Source: Ascidia mentula | Taxonomy: Eukaryota > Chordata > Ascidiacea > Phlebobranchia > Ascidiidae | Length of the DNA: 64,000 bases | Direction: 5' to 3' | Assembly: GCA_947561715.1 (NCBI GenBank) | Contig: OX387204.1 | Location: 16,311,001-16,375,000 of the forward strand | Shown: in pieces, positions 1-64,000 of the stretch | Layout of the letters: every line of letters begins with the position of its first letter | Position numbering within the stretch: the first letter of the stretch is position 1 | The notes under the pieces: generated by a model | Seen by the model: the letters and a program-made list of their open reading frames with translations, nothing else | Told to the model about the DNA's origin: nothing | Databases searched by the model: none | Made by a program: the position numbers and the translations under genes

Positions 1-2
1 CG

Positions 3-3000
3 GACAGAGACAATTACGTCACTATACTTTGGAATAACATAGTAGCAGGTATATTTGATACCTTACAAATTTGTGACAAAATTTACGTTGATGGTAAAAA
101 CACAGGCTTCAAGAACAACTTTGACATATTGGCCGCTGATGAGTGGAACTCTTACAACTCGTCCTATGACCTCGGGTCCGTGATGCACTACGGTGGATAT
201 TTCTTCAGCAAACAATACGGGGTTTTACCAACGATCCTCAATAAAGCGTAAGGATTTAACTGGTCAAGTTGTACATTAGTAAGGCCAATATTTTGTCGGC
301 GTTGGTCCGGATATATTTTTCTGCTCATTATTGCAAAGTAATTGAGAACGCAAGAAATTTGGAAAAATCTCAATGTATGAAACAGAATGGATGTTATTTT
401 TCGATGCTCAAATGCCGAAGGAGTGAAATTTTAATTGGTTAAATTTGAATACCAAAAAACACATCCAGGCATTGTTGAAAAAAAGATACGTTTTAGAACG
501 AACCAGACAACTGTGGGTCAGCGAATCGGTTTCTCGCAACAAGACTTATATCAGATCAACAAAAAGTATAACTGCACAGGTACGAATACTTTCAACGTAC
601 CCAAAACAGTTTATTGGAAAATTGCCATTTTTGAGCAGCATACTTAGGAAATCAAGGCCTGGCAGTGCAAGGTTCCTTGCCAACAACGACAATCGTCTCA
701 ACTACCACACCGTTCGTTGGACCATGCATCGACAATTCTACAGTGTAAGTTGATAAAGAGAAGAAACAAAAATTAAACCACACAACAAAACTGGTAGTAC
801 CAGCTAAGTACTTTTCAAGTTTTTGTGAAAACTGAAGACATCAATAAAGCAGACAGATCCATGGTGAAATGTAAAAAACAGAAAAACATATTTCGCCTGA
901 AAGAGGCGACATTATTTTCTGTGACTGTGGAGTTTAAAAACCGAAGCAACGATTTTCATCTGCAATCAACAAACGATTACTTTTGTTGAAAGGTGCGATT
1001 TGTATCAAGCGAGAGGACATTGTCAAATAACTCCATACGTGAGAATGACATTGTGCCCGAAGACGTGTCAGTATTGCAAGAGTGATGGGGAAAAATCAAC
1101 TACAGATGCTGCAACCACAATTGCCACACGAGTTGCTGGTTGCGTCGACAACTTTTCAGCTGATTTGTAAGTTAAAAGGTCATCACGCAAAAAAAATACT
1201 GAAAATAACAAAAATAAAATGTTTGCATTACAAGTCTCAACATAAATTGACCAACACGTGCAATTAATTGCACCAATTAGTAACAATGCGTCTCCCCAAA
1301 GGTGCTACCTGCATTTATTGAGGGGACACTGTGAAGCTAACCTGCGCATCAAAACACATTCGTGTCCAAAGACTTGCAAGTATTGTACCTTGGAAAGTGT
1401 GACAGCCTCCACCGTCGACACACCATTTGTTGAACCATGTGTCGACAATTCAACATTGTAAGTAGTACTAATGTGCAAGTGCGCGAAGTATAATCAGAAT
1501 TTAAATACACTTACTAAACACGTAACAGTACATGGTAGCAAAGTGATTTAAACTTGGATACTTAGGTGCCCCCTTTTTAATTCATATGGAGACTGCAGTA
1601 ATTCACACGTCAAGACAACATTGTGCAGGAAAACTTGTCAGTTTTGCGTGGAGGAACAAGAAGGTGAAGAAAACGACTTTGTTTCTGGCTCAAGTATATT
1701 TCGCTTACTGATATTTTTTTGTTGCAGCTCCGAAATGCATGGACGAATACAGGTAAGACTCGCATCAAACAGAGTTTGTTTCACATAAATGTTTATCTGC
1801 GTTGAACGTTGGCAGACAGACAATTTTTACAAAGCACCTTCCACAGCACCAGATGCAACTTAAATGCAATTTTAAAATACAGAATTTGTCCGAATTTCAC
1901 GGAGATCTGCAAAACCGATTCAAGAAACATCTGCAACAAGACGTGCGGACTGTGTGGCGAGCAGGCGGCGAATCAGCCGGTTTGTCAAGACTTCTCTGTC
2001 CAGTAAGCAATTCTGTGTATTTGTAAACCCAGTTGGTAAATAAAATATCGGTTCTTAGTTTTAGGATTTGTCAAATATATTGAGTATAAAGAGAGTTATA
2101 ATTGGTACGTAACATTTCCCTTTCAAAAGCAAAAGTGACACACTGTAGCTTTTCTAATCGGGGACTTTTCAAGAACGATCACACTGGCAAGTTTATATCA
2201 AAATTTATTGGTGGGAAATTTTTCAGATGCCCAACGACTGCTGCGGAGTGCAAGAGGAAGCCACAAATAATGAAACGATTCTGCAGGAAATCTTGTGGAT
2301 ATTGTGGTGTGTATGGTAGAGAAAAGGGATTAAAATTGTGCCAGGAATTTGATATAACCGAAGTGGTCGTTTATTTATGTATAATTGGGAAAGACGAAAC
2401 TTGTAGTGTGGGCAAAGTCACACTCTAAACCCCAATTACAATATTGTTAAACTGGCCCTTGTGGGGTATGGAGTTCAGAGTTTCTGCGCCTTACTTTGTT
2501 TCACAAAAATATTTGCAAACGTAAACGGCTTGTGCAACAAATTTCTAAAAAATGCACTTCTTCTTGTCATAACATAATCCGCGTTTCTGTGCAGTTACAA
2601 GTGACCAATGCGGCGTTCCAGCGATTTCAATCACCAAGCGTGTTGTGGGAGGTAAGGCGCCAGGAGTCACTATTATAGCTTATGTCAGTTTGGTCAACAA
2701 ATAAGATATGTTGCAGGGACAGAATCTGTTTACAAATCGAAACCCTGGATTGCAAAAATCCACGACAACAAAACGAGGTTCACCTGCGGTGGTTCTATTA
2801 TTTCTTCGAGATTCATCGTCACAGCAGCTCACTGCTTCGAAAAGTACAAAACGTTTTACATTTCATATAAGCAAGAGAGCCAAAATAAACATTTTTATCT
2901 TTAAAAAAATTGACATGTAAATTTCCATGCCAAGATAAGCAGGGAAAATGTTTTGTAATTACTTACTAATACAAACATTCATTGAATGGAAAGTTGTACA

Positions 3001-4760
3001 CGGAGTTGTTTAGATGCATGTTCGAATTTAGTAAATGTTGTATCAAGCTTTGCAAAACTAAAAACTATCGGTAGTTAGTTTCATTACTCGCATGCGCTTT
3101 TTTCTGGGTGCAGTAATTGTGACGTAACTGGAAAATCTTTTCAATAGAACGAATTACAAGTTGATCGACAAGTATTTCGCATATTTGGGTAAGCACCATT
3201 CTGCACACGACGTAGTGGACAAGGGTCAGATAAAGGTTGAGTTTCTCAACGGTACAATTCACCCAAATTACGACACTATTACCAACGACAACGACATTGC
3301 ACTTGTTGAGGTTAGTAACTCGTTGTTTATTGCCTAACCGCGAAAAGATCTATTTAAATTTTATGTACTTTTCTTCTTATACCATAGTCAATTAATATCT
3401 TTATCTTACACATAATTTTTTATAACGCAGTAATGTTTCATGCAATGGCATGATCGCCCCACTGGACCTAGTATTGGCGATCACAGCTATCGTAGAGAAA
3501 GTAATTTGTTGCTTATTGCTTCGCACCTGACTGATAAAAATTATATTTATATCTTTTTCTACCAAGGGCAATTATTCATCAACATTATTTATTTCATGTC
3601 AAGCTCCGAACAGAAGTTACTTTCAACGACTACATTAAACCAATCTGTCTACCAACGTTCAACGCAGATCCTGTGGTCGACTCGTATGCGGTCGTAAGCG
3701 GATGGGGGGATATCGACGGTATGCCAACATATTACTTGGACATTATTTAAAAAAAAATAAACTAAAAAAACACGATTTTTTGATACTCTAAGAATTTTGA
3801 AAAAGATTGTAGGACTTTTTTGAGAATTTTACGAACCCCGTTGCAAGACACGAACATTTCAATAGGTGCTGGTAATATGAAATATGAGGCCACCAAAAAC
3901 AACGTAAACCATACCGCACGAATTTTCCACGATATTGAATAAAGTTACATTGCAATTGATTCAATTTTCAATTTTTTTTATAATTGTTTGCAACCGTGTT
4001 AACCTGTTTGGAATGCAGAGAAATATACGTTCCCGATTGCCCTCCAGGAAGCTGAAGTACGTATTATTGATCGGGCCGTTTGCAACGACTGGTTTTTCAA
4101 GAAACATCGCGCCTTGACTGCAGTTACAGATAACATGTTCTGTGCTGGTCTTAAGGAGGGCGGAAAGGACGCTTGCATGGTAAATAATGCCTATATGACT
4201 ACACCAGAATGCATGTGACGCCAAACCTTGGTATAACATGCACTTCCTGTTTAAGAACATCAGTTAAATTAGTAAATATTTGTCACAACCTTTATCATCA
4301 TAAACCAGACGCATGAACCTGATGTTCATGCTAGTAAAATCTTTAACTAATCCTATGCTTTCCCTTTGCGATGATAAGCTATTTCTACAAGTAAGGATAG
4401 GTTTATTATATTGTTAAGCGGTAGTACTGTTTTTAGAGAGACAGCGGTGGCCCACTGGAACAAGTTGTCGGTGGCAGACACTATCTGGTTGGAATTGTTT
4501 CATGGGGTTATGGATGTGCCCGAAAAGAGGAACCAGGTGTTTATGCACAGGTATGCAACAATTATAATACCACGCAATAAAATTCAACCAATGTTGACCG
4601 TACTTTCAAAAAACGTTTTCATTTTAAGTGCTTTGCCCGAATGCTCTTTGAAGTACAATATCAAATATGAATTGATTGTCAACTATACGTTGCATAATAC
4701 AACTACTTGCTTGTATTTCAGGTATCTAAGCAGGTGCAGTGGATCAATTCAATCGTTTGA
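3..4760 (+). CDS. Mosaic secreted protease: astacin (C-terminal part), five ShK domains, trypsin-like domain (5' partial)
   Basis: Exons read by phase: 3-48, 106-247, 469-579, 666-744, 993-1166, 1302-1457, 1566-1663, 1728-1752, 1883-2002, 2227-2306, 2595-2651, 2717-2852, 3148-3310, 3604-3718, 4019-4179, 4437-4550, 4722-4760. The first exons carry the end of an astacin zinc metalloprotease with the Met-turn SVMHY and the terminal VGQR...QINKKYNC. The HExxH zinc site lies before the window. Five six-cysteine ShK modules follow, each ending in CxxTCxxC or CxxSCxxC, mostly split by an intron at one position. Then comes a trypsin domain: activation site KRVVGG, catalytic His in TAAHC, Asp in DNDIAL, Ser in DSGGP, and Asp at the S1-pocket position (DACM), predicting Lys/Arg preference. 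The residue before DSGG reads Arg, where Gly is usual. The stop is at 4758 and AATAAA near 4904. Exons 106-247 and 469-579 do not match in phase as read, so an indel, an unrecognised splice site or a damaged gene is possible. Likely extracellular. Confidence 0.85.
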
Positions 4761-4764
4761 TTCA

Positions 4765-5617
4765 AGAAGAATAAAAACCTTCATATTATTTCACTATCCT
4801 TCCCATATACTCATGTATGGTTATTCAATCAATGCACAAGTGTTTAAAATGTGATTTGTCATTCGTTGGGCAAAATGCTTTGACCTCAAAACAGTGATTT
4901 TGTTCAATAAACGGAAATAAATATTACCGTCAAACATGTGCTGTAGTTATTCGCAAACATGTTTAGGATGAAAGTGTAAAATAGTGACAGTTACCGAGCA
5001 AATATAAAGAAGGAAGAAATGGTTTCGACTGCAAAACGTTAGAAATTCCACTTTAAACACTATTTTGTTCCACAAAATATGGCGCTACTTTTGCTGCCAG
5101 GCATACCATGCACAACTTTAACAGGACTGCTCTTCTGGCATAAATTAACGTACTTTATTCTTCCGGCATTTGTCTGCCATACATCAAGACTTCATTAGTG
5201 TTCAACACCACAATTCCGCTTGTGATATCACATGACGGGGGGCAGTATGTTTTTTATCCTGGCGACGTTATCTCACAAGCGATGGTTCACGAATGTCTTT
5301 CTTGTGACACGCGAGCACTTAAAATGACAAAAGTTGTTATGGTCGCAGGTGATTGCTTGATCTGAAACGGGACGGGCTTCAACACGTCACAATGTGCATT
5401 TTGTGTGTGCTACACCTAGTTGCTTTTAGCATAGAAATTACATTACAAATTTTACTTTGTTTTGAAGTTTCGTATGTTTGCAATTTAACACGTTTTAAAT
5501 GGAGATTTAACAATATGCACGTTTTTAAATGGAGATGAACTTCCAACCCACATGAAGTTAAAAGGGCGATGATGCAAGTGAGTTGGCACAGTAACCACCT
5601 GAACAAGAGATTGCAAG
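4765..5617. other. Intergenic, no gene seen
   Basis: 3' end region of the mosaic protease (AATAAA at about 4904), a CTTCTGGCA-family fragment, and two TTTAAATGGAGAT repeats near 5495 and 5525. Nothing else supported. Confidence 0.6.
5082..5145. repeat. CTTCTGGCA-family fragment
   Basis: Contains the family blocks GCTGCCAGGCAT and GCTCTTCTGGCA about 35 nt apart, as at 27640-27680. One end only; lies between the mosaic protease and the next ShK gene. Confidence 0.5.
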
Positions 5618-7808
5618 ATGGATGTAAAAGTGTGTTTGATTGTCATCTTTCTGTCTTGTTGTGGGATAAGTTCAGGTAAGGATTGTGCAACAATTCGGTA
5701 TTAAATGAACCAATTTAACATTTTGTTTGCTCATACAAAAACGGTGCACTGGAATTTTTAGTTTTTTAATTTTTTACTCACGGCAATTGTGATTGTTTGT
5801 GAGAAAATAGGGCCTACCTGTGCAACAGCTGGGTGAGCGAAATACCTAAAACTTGTATACGGGTAAACATAATTTAAAACTCATGGAAAACAAAGGGCAG
5901 ATATTGTATAATGTGATCCTCATTGGTTTAAGGATTTACGCGGGGATAATTTATTTGCATTAGGATAAATGTGACTAAAAAGCATTCCTTTGACAAAGAG
6001 AAAAAAAGCATAAAACGTTGATACGTATCCTATTCACCACAAACTAGTAGTAATGGTGTTCAGTGTTTACAAGGTTTTATAGCATCAGATAAAAAAACAT
6101 AGATCAAACGAAAGCTTTTTATAATCCAATTATTATATATAACAAACGAAGTTAAGAGTCAATTAACATAAACATTCCTACTAATCCCAGCCAAAATACT
6201 ATCTTACCACTTTTGGTTTAGCTTATCCGAAACACAACGAGGAGATTATCGAAGAGCCAAACATTCCAAAACAGGAAAGTGATGTGCCCGCTACTGGAAG
6301 GTGTGTAGGCCTGTTACATTATAAAATTATTACCTTCATGATTCTGAAAACATTTAAAACAGCAAACAGTAAAGATTGCTTACCAGCAGAAAAATGTTCT
6401 TTACTAGCATGCGTTTGGAGAGTTTACCGTTAAAGACTAATTTACCGTTTTTTACTGTACAGGCTTTCGCGACGTCAACCTTTAAGGATTAGGTAAGACT
6501 ATATACAGTTGAATATTTGATATACATTATCAGCACGAGGTTGTGAACTGAATTGCTTGCTTTAATGTATTTAAGCAAATACAAAAATATTATTGTGGGC
6601 GTGCGTTGGTTAATGAATTTTATTTAAACAGATGCCCGAAATACTACAGAACAGGAGATTGTGGTCGCAACGCCTCACTTTATGTGTGTTCCAACATGTG
6701 TGAAGGTAAAATACGGAAATTTCATTTCGTCATTTACATAAAATATAGTAAAACTATATATGCATCTGAACGACAAAACACAGTACCGTTTATTTCATTG
6801 CGATAAAGCTTTGCAATTACGACAAAACTTACATGTAATTTTTTACAGGAACCGATTTCTGCTTCGATAAAATGGTGTAAGCAATGTTTTTACTACTTGG
6901 ACTTTTAACCTGTTTCACATCAATATACGGTATAACCTATATATGAACAAGAAATAATTCTTGCGAAAACGGTACAATCTATGGTGGTAGCTCACTGGCC
7001 AAGTATTCTTTACATACAAAACTTACATGCTAAACAATGTACATCAGATCGTTCGTATGTCCGTAAACACGTGTATCTTTCTCATCAATCGCTTCAATGC
7101 AAAACTTACGCGTTAAAAAATAAAGTTATAACTACTTCCAAACAATAGTTAAGGCAAAGGCCATGTTAAACCTTTATACGATATCCTAGCGACGTACCAG
7201 CCCGACATTTCAGTGAACGTCATATATAGTTTATGTGTGTAAGGGTATACAGGTGTGTCGAGCGTTTATCCGATTTCGAACCAGTGTTAACATCCCCCTA
7301 TATTGCAGTTACTGTGATGAAAGCTTTAATGCTGGGACATTGGACTGCACTTTAACGAAGACTCGCAATGATTGTAAGCGTAAGTGCGAACTTTGCCCAG
7401 AAATAACTTCATGTGAAGATCTGTCTCCAAGGTAAAATGATGCTAATGGATAGAAGATGTGCGGTTTACAGTGATGACCACGCTACAAATCGCGGCATGA
7501 AAGATGTATAGGTTTAGTTGGTGTTTACACTGCTACCAAACTCCCAACGCTTCTGGGAAACATTCGCCCAATCTAGTCCTATGAGCGTTGGATACTTTTA
7601 AAATAGTTTCATTAGAGCCACTAGAATGACTGTTGAATCCGGAGGTTTAGAAGTAGGCTACTAGTTTTATGTAGACCATTTATGACTTACGTAACATTTG
7701 GACACTTTCAGGGTATGCCCAATACTAGCCAAGAATGGGAGTTGCACTCGGGAGGATGTAAAAGAATTCTGCAGAGCTTCGTGCAAGCCAACAGAAACAA
7801 ACGAATGA
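5618..7808 (+). CDS. Small secreted protein with about three ShK-type domains
   Basis: Exons 5618-5675, 6222-6300, 6463-6492, 6632-6705, 6849-6876, 7309-7431 and 7712-7808 join in phase to 162 aa. The start MDVKVCLIVIFLSCCGISS is a clear signal peptide ending at the first intron. An acidic and then basic linker (residues about 20-55) is followed by three cysteine-rich ShK-like units: CPKYYRTGDC..., FCFDKM...CKRKCELC and SCEDLSPRVC...CRASC. No catalytic domain is attached. ShK modules bind ion channels or act as accessory modules of secreted enzymes; the role here is unknown. It lies head-to-tail between the mosaic protease and another ShK gene, so the three probably share ancestry. AATAATAAA at about 7915 fits the 3' end. 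I recognise the domain but not an orthologue. Confidence 0.8.
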
Positions 7809-7809
7809 A

Positions 7810-8812
7810 TTGCGCATTTGTATTTGTGATGCCAGCGCAACGAAGTGTGACATACTAGGTTGCTGTTGTTGGTCATTTCTTTTCAAAACAATCTATACTT
7901 GGAACTATATAACGCAATAATAAATGGAACGGTTGAGTGATGCTGCTTATATTTCGTGTTTTTGCTTTGTTTAGTGTCAGGGTGAAATTGAAACTTCTAA
8001 AGTAATGAAAAGGCCCAGCTTTAAGTATCAGCAGAAATAACACATTAGAGTTCGTTTAATTTGATCTTATCACAAACGCATTAACCTCAATGGATTAAAA
8101 CATATTGTTCTCGTACGTGTGATTTCATTAAAAGCTGATCCGAATAAGACGTCGCCATGTACAAAGACCACCTTACAAAGGAACAATGGCACACAAACAT
8201 GTAAACAATGGCAAATGTTTAAAAATACCAGTTTGTCCAATACATTATGATGCTGTTATTGTCAGGCATATAATGTTTTAATAATTGGCCTTCTGGCACA
8301 ATTTAACGTGATTTTACAAGCGGTGTTAGCCATCCCCTTATTCGTGTTTGTACGTTTTTTTCGATGCTTGGTTGTGTGCTGTACCATTACCCTGAGGAAG
8401 CCTAGTTGATTAGCAGATGAAACGTCGGTCAACATAAGTTACGTTTAATTGTGCCAGAAGGACAGATCATTAAACTAGTTTCTCCCATTACCAAACTTAG
8501 ACGCACTCTAACAATAGACAGTGTATTTAAAAATAAGCAGTCCATCGACATTCGCGCCAACTATTCCGTTCCAAACACGGTGAGAAGTGTTGACCTGGTG
8601 TTACGTTGAAACACTGCGTGTCGTGAGGCGCGCGAATCATCAACGCATTGTTACAAATATTAGTGGTGACGCGTAAAGGTGATTTGGCAGAAAGTTAGAG
8701 TCACCAATCTACAAAACATATTGCATCACGAGCAACAACCCACACAGTTGAAAGTTGGACCACTGAAAGTATTTGAAAAAACTTCTGGAAAAAGACGACA
8801 AGAAAACAAGCA
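7810..8812. other. Intergenic, foldback element only
   Basis: Between two ShK genes; holds a poly(A) signal near 7915 and the foldback element at 8290-8463. Confidence 0.6.
8290..8463. mobile_element. Foldback (MITE-like) element, CTTCTGGCA family
   Basis: Inverted ends CCTTCTGGCACAATTTAACG and its near-complement (21 bp, one difference) bound about 170 bp. The inner part holds GAAACGTCGGTCAAC, also seen in the 33.6-kb element. No coding capacity. Part of a family with members at about 5082-5145, 27620-27690, 33576-33820 and 57655-57745. Confidence 0.65.
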
Positions 8813-10139
8813 ATGAAGACCACTTTTATTTTCGCAATGGTTTGTTTGGCTCTGACAACAGGTGATATGAGAATTACAATTTCATTTTTATATATCTATA
8901 ACAAACCAAGTAACACATCGTGGGTTTTGTGACTGTATCCACTTTAATGCGGTATTTTTTATAACTGAGCAAGCTATTTTTTTGTCAAACTGCTAGGAGC
9001 ATGTTACGTTATTATTTAAACTAAGCTACCACGGAAAAGTTGTAGTAATATTTGTAACATTTAATGCAGCTGCTCAAGCCGGTGATGTTCCCCCTCCACC
9101 ACCAAGTAAAGACCAGAGAATGGCTACAGTCGGTAAGTTGTCTTTGTACTTTTCAGGACAAAAAGCAACGTCACAAAAACGCTTTAGTTTCAGCTTTTTG
9201 TCCATAGTTCGGGTAAAAAACAGCGCTGAGCAAAATATGTGCTGGCTAAGTAGTTTCAACTTGTAACTGTTGTAAAAAACAGCATTTCTCCAGCTGATAA
9301 AACGTTGTATTCCAAAAGATAAAGCGTTAAAATCAATAGCGTAAAGATAACCAACGCAATACTTTGATGTATATGATTTCTAATGTAAAACTATATTTGG
9401 TTTTGTAAGAGAGTATTTCTTAATATCGTGTTTTGGTTACAGACGATTGTAAGGACATGTCCAAGTAAGTGCCCTGCAATGTATCTAGTTTTATAAAAGA
9501 AAACTATAACACAGTACAAGTGCATTGGTATTAAACCATACTTATAGCGAACTAAATGTTCCACAAAACGTGTTAAAACTAGCGGTAACAATTTCTCTTA
9601 ACGCAGCTATTGTCCGATCTTGGTCTCATACTGCTCCAATAACCCGACTGTACAAGTCTTTTGCAAAAAATCTTGCGGAAAGTGCCACGTATGCAAGGAC
9701 ATCAGTGGAGCGTAAGTGCAGTATTTTTCTTTACCACACCGGGATTCGAACCCTGGATATCGTGGCCACGAATCCCGACCTGTTTTTCTGCTAGGTATAC
9801 GGGTCGGGCGCTTGACCGATTACGCCGCATGAAGTATGCTTGTTTGCAATGCGGGTAATTCATTTTGCGCCGACGTTGTAAGTTTTGATGTTAGTCAGAA
9901 GCTATTTGTTCTCATTTAGCGTCCTTTTATAAAACGTAACCATGCGCGTAAAGCTTGTTTTCTTATTTGAAATAAAATAATGACCCAAACTAATATAGCT
10001 TCTCACATTTTTCAGGTGTAAAAATTACGCGTTCCTCTGCAGTTCGAATGCTCAAATGAAAAAATACTGCAAACAAACATGTGGACTTTGCACAGATGCT
10101 CCAGTCATCCCAGGCCTTCCACCTCTTCCCTTTGTTTAG
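8813..10139 (+). CDS. Small secreted protein with two ShK domains
   Basis: Exons 8813-8861, 9070-9132, 9443-9464, 9607-9711 and 10016-10139 join in phase to 120 aa. The N-terminus MKTTFIFAMVCLALTTG is a signal peptide. A short proline-rich linker (VPPPPPS) leads to two ShK domains: the first starts DCKDMS and ends CKKSCGKC, the second starts VCKDIS and ends CKQTCGLC. Each domain is split by an intron after its first segment, as in the two genes upstream, which supports origin by local duplication and exon shuffling. The last intron carries a tRNA-derived SINE-like insertion. A poly(A) signal AATAAA lies near 10247. Function unknown; an extracellular ligand or matrix role would be inference. 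Confidence 0.8.
9734..9830 (-). repeat. tRNA-derived SINE-like insertion
   Basis: Read on the minus strand it has a box A-like GGCGTAATCGGTCAAGCG and a box B GGTTCGAATCC. Between them are a 7-bp stem CCCGACC/GGTCGGG and a palindromic arm TCGTGG/CCACGA. The spacing is too long for a normal tRNA and the acceptor stem is not formed. It lies in the last intron of the ShK gene at 8813-10139. Confidence 0.6.
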
Positions 10140-13100
10140 GAAGCTTAAAGTGTTTGTTCGTGTCATGACCAAGTTTTGTGTATTTGGGAATTTTGTTTTT
10201 CAATCACGTGTTTTAAATTTTTTTTTGATAATATATAATATGTAATGTAATAAATTGTCACATCAACAACATGAAAGTGTTCCGACAAAAGAGTAAAATA
10301 GAAACAGAAGTTAGCAAGAACAACGATAAGACGCAACTAACTGCATTGAATTTAATTGAAACTTTGGCATTGGTTAAAGTTGGATTTGATTATACAAATC
10401 GTTGTGCTTTAGGCAAGGCTCGCATCATTTAAAGAAATTAAAAAATTGTTGTCAATAAAAAACAACAACCAACCACCCTAATTTTAACCGAAACGTACAA
10501 TTACATCAGACTCCATCAGTAGGTTACAAACATTAATGCCTCATTTGCGAAACCGAAATTCTGAAAATGGTCAGTTTAAATCCGAAGTAAGCCTAGTGAC
10601 GTCACACAGATTACGCGTAGCGGGAAAAGCGGCTTTCGAATGACGTAGGGGGGGTACGCTGACCGAAAAGAATGCATAAATCCAAGTTCACCTTTCAACT
10701 AAACTAGTTACAGAGCAGAGACCAATTATGTTTTTTTCACCACTTCGACGTTCGGCATAACGTACATTTTGCCAAGTCGAACGAAGGCAATTTAAGGTAA
10801 ACATTTACAAGGTTTGTTGTTTGATATTTTCCAATGAGATTTAACAGCACTTGTGATATTGTGTACTGCATAACATATCATGTTCAGAAAGAGGTCAGTT
10901 ATAAAAAAAAAACGGAACGCCGTATAGAGAAAGCGAAAGCTTGCCTCACAAACTCGTGAGCCGCCAATATCAATAAGGATACGTCGGAAACTTCCTAGTA
11001 GTCGTCACAACGATCCATAACATCCGAACCTCAATGCTTACTAAACATAACACTAGGAAATTAGTCAGTGACGTCACTCCGACGCGTCTCCATAATGACG
11101 CGTCCCGTCTTTGTGGCGCAACAATGGCAATGATCGTTCGAAGGTAAACAAGCGGCGGAAGATTCGGAAGCTCGCGATTCATCACTCTCTAACCACGTGT
11201 TATTTAGATATGGCGCAAGGTTCGCGTCGCGATTTGAGGTCCAATTACCAGCTTCCCGCGGCGCGCTCGTCACCCACCGCCGCTGCTGTTTCCTGCGGTT
11301 ACGCGCTGTGCAAATATTTGGAGGCGAGCCTGGGCGAATAAAACGCCGCCATCGGGGTCCCACTTATGTTTAAATCGTGGAGTATCTCATGCAATCGACA
11401 TCAGTGTGGTTTTAGTTGTGACAAGCAAAACAGCACGGGTTGCTGTCAGGGCAGTAATATATAGTGTGTAGAGTATACATGTTCACAAGATCAGGTTTTG
11501 CTGTAGACGATAGGAGCGGGGTTTTGAAAAATGCACTTTAGTGTACACAGAGGGTTTTTTGTTCAAACGATGCAAAAGCAGATGGTAAAACCACTATGTG
11601 GGTTAAAGATGATTTGAACAACTAACTTTATAGAACGATTGCATGCCACTACTATTTTACGATATAGACATTTGGTGATGGATGGCGGTATGTGATGGAA
11701 CTTAGACATAGTTTTGCGAGGGCATGAGCCGCGGTCATTGAACGCGAGTTTATGACTGTTAACGACGTTATCAGAAGACGGCAAATCTCTTTGCTTTATA
11801 ACACAATCCTGTCGAATATATAACTGCACAGACTCTCAATCGCAATATAATATTGTTTCATGGTGGAGAGGCAATATACACACCACGGTTTGATGAGATG
11901 ACAGTCTGACGTGCAGAGCAGTTGGGCGCCGTCGATGTTTGTTGGTTTAATGAGCAATAAAGTCTCGTGTCATCACCGTTTGCAGAGCCCACACTGTCCG
12001 CTGATCCGCACGTACTCCCATGATATAACAGCGAGGCGTACTTTTCAACGTTCACTAATTTTATGAGAGCTGCGTATGGATGTGAACCACAAACCTGGTT
12101 TGAAACGTATTAAACTACGCGTATAAAACTATGTCTACAACTTCTCAAAAGCGAGGTGGGAAGTGGACCTGTGTTTTAGTGGATACCCACAGCATGGGGT
12201 TATCGCGATGAGCGGACAACTTGAGTAACGCATATAATGGTTTGGAGCTGATAAGAATTTGGCGAGAGGGGAGTAAAATCTCAGCCTTCGCACCTAAAAA
12301 GAATTTTGAGTTCTTGGTAGTTCAAGGGGAGGAAAGAAGGCGACAAAGTGCGAATTTCGCACCGCACTTGTCCGTATCACTGCCTTTCATACATAAGGTA
12401 ACCTGAATGTTGTGCAAAGGGACAGTCGGAATGACCTTCACGCAAAATAGACACGATATAGTTGTTTGCGTATACGCGCGCCAAATATGTAAAAAATTGG
12501 CGACGAAAAGTTGTTCAGATACCATTATAAGTACAACATGCGGGCCAACATTAGTCTTTAACAATTTTTTGCTTGAACTATTACATTTGAAGAAGCTTCG
12601 GTAGTCATCAAAATCTATTTTCGGCCAGAGGAGGTTATGCATGTAGACGATACGAAACACCTGGTCTCAAGAGCTTTAAAAGCAGCTGCTGCAACCTATC
12701 GGATAATACGCTATTTCCTATAGGATCGAAATGGCGATTAGTGTAGGAACATGCTTTAGAAACGTAATTTCAAAAAGATGATGTATGGATTATTAATGAA
12801 ATAGTAATGGGTCTATATAAAATCTGTGGTACGAGTAGCATATGTCTATGACGAAGCAGTCTGTTTTTATGAATACAGAAAGTCCAGATTGAACAGTTGA
12901 AAAACTGAAATGTTGGCGCAATAGTTGATGTCATCGCATATATTACGAGCAGGTTCAACTCAAAAGCTGGATTGTTGTTGTTGGCATTTCAGGGAAGCAC
13001 TGGTGCGTCGGACACTTATCCCTTATACGATCCAAATTTTAGATTTCGCATGGCGAGGGTTTTAGAAGCTAGCCGACGCGTGCGGCAGGTGCGCATTAAA

Positions 13101-16100
13101 AACCCACCCACCACTTGTTTCACGCATTTTCTCCCATACTTTGCTGTTGGGAGACGTTTAAACCGACTTGCCAGAGGTCAACCAGGCTTGTATAGGATTG
13201 AGATTGTCAAACTTTCGCGCGGTCTTATGGATCATCATTGCATGTGAAGCGGCTTTGTTATGGGCAGGTATGATGTATTATAAACAGCGCTCGATTTGGC
13301 AACCATTTAGTACGCCCTTGCCACTTGCTGGTTTATGACATTTTGCGAGTTGTGTGCAGTACAGCAGACATAATTTCGAAGTTTGTATGTATAAGGAAAG
13401 GCGTTAGGACTTAGCTTTACTTGATAGTCACAAATACCTGAACTGACAGGAAATTAGTATTGCAGGACATGCCTGCGTATCAGGCTAAAACTGAAGGTAA
13501 ATCAAAGTCGTTAGCTCTAAACGTGCTTCAGCCATGCTACATAAGCATTTTGAAACCTTTCGGACAAACTAAGTAATTGGTCGCATTGCGTAACGTGTGA
13601 CGTCATCCTACGTAACTGTGATATCATGTGGAAACCAATTCGATATCGAAACAGGATGTTTGGATCGGTTTGGCGCTGTTATCGGATTTGTAGCGATCGC
13701 GGGTCACTGCATAACTATGTCGTCACAACCGGCCAAGCTCACGTGACCCGATGGAATCGGGCACACGCCATTAGCTGGTTTGTTGTGGAACGGAAATACG
13801 TACGCGTAAAAATATTATTTAGCAGGAAATCTGGTGTCTCATTACAAGTGAAGTACGTTACAGTGGCAACGAATTCGGAAACGTGCGGTAATATTTATGT
13901 GCATAGTTGTAAATTGTTCGAAAGACTCAACCCATTCCATGTAATATACGAAGAGAAATTATCGCCATGCAGGTCAAACCAAAATATCGGTGATGGTTAC
14001 GTTAAATTGTTTAAACTTGCTATTTAGCGACTTCCCATTATAGTTGCATTATGCCCATAAAGGAATGTTTCTGAAAACAAACTTAGACTTGAGAATAGGC
14101 GTTCAGATAACGAACAAACATTCGTCAGAAGGGGAATAAACATTTCCGGGAAATGTTTGACAACTAACATTGATGTAATAGAATTGTTCGTGACCAAATG
14201 CACGGTGATATAAAGCAAATCACGAAATTAAACAAATCCTAACTGGCAAAGCTGTTAACTTTCGTTTGTAGAAAGTGGATAAAACACAATGAAGTTTTAT
14301 TCCAACTAACGTTTGTTAACGAACAACAACCTCCCGCTTTGAAGCCCAAATCTCCACAGGGTGCGAATGCTTCAATAGATCCAAAGAATCTGTGATTGTT
14401 CATCGCTACTACATTTTGTTGGCTGGACCGAGACGGCGCCAGACACAAGACGCAAAGAAGAACAACGGCTATTCTGTCCCCACAGTTTGTGATAGAATTG
14501 GGCACAATTGAGTTTGACAGCCGCTGGGCCACAAGCAGTTTGGTCGCAATTATTTGTAGAGAAAAGTTTTGTTCCGAGTAAATCAGCTGGATTTTCTGTG
14601 AGGAGGTTACTTTGGTGGAACAATACTTTAGTCCACTTCCAAAGAAAGTTCGCTGCTTGATGCTGGATTGTGGAGTGCGGTTTGGCACGGGGCAGTTTTT
14701 TTTTATCACGTCTGCGTTGCTCATTAATATAGGAGTGGTGCAGAGTAAAACAAGCCCCACCCTTGCCCAAGAGCGTTTTTACCCAATGCGGTTTGCACGT
14801 AACATTTGGTAGTAAGATTTACGAGACGAGTTATAATATTGCAGTCAGAGCGTAAGTTTCTTCTGCGCAGAGGGCATTTCATAGATAGCGCGTAAGGCAA
14901 TTAATGCAGAACTTACTTTTTCACATATCGAAAATCACACAACCACATATCGGTAGTCGAGCAAAACACCGTGGGATACTTGGTTGACTTAAGGCAGTAA
15001 AAGGGGATTTACTATTTCGAGATCAAACAGCATTTTGTTTCTTGTCTTGTTGTAATTACCTTTTAGAAGGGCGCGTAATCACTGTTTTTCGGGTATTTAA
15101 AAGAGAAGGGTTGGATTATTGAGTGGTTCTTCAGTTCAAATGATAGTATTGGTTGTCATGAAAAGGAGCTTATGTAAAGTAATTGTCCTTATAGTGGACT
15201 ATGATACGAGAAGGAGTCGTAAAGGTTAGCGGTAGGTAAGAGCAAAAGTAACCTTCGGCCCCTGCTTACCACTAATTAAAGATGAACGCAAGTTAAGGTT
15301 AAATGCGCTATAATTAACTTGAAATTGCTGTCATGGGAATAAACCAATCGGTTTGCAGAAATAGGGCGTCACTAACGAGATTTTACAACGCATAAGGTTG
15401 TGGCTACAGGTTTGGTTGTTTATTCAATACGCATTTCATTTTCGTCCGAAGAAGTTTGCAAAAAATAGCATTTGATAATACTTTTTGTGATTGTGGAATG
15501 TCTGAAAACGTTCCTGACAGGGGTACTAAATCTCGTCAACGTTCTTGCACAAGTTTTGCAACAAAAGGTACAGTTCGTAAACATTGTCCTAAGCACAATA
15601 ATGACCCGAGTGATCCCATTAAACAACCACGTCACGAGATGCACAAATACACGGGCATCAGTGATATACGTTCCAGGCACACATGCGCACGTCACTCTGT
15701 CGGCAATACGCCTAAGGACTGGAGACATAGCTATTGTGCAGGTTATTGCCCAGGGTCGGGGTTCTCAAAGCGGTTGGCGACGATCAAAGACTTCGTAATA
15801 GGCAAAGTAAACAAGTTAAATCGTTGTGCGCATGCCATCCGTCACTTATCGCGAAGTTATACAAACTCATGACAGGACTTGAATCGACGCTGTTTGCGCT
15901 GTGTTGGGTGAAATACAAGGGCTATTGTTTCGATTGCCATTCGTGCAAATAATTTGTCTATGAGACAAGCAAGTATTGTCATGTCCCATGCGTTGGAAAA
16001 CAGCATTAAATCTCTCGTTCATCGGGTCGCTGCCAAATTCAAACCGTCTAGAAATTTACAAAAACAAGTTTGCGACAAAACAAGTTTGCGCGATATTTGA

Positions 16101-17013
16101 ACAGGTGTTGAATAAAAGCACATTTATCCGAACAATAGAACTGCAAATTTAGCGGCATTCCGGGAATAAATTGACAATACTAAACCACCAAAGTCAATCA
16201 AAACCCAATCTTGTGCAAACGATCTCTCTTAAACCACACCGATATGAATTCTGGCGTTACGTGGAAAGACGATATCGATTTTTTTGAGAGTTGACGTTTG
16301 CCAAGAGGGCGTCGACCCCACTTGGATTGTTTGTGTAGCTGCACAGACAGCACTGGGGTTGCGCCTCCAAACACAATTACAAAAACACTTGGGGCGGAGT
16401 AGCAAATCGCTGGCGTTAAAGGTAACCGCCGGAATGCAAAATGAGCTGGAAAAGTGGCTGAAAAGGGTTTGAAATTGGGCAAGGCGGTTTCCAGCCATAG
16501 GAAATATACATTTGTCCGGATCACTTGTAGTTTTATATTACGCAATGAAAGGACATGCCATTTTCTTTGCAGAAACAGGAGTTTTAACAAATATAGCTTA
16601 TAACCGGGAAAAGAATGCATGTGTTAGTTCATACCTTTTTTTGTAGTTTATGCAATGTGGCTAATTATTTAACGCGACACGCGATGTTGACGTGACAACT
16701 TTGCCGCTATACGTTAAGCCAAGCATTAAGTTACACCACGACCTTAATGTTCAACAAAGCACCCCTTGTAACGCCTTTAATCGCCTTGTTATAAACGTAC
16801 ATGTACGACCATAAATACACGTCAGGGAATGTGTTGTGAAGACGGTTTATATTTGTGAGGTGATAAACCGGCCTAATTGCATGATCCCTAATTGGTCAAA
16901 GGCCAGAAGGAAAACAGCTGTGGTTTAAAAAGGCAAACGCTGTATAATTTGTTTTGTCTTGTTTCAGACTTTTCAACGGTTGGTAGACTTGTTTGCGTTT
17001 ATATTAGCTTGAA
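10140..17013. other. Long intergenic stretch without a supported gene
   Basis: Open frames here (largest about 170 codons) look random: low-complexity translation, no family match, no consistent splice frame. TGACGTCA palindromes occur at 10597, 11069 and 13598. A GC- and CpG-richer patch is at 11050-11350. The stretch may hold regulatory DNA for FAM167, but this is inference. Confidence 0.5.
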
Positions 17014-18918
17014 ATGACTACTGTAGTGTCACAAATGACCAGCACATTCCCCACACCGATGGAAAACCGAAACTACGATCAGAACCTTTCGGATTTGGAC
17101 AAGTTAAAGGAATTATCGGAGAAGTTAAGGCTCACCACTAGAAGGCCGTCTGTGGTACAATGGAAACAGGTACGATAAATCAAAATGTCTGCGCGGTTTT
17201 AAGCATTGGCAAACATAAAGTAAAACAACAGTCATCTCGGTAAAGAAAACACGGTTTAAATTCGTTTGCTGACAAATCCTTCCACATCAATACTCAAAAC
17301 CGTTTTAATGCAATTTGATACGTTTTATTGGAAAGAGTCGCCATGTTTAGCATTGACCACAAGCCACTAAACGCTATTTCCTGTCAAAGGCAATTACGAA
17401 AACCTAATAAAACATCACCCATTTACATCGCTGTTTCAACACAACAACAAATGACACGCGAACAACAGACAATTTATTCACGTGTTTACCTGACGCAACG
17501 CTTGACAGTCATATTACGTTGACAGATAATCGAGTACCGGAAGTCACGTGGCCAGTACGTCACCAAAGCGCAGAGACAGAATTTGGGCCAGGTCTCGGAA
17601 AACGAATGGAGAAAGCAAGCAGAAATGAAGCCGGCGGAAACGGAAGCTGCAAAAGTGTTGGATACGAAAAAGGTGGGTGGAACGAAAGGGCAGTAATCTT
17701 TTACGGCAAAACAATCGTCTTGATATTTAGGCATAGGCGAAAAGAAAGTTTAAAAATATAGACGATTTAAACGAAAATTTATGTGTTGAGAAACAATTAC
17801 ACCTACTTTGTGTTTATACTATCTCGAAAGTTTTACTAAGTATCACTGTCTAATAAAGTCACATCCTAGTAAAACGGACCAAATCTATTTCGATATTAAT
17901 GTATTAAGATGACGTCAAGTGACCTACATCGGACTCTCTTCATGGACAACCAAGCCACGCCCACCAAAGTGACGTCACAAGGTCCGTTGTCGACCACGCC
18001 CACCCCTACGAGACGGATCAGGCGGATTGGTCGCGTTATACCCGAGCTGAGTGAAGACGCAGAACGTAAAGGGACTTCAGCCGAATCTGTGACGTCAGAA
18101 CCAAAGGTTGCGCCGTCTGGCAATGGCAAGAACGTCAAATCTGATAATACGATGGCCAGATACAGAAGGGTTTCACAGATGCTAGAGAAACTGCGTACAG
18201 ACCTGGTGGGTTTCTGACAAACAACTTACTAACCACGTACATCGCGAATTAACACGGCAAACTTCAGTTTAAGAACAACAAAAATTCCAATGAGTAAACA
18301 CAAAAACTGCTAAATAGTGTATACGTATTTTGTTGTGGGACTGTGGTTTGGTACAAGTCTCCCGAAAGAAGTATTTAAGCGATAAAAATGTTTTTTTTTA
18401 ATTTCTCAAAATTCCCTCTTCCACAAGCATGGCATATTGCAACTTGCTCATTTGACTGAGCAAAATTTATGCCCCACAAAAGGCTAAACATGTTGTTAAA
18501 TGTTTACTTCCCTTTTCCAATATCGCCTATGATTTAATTTTCATTCTAATTGCAGATGATCATGCGAATCGAGGACAACAAAATCGCTCGAAAACTACTC
18601 GACGTCCGAAGCGACCTCAGCCTCGTGAGGGCGCAACGGAGCTGGCAAGAACATGCCGACATGATCGATGACGTCACGTACGAGTTGGAGGAAGAAGAAG
18701 AAATGACGGGACTTATTAAAGGTGTGTGGACCAATGGGCGGCAAATACAGACCCAAACACGCTTCTCGGCATTAGGCCGCTGCAGCTTACATATCGAGCT
18801 TCCATTGGTTGCCATTTCCACAGTAAGGAAACTGCCACCAGATCAAACAGCCCAATATCGACAAACAAGGAAAACGACGCACAAATTGCATCAAAGCGCG
18901 TATTGCAGATATTCTTAA
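17014..18918 (+). CDS. FAM167: FAM167-family protein
   Basis: Exons 17014-17169, 17526-17672, 17909-18205 and 18556-18918 all join at phase 0 to 320 aa. Exon 1 carries the family's N-terminal signature, LKELSEKLRLTTRRPSVVQW. Exon 4, with the end of exon 3, carries the C-terminal conserved helix: LEKLRTDL then MRIEDNKIARKLLDVRSDL and DDVTYELEEEEE. These match the FAM167A/B (DUF3259) pattern known from vertebrates. Exon 3 is a Thr/Pro/Ser-rich unconserved insert, which makes the protein longer than vertebrate FAM167A (about 214 aa by recall). No signal peptide or membrane segment is seen, so it is probably cytoplasmic and partly disordered. The molecular function of the family is poorly known. 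A donor-like GT at 18720 could truncate exon 4. AATAAA occurs at 18990. Confidence 0.85.
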
Positions 18919-18995
18919 AAAAGTTAAACAAGATTTGTCACACGAAAACCATTGACCACGAATACCTTGCGGCATGACGTCAATCACGCAATAAA

Positions 18996-20222
18996 ATAAT
19001 CTCACAGAGTTTAAACATACTTTATTCTATACAGCATGCGACCTTCCCGACCAACGACCGGGATCATTACTGTCAGCATTCTCGCCACTCCGACACATCG
19101 GACTCAGTCGAATGAACCTCAACCGACGCCGCTTCTCGATCAGATAGAAATCACAATTGTGCAATGGCGCCACCGAGCGTCTATTTTGCACTTTTAACCG
19201 GATTTCGTGCTTGCTGCGACAGTGCGTCGCGCCGGATTGGAGTGGAAGCCATGCTCAATTTTTACTTTTTGAGCTTTGTTTGTGTGAACAACTGTTTTTA
19301 TTCACCGACAAACCGAAGATATTTCACAAAAAAACTTCTGTTGTAAAAAAAACTTTTTTTCGTGTAATTTCTATCGTTGATTTTGTTTCTGTTTTTAAGT
19401 TTCATTTTATAATAAATAAACTTCCTAAGCACATGCGGCTATACGTTCAAGGTAACGTTAAACGAACATTCTGCTTAGCAGGACCCTTGAGAGAAAAAAT
19501 ACCGGTGAGAGGGTCTTTTCGGTGGAACCCCGCCTTTACGATAGAAATTCCTTAGTTTTAAAACAATGGTGCTCGTGGGCCCCAATTGCTATTCACGCAC
19601 CCCCTGGACGTGCGGTGGCCCAGGTACACTGTAACGACGGCACCCCCTCTCCCGAGGCCATTCTGCTTGGTGAAATAAAAGTTAGACAACATTTAGCCAG
19701 AAAACAACCAACAACGTATGGACCAGACTCATAGGAAAGCAAAAATGTTCAATAATACCGATTCTAAAATGGCCTTAATACAACGGAAAACTGTCTAGAG
19801 TTTGAAGTGTATTTCTTGACTTGAACACCGTGTTACCACCATCACCATGAAGGCTAATAGTTAGCACTTTTTGGCACCAAGTTGTGTAACATTTACAAGC
19901 GAATGTGTTACTAACAGAAGTTTTGATGGCATAGTAGGGGTATATAAATGATTGCATGCAACAATGAAGATATATGTATTGCACTTGGAAGAGTAAGATC
20001 GGTTATGCATTTTTAGTCACAAAATTATATGAGTGTAACAGGGTCTCTGGTCAATTTAGAAAGAAAGGAACAAAGGGAAATTAAATACTACGTGAAGACT
20101 GCTGGAATAATTTCAGTGACCAAACACTGGCATAGATTGGAGTTTGTAAAATTGAAGTCAACTATGGAATGACTACAACACTGCTAGTTCTACAGAACCA
20201 CACCATTATGAGGAAATTTCCA
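18996..20222. other. Intergenic between convergent FAM167 and UPB1
   Basis: Convergent 3' ends. TGACGTCA at 18975 lies just before it. No gene, RNA or element recognised. Confidence 0.55.
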
Positions 20223-23196
20223 TTACTTTTCCTTGACTAAATTGTGTTTGAAATCATGGCTGGTTGAATCTTTCAGAGCTTCAGCATACAAATTGTGCCT
20301 TGCAGTCATCTGAAAAACAATATGTTGTTTCAGTCACAAAAACATTACACCAACAATTAAAAAAAAATTACTTGTTAGTTTTAAACATTCCCCTTTTTCA
20401 CACCGGACTTTGCAAACTCACTTGAAACTAACTTTCCTTCACATAGCAATAAACTCATGGTAGTGTGTACAATACACAGAATCTATTTTCTCTTTAGTAA
20501 ATAACATGCTACCACATCGATTTTTAAATATTGTTAATAAATCAGCTGGCTTCAATTTGAAACTTCTGATAGTTCCACAATATTGACTTAATACCAAAAT
20601 AGGAAATTGGTGTCGCTGATAGAATGCAATGCCAAACAGAGGGCTAGATTCTGAAAAAAACTAAGGAAAGAGTCCTACCACAGGAATATTTTATTGCAAC
20701 TTTATACTCACTTACATTTCAAAACTGTATTCATTCTCTTTTCGATTGGTACCCAATATATCAACTTTACTGCAAAGTACCACTTGGTAAAAATGCTTTA
20801 CCAGATCAGTTTACTGAAAAGACCATGCCACAAGCTGTAATGATGAGCACTGACCTGGCAGGTCGAAACTGTGTGCACCATCTGCAGCAACTTATTAATT
20901 TTTAGTTCTGGAGTAACATAACCATAGTTTGCCACCTCTCATTTACAAAACACAGCGGCTTTATCCATTCTCCTTATAAAGCAGTCCTTGGATATTACCA
21001 TGATTAACTAACTGTTGATATCTATCTACATTGCTTTTTATTCAACACACTGCTTTCAATGACTTAGTGAAACAAGATCATGCAACCTACCAAAATCAGA
21101 TGATATGAAATCTTACCCTAAATCCCCACTTGTCTGATATTTGCTGACACATGTTGAGATCCACAGAAGTAACCAACAACCCATCCCTGGTTCTGCACAA
21201 TCCTGGAGTCCTTGTTCCATCAGGAGCAGCTACATAACTTGAACCTAATGCACATCGCTCATTACATTTAACACATTTTGTGGCAGTGTTTAGTTGACCT
21301 GAACAATTGTTTTTGGTAACAACCAAGACAATTATTCAAATGTCAAAGACAATGACTGTTAATGTCATATGTATTTTTGATTCAATGTTTTATTAGATTA
21401 TGATAGAAGAGCAAAAAAAGGCAAGTTAATATCCAATACTTTAGAATTATGCCATGCAATACCATAAAAATGACCAAAATCTTTGTGTGCAGGCTTTCCA
21501 TCTGCAGATGTGAATTCATTGGGAAAAGTTTCCTTGTTTGAGAAAATGTATTCATGAGAAAATGTGTCAACCTATAATTAACCTACACAAATATTGTACT
21601 TACAGTTCCCACTCTGTTTATTGCACATGTAAAGTAGTGATTAGCAATAGCTGCACATCTGGCTTCAATCCGCCACATTGGTTCTGATAAAGATCCAACT
21701 GTAGCAGAAGGATTGAACACAATTTCAGCACCATTTACACCATACATAAGCCTGAAAAAGACACAAACTACTGTTCAATAATTTTACACAAAACCTTACT
21801 GCCAAGATTAAACACTTGCCAATTTAAGGGGTGATGGCGGCCAAAGCAAATGTTTATGGCAATTCGACCAAATGCAGTTTGAAAAACCCTGTGGCCAGTG
21901 TCACCTTCCATGTAATACGTCGACTATAAAACAATCAGAGTTTAACACCAATAAATTAGCATTTTATTAATGGTCTAAAAAAAATTATATATATACCTCA
22001 TTAAAATCTCCCACTCTTGGAATGTGATTTTTACGTGTTTTACCCAAAACACTGCCGTTGTTGGATATAACCACTGCGGTGTTCCACAAAACACCACCAT
22101 GTATGGAGTCTCTTTCAAGAATAGGTGAAATAATGACCATGTTGTACTTCCGTGCCAACTGCAGGCAATGCACATTATGTTCTGTTCCACTTTCTAAGAA
22201 GAAAAATTAGTCACCTCTTGGCACAATTTAGTAGTGGGTCCATCTTCAGCTGACTCTGCGAAATCCGTCCAGGGGCTTTTTTCTCGTGTGCAAAATGCAA
22301 ATGGCATGGCTGCAAGACAAAATTTCCCTCTTGTAAGTGCTCAGCAATAAGTATTACTTGTGTGCAAATAAGTAGTATGTCAAAACTAAAATAAACGAAG
22401 TCGAACAGGTACTCACTCCATGCTTCCTGGAAACAGAGAACATTCACTCCACATAGGTTGGCAGCTTCAGCAATATCTGCAATCCGCTTGTGCAATTTTA
22501 CCACCTGAACACAGAAAATAAGGTGCTTTACGATTATTTAGAAAATAGCTTTGACAAAAACAATATACTGTTTCTAGTCAAAATGAAGAAATCTTTACAA
22601 TTTTGGACAAAAACAATTATTCTGCACATAAACTGAAGCATAAAAACAACTGACCGACCTATAAGCAGCAACAAAGCCAAAATGGTTATGAACATTATCT
22701 TTGTTTACCTGTTCCAACACTGGAGCATCTGTTGAGGCCACAATCTGATTTTGTATGAGGCCAATGACTACATTTCTGGGTGTCTTCTGTGAGTCAATAC
22801 TTGGAATTTGGTAACCTTGCAGTTCAAAGTTTTTGTCATCAGATATTGCTTTTGCCTTGTCAGGGATTGTCAAATGCCTTCACACAAATTTTAAAGATCT
22901 GGATTAATATAACACAAGAATCAGCCTGTTTTGTGTATAGTGGCAATAAAGAATATTTGTATTATTCCAAAAACCTTTAAGTGACAGTGCCACGGAAATT
23001 ATCATTAAAAATTATTTCTGCAATCAAATTGTTAAATTCGGAGGAAATAAAGACATACAATTTGATACAAACTGTTTTCGTCACGTTTGAAATCTGCTTA
23101 CCGACAAGCTTTTCCGTATAGCACGCGATTTACCTCGGCCAATTCATTCTCAGGAATGTACTTCTTTAAAGTTTCTTCAACGCTTGAAAACTCCAT
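20223..23196 (-). CDS. UPB1: Beta-ureidopropionase (N-carbamoyl-beta-alanine amidohydrolase)
   Basis: Ten minus-strand exons: 23196-23102, 22877-22709, 22504-22417, 22309-22215, 22158-21997, 21923-21820, 21751-21604, 21532-21463, 21244-21117, 20309-20223. They join in phase to 381 aa, close to the vertebrate enzyme. It catalyses the last step of reductive pyrimidine breakdown, hydrolysing N-carbamoyl-beta-alanine (or its methyl form) to beta-alanine (or beta-aminoisobutyrate), CO2 and ammonia, in the cytosol. The nitrilase-fold triad is visible: Glu115 in CFQEAW, Lys192 in TRKNHIP, Cys229 in NICFGRHHP. Other landmarks are FELQGY, SPILERD, GNTAVV-like [22 protein letters not shown] and the C-terminal KEK. 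Intron 6 begins GC, not GT (after tg at 21820); only that choice restores NW-LMYG. The gene is divergent from the SLC22 gene, sharing about 1 kb of intergenic DNA. Confidence 0.97.
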
Positions 23197-24258
23197 TTTA
23201 TCAATTTAAAAATCCATGCAATGGCAAAAAAAATAATAATTTTATCAACGCGCCAAAACCACTGATTTCTATTGAAACAGAATGTTCCACATGTTCTATA
23301 GAGATCAATGGCAAAAGCCAACACCAGTTTGTAAAATATATCCAATTACAGTTAGCAGTTAGTACGAACAAACCACATGATCTTAACTATCAATTTTTTT
23401 GTGAGCAATAGTTGTAATCAAAGCAGCAACAACTTAGTAAACAATATTACACTTTTGGGTAGACTATATTTATTACCCAAGGATATTCATATACATTGCG
23501 CTTGCAACAGGAACATAAATTTGTAAAACAAGGAGTCTCAGAACTGCCGCAAACTTTCCATTTTCTGCTGTCCGATCAATGTAAACAGCAAGTAAGACAA
23601 AGACATTTAATAAAATGTTGGTAGTCTTGGTATAAAAAATAATCCGACGTAAACGGACAAGCTATAATATTTACATATTGATCGTAACGAAGAATTGCAG
23701 ACCCTGAAAATAACGTTTACAGGTCAGCATATAACAAAAAAAATTAGAAAACTGGAACCACAGTCACTAAGAAGTTTTTGGCATAACGGCGCTAGATTCG
23801 TTTGTCACAATAACTGTCATGTTTCGCTTGTAGGTCGAGGAGGAACGATTACGACATAGGCTTTCAACTAACGGAAAGGCGAATTTGGTTTATGTTGACT
23901 GAATTTACAACAAACTAGTTTTAAGTGTAGCAAGGACAACTGTAATTTCCATGCAGTGAGCTCCCCAGGGGTTGCCTTAATTATCGCCATTTTACTCAAA
24001 GGTGTCGGCATGGACAGTTTCAGTAAAACGCGGAAAATTTATTTCCTGCCTGCGCCTGTTTGCCAAGAGTAATTATTTGCAGTTACAACAAAGATCTACA
24101 GCTGCGTGCATTCGGAATGCAGACACAGGAAAACAATACCGTGCGTCGGTTACATGTAGCGCCAGAGTTAGCTATTGTTTTGAGCATATCAACGCCTGTA
24201 GAAAAAAATCGATAGCTTGTGTTTCAGGAAAAGGCAAATATTTAGATCAAAAAGCATA
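23197..24258. promoter_or_regulatory. Divergent intergenic region UPB1 / SLC22
   Basis: About 1.06 kb between the two start codons, so it must contain the promoters of both genes unless one has far upstream untranslated exons. No clear TATA box or initiator pair could be assigned by eye. Confidence 0.5.
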
Positions 24259-27200
24259 ATGATCGAATTTGACCGAATTTTGGATCGCATCGGCCATTTG
24301 GGTCGATACCAGGTGTTTCTGTGTTTTTTGGTGTACTGGCAAGGCATACCGGCAGGCCTACACAGCATTGCCTCGGTATTTTATTCACCGCCAATTAAAT
24401 ACAGGTATTGAATGTTTTGTGTGTCTTATAGTGTGGTTGGTAACCGTAAAGTAAGCTACACTACTAAGCAAACTTTACCGCTTTCCAGTTTTCCAATTTT
24501 TGAGCAAATTTTCAGGCCATTATTGTACTGCACGTCTCCACTGTACATTTGACCGCGTGTTGATTTTATGTTCAAATTTTTACAGATGCAAGGCTTTGCC
24601 TCTGGATAATTCAACCTTGTACCCCAATCTAACCGAGGCCGAAATCGTCAATTATACAGTCCCGAACGAAGATACTTGCAGAAGGTAAAGCAAATTGTGT
24701 GTATTATGTGTGGAAGATTTAGCATTTTAGCATCTAACTATGTCTTTTCTGTTTATTTTATTTATAGAACTGAACATGCTTTAATAAAAAGCAAAACTTG
24801 TATTCTAAAACTAGAAGCGTGGACACAAAGTTGTTCTAGTAACATGTAAAATTGAATGTTTGGAAGATATTTTTTTGCTTTTCCATCAAAACATAACAAC
24901 CTGCACTATAGCTGGGTTATAAGTTAGGGTTAAAGGTTGCAAAGTGGGCATTAAATCGTATTTGGAAAACCTTTTCTGGGATTAGAAACGTTGATTTTTG
25001 AAAGGTTTAACATTTTGCTTCTAATCAGGTATGGATACAATCTATCAACATGTGATCCGCCGTCAACATCTTGTGTTAACATGTCGGCTCCCCCAATCCA
25101 ATGCGATCAAGGGTATGTGTACGACGTGAGCCCCTTTACTTCCACGGTCGATGAGGAGGTAAATACCTTGTATTTGACAAACAGGAAACGCACACATTCA
25201 AAATCTTTGCCACTAGAGTTAAACGAACGCTAAATAAAAGAGTCGTCTTCTACGTAACTTGCTATATGTTGGGCCTATTTTACTACTTATAGAGGGGTGT
25301 TGTAGTCTAATTCGTTTTTACTAATACCCTAAAAGATAGATAAGGTCTGATAGCCGAGCAAAGCTAACACCCTGCGCACTGATGTATCTGTTTGCGGAAC
25401 ACACATCGTTATCTTGAGACCCCTTAAAACTTGCCAAGAATGACAAGTGGGAGCTTGTACTATACAGCGAGAAATTAAAATGTAAACGTTGATAAATTTG
25501 AGTGCTCTTCCTTCACTATCGTCTGCTATTTCGTTATTTTACGTAAGAAGAGGGTCCATGTGTTTGAAATCTTTTTATGCTCCATTGAACATTTGTCGTT
25601 GTACGCAAAAAATGACCAACGACCGTCAACGCAAATATTACGCTACGTCATTAGGCTCTGTGCATGTTTACAAAACACAGCAGCATGTTTGATAAGTTAG
25701 ATAGCATGGATATGCATCACTTAGGGCAATAGAAGGTGGACTAGTGCCTACTGTTGTATGCTCTGGACTTTGCCCAACACTTCCACTAAGTTGATTCACG
25801 GAAAATACATTGCAACCACTAACTGGTTGTCGCCTGATGCGTGTACTTTATACCGCATGATTGATGTTACGACCGACGCCAACTTAATAGTTGTTTGGAT
25901 TCCGGGCCGACACAAAGCGATAAGATAGTTCAGTTACTGCTGACAGGCCTTTTAATGCCGCCAACAATACCGCCTTTTAATGCCGCCCAAACCGCATTGT
26001 TTGCGAGTGCATTGTTCCAGTGTTTAAGCCTAACACTAACTTTTTTGCAATTCTGTTTCGATTAAATAGCAGCGTTTTTTTTTAATTATAAACATAGTAG
26101 GATATACATTTTCTGCCACTATGACATTTTGCAACCTGTGGAGAGTATCTAGACCCGACGTGAAACACACAAATAGCTCAAATAAATAAAGAAAAAAAAC
26201 AAGACTGCGCAAGAAATGTTTGATCCTTGTGCTTGCCGACCACAAATTAACTTTACAATAGAGTAACAATCACCTTTAAATTTATAATATTATAAGCCTG
26301 TTTTGCAACTAAACCGAAATGTTGTATGTATCCTCGCAAAGCTTGTTTTTAAAAACGTGACAGATAACAATACTAATCAAAATGAAGTGAAATAATGGTT
26401 AAATTATCAACAACGCATAGGTCTCAAAAAGATAATTACAAAAAATTAACCAACAGAATCCACATTGAATTCCTTTTATCAACGCGAAAAACCAGTTGTG
26501 CGCTTTCTCCAATATTACGCGAATATTTCCCTTGCAGTGGAACCTGGTGTGTGACAGAAAGATCCTCAGCACTGTAGCCACCTCGTTGTTTTTCGCTGGG
26601 ATGTGGACTGGAGCTGTTGTATTCGGCTACTTGGCTGATCTGTACGACAATTTTTAACTATTTTTTTGGAAAGCGAAGCTTTTACTTTTGCTCAATTGTA
26701 TAAAAGATAAATTTATTTTCATAATTTTTTTAAATTTATTTTTAAAGCTACTGCTGGTCATTTTACCTTTTCAAATTGTCACACCAACAAAGTAAATTCG
26801 TGCGCAATATTTATACAATCGGTAAAACACTTCTATTTTAGGATAGGACGAAGGTACACGATTTTAATAGCTTCGGTTGGGACTCTCATCTCCGGGGTGT
26901 CGACCGCATTCACTCCGTGGTTCGAACTTTTCGTTGTCCTTCGCTTCTTTTCGGCTGTTTTCTCACACGCCGCGTTCCTCTTTATGTTCGTGTATGGTAA
27001 GCATAAGTTTTGCAATTGAAAGGCAGATACACACCTCAGGGCCATCCAAAAAATTCAGATGCTTTGCGTAATAACATATACATTCGACCCCTTTTATTGA
27101 AAACTTACATCATAAAGTTGTGTAGGTGTCCGGTATTTTTGGATGGCCCTAAGGTGTGTATGTGCCTTGTACTTCTAATGCAGTGTTTCCCAACCGGTGG

Positions 27201-30200
27201 TACGCGTAGGATTAAGCGGTACGCGACGGCATTCCAGGTGGTACGCGAGCATCTTTCCATAATTTGCGGATAAAGCTCGAATTTGATCTCATAATGTTTG
27301 ATACGAAATTACATTTAGCTGCAAGTGATACGCAATTACACAAAGGTTGGGAACCACTGTTCTAATGGTTAACCGGTCATTAGCTGCAACAGCAAACCCC
27401 TTTGAACAGTATTTACAAAGCCCCCTGCTTGCATACGGGTATTTGTAATTCCTGCATGTGTGTTTGATTAAGCCATTTACTGTTTGCAATGATAACGTTG
27501 GTTTCGAAATCGCACCGCTGCCATTTCTCTTATCTATTATTTTCCAAGCGTCACCTTTAGCCAATATTTGGAGTTAAACATGTGAAGAAAGCAAAGCCAG
27601 TCGGTGCAAATGCGAACCGGCAAATATACTGCTATTTTTTCTGCCAGGCATACTAATTAATCAGAATTGCTCTTCTGGCACGTTTCGTCTGCCAACCGGC
27701 GAGACTCCTCAGGGTTATGTCAACAATAATGCATCAGCAAGTTTGATCGCATTATTCTGCTGCACATTCGTGTTTGTCCAAGGTTAGGTTGAATAAAGCA
27801 AGATTAACGGAGTTTTTTGCCTTCACAGTTGTAGAGATCACTGGAAACAAGCGGACGCTGACCGGGGTTCACACGCACACTGCTTTCTGCGTCGGGTACA
27901 TGCTGAATTCCCTCTTCTCATATTTCTTGCGAGATTGGAGAGATTTTTATTTCTACTTCTCCCTCACCCCGATCCCATACTTCTTCTTTCATTTCCTTGT
28001 AAGTATGGAACTTTCTAGATGTTTTTACGTACATCTTAGCGTACGTGCGACAGCGCAACGGACGGATAGGCACAGAGAAAAATATTTGTCGATGTCGCAA
28101 GAACTTTTCCCGATCACATGGGATTGTAGGTGGCGCCAAGTCTTCGCGGTATAAATTTCTCGAAGTTTTCTACAAAAAGCAATGATTTCTGTATGCGTCC
28201 TTTTGATAATCATGTCCCATGACTCACATGGGCCAGGCGGGCGGTGTGTGATGCCTATACATCCCGGACCAGGAGCCACGATAGGATATAGTGCATTCGG
28301 TGCTTCCAACCAAGGCCCGCAACAGTCTTGGCTGTTTGTGAATATAAAGGGAATATTGTTGCTTTGAGGTTGAAAGGGATTCCAATCGCTATAGGCCCTC
28401 TAAATTCAGGTGGGTCAAAAGCCCCAGACGAAAAGGTTTCGGACCAGCACATTTATGTCCCGGTCCTGGATCCAGTAACACGGATCATAAATGCAATGAT
28501 AAAGACGCTGTGTAGTTTGCGTGTTTACTAAAAATGCTTGTGAGACTTGGAATAGTCCGTGCTTTTGGCCAAATGGAAAAAAAGTTTTTTTAGTTTGCCT
28601 CGTGATAAAGGTTATCAAACCGCCACAAATGGTTGGGCGTTGAATTTCTTTTTGACTTATCTGTTATTACTAAAGTTAACATTGTCATCATTTCTCATAA
28701 GATACCCGAATCACCTCGTTGGCATTTTTCAAACGGCCGCGATGAGGAAGGCAAAAAATTGGCGTACCAGTTTGCAAAACACAACAAAGAAGAAATAACG
28801 GAAACTGATTGGAAGGAGGCCGAAGTTGCCATGGTAATGTAAATTATTCGTGCTATACCTCAAGTTAGCAGAAACTCATATAATACAACTCCATAGTAAA
28901 CCCAAGTTTATTGTTGCAACCAAAACTCTGGTTGCAAGCACTCGAGACGCTAGAAATGCCATTAAACTTGTATGGTAGTGTTTGTACGTACTTATACAGA
29001 CTTTTGCGTTAATTTAATTTCTTCGTTTCTGTTTTTCACTTGTGACAGTTGCATAAACTGTTGATGCCTTGTTAGGCGAAATGTATTTTGCTAAATTCAG
29101 TTTCAACTGAGCTGTCTACACAATCGTTATCTCGAACTTATAGAAAAACAAAATGGTAATGTTTGCAATATATATATATATATGTATTCATTTAACATGA
29201 GATCTTTTGAACGTGAGGCAACGGTCATCACTTTGTTAAAAATTTGTCACAATCGTTAAAAATGCACTTTTGCTAAACAATCTACACTCATGTCCCAAAA
29301 TTCAGTTCTGCATATGTTTGATACTTTTCCCGATACTGTTGGCTTATCTTCTGTTTTATCTTCTGTTTATTCGATTGTTGCCAATGCAGATTCAAATTTA
29401 TTTCGTTACTCACAGACAGACGAGTCTCTTTTAACCAAAAAGTACAGCTCCGCCGATCTATTCAAAACAAGACTTATGCGACTGATTACTTTCAACTGCA
29501 TGTACAGCTGGTAATTACTGTTAAAATTACTTGAACTATACGCAGGTACCTTAGCTTTGGCTTTTCTCTTCAAAGTTATCAACTCCACTTATTTTGCACC
29601 TAAACGCAGGTAAATTCGTATTTCAGGAGATTGTAATTGTGATTGTCTGCTTTAGGCCGCTGCCTACTTCTTACGTTTCTTCGTTAACCCGTCATAAACA
29701 TCACAATCACATAAAAACTCCGGTTTTCAAAAAAAATAACTCATGTAAAAAATCCCAAGTCGTTATTTCAACAATTCTCCCATATATATTTCAACTGTGG
29801 TTATAGGTGTCATCAGTATCGCTACAAAAAAAACCAGAAAAACGTATAAGACTACGTTGTTGGACAAACGACTTACAACTTAGGATTATTCACAGAAGTT
29901 GTTTAAAAAAATTTTACAAGTCTTTCTTGGCCATTTAGTTAAAAGGAGATTCCAATCACAAAAACTTTCATTCGTTTTTACAAAACGCAGGTTAGTGACC
30001 GCTATGGTGTACTACGGTTTGTCATTGAATGCTGGATCACTGGCAGGAGATATTTTTCTCAACAACTTCTTGAATGGAGTCATGGAGATCGTGGGTTACG
30101 TGTTCACTCAGCTGACCATGGACAGGTATTAAAATATTTGTGATTCAACCCGTTGAATTTTGCGTATTTCTAATCACATATATCTGTGTATTATATATCC

Positions 30201-31733
30201 ACAAAATTGCTATATCTAAACGAAAAACCTTATTTGTTGTTGGAAAACAGACTCGGAAGAAAAACACTTCTAACCTTGATGATGTTCGTGCAAGGCTTCT
30301 CCTGCCTCATCAGTACAGTCTTAAACGAGTTATCGAATGGAAACGAGGGTAGGTTTCAAAGAGTGCACTCAAAACAACACTAAAATAAACTATTATGCAT
30401 GGACAAATTGTTTGGTAAACAGATTTACATGACATGCGTTGTGAAAATATCTGGTCAACACTACCAGCAGCTATTAGTACAAGCTATAATGTTGTAATTA
30501 TCTTCAAGGACAACGTTAGTTACACATTTCCCTTTGTATGACCGATTCTATTCCAAATAAACTAGTATTTTTTTTAAACTGACCATAAAGAATTTTTAAA
30601 TGTTTATCTTCTCTCTAGCTATGGTGACAGCAGGAGTAGTTTTCGCTTTCATCGGTAAAATTGGTGTTGCTGGGTCCTTTGCAATCGTGTACAACTTCAC
30701 AGCAGAGCTCTACCCGACTGTTCTTAGGTCAGTAATCACGTTAGTTATCTGATCCCACTATTTAATTTTTTTATTTTTGGAAACCATTCGAGTAGTCTTT
30801 TCCAAGCAATGACGACACTACTGAAGATTTAATTACCTGCTGCATGAACTAATAATACAGATATGAGTTATTCAATGCTATATTAACAACATGTTTCTTG
30901 ATACATGCGGTTACACTTCGTAGTAATCGTTGATGAAAGGCATGAACATATAAAACTCGGCGAAACATCCTAAGATCTTAAGACACTGAACTTTAAAATT
31001 TTGTTGCCAGAGGCAACGCTGTCGGGGTCGGTTCGATGGCAGCAAGAGTGGGAAGCATCTCTTCCCCCTACATCATCCTCCTCCAGGACTACGTGTCCTG
31101 GCTGCCGTTCGTTATCTTCGGAGTGATGTCGATCGTGGCAGGAGGACTTGGATTTCTCTACCCAGAAACCATGGACAAAACCATGCCTCAAACCATTCCA
31201 GAGGCAGAACTCTTCTACGAAGAGTATTACAACAGGTATGTTGGTCTTGGTTACAAACACAACAGTAACCCGGCCTAATTATTTGATTGTAACTTTTGCG
31301 AAATTGGTGTCATCGCAATTTGTTCATTGAAAAGGGATAAACTGATATTCACCACCCTCAATGCCAATCCACACATTTCTTCACATTCAAAAAGAAGAAA
31401 GTGGAAATTCTACTAGTTTTGAAGTTAAATTATAAAGACAGATGACTTAGGATTATTCATCACCATTTTGTGCTTATCCGTTACTGGGTCTCTGTCAGCC
31501 ATAGAGAATATACAGGTGATTCCAAGAAATCAAACTCTCATTAGTTTTGAAGTTATGGGAAGATTTGAGCCATGCGTGTTTTGCTTGCAAATATATCGGA
31601 CATTCGCAAACGCCCAATAATATCCGCTGTACAAACTTGTAGAAAAACTCCAAGCATGGACCTGAAAGGAGAGGTGAACAAAGCCATGGAGAAGTCACCG
31701 GATGGATCGTCTGATTCTGTCACCAAATTCTAG
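24259..31733 (+). CDS. SLC22-family organic ion transporter
   Basis: Exons 24259-24404, 24586-24684, 25029-25158, 26538-26641, 26842-26996, 27829-27998, 28702-28833, 29416-29510, 29991-30125, 30251-30348, 30619-30727, 31011-31235 and 31643-31733 join in phase to 562 aa, the usual SLC22 length. The protein starts FDRILDRIGHLGRYQ, typical of the family. A large cysteine-rich, N-glycosylated loop follows TM1. The major-facilitator motif is DLIGRRYT after TM2. PESPRWH comes after TM6, DRLGRK after TM8, and ELYPTVLRGNAVGVGS before TM11. The tail contains MDLKGEVNKA. SLC22 proteins carry organic cations, zwitterions (carnitine) or anions across the plasma membrane; the sequence alone does not settle the substrate class. 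Intron 5 holds two small transposons. AATAAA is near 31868. Confidence 0.93.
27022..27166. mobile_element. MITE with about 31-bp terminal inverted repeats
   Basis: The left end (about 31 nt from 27022, containing GGGCCATCCAAAAA) and the right end (containing TTTTTGGATGGCCC) are inverted copies with two or three differences. 145 bp, non-coding, in intron 5 of the SLC22 gene. Confidence 0.7.
27181..27359. mobile_element. Non-autonomous hAT-like element with 8-bp target duplication
   Basis: Ends CAGTGTTTCCCAACC and GGTTGGGAACCACTG form hAT-type inverted repeats. The 8-bp TTCTAATG stands directly on both sides (27173-27180 and 27360-27367), the hallmark of hAT insertion. 179 bp, non-coding, in SLC22 intron 5. 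Confidence 0.85.
27620..27690. repeat. CTTCTGGCA-family fragment
   Basis: Shares about 55 nt (ATACTGCTATTTTT, CTGCCAGGC, TTAATC, GCTCTTCTGGCAC) with the complement of 57695-57745. Lies in SLC22 intron 5 next to the hAT-like element. Confidence 0.6.
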
Positions 31734-31739
31734 TCATTT

Positions 31740-32831
31740 AGCATGTGTAGTAGCCCATAGTTATGCATGATACGTCATATTTAGTGATATATGCGTGCTA
31801 ATTTATCTTGGCACTTGATCAAATCATCTAGCAAACGTACGGTGGTTAGCATGTTTTTTTCTCGGGCAAAATAAATCCAACGGGAAAAGTTTATTTCTTG
31901 ATTGCTTTGCTAGTCAAAGTTTGAATTGAGTTTCCGTCTCAATTGCTTGGCAACAAATCAATAGTTAAGGTGATCAGTATTTTCGTTTTATCGTTTTATG
32001 TTAGTTTCATCACGCACAGGAAAGTCACTTCTAATTATACGAAAATTCTACCACACACAGTTTTTAAAATAAGAAACAGTTTTTTTAAATACACAAAGTA
32101 AGACGTAAGTAGTTTTCGGCACATATCCCACGATGACGATCGTTTTGCTGTGGTGACTCTTGTCACTCCTTCATATTGAGTATTAAAGCCCCATTTGCTT
32201 GTGATAAAAACGGTTGCAGGCCAGTGACAAAATTATACACGGTTATGAATTCATACAAGGTTGCACGGAAGCTTGAGTCTTCTGTTCCAAGGTTCATCAA
32301 ATATTTAGGTGTTTTATAACCCGTGTTATCATCAGAGAGAAGGTTTTCCATTCGTGATATCGGACAATTAAAATATCGCGGTAAAAATAAAGTTGGAAAC
32401 AATATGTAAAGTGAAAATGCACAAACAAACCTTTATCATATATGTGCAAAAAAAGCCATATTATTGCAAAGCTGCAGGCAGGGTGTGTACACGCACTGTT
32501 TCGACCTGTAAGGTCTCATTAGTGCAGCTGTTGAGTGGCACTGTGCTAGCTTTTGCACTAGCAGGCACACTACCGCAAAGGTACCACAAAGTGGAAATCT
32601 GACGGTTTTACTACGAATGTGTCAACACCAAAAAGACTCTGGTCATGATCACCCTCAAATCTGCACGTCAATAAGTAAGCTTGGGTATTTCAAAATTTCC
32701 AACAACATGACTTAGTTTTTATTTGACATAATTTACCACATTAAGCACTAAAGTTTGAAAAAAAACTGTTACTCGCTAAGACTTTATAATATTTGGCACT
32801 CCACTAAAATTTCTTGCTGACCGCCCACTGA
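31740..32831. other. Intergenic between SLC22 and claudin-like A
   Basis: Convergent 3' ends. Contains the decayed hammerhead copy at 32470-32529 and an AATAAA near 31868. No gene seen. Confidence 0.55.
32470..32529 (-). ncRNA. Decayed hammerhead ribozyme copy
   Basis: Same architecture as the motif at 36.1 kb, on the same strand: stem I AGCTGCA/TGCAGCT intact, stem II GACCT/AGGTC intact, GAAA intact, stem III CAG/CTG intact with a longer loop. Two core changes are seen: CTAATGA in place of CTGATGA (G5 to A) and CC in place of TC at the cleavage site (U16.1 to C). Either should abolish cleavage. It lies about 300 nt past the stop of claudin-like gene A. Confidence 0.7.
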
Positions 32832-33996
32832 TCATACTTGAATGAGTTGCATGCCAATAGACACTTCTTCATCGCTGCTAGCTGGCTTCGCAGAGACGAC
32901 TACATTTATTGTCCCTCCTACAAAGGAAAGCACTACTCCGCTCCACGATAACCAACCACTGTATCCATAGATCACGCCACGTACAAATGCTAAGAAAAAG
33001 GTGGTTCCAGCTATTGCAAAAAATCCTACAAGAACAAATAAATAAATTTAGAAACACAACTTAGGGTTTTATTAATCTTCAAGAAATTGATTAGAATTTT
33101 TAAATTCATGAGTTTGCTAATGAATTTAGTAGCAGTTATTTCGGTTATATTGTCTGTTTAAAATATAAATATATTTAAATATTTTAAGTAATATTTTATT
33201 GGAAATTTTAAGCAATGGTATTTGGTACTAAACAGAGTCTACGCTGTATCAGTACAACGGAAGTGGTTGTGAAATATAAACCTCTAACTTACCGCCTACT
33301 ATGCAAAGTACTCCGGAAACACGTAGATGTTTTTTCTTGCCGATTGTACCCATGAATGCAAAGATTATTGCAAACCACTCAAAGCAGTCGGCTGTTACAA
33401 ACATCGCAAAAATCCTAGCAATATTCGGCCAACATAGATCTAAGTAAAACAAAAACAAAATGATTTATGGAAAGTTGTCAAGGAAAATGGCACGTTCTAC
33501 AGCTGCTTTATGCAACCAAATCCTTTTGACGAAGAAAGATTTTGAACAGGTACGTTACTTACAATAAACGCACAGGCTCTTCTGGCAAAAACAATTCAAT
33601 TGGTCGACGTTTCGGTCTTTATGCAATCGACCATCATCAGGAAGAAGTGCATAAATAAAAACACAACAGCAAATTTTTGACTTCCCCCCTTTTTTACGCA
33701 TTTACGCATTTATTCAGTCAATTGTGTAACCACCGAAACGTCGACAAAGCAAATAATTTTTGCCAGAAGAGCTTGTTCCTTTATTTAACATTATGCCTGG
33801 CAGCGACAGCAACAATATATACGTTACCTTGTCGTTTTCTTTTACATATCCCTTCATCGCAGTTGATGACAAATCCCCAACCATTTGAGGTCCACCCGGG
33901 GGTTAGGACTGCAATTGTTACAAAAATGCCAGCCAGTGTTGTGAGACTGACTCCAACAATTGTGATAATCCGTCGTTTCATTTGAGTACAATTCAT
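32832..33996 (-). CDS. Claudin-like four-transmembrane protein A
   Basis: Exons 33996-33828, 33439-33293 and 33025-32832 (minus) join in phase to 169 aa; an alternative Met lies five codons in (33981-33979) and may be the real start. Four hydrophobic segments are seen. The first extracellular loop after TM1 has PGW then GWGF..C....C, a variant of the PMP22/claudin signature W-GLW-C-C. TM3 begins LRVSGVLCIVGG, and TM4 is preceded by GYSGWLSW. Claudin-family proteins form tight-junction strands or act as membrane organisers. The closest subfamily is not clear, and the first loop is shorter than in vertebrate claudins. The exon structure, including a 147-nt middle exon, is the same as in the neighbour at 34957-35977, so the two are tandem duplicates. 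Intron 1 carries a foldback element. Confidence 0.8.
33576..33772. mobile_element. Foldback element with perfect 16-bp inverted ends
   Basis: GCTCTTCTGGCAAAAA at 33576 and its exact complement ending at 33772 bound a 197-bp element. A second nested inverted pair GTCGACGTTTCGGT/ACCGAAACGTCGAC lies inside at 33603 and 33731. No coding capacity; intron 1 of claudin-like gene A. Confidence 0.8.
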
Positions 33997-34264
33997 GTTG
34001 CAAGTTGGTCTTTAATATAGGCCTGCATCCGTAATCGACCGAAGCTAAAAGTAAATTTCAGACAAAACAAACAATTTCGCCGAAAGAAATCATTGATCAC
34101 ACAGGACGCCAAAATTTAGCAAATAAACTAAAATGTTCAAGCAAAATCAAGATTAGCAACAATTTGACTAGCAAACATAACTTACTTGAAGCCTTGCAAC
34201 GTATACATGCTCTTAGCTTTTCGACTTGGCAAGAAATATGTTAGACACGATTTTAGAATTTATT

Positions 34265-34678
34265 TTAGTTTCTGCCGTCGTGGTAAGAACATGAAATTTG
34301 ACGCCACTCGGCGTCCTTGCCAACTTCCTGATAAACTTTTACGTTTACTGGATGCTCCAAGACATGAAACGTTGTTGTGCAGGAAAAGGTATACACGAAA
34401 TATTCCCTCAAAAGAGTACAGAGTAAATTTACTTTTTTTGCGTTGTTCAGTTTCAACTCCAAGCAAACGTGATACCTTGTTGGACCGTTTTGTGCTTACA
34501 ACTACAGGCATACCGTCTGAACTGAATATTTTCCTTACAACTTTGCTGCTGTTTCGAAGGACAAGGTTTTGGAGGACATTGTTTGCTATCTTGTAAAAAA
34601 CAGTTTGCTCAAGTACGTGAACCATACATCCAAAAACGGGAAGTGACCAGGCCATGTTTTCGACGTGAAGAAGGCCAA
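34265..34678 (-). CDS. Unidentified exon pair, possible small membrane protein gene (3' part)
   Basis: On the minus strand an exon 34678-34476 follows a good acceptor (cttgcag) and ends at aag|gtatca. A second exon 34354-34265 joins it in phase and ends in TAA. The joined reading has a hydrophobic stretch (GLLHVENMAWSLPVFGCMV), a basic middle (NSSKVVRKIF...VVVSTKRSNK) and a C-terminal part HPVNVKVYQEVGKDAEW. I do not recognise it. A loose resemblance to the C-terminal half of TMEM223 is only an impression. No upstream exon with a start codon was found. It lies between the two claudin-like genes on the same strand. It could also be chance open sequence. Confidence 0.3.
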
Positions 34679-34956
34679 CTGCAAGACACAGCACATTTAT
34701 TAATTGAATCAATATTACACAAAAATAAAAAATTATTGCTACAAATTATACAATCGTTTTTTATCACTATGGGACAATTAGAAGATCGCAGTAAATTTAA
34801 GCTGGAAGAAACAAAAACAGAAAATATGCGCTAAGACGCCGTCGTTGTCAACATTCTTAAGTGTTTATGGGACGAGAATCAGGTTACATGCAACTGTACA
34901 GTTGAAATGGAGGAAGACGATTTTATAGTTCATGCTTCTCTGAGCTGCGTGCAAAA

Positions 34957-35977
34957 TTATTCGTCCATGCTGGCTTGCTTCCATGCAGCGAACATATTTA
35001 TCATGCCCCCCACAATAGAAAGCACACATCCGAGCCAGGATAAAATGTAGCTGTATCCAAAGGTCATTTTTGGTGCAGGTACTGTGTACATAGTGGTCGA
35101 TATCATAGCAGAAACTCCTACAGGATGTATAGAAAAGAAATCCACTTAATAACGTGTTGAAAACATACCTTTTTTATTTTGGCAATTGCAAATGGCAGTT
35201 GTCGTTAGGTGTCAGTTTCATTATTACGTCTCGTTGTTTTTGTTGTATTTGTGACTTCCCAACGAACAAGTTAATGCTGTATTTCAAAAACCTCAACCCA
35301 AATTTGTCATACAGTGTATAAACTTGATACAAGTCACATACATTCATTGCCTCGACATGCACTCATGTAAACAGTGAAGCATATTCCCTCTGTTCGATGC
35401 AGTCCGTGTGATAGTGGACATTATGGATTGCACAGCTGCGATACATAAATGCATAACTTACCACTCACTACAGAAAGCACTCCGGAAATACGCAGATATT
35501 TATTCTTGCCGTTGGTACCAATAAAAGAAAGGTATATTGCTGGCAACATCAGGACAGCGGCTATTGAATGTAAGGCAATAATTGCAGCACCATACGTAGT
35601 GAACAGACCTACAATTAAATTTAAAAATACATTTGTGAATTATCAATCGCTGTCAAAAAACAAATTATCGTAAACCAAACAAAACTTCATGCCTAACATG
35701 ACCAAGTGCGCAGGAAAAAGCTAGTTTTATACTTTAGTGCAACCTAATACATTTAATCTTGCAAAATGTTGAACACGACCGTACCTACTGAAACACATTG
35801 CCAAGCTACGCAATGCATAAAAAGTCCCATCGTTTCAGCAGCATCAACACTTTTGTCTCTGTAGGTCTCAAAGGAACTGTCTCTGTAAATCCATCCAGGT
35901 GATAGCAATGCCGCCATTACAGCAAGGCCAGCCAGCGTTGTTGTAACGAGCCCAACAATTGAGAGCAGCTGTTTCAT
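34957..35977 (-). CDS. Claudin-like four-transmembrane protein B
   Basis: Exons 35977-35785, 35608-35462 and 35117-34957 (minus) join in phase to 166 aa. TM1 is MKQLLSIVGLVTTTLAGLAV; the first extracellular loop has SPGW and then GLF..C....C, a good match to the claudin/PMP22 W-GLW-C-C signature. TM2 is in exon 2, TM3 spans exons 2-3, and TM4 is preceded by FGYSYILSW. The middle exon is 147 nt, as in claudin-like A, and both genes have introns at phase 1, so they are tandem paralogues with strongly diverged loops. Expected in the plasma membrane at junctions; function beyond that is inference. A hammerhead ribozyme motif in the same sense lies 133 nt upstream of the ATG. Confidence 0.83.
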
Positions 35978-36098
35978 TGTGATTAACTGGATTATTTTTG
36001 GGTCCGCTAGATGCAAGCCTGTTATGTTTTTTTCATTCACACAGCCGGAATATTTAAAAAAGTGACTTGCCGTGCAATTGCTTGAACAGATAAAACCT

Positions 36099-36177
36099 GA
36101 ATTGTGTAAGCTGCAGACAGATGGCCACTGTTTCGACCTAAAAGGTCTCATCAGTGCAGCTGCGGCTTACACAATTC
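36099..36177 (-). ncRNA. Type I hammerhead self-cleaving ribozyme motif
   Basis: Read on the minus strand from 36160 to 36110: stem I strand GCTGCA, core CTGATGA, stem II GACCT/AGGTC with loop TTT, core GAAA, stem III CAG/CTG with a 7-nt loop, then TC as U16.1-C17, and the second stem I strand TGCAGC, the exact complement of the first. All invariant hammerhead core positions are present. Predicted cleavage is between the complements of 36116 and 36115. Stem I goes on beyond a 6-nt one-sided bulge with 11 more pairs (36099-36109 with 36167-36177), the place where natural hammerheads make contacts with loop 2. The sequence rules are established; activity and transcription are inferred. Confidence 0.88.
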
Positions 36178-37489
36178 ATTTTATTGGCTCCACTTTGCTT
36201 AGATAAATCCTGGTTTGCGCAAATACCTATTGGTAAAGGGTCCTATCGAAATCAAAACTTAATTTAAACATATTTAATAGCCTGCAGCAGATGTATACGC
36301 GATACTAATTTGACTTGACCGTTGGTGCGTCTTCATTTAAAACTCTTAACACTCCGAGCGTCTATATATAGACGATTATGTGCCTACCATATAGAATCCG
36401 AGCGTCTATATCCAGTAACTGAAACCGCCATTGCGTCGCAATCTTAAGCCTTGGCCGCGCAAAAGTACATTTAGTTTAATGCACTAGGATGGAGAAACTG
36501 TTCCTTGCGTCAACAAAAGTCTACAATTATGTTTTGATGAATTTTGATCAAATATATATAACGCTAATTTTCAGAAATTTTGGGCGTGTTTGCACTGTTT
36601 TCAAACATTGGGTTGCAATGCGACCAGCAACGCAACGTTATAATCAAATTATAATTAATTGTGCGGCCTTGCACCCTTGATATTATTTGAACAAAACAGC
36701 TTTTATGTTGTGTGGAATTTTATTGTCGCACATACGAAAGACATTTAGGCTCGTCACAGTACAACAAGGAAATACCCAGAGGCACAACGACCGCTCGGTG
36801 GCGCTCCGAAAAATAAAACAAAAAACGAACGGAGAAATCTTTGCACAACACCGTAGCACCGCGTGACGGCAGCAGAGAGCGTAAGCTTGATCAGCATTTT
36901 TTTCTTGCCCATTCGTCCCCTTCGTGGTTTTGTAACCTTAAAAAAAGCTGTGACATTGCAAGTGCGACGTGACAAGGCGCAAGTCACGATTTGTAGTTGC
37001 ACGAACGACGAAACGTTATTGCGCAAGCAGTTCATATCTAGCATAAACAAATGGTTTCCCTTCAGCGCATATGTCAAAAAAGCAACACAATCGTTGAAAG
37101 TTTATGCTCTGTGCTGAAATTACCCACTTTTTTGCATAAGGATGTATCTTGTTCGGTTGCTTTAGCAGCGTTGACGACTGAATACGCCAACATGGGATAT
37201 AAAGAAATGACGCAGCAACACTCAATGTCATGAGCACAAAAATACACAAAATAGGTTGTATTATTCTATGGCAAACTTGCCTTTAAGAGTGTGCGAATCA
37301 CACGGCTGAACATGATACTTCAGAACTGCGGTACTTAACCATGTCCGCAGGTTTCTCAAAGCAACATACGGAGACTAACACACACACACACACACATGCA
37401 CACTTAAGGTACCGCTTACACGCAGACGGACGAATAAATATCTGAAAAACACGTGGGCTTGTTCGGCTTCGGAAGTCTCGGTGTACTCA
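36178..37489. other. Intergenic upstream of claudin-like B
   Basis: A short repeat CCGAGCGTCTATAT occurs near 36355 and 36400, and a (CA)n run at 37378. ORFs at 36754-37117 on both strands have no family features. Nothing else seen. Confidence 0.5.
37378..37402. repeat. (CA)n microsatellite
   Basis: About nine CA dinucleotides in a row, just past the 3' end of the BCL2L13-like gene. Confidence 0.8.
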
Positions 37490-40003
37490 TTATGTGCTAT
37501 TTCGTAGCACAAGAAATCCTATGCAAGCTGCAGCGGCCGCCACGCCAACAGATATGTGTGGAATATAGTCAGAGAACCCGCCTTCTTCCTTCTTTGCCTG
37601 CGTCGCCGTTTGTGATTGGACAGGCGGGTCGTGTAATTTAGAGCTCTCTGGCCGCTTTTCCACATTTTCCTTGGCCGTTTTCTCTTGTGGCGTCGTGGAC
37701 TCCGGCTCTGGCGTGGATTCGTTTATTTGTTGTAGTCGTTTTTGACTCCCAGCGACCATTTCGAAGCCACTGCTGTCGCTACTTGCTCCTGTATCAAACA
37801 TATATGGATGATGTTATGCATAATTATCTGATTATGCTTAAATTGTGGGAAAAATTTGAACTTTCCACCTTACCTTGCAGCACAAAACAACGATATAATG
37901 GCACAATGTGACATAATGGCAAAAATTCCATGGTTTATGACCTTTCAAAACATTGTATAAATTGTTTTTTTATCAAATTTAACCCTAATATTTTCTTGTA
38001 CAAAAACCTCTAAACCCTAGAAGTCAGTTCTTTACAAACCTGTGTTGCCGTTGTCGGCAATCTCTCCTCCCCCCATCATCTGCATCAGAGAAGCTGTCAT
38101 CGGAGGGCGCTCAACCATCTCAGGCGGTGTAGCGGAATTTAAGCTGTCACGCTCTTCATCATCCATGTTGCCAGGCAACAAGGAAAATGGGGGTGATTCT
38201 GGAGGCGAAAGGGCTGGTGGAATGGACTCTGGCATAATAAATTATTATTTCAGAAAGAAAGTTTTTCACAAGTTGTCATGGCAACATGGGGATTGCATTT
38301 CAGTGGTCTATGCACACTAACCTGTTTTAAAATGGCTCATCTGCATTTCCAAGTTCTGAAAATGAACATAAATCTTTTTATGGGGCCATTTACCAGCCTT
38401 ACAAAAGTTACGACAATGTTAATTTGATTGTCAAAAGGCTGTTTGTCTTTACTGAGCAACGACTTCATTCCATGGAGGGTTGTTTACTTAGCTCTTAGTT
38501 TATTGATACGAAACTTGTAAAGTTGTGCCAAGCCTTGTCCATAAAAGTTACATATATTTGACCAAGCTGTAAAATACAGACTTTATTACAATGTCAGTGT
38601 GTGGTGGATCAACCATGACAATGCTTGATAGAATACCAGATGAGCACATCTCAGCTTCCGTAAGCTTCTGCAACATAAGGGTGTGTTTATGCATAAATGC
38701 AAGACCAGACTCACGGCTACAAAACATAAACAACACTCAAACCATTTGTCAGTGGTTATCATCAACTGTATCATATGACTGGTTATAAACATTGTGCGGG
38801 ACACAATTAAAAATAATAGCCTGAAAGCTTTTGCACTGACACACAGTCAATCAGCAGTTATGATATACAGGATACTACAAACAATACTGAACAGAGTTTT
38901 ATATACGATGTGAAATATATAATTTCTATGTCATTTTGGTATTGTTTGGCAATAAAGCTAAAATTGAAATTAGCAAAGTACATGATGTACTGATCACATG
39001 CTGGAATTTCGCCAACTTTTACTTACCCAACCACCTTGGCCTTCCACGAATTGTTTTCCTTCTGATCTCAAGTATCTTGCTGTGAGATCAACCACATCAA
39101 CAAGTTGTGCATGGTCAAGCTTACGAAAAAGCTTGTAAGCAATAACAAGAAGTTGGGAAACCTAAATGTTACATTTGCTGAACTGCGTGAAACTGTCCAA
39201 TATTTTTTTTGCTATGATGATGAACTGCATACTTACATGTTCCCATGCTTCGATCACTGCAATGTGCTTTGCTATGCAGGAACAAAAGGAATCCTCATTC
39301 AAGGGCCTAGCAATAGTATACAGGACAGACCAATTATACAGGAGATAAACTTATAACATAACAACAAAGTGGTACATACTGTTGTGATAGTTCATCCGCA
39401 CACACTGATAGAGATTCTACAACAGTTACATCAAAATTGATGGACATCTCTGCTAGGTACTTTGACATCATCAGCAAATCTGAAAATGGTTCAACATTAA
39501 AGTAGGAATATATAAATATGAAACAATATGAATAGAAGAGTTATTACTCTGCTTACTGATTTGAAACAACCCCGGGCATTGGTATTTAGGCAAAATCGGT
39601 GGAACAGAACGGAGTAGTCAGTGAGAATATATTTTAAGATGATAATGGAGGTATTGTTATGCTTACTACAAAGATTGAAAATATGTATTCAAGAAAGAAA
39701 CTTCTGTAAACATGGTAGTTTTTGGTTGCTCAACCACCTTCTTACATCACCTATTTTTGGGGAAGCACAAAAGCATTCGAAGCTCTGCCCCAAATCTGAC
39801 AATGTGTTAGTTTTTGTTGTGAAAAATGTGACATCACCTGTTTTTGAACACTCAAAAGCTTCCATTTCTTTCTCCACAACATTTTGAAGGTAGACCTTGT
39901 CATCTTCTGAAAATTCTTTGCTGTAAGTGCATATTTCTTTGAAAAAACTTAAACAAACAATTCTACATTGATCCATAAATGATGCACTATCAGTTTCAGC
40001 CAT
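37490..40003 (-). CDS. BCL2L13 (Bcl-rambo)-like tail-anchored BCL2-family protein
   Basis: Exons 40003-39838, 39479-39380, 39306-39237, 39161-39027, 38355-38322, 38228-38040 and 37788-37490 (minus) join in phase to 330 aa. The helical N-terminal half ends with a BH2-like QFVEGQGGW, in the same setting as the IIQQGGW of vertebrate BCL2L13. Then comes a long low-complexity region rich in Pro, Ser, Glu and Thr (SPPESPP, TPEPESTTPQE) and a C-terminal membrane anchor VGVAAAAACIGFLVL with a short basic-polar tail, typical of mitochondrial outer-membrane tail anchors. Vertebrate BCL2L13 promotes apoptosis and acts as a mitophagy receptor. SSGFEMV in the linker fits an LC3-interacting (LIR) core. A good acceptor at 40040 suggests a further upstream exon, so the start codon is uncertain. 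Family assignment is moderately sure. Confidence 0.75.
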
Positions 40004-41414
40004 GGCAGTGCACAATTCAAGAGAGGTGTGGTAGGAAATTCTACAAAACCAAATAAAAATCCAGTCTCGAATACTGAACAAAATGCTTGTGTAGGCTACT
40101 CACAAAAAAAACTCTCACACAAGTTTGCAAGAAACTAAAAGAAAGCCAAACGTTTATTTTAACTAAAATGTCATTTATTTCTATTGATGCCAGATTAAGC
40201 AATGCTAAATTGCCAAAAAAGGCTCGACAATTCCCAATTGAATGTTAAAAGTAACTTCCAGAATTGTATTTCTGCCAACGCAAGAGAGCAAAGCAACCTT
40301 GTGTTCAACATTGAAAAGCAAAAGATGAGTGACAGGTTTAATCCTGAGCACTAACAGTTAACAGCTGATCTTTATCTAAAGGTTTACACCAGAAAGATCC
40401 GGATTATTTGAGACAGTCCCAGAAATAATTTTTTGATGCAACTGCTTTGAAATTATGCTCATCAATATGTGAGCGAAGAGAAAACCAAAACAAACTAGTG
40501 AGAAGAAAAAAGTCTTCCTGATTCCAGTAAAAAGTGTGACGCCTAAAGCTTGCAAGTGAAATAAAGTTTTCCAATCAGTTTACATAACACACACGTGCAT
40601 AGCGCACTAAAAAATTTGGATCGGTTAAAACAAGGCAGGGGCAAGTTTAAGAGATAATTCATGGGAGAAAAAAAATCACTGATCAATCAGTTAGATTTCC
40701 GCTAAAAACACGGGCCTTCTATGCAAACTAGTCAAACAAAAACAGGATGCGATGAATTTAAATTTTGGATTGAAAAAATCGTGCGATATTTTCTGCACAT
40801 AGGGCGGCAAACAAAAACATTCTGTACCAACTTGGGCGAAAGAAGAAAAACTCACAAACTTTTTGGTAACAACGAAGGACTAAGATCAGTTGAAAAAATA
40901 ATAGCCAGGAAAAACATTAATATTAACTTGGTTTTAATTTTCAGAAAGGCTCGAGGTGTGTTGCATATGTTTGGATGCGATTTTGACATCAACAACTAAT
41001 TTAGGCGATTTTCTTGACGCAGTCTTGTTAAATACCTGGATATATTTCTTGACGAATCTTATTTAGTTTGAAGGAAACATTTAGCGCTTGTCATGCGGTG
41101 GGAATATACACCCAACAAATTAAAACCCCGAGGCCAATTTGTACAGCGTGCGGTGTGCGCGTTTCTGTTTACAGCGGACGGAAGGATGTAAGGATCATGC
41201 AACTTTGTAGCGACAGGTAATTCAACAGTGGTTGTGAAGCAGGAAACTTGGTTCACGAAAACAGGGCATCATAACCTTGTGCGTAATTGAGTTATCCACG
41301 AGGAGTTAGGTCGTTGCGAATTAATCACTACACACTTTTTGCGTTCTTGTTATTAGGCTTAAAGGTCTATAAGACTTTGAAACATAGGACGTCTGGTGGC
41401 TCTTCATCGTTACT
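40004..41414. other. Divergent intergenic region BCL2L13-like / SLC1 copy 1
   Basis: Should hold both promoters and perhaps an upstream exon of the BCL2L13-like gene (acceptor at 40040). A block near 41140-41200 (GTGTGCGCGTTT...GGAAGGA) resembles the start of repeat R and is its likely ancestor. Confidence 0.5.
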
Positions 41415-44400
41415 ATGGCAGCAAAAAGGAACAGTGAAGTTGTGCTGTGTCTTGAACCACTGAGCGAGATTAAAAGAAAAGACAAAAACAAGCGTGGTTT
41501 TTGCTGTTTCAGTAAAAAATTAGAAAAGAACACGTTGGTTGTGGCTCTTACAATGTCAGGTGAGAGCTTTGTTGTACGAAAATTATTTAATAACCTTGGA
41601 TGCAGAAAAGCAAATAACTTCTATTAAAAATGCCATGACATTGACGCTAACAGGAAGGTTAGCTTTGGAAATTGTCTTTCAGAAGTTTTAATATTATTTT
41701 ACGTGGTTTCATTTTACAGGAGTATTTTTGGGAGTTGTTTTTGGACTTGGTTTGCGGCAAGCAAATTTATCTAATGACGCCAAGACGTTGGTGGCTTTCC
41801 CAGGAGAAATATTTCTTCGATTGTTGAAAATGCTGGTCATACCTCTTATAACCACCAGCGTTATTACAGGTAAGTTTTAATAGATTGGTACATTGCAACC
41901 GTTTTGGAGCTCATTTTTACAAAGAATGGTTCCAGCTCAACTAAAAATGAAACAAAAACACAAATTAACCTTAAATATAAAAGTAAAGTCAAATAAATTG
42001 TGAGGCAAATCCAAGTACTAAAAGCGTGAAAACGGTAAAATTAGGAACAAAAGTAGTGTAAAAAAATGGTCTTTGATTTGTTGTTGGCTTTAGGTGTGGT
42101 TGATTTGCACGGACAAAAGAGTGGTCGGATTGGTCTGCAAATTATTGTTTACTACCTCTCCACCACCTTCTGCGCCGTATGCATTGGACTTGCATTGGTG
42201 TTGGCCATTCAACCAGGTGTTACAAACTCAACGAGTCACAGAGAGAATTCGGTGAAAACAAGCGCCAGCTCCAAATTTTCAGCCATGGACACGGTGCTGG
42301 ATTTAATTCGGTAATGTTGGCAAAATAAACAGTATGTCATATCCTTGCCCTAGGCAAACGTTTCTATGTGTTGTCATTTTCATAATATAATAGATTTCAT
42401 TGTATTCTTGGCCATCGTTCACTTCTACAAGTTGTAAGAGTCGACATTACAAAGGATAAAGATTCCTTCAACAGCATTTGTACCAAGAAAATCACATGTG
42501 TCTTGTGCAAGCTTGTTGCTTTAACATTTTCCAACAGCAATAATTCTTTATGCTTTTATCATTTTTTTGACATCTGCTTAAACTTATTCCTCATCATTTT
42601 TCTCACGCACAAAACACGGTGATATAATACCAATATGCCCGAAATTCTTTCCATGCAGGAACTTGTTCCCGAAAAACTTGGTGGAAGCGTGGTTTCGAGT
42701 TGTAAGTACCAACAAACAAAACTTTGATCAGAAAATACAACATAGAATATTTTTAGGACTCGACAAAGGTAACCGTGGTCAAACAACCTTCAAACAGTTC
42801 TTTCAATTCCTCATCAAATTTCACCACAAAAACGATCAAAACGTTAGAAACCACAAACGGATCAAATGCTTTGGGTATTTCCATGATAGAAACTATGAAA
42901 TAAAGCATATTCACTCAGGTTTTTAAAGGTTTGATAACGTTTTGCCTCATGTTGGGAATCGCGCTTGGAAAACAGAAGAAATCTGGGAAACGAGAGAAGG
43001 GGGCGATTTTGTATCTTCTCTTTAACGAACTTTTCAGTGTTTTCATGGACATCATGATGAATATTATGTGGTGAGAGAAATATTCTATTCCAAGATTGCT
43101 CATCGTCTGTTGCTACACAATAAGCAACGACCAAGTTTTACCTAACGATAAAAAACGCTAGTTGAAGTAAAGTGGTAGCAAACAGACTGCTCAAGTCGAT
43201 GAAAATTAACATCTAAATACAACTTAGGTTTGCACCGATTGGAATTTGCAGTCTGATAGCCGGAAACTTACTCCAAGTTGGTGACATGCTTTTCACAATG
43301 AGGACCCTCGGTCTCTACATGGTGAGGATGCCGACCTCTGTTGAACGCACTCCTTAACTTTTTGTTTTTCAGACCACTGTCATCGTTGGCTTTTTCATAC
43401 AATCCATGTTAGTTTATTCGGCCATATACTGGATTGCTACCAGAAAAAATCCGCTTAGATTGTATACGAGCTCTCTTCAAGCAATTCTAACCATGATCGG
43501 GACAACCTCAAGGCGAGAATACGATCACAGAAATTAAATACATAAAACAGTGAAACCTTGCTGTGTTAAATAAACTCAAAGACATTGTCTTGTTTATATT
43601 ATAACTGTTTGTCATTCAATTTTACTCTCATCACCTCTCAAAGTAATAGAAATGTATCAACGGATTACAGTTACCTTACATTCAGGAAGCGAATTTTCAC
43701 TGGCACCCGTTTTCGTGTGTACTGTTGTAAACCTTCTTTAAGTTATCTTTGTAACCACAGTGCCGCAACATTTCAATGGAAATTCATTGGATTGGTTTCC
43801 CTGTAATGTTGCAAAATTCGCCATGATTTTGAGTATTATATATAATTGTAAGTTAATTTTTGTGAGCAGCTCCGCAACCCTACCTGCCACCATGCGTTGC
43901 GCGGAAGAAAACCTGAAAATCGACAAACGATTCACTCGTCTTGTTCTTCCTCTCGGAGCCACAATTAACATGGACGGAACAGCTCTGTTCCAAAGCGTTG
44001 TGGCAGTTACCGTAGCTCAACTTAACGGGATTTCACTATCAGTGGGTCAAATCCTCACTGTCTGGTACGTGTTTACACACGAAATATCTGCTTCATTTTG
44101 ATTAGTTTCCCGAAATGAACTGTGAAAAACGGCCCAACGAACAAACAATTGATGCAAGCAGAATTTCGGTCGCTAAATTTAAATACATGGTTCTGGTTCA
44201 ACTGACAATATTGACTAAATTGCATGTTTTACGTTCGTATTACTGGTGTTAATGTTTCTGAGGCGAAATCCTCACCCAGTTGTTCTGTTTTCAAGCATCA
44301 CAGGTTCGTTGGCGTCGGTAGGTGCAGCGGCCATTCCGGGTAGTGGTATTGTGGTCGTGCTCTTCGTCCTTCAATCAGTCGGGTTACCGGTGGAAGCCAT

Positions 44401-44641
44401 TGGGTTACTCTATACAGTCGACTGGTTTTTGTAAGTATTTTCCTCATTAAAGTGTTAATATGCAATTCTCTACGTGTTTTTTGTAATTATGACAAGAGAA
44501 CGGTTTCGAGGCATTGTGAACATTCTTGGTGACGTCACTGGAGTTTGCGTCATTTCTCATCTAAATCGGGACATTGCTGACGTCAACAATGAGCTGCTTG
44601 GAGCATTGGGTGAAGATGATGATAGAGAGAGTGGCTTGTGA
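41415..44641 (+). CDS. SLC1/EAAT amino-acid transporter, array copy 1
   Basis: Exons 41415-41559, 41720-41869, 42094-42310, 42659-42701, 42757-42874, 42929-43070, 43228-43321, 43373-43512, 43870-44064, 44296-44430 and 44497-44641 join in phase to 507 aa. Family landmarks in order: [35 protein letters not shown], a glycosylated loop (NSS, NFT), MWFAPIGI, TRKNPL, HP1 loop SSSATLP, NMDGT, HP2 loop GAAAIPGSG, and TM8 VDWFLERFRG..N..GD. The family co-transports acidic or neutral amino acids with Na+ across the plasma membrane. At the substrate site, the Arg that binds the side-chain carboxylate in glutamate transporters is kept, but the usual Asp is Glu and the usual Thr is Gly. The donor after exon 8 reads GC (43513) where the paralogues have GT. 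Its exon 1 is of a different type (MAAKRNS) from copies 2-4. Confidence 0.92.
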
Positions 44642-45224
44642 CCAAAAACCTGTTTTAAAACAACGATGTTCGGTTATGTGGCTCCTGTTTCAACGTGCAG
44701 TGAATTAACATATAAATGTATAGTTTGTTTTTTATGTCTTAATTACTGTGTACAGGAAAAATGTCGTAAAGTTAAAGGAACATGTCAGTTTCGCTTTTGT
44801 GGTAAGTGATCGTATTTGTGCTCAATTGTCATATATCCAAAAATACTTGTGACAGACGAACAGCGTCATTGCGGTCTTTTATCGTGAAATCAACAGAAAT
44901 CTTAATTTCACCTTAATGACACCCATTCTTTACATTATCCCTTCTACTGCATACTGTTCTTTAATGCATTACGCTAATGATTTCATAGTTTGTACCAGAG
45001 TGACCCGTGCATCATTTGCGTTGGTTGACAACTGCTTTCACAATCCAAATGGGCAACACTCACTTCTGTGCAGTGAATTTTCCTTTAGGGACGTTCTCTT
45101 ACATTAGGCGCCGTTTGAATACGTGATGAAGTGTTTCCTGGTTTCATTTATCTGGTGGAAAAACACGAACACTGTGACAAAAATGTGAAAAAGGCGATCT
45201 TGCACCAACACTGGCAGGATTGTT

Positions 45225-45535
45225 TTAGCATTTGATAACTATTCGACCTATTTAAAGTCATAGTTTTTTTACGTTAAATTAAATAACCCTAACGTCGTTC
45301 ATGTAACACGCAGTGTGCGCGTTTCAGTCTAAAACAGAAGGAAGGACAATGGAAACGATAACGAAACCAACACTCGCAGAATACAATGCTGTGGGAGTGC
45401 AGAACAGCCGGAAACACTGCAAACACAAAACAAATAATTTTTTTTTGTGCCAGACAAAGCTATGGTTGTACGCGCGGAATTGGATCATTGCAAACTACCA
45501 TAGCGCGTTTTTTACGTGCTTATGCTAAGCATGTG
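45225..45535 (+). repeat. Array-internal repeat R, copy 1
   Basis: Block containing TTTACGTTAAATT, CCCTAACGTCGTTC and GGAAACGATAACG with the short ORF-like stretch [19 protein letters not shown]. It recurs at 46845-47155 and in part at 50066-50285. The reading frame differs at its end among copies, so I do not call it a gene. Confidence 0.65.
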
Positions 45536-45559
45536 CCTAAGATTACCTGGTTATAGCAG

Positions 45560-45670
45560 TTTGCGCAAAGAAACGTTTGTAAAGTTAAGTTGTGTCTTAA
45601 ACCATCAAACGGGGTTGAAAAACAAGCGTGCTGTTGACTGTGTTGGTTGTAAAGAAATAGTGAAAAACAC
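45560..45670 (+). pseudogene. Remnant of an A-type SLC1 exon 1
   Basis: This stretch resembles exon 1 of array copy 1 (cytosolic N-terminus with CL-P-NG and K-rich motifs) and is even closer to the remnant at 50323-50460. It has no intact start or downstream exon 2. It is a decayed 5' module left by duplication within the array. Confidence 0.5.
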
Positions 45671-45995
45671 ATTTTTCGATTTAGTTGACTTTAAACTCAA
45701 CATGAGAAATACATCGAGTGTGAAATTGTAGATCAAGTTCTTGGTTAGCTGAGAAAAAGTCAGTGTATTTTTCGAGTTCAATGTTGCAAATTAGGTTTAC
45801 TTGGTTAGTATTCATAGCAATGATTACTGGTAGAGAAACAGCATTACTGGATGTAATCTTTTTAATCGTGTTGAGGTCGATATGCGGCATTTAGAAGCAG
45901 ACGAAGAAGTTGATTTATGTGTGTGGTCAGTTTCGTAGCCAAGCTGGATCAGTCACTCCCCGCAGGTGGGAGCGATATCTGAAAATTAAGCTCAG

Positions 45996-46056
45996 GGTAA
46001 GGTTTGATTTCACGACCATAATCAGGTCCGACACTCTATACCGATTAAGCTTTAAC
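45996..46056 (-). repeat. tRNA-derived SINE copy in the SLC1 array (1)
   Basis: Degenerate copy of the tRNA-like unit described at 55423-55485, in the 5' flank of array copy 2. Confidence 0.5.
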
Positions 46057-46300
46057 AATTACTGACCAGGATACAGTTTTGCTCAGGCGCACAATTTGAC
46101 AGGGGACCTTCACGTTAACTGTAGTCGCCAAGTATTGTCCTATGCAGTGGGCACGTCCTACCAAATCATTCTTGTTTGTGAGCTCGTAGGATAAAATCTT
46201 GAAATATTTCTAAAATATAGGTCATTAACCTGAACAAACTGAGGAACACCAACTAATACCGTTTATTGTCTTTCCTGTAAACATTCTCATTCGTGTCAAC

Positions 46301-49300
46301 ATGCCAGCATCCACGCAGTCGAGTGATGTAGTGATGGACATGGAACCCATCGAAGACGAGCGGTTGTCTGATAAACAAAATTTCGATGTTTGCTGTGGTC
46401 GAAAAATGGAAAAGAACAACATTCTATTGGCCTTGACTTTCGCAAGTAAAGATTACATTCATATTTTAATTGCAATGAATACCTTGCTACTAATTGTTGT
46501 TTCAAGTATATTATGTAATCTAACAGGTGTCTTTTTGGGAATTGTGCTTGGAATCGGATTGCGGTATGCGAGTTTGTCTGAAAATTGGAAAACTTTGCTG
46601 GCTTTTCCTGGAGAAATTCTGTTGAGGATGTTTACGATGATGGCGATACCTCTCGTAATGATCAGTATTGTTACAGGTACTTCTAGTGCCCATTTGTTAA
46701 AGCTATGAGATAAGTTTACACAAGATTCTGAGGTTATTTCCTCTGTGATAATATCAAGTTGTTTAAACCTTTTAATTTAAGCAACAAAAATGTTACAAAA
46801 TTTAGCCTTGTTTGTTCACCTCCGTGATATTACTCTTCGTTGCATACTTAAATTATTCGACCTATGTAAAGACGTAGCTTTTTACGTTAAATTGAATAAC
46901 CCTAACGTCGTTCCTATAACATGGGTTGTGCGCGTTTTAGTCCGAAACAGAAGGAAGGATAATGGAAACGATAACGTTACCAACACTCGCAGAATACAAT
47001 GCTGTGGGAGTGCAGAACAGCCGGAAACAGTGCAAATACAAAACAATTTATATTGTTTTGTGTCTCATAATGGTTGAACGCGCAGCATTGGATCATTGCA
47101 AATTACCGCAACCCTTACGTGCTTCTGCTAAACTTGTGTTTAAGATTACATGATTATAGCAGTTTGCGCTCCGTTTTTCTATCCGTTTCTATTTTTCTAC
47201 GTTCCAAACTTTGTTTCTTTTAGATTTATGCGTCTGATATTTCCAGGGGTTGCCGATTTGTACAGAAATAAGAGTGGTCGTGTGGGTTTGCAAATAATAA
47301 TCTATTACATCTCCACCACCTTCTGTGCTGTATGTATTGGGTTAGCTTTGGCGTTGGCAATTCAGCCAGGTCGTCAGAAGCAAGCTCAACGAATGGAACC
47401 TTCAAACAGAGATGCAAACTCGACCTTTTCCACCTTGGACACGGTGTTAGATTTGATTCGGTAAAGTTAAGACACTGGTGATTCAAGTTTAATGCTACGT
47501 AATTTACCAGTTGACTAAATGCAATGATAGACATTGTGTTTTCTTCATTCATAATAACTATATATTCCTAAAGCATACTTGTCATGAATTACAAAGTCAG
47601 TGGCAAAATGGTCAATCATATCTGAACCCGATTATTAATCGAACACAATACTGTATGAAAAAAAGTTTCAGAATTCTTAAAATAGTTTCAAATTACTTTT
47701 TCTGCAGAAACTTGTTCCCGGAAAACTTGATCGAGGCGTGGTTTCAAGCTGTAAGTAACAATGAATACAAATGTACTCTGCAGCATTCTAGCGTTCGTTC
47801 TTGACACACAAAAAAAAACGAAATTAGTCATAATTATTGTGTGTTGTCAGGATTATACAAAAGTTTCCTTGATCGAAAAACTTTCCAACACCTCAACCAA
47901 TTCGTCATCAAACACAAAAGTCATCAAAACGTTGGAGACGACAAAGGGATCGAATGCTTTTGGTAAACGCGAAAACTGTGTCCAATTAAATTTCGAAACA
48001 TTTATTGTAAAATTCTAATATAAGGTTTGATAACATTTTGCCTCATGTTGGGAATCGTGCTTGGGAAACGAAAGAAATCTGAAGGAGAAGTTTTGAATCG
48101 CTTCTTCAACGAACTATTCAATGTTTTCATGGATATTGTGATGAACATTATGTGGTAAGTTTGGTATAATAGCTAACCAGCCCCGCCTGCAGTACATAGA
48201 AAACTATAATGACGCCACTTCAAAGTTTTAACTTATGGCATACAAATTTCCAAGTAAAGTGGTAGCAAGTTGATGAGAGATTATACACATATACAACCTA
48301 AGGTACGCTCCGATAGGAATTTGCAGTCTCATAGCCGGAAACTTACTTCAAGTTGGTGACATGCTTTTCACAATGAGGACCCTCGGTCTCTTCATGGTAA
48401 GAGCACAAACCCATATATTAAATAAACTATATTTCAAAATAATTTGGTCTTCAGACCACTGTCATCATCGGCCTTTTCATACAAACTGTGTTGGTTTATT
48501 CCTCCATATACTGGATTGCTACCAAAAAAAACCCACTTAGAATATATACAAGCTCACTTCAAGCAATTCTAACTATGATCGGGACATCCTCAAGGTAAGA
48601 ATACACACCGTAATGTGTAGTTTACTACCAACGAAATGAAAGGCCACGTTGCATTACGATAAGAAATAATCTCTTCTCCCGGCGGCAAAAAAAAGTTTCT
48701 TGAAAAATTTTAACGCAATGCGGGAGATTGCAAAATAATTAAAACTCATCAATACATTTAAGTGTTTTATATCAAAATTCAATGGACTGGTTTCCCTGTA
48801 ATGTTGAAACATTTGCCATGATTTTGAGTATTATATATAATTATAAGTAAATTTTTGTGAGCAGCTCCGCAACCCTACCTGCCACTATGCGTTGCGCGGA
48901 AAAAAACCTGAAGATCGACAAACGATTCACTCGTCTAGTTCTTCCTCTCGGGGCCACAATTAACATGGACGGAACAGCTCTGTTCCAAAGCGTTGTTGCA
49001 ATTACCGTGGCTCAACTTAACGGGATTTCACTATCAGTGGGTCAAATCCTCACCGTCTGGTACGAATGATTAGCGGTGTTGCATATGCATTGATGCGGCA
49101 AATAAATTTTAATCAACTTTATGAATCTTACAACCGATTCTTTGTGTGTTTAAAGCATTACAGGTTCACTGGCTGCAATAGGTGCAGCAGCCATTCCTGG
49201 AAACGGATTAGTAATCGTGCTCTTCGTCCTGCAATCTGTCGGATTACCGGTGGAAGCCATTGGGTTACTCTATACAGTCGATTGGTTTCTGTAAGTATGT

Positions 49301-49494
49301 TTCTTGGATACGATTCTCTTCATGACGATGCATTCATTACCAGAGCACGGTTTCGTGGCTTTGCAAACATTCTTGGTGACATCACCGGTGTTTGCGTCAT
49401 TTCTCATCTTAATCGTGATGACGGTGACGTCAACAAAACAGCCCCGGCAGCACTGCTGGTGGACGATACGGAGAAAGAGGTTGCCTTGCTGTGA
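46301..49494 (+). CDS. SLC1/EAAT amino-acid transporter, array copy 2
   Basis: Exons 46301-46445, 46527-46676, 47247-47460, 47708-47750, 47851-47962, 48025-48154, 48303-48396, 48455-48594, 48865-49059, 49156-49290 and 49344-49494 join in phase to 502 aa. The start is of the B type ([20 protein letters not shown]), shared with copies 3 and 4. All family landmarks are present: [54 protein letters not shown]. In TM8 the motif reads [17 protein letters not shown]. The residue equivalent to Asp476 of human EAAT1, which holds the substrate amino group, is Ala, and Thr480 is Gly, while Arg479 and Asn483 are kept. This suggests changed substrate handling. The C-tail ends acidic ([10 protein letters not shown]). 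AATAAA is at about 49709. Confidence 0.92.
46845..47155 (+). repeat. Array-internal repeat R, copy 2
   Basis: Copy of the block at 45225-45535; here it lies inside intron 2 of SLC1 copy 2. Confidence 0.65.
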
Positions 49495-50065
49495 AGAAAT
49501 TGTGCTGTCGTTTTCTGAAACAATGGAACTTGACTTTGTTGTTTATGCTTCAAAATTGTAATCGAGTGTTTTGTGTTTTTTCTAATTTCCGCTTGTTTTT
49601 TGCAAAAAAATGTGTTTTCCTTGTTGAATGCTTACGCCTGGTTGATTGGATAGTTGCTTGCCTCATATTGCCTTTGAGCTTTGACGTCACTTTTGTCTCT
49701 TAAATGGCAATAAAATGTGGACGTCATTCCCAAATGAACATAGCAGAGGTTCAGCAACGCATTGCGAATGCTTTGTTTGGATTAACCGAACATTTACGTA
49801 CGGTATGCTGAAATATTTATTTAATGAATTTTGTATTTGTCACTTTTTTCCATCAGAATGCATGCAGCACTTTCCCATTTTCACTTTTCAGTCGTGGATT
49901 ACCGGTAACGTGGAGTCATGCTCCATTCTGATAAATATTTTGCGGTCTCCATATTACCCAAACCGCTTTGACTTTGCGCTACACGCTCTACAATCTCTAA
50001 AAACGTTATATGCGGTCGGTGTCAGTCTTAAGAGGGCGCAGATTGAGCTTGCCGCTTGAATACAT
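49495..50065. other. 3' flank of SLC1 copy 2
   Basis: AATAAA at about 49709 and TGACGTCA at 49682. A homologous 3' flank follows copy 3 (54290-54960). No further gene. Confidence 0.5.
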
Positions 50066-50285
50066 GTTGATGGAAACGATAACGTAATCAACACTCGCAG
50101 AATACAATGCCGGAAGTGTAGAAAAGTAGGAAACAGTGCAAATACGAAACAATTGATATTTTCTGTGCCTGATAAATCTATGGTTGAACGCGCAGCATTG
50201 GATCATTGCAAATTACCACAGCGCGTTTTTTACGTGCTTATGCTATGCTTGTCCTTAAGATTACCTGGTTTTAGCAGTTTGCGCA
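50066..50285 (+). repeat. Array-internal repeat R, partial copy 3
   Basis: Second half of the block only, with a small deletion in the AATGC..GTGGGAGTGCAG part. It directly precedes the decayed A-type exon 1, as copy 1 precedes the remnant at 45560. The block therefore marks the upstream flank of the A-type modules. Confidence 0.6.
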
Positions 50286-50322
50286 AAGATGTTTGTTGGA
50301 CAGAAACCTCTCAGACGTTGAC

Positions 50323-50729
50323 ATGGCAGCTGGAATCGATAAAGTTGAGTCGTGTCTTGAACCATCAAACGGAGTTGAAAGAAACGACAAAAACAAGAGT
50401 GCTTTTAACTGTGTTGGTTATTAAGATATAGAGAAAAACTTATTGCTTGTGTCTCTGCAAGGACAAATAATCTGCAGTGCTTGTCTTTTCAATATTAAAG
50501 GCAGTATTTTGGCGTTAACAGCAGCATTTATCAATATTTTTGTGAGGTGTTCAATAATATTTCACATGATTTCACTCATGAATATTTTTGGGAGTGATTT
50601 TTGAACTTGGTTTGCGGCAAGCAAATTTATCTAATGACGCCAAGACGTTGGTGGCTTTCCCAGGAGAAATATTTCTTCGATTGTTCAAAATGCTTGTCAT
50701 ACCTCTTATAACCACTAGCGTTGTTGCAG
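50323..50729 (+). pseudogene. Decayed A-type SLC1 exons 1-2
   Basis: An ATG at 50323 opens a copy-1-like exon 1 (MAAGIDKVESCLEPSNG) that hits TAA after about 33 codons. From 50584 to 50729 there is a close copy of copy-1 exon 2 ([17 protein letters not shown]) with an intact donor. Its acceptor is lost: the CAG of copy 1 is replaced by CATGAA. No A-type body follows; the next body belongs to B-type copy 3. It marks an ancestral A+B pair duplicated along the array. Confidence 0.75.
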
Positions 50730-50816
50730 GTATTTTTTTGCAACAGATAAACCTTTTTTCCCAATAAAACATTAAGGCAGTGTAGATTGAGCTTGTCGCT
50801 TGAACACATGTTTTTT

Positions 50817-50882
50817 TCAATGTTCCAGGTGGTGAACAGAGTGTTCCAGGTGGTGAACACAGTGTTACAGGTGGTGGATGTA
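50817..50882 (+). repeat. Three tandem 21-bp units
   Basis: GTTCCAGGTGGTGAACAGAG-type units repeat three times with small changes. Fewer copies occur in the homologous places at 55055-55100 and 56425-56465. Unit number differs among duplicates of the array. Confidence 0.7.
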
Positions 50883-51167
50883 GTGCGGCATTGAACACGT
50901 GTTTTTCGATGCAGTTGACTTTAAACTCAACATAAGAAATGCATCGAGTGTGAAATTGTAGATCAAATTCTTGGTTAGCTGAGAAAAAGTCAGTGTATTT
51001 TTCGAGTTCAATGTTGCAAATTAGGTTTACTTGGTTAGTATGTTGAGGTCGATATGCGGTATATAGAAAAATACGGAAATGTTGGATTATGTGTGTGGTC
51101 AGTTTCGTAGCCAAGCTGGATCAGTCACTCCTCGCAGGTCTGAGTGAGATCTGAAAATTAATCTCCG

Positions 51168-51235
51168 GGTAAGGTTTGATTTCACGACCACAACCAGGCC
51201 AGACTCTCTGTACCGATTGAGCTCTAACGTCCATA
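51168..51235 (-). repeat. tRNA-derived SINE copy in the SLC1 array (2)
   Basis: Same tRNA-like unit in the 5' flank of array copy 3; box A-like GAGCTCAATCGG is well kept, the T-arm is changed. Confidence 0.5.
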
Positions 51236-51478
51236 GTGACCAGGATACACTTTTGCTCAAGCGCACAACTTGCCAGGCGACGTTTACGTTTACTGTGGTC
51301 CCCAAGTAAGGATCTGTATGTGCAGTGGCCATGTTGTGCCAAATCATTTTTGCGTTTGAGCTCGTAGAATAAAATCTTAAAATATTTGTAAACTATAGGT
51401 TATTAACCTGGACAAACCAAGGAACACTGACTTTTACCGTTTTTTGTCTTGCCTGTAAACATTCTTATTCGTGTCAAC

Positions 51479-54285
51479 ATGTCAGCATCCACACAGTCGA
51501 GTGATGTAGTGATGAACATGGAACCCATCGAAGACGAGGGGTTGTCTCATAAATTCGATGTTTGCTGTGGTCGAAAAATGAAAAAGAACAACATTCTAGT
51601 GGCCTTGACTTTCGCAAGTAAAGATTACATTCATATATTAATTGCAATGAATACCTTGCTACTAATTGTTATTTCAAATATATGATGTAATCTAACAGGT
51701 GTCTTTTTGGGTATTGTGCTTGGAATCGGTTTGCGGCATGTGAGTTTGTCTGAAAATGCTAAAGCTTTGGTGGCTTTTCCTGGAGAAATTCTGTTGAGGA
51801 TGCTTAAAATGATGGCAATACCTCTCATAATGACCAGTATTGTAACAGGTACTTCAAGTATAAGCATTAGTCAAAGCGCATATTAGTTCACACAAGATTC
51901 TGACGTCATTTCCTCTATGATAATATTAAGTTGTTTAAACCTTTTAATTTAAAGCAACAAAAATGTTTCAAAACTTAGCCATATTTGTTCACCTCTGTGA
52001 TTTTATTCTTCGTCCCATACACATTTTTTTTTTAGATTCATACGTCTGATATTTCCAGGGGTTGCCGATTTGTACAGAAGAAAGAGTGGTCGGGTGGGAT
52101 TGCACATAATAATCTATTACATCTCCACCACCTTCTGTGCTGTATGTATTGGGCTGGCTTTGGCGTTGGCAATTCAGCCAGGTCGTCAGAAGCAAGCTCA
52201 ACGAATGGAACCTTCAAGCAGAGATGCAAACTCTACCTTTTCCACCTTGGACACGGTGTTGGATTTGATTCGGTAATGTTAAGACAAAAGTGATTTAAGG
52301 TCAACTCTACATATTAAATGCAATGACAGACATTGCCCTTTCTTTATTTGTAATAACTATATGTTTTAATAAAGTAATTGTCATGAATTACTAAAACAGC
52401 GTTAAAAAAATTAAGCAAACCAGAACCTGATTAATGCAACTTTGTATTAACCGAACGCAACAGTGATTGACAAAGAGCTTCAGAAAACGTTAAATAGTTT
52501 CAAATTACTTTTTCTGCAGAAACTTGTTCCCGAAAAACTTGATCGAGGCGTGGTTTCAAATTGTAAGTGACAATGCGCACAAATGTAAACTTCAGCTTTG
52601 TAGACAAACGAAATTGGTCATAATTATTGTGTGTTGTCAGGACTTTACAAAAGTTTCCTTGATCGAAAAACTTTCCAACGGCTCAACCAATTCGTCATCA
52701 AACACAAAAGTCATCAAAACGTTGGAGACGACAAAGGGATCAAATGCTTTGGGTAAACGCGAAAACTGTGTCCAAGTAAATTTCGAAACATTTATTGTAA
52801 AATTCTCATATAAGGTTTGATAACATGATTGCCTCATGTTGGGAATCGCGCTCGGGAAACGAAAGAAATCAGAAGGAGAAGTTTTGAATCGCTTCTTCAA
52901 CGAACTATTCAATGTTTTCATGGACGTTATGATGAACATTATGTGGTAAGTTTTGGTATAATAGCTAACCAGCCCCGCCTGTAGTACATACAAAACCATA
53001 ATAAGGCCACAACTAAGTTTTACCTTATGCTATACAAATTTCCAAGTAAAGTGGTAGCAAGTCGATGGAAACTCATACACATACACAACTTAGGTATGCA
53101 CCGGTAGGAATTTGTAGCCTGATAGCCGGAAATTTACTTCAAGTTGGTGACATGCTTTTCACAATGAGGACCCTCGGTCTCTACATGGTGAGAGCACAAA
53201 TCCACATGGTAAATAAACTATATTTTTGAACAGTTTCTTTTTTAGATTACTGTTATCGTCGGCCTTTTCATACAAACCATGTTGGTTTATTCCTCCATAT
53301 ACTGGACTGCTACCAGAAAAAATCCGCTTAGATTGTATACGTGCTCTCTTCAAGCAATTCTTACTATGATCGGGACAACCTCAAGGTGAGAATAAACACA
53401 GGAATGTGTAGTTTTCCACCAACGAAATGAAAGGCCACGTTGTATTACGATAAGGAATAACCTGTTCTCCCGGCGGCAACGAAATACGTTTCTCGGAAAA
53501 TTTTAACGCAATGCAGGAGATTTCAAAATAATTAAAACTTATCAATGAATTTAGGTTTTTTTTGTCGAATTTCATTGGACCGGTTCCCTGTAATGTTGCA
53601 AAATTCCCCATGATTTTGAGTGTTATATATAATTGTAAGTTAATTTTTGTGACCAGTGCCGCAACCTTACCTGTCACCATGCGTTGTGCGGAAAAAAAAC
53701 TGAAGATCGACAAACGATTCACTCGTCTGGTTCTTCCTCTCGGGGCCACAATTAACATGGACGGAACAGCTCTGTTCCAAAGCGTTGTGGCAGTTACCGT
53801 AGCTCAACTTAACGGGATTTCACTATCAGTGGGTCAAATCCTCACCGTCTGGTACGAATGATTAGCGGTATTGCATATGCATTGATGCGGCAAATAAATT
53901 TTAACCAACTTTATGAATCTTACAACCGATTCTTTGTGTGTTTAAGCATTACAGGTTCACTGGCTGCAATAGGTGCAGCAGCCACCCCTTTTACCGCTTT
54001 AGTAGTCGTGCTCTTCGTCCTTCAATCTGTCGGGTTACCGGTGGAAGCCATTGGGTTACTTTATACTGTCGACTGGTTTCTGTAAGTATTTTTCTTGGAT
54101 ACGATTTTCTTCATGACGATGCATACTTTACTAGAGAACGGTTTCGTGGCATTGCAAACATTCTTGGTGACGTCACTGGAGTTTGCGTCATTTCTCATCT
54201 AAATCGTGATGACAGTGACGCCAACAATTCAGCCCCGGCAGCACTGCTGGTGGACGATACGGAGAAAGAGGTTGCCTTGCTGTGA
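51479..54285 (+). pseudogene. SLC1/EAAT array copy 3, broken by a frameshift in exon 6
   Basis: All eleven exons are present with good splice sites: 51479-51617, 51699-51848, 52059-52272, 52520-52562, 52641-52752, 52815-52945, 53094-53187, 53246-53385, 53657-53851, 53947-54081, 54135-54285. Exon 6 is 131 nt where copies 2 and 4 have 130. One extra base after ATAACA makes a TGA at 52826-52828 and shifts the frame, removing everything after about residue 220, including both re-entrant loops and the substrate site. The rest is well kept (NMDGT, VDWFLERFRG), so the lesion looks recent, or could be an assembly error or a polymorphism. The HP2 loop reads AAATPFT in place of AAAIPG. The N-terminus is B type. 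A poly(A) signal lies near 54822. Confidence 0.85.
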
Positions 54286-55422
54286 AGAAATTGTGCTGTC
54301 GTTTCTGGAAACATTGGAACTTGACTTTGTTGTTGAGGATTCAAAATTGTGATCGAGTGTTTTGTGTTTTTTCGTATCTTCGCTTGTTTTTGAATCGCAT
54401 TGTGTTGCATTTACACGTGATGAAGCAAGAGATACTCGCGAAAGCTTGTGTATTTCACAAAATAAAAGTCAGTCATCTCAAAGAGTGCCAAACCAGGGTA
54501 ATTCAGTTCATAGCCACAAGAGTGATGCGCCATTTAACATAGTTTGCGGATTAACACGCGACATATTGTGTCACATTCCACAAACCATGCATCTATGGCA
54601 TGCAAGAGCGTCACCTCTGTCGTACGTAATGCACTGTGACCACAATAGATTAATTCGATATAAATTGAAATGAGCAAAACACTTGCTTCGAATGTTCCTA
54701 CTTCGTGGTCCAGGGTAAAAATCTGTTTTCCTTGTTTAAAGCTTACGCCTGGTTGGCTGGATTGTCGTTTACCTCATACTACATTTGAGCTTTGGCCTCA
54801 CCTTTGTCGCTTGAATGGCAATAAAATGTGATGACGTCATTCCCAAATGAACTGAGCGAAGCTTCAACCACGCGTTGCGCATGTTTTGTGCATACGATAT
54901 GTTGAAATATTTTACTTGATGAATTTTGTATTGGTCATACTACACGACCAACAATGTGATAGAACGTTAGGTGGTCCAGAGTCAAGGTGCCGCTTCGGTG
55001 CTTGTCTTAAGTCAGCGCAGATTGAGCTTGCCGCTCGAACACATGTTTTTTTCAATGTTACAGGTGGTGAACAGAGTGTTACAGGTGGTGGATGTAGTGC
55101 GGCATTGAACACATGTTTTTTCGATGCAGTTGACTTTAAGCTCAACATGAGAAATGCATCGAGTGTGAAATAGTGGTGAAATTGTTTGTTAGCTAAAAAA
55201 AGTCAATGTATAGAATTGGATGCCTAGAATTTTGCTAGTTCAATGTTGCAAATGTAGGTTTGCTTCCTCAGTATACATAGCAATGATTACTGGTAGAGAA
55301 ACAGCATTACCTTATGCAGGCTCATTTATCGTGTTGAGGTCGATACGCGGTAGTTAGAAGCAGACGGTAAAGTTGGACTATGTTACCCACAGATCAGATC
55401 GAGATTTAAAAAAAAGTCCCCG

Positions 55423-55485
55423 GTAAGCTTTGAACTCACGACCCTGGGCTAACCAGGCCCAACGCTTTGTCTATTGAGCTCAAAC
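55423..55485 (-). repeat. tRNA-derived SINE copy in the SLC1 array (3)
   Basis: The minus strand shows a D-arm-like GAGCTCAATAGACAAAGC, a perfect 5-bp anticodon-arm stem TGGGC/GCCCA around CTGGTTA (anticodon position GGT), and a T-arm GTGAG/CTTAC with loop TTCAAAG. No pairing acceptor stem is seen, so it is a tRNA relic or SINE head, not a working tRNA. Confidence 0.6.
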
Positions 55486-55741
55486 GAATATAGCTGTCAC
55501 GATACACTTTTGCTTCAGCGCACAACTTGCCAGTCGACATTTACGTTTACTGTGGTCGCCAAGTAAGGCCCTGTGCAGTGAAGCGATCATGTCTTGTTGC
55601 GCCAAATCATTTCTGTTTGTGAACTTCAGCGCTAAAATCTTAAAATATTTCTAAAATATAGGTTATTAACCTGGACAAGTTGAGGAACAGCAACTAATAC
55701 CGTTTATTGTCTTTCCTGTAAACATTCTCACTCGTGTCAAC

Positions 55742-56093
55742 ATGTCAGCATCCACACAGTCGAGTGATGTAGTGATGAACATGGAACCCATCGAAGACGA
55801 GGGGTTGTCTGATAAACAAAACTTCGATGTTTGCTGTGGTCGAAAAATGAAAAAGAACAACATTTTATTGGCTTTGACTTTCGCAAGTAAAGATTACATT
55901 CATTCATTTATGAATACTCTCTATATGTTATACAAACTAACAGGTGTCTTTGTGGGTATGGTGCTTGGGATCGGATTGCGGCATGCAAGTTTGTCTGAAA
56001 ATGCCAAAGCTTTGGTGGCTTTTCCTGGAGAAATTCTGTTGAGGTTACTTAAGATGATGGCAATACCTCTCATAATGACCAGTATTGTTTCAG
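55742..56093 (+). CDS. Extra B-type SLC1 exons 1-2 module (no own body)
   Basis: Exon 1 (55742-55886) and exon 2 (55944-56093) are intact, in phase and nearly identical to exons 1-2 of copy 4 (57112-57463), which lie 1,370 nt downstream. Exon 2 keeps a good donor. No exon 3 lies between them, so this module could serve as an alternative first-exon pair spliced to the body that starts at 57807, or be a non-functional duplicate. Encodes the cytosolic N-terminus and first membrane helices ([17 protein letters not shown]). Confidence 0.75.
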
Positions 56094-56792
56094 GTACTTC
56101 TAGTGTATTCGCACTAGTTATACAGTATTTAAATTTATGAAAAACTGAATTTTGTATTTGCCATTCTTTTGCATCAGAATGCATGCAGCGCTTTCCTATT
56201 TTCACCTTTCAGTCGTGGATTGCCGGTAAAGTGGAGTCCTTCCTCATTTCGAGAAATACTTTGCGGTCTTTTTATCACCGGAATCGCTTCGCTCTTTGCC
56301 TTTACGCTCCACGCCCAGCAATTGTGATAGAACGTTAGGTGGTCCAGAGTCAAGGTGCCGCTTCAGTGCTTGTCTTAAGTCAGCGCAGATTGAGCTTGCC
56401 GCTTGAACACATGCTTTTCGATGTTACGTGTGGTGAACAGAGTGTTACAGTTGGTGAATGTAGTGCGGCATTGAACACATGTTTTTTCGATCCTGTTGAC
56501 TTCAAACTCAACATGAGAAATGCATCGAGTGTGAAATAGTGGTGAAATTGTTTGTTAGCTAAGAAAAAATCAAATGTGTAGAATTGGATGCCTAGAATTT
56601 TGCTAGGTCAATGTTGCAAATGTAGGTTTATTTTGTCAGTATACATAGCAATGATTACTGGTAGAGAAACAGCATTACTTTATGCAGTCTCTTTCATCGT
56701 GTTGAGGTCGATACGCGGTGTTTAGAAGCAGACGGTAAAGTTGGACTATGTTACCCACAGATCAGATCGAGATCTGAAAAATCAAGTCCCCG

Positions 56793-56855
56793 GTAAGGTT
56801 TGAGCTCACGACCCTGGGCTAACCAGGCCCAACGCTTTGTCTATTGAGCTCAAAC
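56793..56855 (-). repeat. tRNA-derived SINE copy in the SLC1 array (4)
   Basis: Near-identical to the copy at 55423-55485 because it lies in the 1.37-kb segmental duplication. T-arm GTGAG/CTTAC with loop CTCAAAC. Confidence 0.6.
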
Positions 56856-57111
56856 GAATATAGCTGTCACGATACACTTTTGCTTCAGCGCACAACTTGC
56901 CAGTCGACATTTACGTTTACTGTGGTCGCCAAGTAAGGCCCTGTGCAGTGAAGCGATCATGTCTTGTTGCGCCAAATCATTTCTGTTTGTGAACTTCAGC
57001 GCTAAAATCTTAAAATATTTCTAAAATATAGGTTATTAACCTGGACAAGTTGAGGAACAGCAACTAATACCGTTTATTGTCTTTCCTGTAAACATTCTCA
57101 CTCGTGTCAAC

Positions 57112-60100
57112 ATGTCAGCATCCACACAGTCGAGTGATGTAGTGATGAACATGGAACCCATCGAAGACGAGGGGTTGTCTGATAAACAAAATTTCGATGT
57201 TTGCTGTGGTCGAAAAATGAAAAAGAACAACATTTTATTGGCTTTGACTTTCGCAAGTAATAATTACATTCATTCATTAATGAATACTCTCTATATGTTA
57301 TACAAACTAACAGGTGTCCTTGTGGGTATTGTGCTTGGAATCGGATTGCGGCATGCAAGTTTGTCTGAAAATGCCAAAGCTTTGGTGGCTTTTCCTGGAG
57401 AAATTCTGTTGAGGTTACTTAAAATGATGGCAATACCTCTCATAATGACCAGTATTGTTTCAGGTACTTCTAGTATATTCGCACTAGTTATACCGTATAT
57501 AAATTTATGCAAAAACGCCAGCGTTGCACATGATGCCAAATTCTGACGTCATTTAATTTTCCTCTTTGATAATATCTGGCTTTTGAACCGTTTTATTTTT
57601 TGAAGCAAGAAGATATTATGAAATTCATCTCTATTTGATCAACATGATTTTATTATTAATCGGAATTGCTCTTCTGGCACTTAGTTGCCAGAAGTGCCAG
57701 AAGAGCAATTCCGATTAATTAGCCTGGCAGCAAAAATAGCAGTATATAATTTTATTATTTGCCCTGTACTTAGATTCATTTTAATTAACACGTCTGCTAT
57801 TTCCAGGGGTTGCCAATTTGTACAGAAGAAAGAGTGGTCGGGTGGGATTGCACATTATAATCTATTACATCTCTACCACCTTCTTTGCTATATGTATTGG
57901 GCTATCTTTAGCGTTGGCAATTCAGCCAGGTCGTCAGAAGCAAGCTCAACGAATGGAATCTTCAAGCAGAGATGCAAAGTCCACCTTTTCCACCTTGGAC
58001 ACGGTGTTAGATTTGATTCGGTAATGTTAAGACACTAGCGATGTGCCGCACGCAATTCGAATATAGGCTCTAATGCAATGTGGTCACCGCATCCCCATAT
58101 AGACACCGAATCCGAATATAGACACCGAATCCTTATATAGACACCGCATCCCAATATAGACACCGAATCCCTGCACAGACACCGAATCCCTATGTAGACA
58201 CTGAATTCGAATATAGACACCAAATTCCAATATAGACATCGAATCCCCATATAGACACCGAATACCTATATAGACTCCGAATCCCTATGTAGACACCGAA
58301 TCCCAAAATAGACTCCGAATCCCCATATAGACACCGAATGCTTATATAGACTCCGAATCCCTATGTAGACACCGAATCCCTATATAGACACCGAATCGTA
58401 ATACAGTCTGCGTATCCCAGCGTTCCTACTTTCGTTCGCTTCTTGTCGAAAACGGTGTGTAAGCGTTTTTCACTATGTGGAGGACTGGTTATATATAAAT
58501 TACGTCACTTGCACGTAAATCATTAGTTTTGAAATATAGTAAAAAATTATATTTTTGCAGGAACCTATTTCCAAAAAACTTGATCGAAGCGTGGTTTCGA
58601 GCTGTAAGTAACAATAAGCGCAAAGTGCTTTGCCTTTCTGTGTTTATAAACGAATCAATTGCATAACAGTTTTTACGTTTTGACAGGATTCCACAAAAAC
58701 GACCTTCGTTAAACAAACAACAAACAATTCTTTTAATTCCTCATCTAATTTCACCACAAAAGTCATCAAAACGTTGGTGACCACAAACGGATCAAATGCT
58801 TTGGGTATTTCCATGATTAATATTTACCGGTTAGTTATGTTTTTGAATTTTGTTTTCGAAGGTTTGATAACATTTTGCCTCATGTTGGGAATCGCGCTCG
58901 GGAGACGAAAGAAATCTGAAGGGGAAGTTTTGAATCGCTTCTTCAACGAACTATTCAATGTTTTCATGGATATTGTGATGAACATTATGTGGTACGATCA
59001 TAAACCTTCACGGTGGTTACATTACATGCATAGTGCAGAAAAAACTACAATGTAGATTCTCCTCACGTTACCTTTAGCTGCATTCATGTAATTGAGTTTT
59101 GAATAGTTATGAAAATTGCTGTACGAAGCTTTAACAAAACAAAAACCAGTCACGCTATAAACATTCCTTTGGTAAGTATGCAATGACTTTACCAGCATCC
59201 AATGCAGGTACGCTCCGGTAGGAATTTGCAGTCTCATTGCCGGAAATTTACTCCAAGTTGGTGACATGCTTTTCACAATGAGGACCCTCGGTCTCTACAT
59301 GGTGAGGACACAAACGCAACATAGCGAGTATACATATCTGTTCAAAGTCTTGTGGTTCGCAGACCACCATCATCGTCAGTCTTTTTATACAAACCATGTT
59401 GGTTTATTCCGCCATATACTGGATAGTTACCAGAAAAAATCCGCTTAAAATGTATTTGGGCTCACTGCAAGCAATTTTAACAGCAGCGGGTACTTCATCC
59501 AGGTAAGTGAATACCATCATTTGTCACTAATTAAAACTTCATACTTCATTTGAATAGTATGAAACAACGAAAGTTACAGTTGATACTTCGCAAAAGAACT
59601 AGACGCGAAATGAGCACTTTTTGCTTTGTTTGCTAACAAAAATAAAATTCAGATAATAGACTATTCTGTTGCACAAACTTATCAATCCAAGACTTATTTT
59701 ACATCTTATGACTAAAAAATGTTAAATCCCGAATCTTTTATACTGCAAAACTGTTGGTTAACAGTTATTATTCTCCTGTACGCAAACGTTGTTCACAGTG
59801 CCGCAACCTTACCTGTCACCATGCATTGCGCCGAAGAAAACCTGAAGATCGACAAACGATTCACTCGTCTGGTTCTTCCCCTCGGGGCCACAATTAACAT
59901 GGACGGTGGTGCGATGTTTCAAGGCATTGTAACTGTGACGGTGGCACAAATAAACGGGGTATTATTATCATTTGGCCAAATCCTCACAGTATGGTAAGAA
60001 GTTCAATAAAAACAAAGCTAGCCTTGAGATAAACAGGTGGCTGCAAAAACTGTAGCACTGGTAATTTGTTCTAGGGATTGCATTGCATATTTTAAAACTA

Positions 60101-60640
60101 AATTGGGGTAAAATCCTCACCGTACAGCATGCGTGAACATGCATTATGGGTGATTAGGGGCTTAGTATACGCGCTCAACGCTACCTGCAAAACTACCTGA
60201 ATTAACTTTTCTAGCGATCACTTTTTCTTAGATAAGCAGGACGTTAAATACATTGTGTTTTTTAAGTATCACAGGTTCGTTGGCGTCGGTTGGTGCAGCA
60301 GCCATTCCAGGTAGTGGTATTGTAGTCGTGCTCTTCGTCCTTCAATCAGTCGGGTTACCGGTGGAAACTATTGGGTTACTCTATACAGTCGACTGGTTTT
60401 TGTGAGTATTCCCGCCTCCAAAGCATCAAAACAAGTGAACAATTTCCTCAATAGCGTTTTGTGTCTATGCTCAGGGAAAGGCTTCGTACCATTGTGAATA
60501 TTCTTGGTGACATCACAGGAGTTTGCGTCATTTCCTATTTGAATAGGGAATCGTTTGACGTCAGCAAGGAGGAATTTGAAATGCTGGATCCCGAAGGAAA
60601 GCGGGAGTCTAGTGTTTGCCAAAGAAACCTTCCGGCCTAA
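57112..60640 (+). CDS. SLC1/EAAT amino-acid transporter, array copy 4
   Basis: Exons 57112-57256, 57314-57463, 57807-58020, 58561-58603, 58687-58804, 58862-58991, 59208-59301, 59363-59502, 59799-59993, 60267-60401 and 60475-60640 join in phase to 509 aa. N-terminus B type. Landmarks: [48 protein letters not shown]2 GAAAIPGSG and TM8 [17 protein letters not shown]. This is the only copy that keeps Thr at the position next to the carboxylate-binding Arg, and its C-tail is different from that of copies 2-3. The usual NMDGT motif is NMDGG here, losing a conserved Thr of the cation/substrate region. Intron 3 holds the 19-bp minisatellite, and intron 2 a perfect palindrome. Plasma-membrane transporter; substrate uncertain. 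Confidence 0.92.
57655..57745. repeat. Perfect 27-bp palindrome with CTTCTGGCA-family tail
   Basis: Arms 57655-57681 and 57693-57719 are exact inverted copies around an 11-nt spacer, followed by AGCCTGGCAGCAAAAATAG found in inverted form at 27.6 kb. Sits in intron 2 of SLC1 copy 4. It should form a strong hairpin in DNA or RNA. Confidence 0.85.
58085..58415. repeat. 19-bp minisatellite, about 17 units
   Basis: Tandem units of the form ATAGACACCGAATCCCNNN (19 nt) with point changes (GACTCC, GACACT, GCATCC variants). Weaker units may extend back to about 58050. Located in intron 3 of SLC1 copy 4. Confidence 0.85.
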
Positions 60641-61525
60641 ACAAATGCTTGATAATGTTAACACAGTGAAAACTATATGTACAAAGTAGTGATTAACATA
60701 CACGGATGTTGTTTCGATGATTTTTATATCTCTAACCAATGGAAAAGGTCCGAAAAAAATGGACAAATGGATTTCTGTTAGATTAACAGCAACAAATAAA
60801 ATTACATTAAATTTAGAGGCCTCTTATTATTTTGCAAATATTGACGAAACCAACTATTGGTCCCATTCCAAGCCATAAAGACGTGAGCTAAAGATAGTAG
60901 TTTGCACTGTTTCGACCTATCAGGTCTCATCAGTGCAACTGGTGAGGAAGGATGGTCTTGCAGGCAGAATAGACAGAGACTATTTCACATTGTAGTTAAC
61001 GTCGATCCGTTACAGGTAACGAACTATAGGTACTATCGAGAACGAACCTCAGTAGAACGTTGTATTGCCGTGTTAAAAGTTTAAAAAGAGCTTTGATGCA
61101 TTGCCGATCGCGATTTCTGCGAATCAAAACTCACTAATGTCGATTATACGTCGTGGGAGATACAGAGAATCAAAACAATCCTTTCACGTTTGTAAGAGTC
61201 GTTAAGCAAACTGTGATATTATGTATCAACGTATTAATCAACAAATACCTCGAAGTCATTTTTTCTTTGCGGTGATAGTTTTGAGATAATTTTGGGGTCT
61301 ACCGACGCACCGAGACAGGAAAGTATGAAGTGATAATTGGTTAGGATACTTAAGCTGTTGCTGCCAAGCAGATTTTATTCCAAGTATGAACTAATGAGAA
61401 TGTTTTGAACAACGAATATACATTGCGTTTTAAATTATAAGTGCCGCACTTGAATCCAGTACTAATCAAATAATTTAATTAATTTTATTCGCCTGAACAG
61501 GGGCAAACTAAAACCCTTTGATAAG
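60641..61525. other. 3' flank of SLC1 copy 4
   Basis: Contains AATAAA near 60798 and the hammerhead remnant at 60899-60940. No exons 1-9 for the fifth SLC1 remnant were found here. Confidence 0.5.
60899..60940 (-). ncRNA. Hammerhead ribozyme remnant without stem III
   Basis: On the minus strand CTGATGA, stem II GACCT/AGGTC and GAAA are intact, flanked by stem I-like AGTTGCA and TGCAAACT. The segment that should form stem III and the cleavage triplet has shrunk to CAG. It cannot cleave but clearly belongs to the same sequence family as the motifs at 32.5 and 36.1 kb. Confidence 0.65.
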
Positions 61526-61778
61526 CATCACTGGTTCGGTGGCCGCAATGGGGGCAGCGGCCATTCCAGGTTCTGCACTTGTACTTGTAACGCAGTCTAT
61601 CGAGCTCTCTATAGAAACCATGGACCTTTTTTATACAGTGGACTGGATAATGTCAGCTGTTGGTTTCATACTAACCTTGTTTGTTTGAGATTCACTTTTC
61701 TGTTTGCATTGTGACAGAATGCGAGGCATCGTAAACATCGTGGGTGACGCCTTTGGGGTTTGTGTTATCGCTGATTAG
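61526..61778 (+). pseudogene. Remnant of a fifth SLC1 body (exons 10-11)
   Basis: Segments 61526-61651 ([17 protein letters not shown], ending VDWI) and 61718-61778 (MRGIVNIVGD, ending in an early TAG) match the last two exons of the array members. Residues of the TM8 substrate site around the usual E-R are missing, the tail is cut short, and no exons 1-9 are found upstream. This is the divergent 3' end of an older duplicate. Confidence 0.7.
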
Positions 61779-63922
61779 AATCGTGAAATTGGTGACGTAA
61801 GCAAAGTGAAACAGCTACGTGTTTGATTCGAGTGTTTAAGAAGCATTGGTGTAGTTCGGTTATAACGTACTTTTTAGTCAGACAGGTGAAATTGTACTTT
61901 TGTATATACTAGTTACCGTCAAAACATGGCTGTTTAGTCTTTTCCTACAGACATGTATGTTAAATGTGGACCCTTTCTCCGTGCGTTGTTTTTCTGTAGT
62001 TGGAAAAGTTTGTATTTACAGCAATACATCGTATACATATAATAGGACATACGGTAGTGTTGAAACGCAATGAGTAATCTTTGGTTCATATACAAATGTG
62101 GAAGAGCTAATTGTCATAAATAACAAGCAAAATTACTAGGGTTAGGTATGCAAATGTAGTTAAAATTGTATTTTATCGCTTTTAATTGTTTAACCAACAT
62201 TCATTCATAAACGCACGTCACTTTTTAATTCGCCTAGTCACGATACTCGTGCGTTATTAATCTGATAAGCCCGCTCTGGCACTTGAGAGAAAATAACCTT
62301 GGTCAGCTTCGCAACACAGGAATTTTCCGCTGACCTAAGCCTTATGACTATTTGTTATTTCATTTTTACCCGGTCAACACGCCTGAAATTAAGTCTATAT
62401 AATTGACCGCTTGGGCTATAAAGTTTTCGACATAACTTTGGAATTTTGTAATGCCTCGTTACGCATCATTGGAGTTACTCGAACAGCCTCATTGAAATTA
62501 CATCTTTTATTGTGAGTATTCGAATGCTTTACTAATTTTAATACAACCCAGTAATTACTAATTGCACAGTGTTGGAGTCTTTATGGAGTCATAGTTAGGT
62601 TTTGTGTTATCACTGAGTAAACATAACACAAATCCTACACAAGCCACATCAACTTGCACGCTTGGTACTAAGCAAAGTACAAGGCCTCTTTGCAAAGAAA
62701 ACGACCTTGAATTAGAATTTTTAGAAACAAAGCAAAACTTATAAGTGACAAAGAGGTTTTTCTGGTGGTTGCCAGGTTCAATTTGCTCTTACATATTAGT
62801 TTGCAAGGAATCGTGTATGCTGAGGGGATGTTTATAGTTTAGTGAAATAGCGCCCGCGTCGTATACATTTTTATCAATTGACTGGACGCTTCACGCTTCA
62901 CTGTTCGGGTTAGATCGTTATATTTATGGATATTTGTTAGGTTTTTTACCACTTGTTAAACAACACCAACGAAATCTACATTTTCGAAGTCGTTTTTTCT
63001 CACCATACATGATGTGAGCAAGACTCATTACGTTTTAATGAAAACATATTTAATCGGAAACAGAATTACAACGAATAGCGAAAACCAGAATTAGTGAAGA
63101 GAACAGATAAGACAAGTCCACGTAAGTGATAAAGGGGAACGATAATAGGACGAGGAAACAAAAATGCGAAAATAATTTCCGCACCGTACGTTGTCTGAAC
63201 ACAAAACATAAACATCAACAAATGTATGGGGCGTTATGCTAGATTGTGTGGTTAGCTATACCCGTTGCAAATATAGGTCAACATCCTTCTCTGTTGTTTT
63301 CGTTTTACATCAGAGAAAGTTATCGTTTTTGAAGTAAATGGTTAAACTGAAATATGTCGGCCTACGTGCGTATTGTAGTAATGTTTAATTGTTTTTTGAA
63401 TCACCTGATTATCCTTGTTTTGGTGAGTGACTCTTGCGACTTCTGTGTGGATACCTGGACTCGTTGGTTTGCACTGCTGTGTGTGTGTTGAATAACAACA
63501 AAGCTTCGCATTTTGGCTAGTTTCCAGCTTTTGTGCACAATTTTCAACTTATCTTTATTCGGTCGTCATACCTTCGTACCATTGAAAACGAATTTATTCG
63601 TTTTGTTTTATTTCTTTATTTTGTTGCCTTCTTTATTTTTACTTTACCTCTATGCACTTTAATTCACTTGGTTATGTTCCTGCACATTTAATATGTATCG
63701 TATTTGTTTCACCTTTTCACAGTTTAAATTGGTATGCTTGAGCAGCAGACGTGTGGTACGCTGATTGGTTAAGGTTCTGACGGGCGAAGTAATTAGTGGC
63801 AAGCCAGACAGTTCTCTGATGGTGGCGCACGGCGAGGAACGTTTTTTTGTGAGGCGCCGTTGCGTGATGGACCGGGTTTGTAGCGCTGAGGTCTGATAGA
63901 GACTGGGTGTTGGGCTCTAGAT
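61779..63922. other. No gene seen
   Basis: AT-rich sequence with no family-like reading frame. A GC-richer patch at 63720-63900 leads to the hAT-like element at the window end. Confidence 0.5.
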
Positions 63923-64000
63923 CAGTGTTTCTTAACCGGTGGTATACTCGTACCACTAGTGGTACGTGACGGCATTCCAGGTGGTACGCGAGCACCTTTC
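63923..64000. mobile_element. Second hAT-like element, cut by the window end
   Basis: Starts CAGTGTTTCTTAACCGGTGG and shares GACGGCATTCCAGGTGGTAC with the hAT-like element at 27181. The right end and target duplication lie outside the window. Confidence 0.7.

Follow-up and report, generated by a model that had tools for sequence, protein, structure and literature searches.

Hammerhead motif and neighbouring gene

The window, that is, the whole stretch of DNA analysed here, comprises 64,000 nt of chromosome 8 of the sea squirt Ascidia mentula (16,311,001-16,375,000). Its minus strand carries, from 36177 to 36099, a sequence in which the core of a type I hammerhead ribozyme can be read with no nucleotide missing (Table 1). 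The complete core described in an earlier note on this DNA was thereby borne out, with its stems on the minus strand. The motif lies in sense ahead of a claudin-like gene, as had also been stated, while the distance of 133 nt given for it was not reproduced: the ATG (35977) lies 121 nt beyond 36099 and 138 nt beyond the predicted cleavage site. The exons of this gene, joined by eye, matched PMP22_Claudin with 25.0 bits (cut-off 26.7, E 2e-5), and the first exon alone gave no claudin match.

Table 1. Features of the hammerhead locus, in window coordinates
Feature	Position	Strand	Basis or remark
Hammerhead with extended stem I (extent of the earlier note)	36099..36177	-	base 36099 belongs to the target duplication
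Outer stem I, 12 bp	36177-36166 with 36110-36099	-	C36110 able to pair in the inner or outer part
Inner stem I	~36160-36155 with 36115-36110	-	sequence
CUGAUGA core	36148..36154	-	sequence
Stem-loop II (GACC UUUUA GGUC)	36135..36147	-	stem GACC 36147-36144 / GGUC 36138-36135
GAAA core	36131..36134	-	sequence
Stem-loop III (ACAG UGGCCAU CUGU)	36117..36131	-	ACAG 36131-36128 / CUGU 36120-36117
Predicted cleavage site C36116 / U36115	36115..36116	-	sequence; dinucleotide U36117-C36116, predicted cut before U36115
Complete insertion of the retrozyme (101 nt), with two head-to-head arms	36100..36200	-	mapping on the 285-nt unit and target duplication
A arm, 63 nt: stem I 5' strand, core, 16 nt past the cleavage site	36100..36162	-	97% to the L003 unit
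B arm: flank downstream of the cleavage site, copied in inverted orientation	~36160..36200	+	86% to the L003 unit
Target duplication, upstream copy CAGGATTTATCT	36201..36212	-	imperfect 12 bp
Target duplication, downstream copy CAGGTTTTATCT	36088..36099	-	sequence; 1 mismatch
ATG of the claudin-like gene	35975..35977	-	122 nt past the insertion end

Rfam did not report the window hammerhead at gathering scores, and no RF00163 row appeared for it, relaxed scores included. The best relaxed match was Hammerhead_3 (RF00008), at 20.1 bits against a cut-off of 48.5, and RF03152 gave 17.6 bits against 56.3; the gathering cut-offs of Hammerhead_1, Hammerhead_3 and RAGATH-1 were not reached. The covariance-model check proposed in the earlier note thus gave a score below the Rfam threshold, but array copies of the same family score no better (20.6 bits, likewise under the Rfam cut-offs), so the miss says little about the window copy, and the Rfam score was dropped as a yardstick for it. 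A whole-genome search with RF00163 gave 0 matches, as it did in 14 control genomes.

The minimum-energy structure from RNAfold is not a hammerhead and has the core paired (-35.9 kcal/mol, against -23.9 kcal/mol for the hammerhead pairs, both without tertiary contacts). Because tertiary contacts lie outside the RNAfold model, these modelled energies neither prove nor exclude hammerhead activity. Covariation gave no support for the stems: pairing was seen in 95.7% of cells, within the range of the shuffles (95.2%), and this test was dropped as well. It was also observed that CACUG, lying partly ahead of the core and partly within it, can pair with the CAGUG that follows GAAA, giving a longer stem II that hides the core, and that CAGTG is kept in most of the variants read, including those with a different stem III. 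This pairing may represent an inactive state of the ribozyme.

A family of 285-nt units

The core CTGATGAGACCNNNNAGGTCGAAAC, searched with at most 2 mismatches and 4 free loop bases, occurs 4164 times in the genome of 195.8 Mb (79 contigs, nine of them large), with 2101 occurrences on the forward and 2063 on the reverse strand. The same pattern written backwards has 0 occurrences, so the motif is not due to chance. The search for further copies suggested in the earlier note thus showed that the window copy is not unique, and the family is present on all nine large contigs. Among 119 hammerheads read from fetched loci, a read-out that required CTGATGAGAC and GTC, 49 are identical to that of the window across 53 nt.

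The element to which these hammerheads belong is a non-coding unit of 285 nt that occurs in tandem and also in divergent arrays. The array L061 on chromosome 1 illustrates the arrangement: a target duplication is followed by an inverted partial unit, then by part of a unit with over five further units of 285-286 nt in direct orientation, and finally by the target duplication again. A search with the unit scored 174 matches at 40 loci out of 2097 candidates, many of them divergent arrays. Arms hold up to about five and a half units, and the window copy itself is shorter than one. The GC content of the unit is 47%, and it contains no long frame; the longest stop-free runs across head-to-tail copies are 94 and 59 codons in one copy, and 55 and 58 in another.

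Judged by its sequence, the window motif represents the hammerhead of a metazoan-type retrozyme that is non-autonomous and non-coding, here in a sea squirt. The earlier note had offered a small mobile RNA element as an alternative, and this is well supported by the thousands of copies, the 285-nt tandem units and the target duplications. The type I hammerhead has an intact core, the tandem repeats fall within 150-450 bp and range from dimers to multimers, and the unit is non-coding with less than 50% GC; for the combined trait of target duplications longer than 4 bp without LTR, PBS or PPT, duplications of that length were found. The available text of PMC7229834 describes the metazoan non-LTR retrozymes in similar terms, with a type I hammerhead, a non-coding tandem unit of ~170-400 nt, GC below 50%, target duplications above 4 bp and co-existing Penelope-like elements (PLEs). 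The sea-squirt family differs from them in its host and in that its insertions are often head to head with two fixed outer ends; the words 'inverted' and 'head-to-head' appear 0 times in the main text of PMC7229834.

The window copy as an insertion

Positions within the unit were numbered from the first base after the cleavage site (r1) on the reference unit L003. The A arm of the window copy ends on the outside at a position termed site A (r18), the B arm at site B (r42), and the two arms overlap by 3 nt in the mapping. The target duplication has a score of 7.55. The window copy thus appears to be a minimal product, in which the A arm carries the hammerhead and the inverted B arm measures ~40 nt, and amounts to an ordinary insertion of an interesting element.

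This structure also bears on the extended stem I with a bulge that the earlier note had described. The extension is present, but it originates as the scar of a head-to-head insertion and not from the ancestral ribozyme: as the letters of the two arms read, the 12-bp outer stem I is the same flank meeting from both arms, and the bulge is the arm junction. Moreover, the CACACC found before inner stem I in most copies read is GCCGC in the window copy, so the usual loop contacts may be lost. With the outer stem derived from an inverted arm and CACACC replaced, the natural fast-cleaving architecture that had been attributed to this hammerhead is not supported.

Orientation and position had raised the possibility that selection maintains the hammerhead within the claudin-like gene's 5' leader, where it would cut and so control the mRNA. 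It is in sense, with the predicted cleavage site 138 nt from the ATG, and its core is intact whereas two other hammerhead-like copies in the window are broken or incomplete. The target duplication and the two-arm structure, however, show an insertion, and with the same 53 nt in 49 of the 119 hammerheads read, an intact core needs no local selection. Control of the claudin-like gene is possible but was not supported, and I consider selection in the leader highly improbable. The case calls for caution, as a perfect ribozyme before a gene can be an ordinary insertion. Amniotes have a few conserved intronic hammerheads, HH9 and HH10, which resemble the window hammerhead in lying close to a gene; unlike these, it is one of thousands of dispersed copies.

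Two fixed outer ends

The outer ends were then compared across 97 loci (L001-L080 and L096-L112), reduced to 64 insertions by leaving out eight loci of repeats or gene duplications (L033, L035, L037, L062-L065, L073), two without a match group (L066, L067), two duplicates (L021, L036) and 21 loci of other subfamilies. Among the loci left out, L062-L065 and L073 have same-strand hammerheads ~5 kb apart and had been considered as PLEs with terminal hammerheads; this was rejected on finding protease-like and other gene fragments between them. By eye, these pairs are apparently tandem gene duplications that carry old copies 4-5 kb apart. With the first reference unit, L061, many arm ends fell at r241, next to a private base of L061 at r240, and the L003 unit was used instead.

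The 64 insertions comprise 37 with two arms and 27 with one. For counting, site A was defined as r5-26 and site B as r36-58. On this definition, 32 of the 37 two-arm insertions pair an A end with a B end and five have one end elsewhere; the combinations A/A and B/B do not occur. The A/B combination was found in every two-arm insertion whose target duplication is 9 bp or longer (29/29), with ends at r12-18 and r39-49. Three of them (L017, L018, L029) share the inner junction and have almost identical target duplications and look like one duplicated insertion; counted once, they leave 27/27 independent insertions as A/B. Were A and B equally likely and chosen independently at each end, the chance of this outcome would be ~7 in 10^9 by my own arithmetic. 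Requiring a target-duplication score of at least 9 retains 19 of 35 two-arm insertions, all of them A/B (19/19). One-arm insertions end at A in 15 cases, at B in ten and elsewhere in two. Seven further arrays, chosen by length, behave alike: all six with two arms are A/B (A at r11-17, B at r42-48), and the one-arm array L115 ends at B.

Target duplications of 9-15 bp, and in one case 21 bp, were found in 47 of the 64 insertions and are 77% A+T; the remaining 17 have none of at least 9 bp. A score of at least 9 was reached by 32 of 62 insertions and by 1 of 400 swapped flanks. At a score of at least 8 the swapped flanks likewise gave 1/400, and at a score of at least 7 they gave 5/400, compared with 43/62 true flank pairs. 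In other subfamilies, several two-arm copies share one target duplication (L040, L041, L045, L074).

A near-palindromic copy with inverted ends and a target duplication, such as that in the window, could also be taken for a miniature DNA transposon with terminal inverted repeats. The ends are staggered by ~30 nt, however, tandem multimers and one-arm copies exist, and the length of the target duplication varies from 9 to 15 bp and is once 21, which together make a DNA transposon scarcely credible.

The inner junctions show no such regularity. The 35 that were read are scattered over the unit, mostly with small overlaps or gaps. The arms meet at the cleavage site, r1, in L014, L020, L030 and L109, and by eye in L003, which could reflect a cleaved template, although a 7-nt overlap in stem I explains L014, L020 and L030 too. 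The same overlap at the inner junctions of these three is what would be expected if a single cDNA or antisense template had primed itself (snap-back) to give the head-to-head arms, without priming on both target strands, a route proposed for head-to-head Penelope copies in the accessible part of PMC3846280. Self-priming sits poorly with junctions that are scattered and have mostly small overlaps or gaps, gives no reason for the pairing of A with B at the outer ends, and differs from the extension of both target strands described in the available portion of PMC11167929. It is therefore an unlikely source of the arms, and priming on both target strands is preferred.

Probably one kind of RNA for both arms

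Units from eight arrays were compared within and between arms. Identity is 99.8% within the same arm (46 pairs) and likewise 99.8% between opposite arms (30 pairs), while units of different arrays are 98.4% identical on average (590 pairs), with a maximum of 100%. In older insertions, plain identity between arms was not above the background between different elements, which would be put down to later mutation; it was dropped as a test, and rare alleles and young arrays were used instead. In the wider sample, opposite arms have 8 of 47 rare alleles in common against 0.62 expected, with the shared alleles coming from 4 of 23 elements, and 39 of the 47 unshared. Successive rounds have 4 of 28 in common, against 0.47 expected. 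At least in these informative cases, the two arms were copied from a single kind of RNA, and the presence of several rounds across an intact cleavage site suggests a circle or an uncut multimer as template.

Penelope-like elements of the same genome

A search for GIY-YIG scored 150 of 382 candidates, and all 150 matched, although not all of them need be PLEs. The frame of L086 reached 29.5 bits for GIY-YIG, above the cut-off, and 20.2 bits for RVT_1, below its cut-off of 29.6. PLEs with RT and GIY-YIG are present in the same genome as the retrozyme. Divergent tandem series of GIY-YIG were observed at C67:6134028-6146916 and C52:9243979-9259647, with periods of 2870 nt and 3493 nt, respectively, and several lie in open frames of 885-953 codons; both series are arranged like retrozyme arrays. 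The locus L093 is the centre, and not the ends, of a PLE array, and L082 and L089 each have, near PLE sequence, a hammerhead element in decayed form (71-72% over 110 nt).

Four two-arm PLE insertions were examined, and three of them have target duplications of 12-13 bp. Past the start of a hammerhead-like motif, their arms end at 86 and 120 nt (L086), 92 and 130 nt (L091) and 87 and 131 nt (L120/L121). One arm is thus 34-44 nt longer than the other, and the two-arm retrozyme insertions show the same pattern, with one end short and the other extended by a tail. In L120-L121, an exact match of 14 nt, the longest there, turned out to be a palindrome within both arms and was set aside for a 12-nt match at the element ends. 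The fourth insertion, L083, has no usable target duplication, its sole match being 8 nt long and inside the element, and was left uncounted; by eye, one of its arms outruns the other. No helper element was identified; none of the PLE stretches compared, which represent a minority of the PLE copies, resembles the A-B stretch of the retrozyme.

The way the copies are built suggests that this retrozyme is moved by Penelope-like retrotransposons. Another candidate mover is a LINE-type enzyme with twin priming, which in L1 gives 5' inversions. In the retrozyme, however, reverse transcription appears to begin internally, at two sites beyond the cleavage site and not at the RNA 3' end, and the same two-site pattern occurs in the PLEs of this genome. 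A LINE-type mover is hence very unlikely, and a Penelope-type enzyme is the preferred one.

Proposed course of insertion

Tandem 285-nt transcripts would be cut into monomers by the hammerhead, and circularisation of these monomers is probable. The two strands of an AT-rich target would be cut ~9-15 bp apart by a Penelope-type RT/endonuclease, and a single retrozyme RNA would then template the extension of both, with site A as the start for one strand and site B for the other. These starts would lie ~11-18 and 39-49 nt beyond the cleavage site. The resulting cDNAs, either short or spanning several rounds, would then be joined head to head. Site A may be covered by the first cDNA, forcing the second strand to the other site; if one RNA molecule served both strands, the A/B rule would follow.

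Parts of this course have been described for PLEs. In vitro, according to the available text of PMC11167929, RT starts at two adjacent sites and both target strands are extended; the same text reports against it that the strands do not differ in start site in bulk and that hammerhead mutants still insert. A rotifer Penelope element carries a 31-bp tail on one of its inverted pLTRs, as stated in the accessible part of PMC3846280. The retrozyme insertions resemble PLEs as described in these two partly available papers in being head to head with a target duplication, in the ~30-nt tail on one of two arms, in the two adjacent RT start sites and in the hammerhead near the RT start. The retrozyme is unlike PLEs in that its unit has no long frame and does not code for RT and endonuclease. 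Its hammerhead is a full one with stem III, whereas PLE hammerheads are minimal variants, according to the available portion of PMC7761336.

As a whole, the explanation by a retrozyme, a Penelope-type enzyme, starts at A and B, and a minimal product in the window is one I hold with considerable confidence. Its extension to animal retrozymes and their Penelope-type enzymes in general, with an obligate two-start insertion on one RNA circle, A for one strand and B for the other, each able to roll several rounds, would be a conjecture with an even chance of being right. If the two-start reading is true, every insertion records the site used by each strand, and the copies would be, to my knowledge, the first insertion-by-insertion evidence of the integration of an animal retrozyme and of the enzyme behind it.

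PLEs have been named a 'strong candidate' for moving retrozymes (PMC7229834), and PLEs and Terminons 'likely candidates' (PMC7761336); in the sections of both papers that were available, the candidacy of PLEs rests on shared hammerheads, tandem copies and co-occurrence. In the portions of the printed literature at hand, the idea that a Penelope-type enzyme primes both target strands on a single retrozyme RNA was found as a proposal only. A literature search covering few subscription journals found neither ascidian retrozymes nor an A/B rule treated in any title or abstract, and an ascidian genome paper lists 9 type I hammerhead loci in its accessible text (PMC8704543). The present family belongs to the animal retrozymes as an ascidian member, and its copies bear the fingerprint of Penelope-type insertion. 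With this two-site fingerprint common to the retrozymes and PLEs of one genome, the question of the mover becomes directly testable in vitro and in other genomes.

Other hammerhead sequences

The genome holds other hammerhead subfamilies, with loops TTAC, TGAC and CAAT. In the window, a second hammerhead core, CTGATGAGACCTGATAGGTCGAAACAGTG, lies on the minus strand at 60904-60945; it is ~92% identical to the retrozyme over 40 nt and is without the usual half of the cleavage site. A copy of another subfamily, at 32435-32601 on the minus strand, has a broken core (CTAATGA for CTGATGA, and TGCC for TGTC at the place of cleavage), and the stretch 20831-20888 weakly matches a copy of the TGAC-loop subfamily (76%, E 7e-6).
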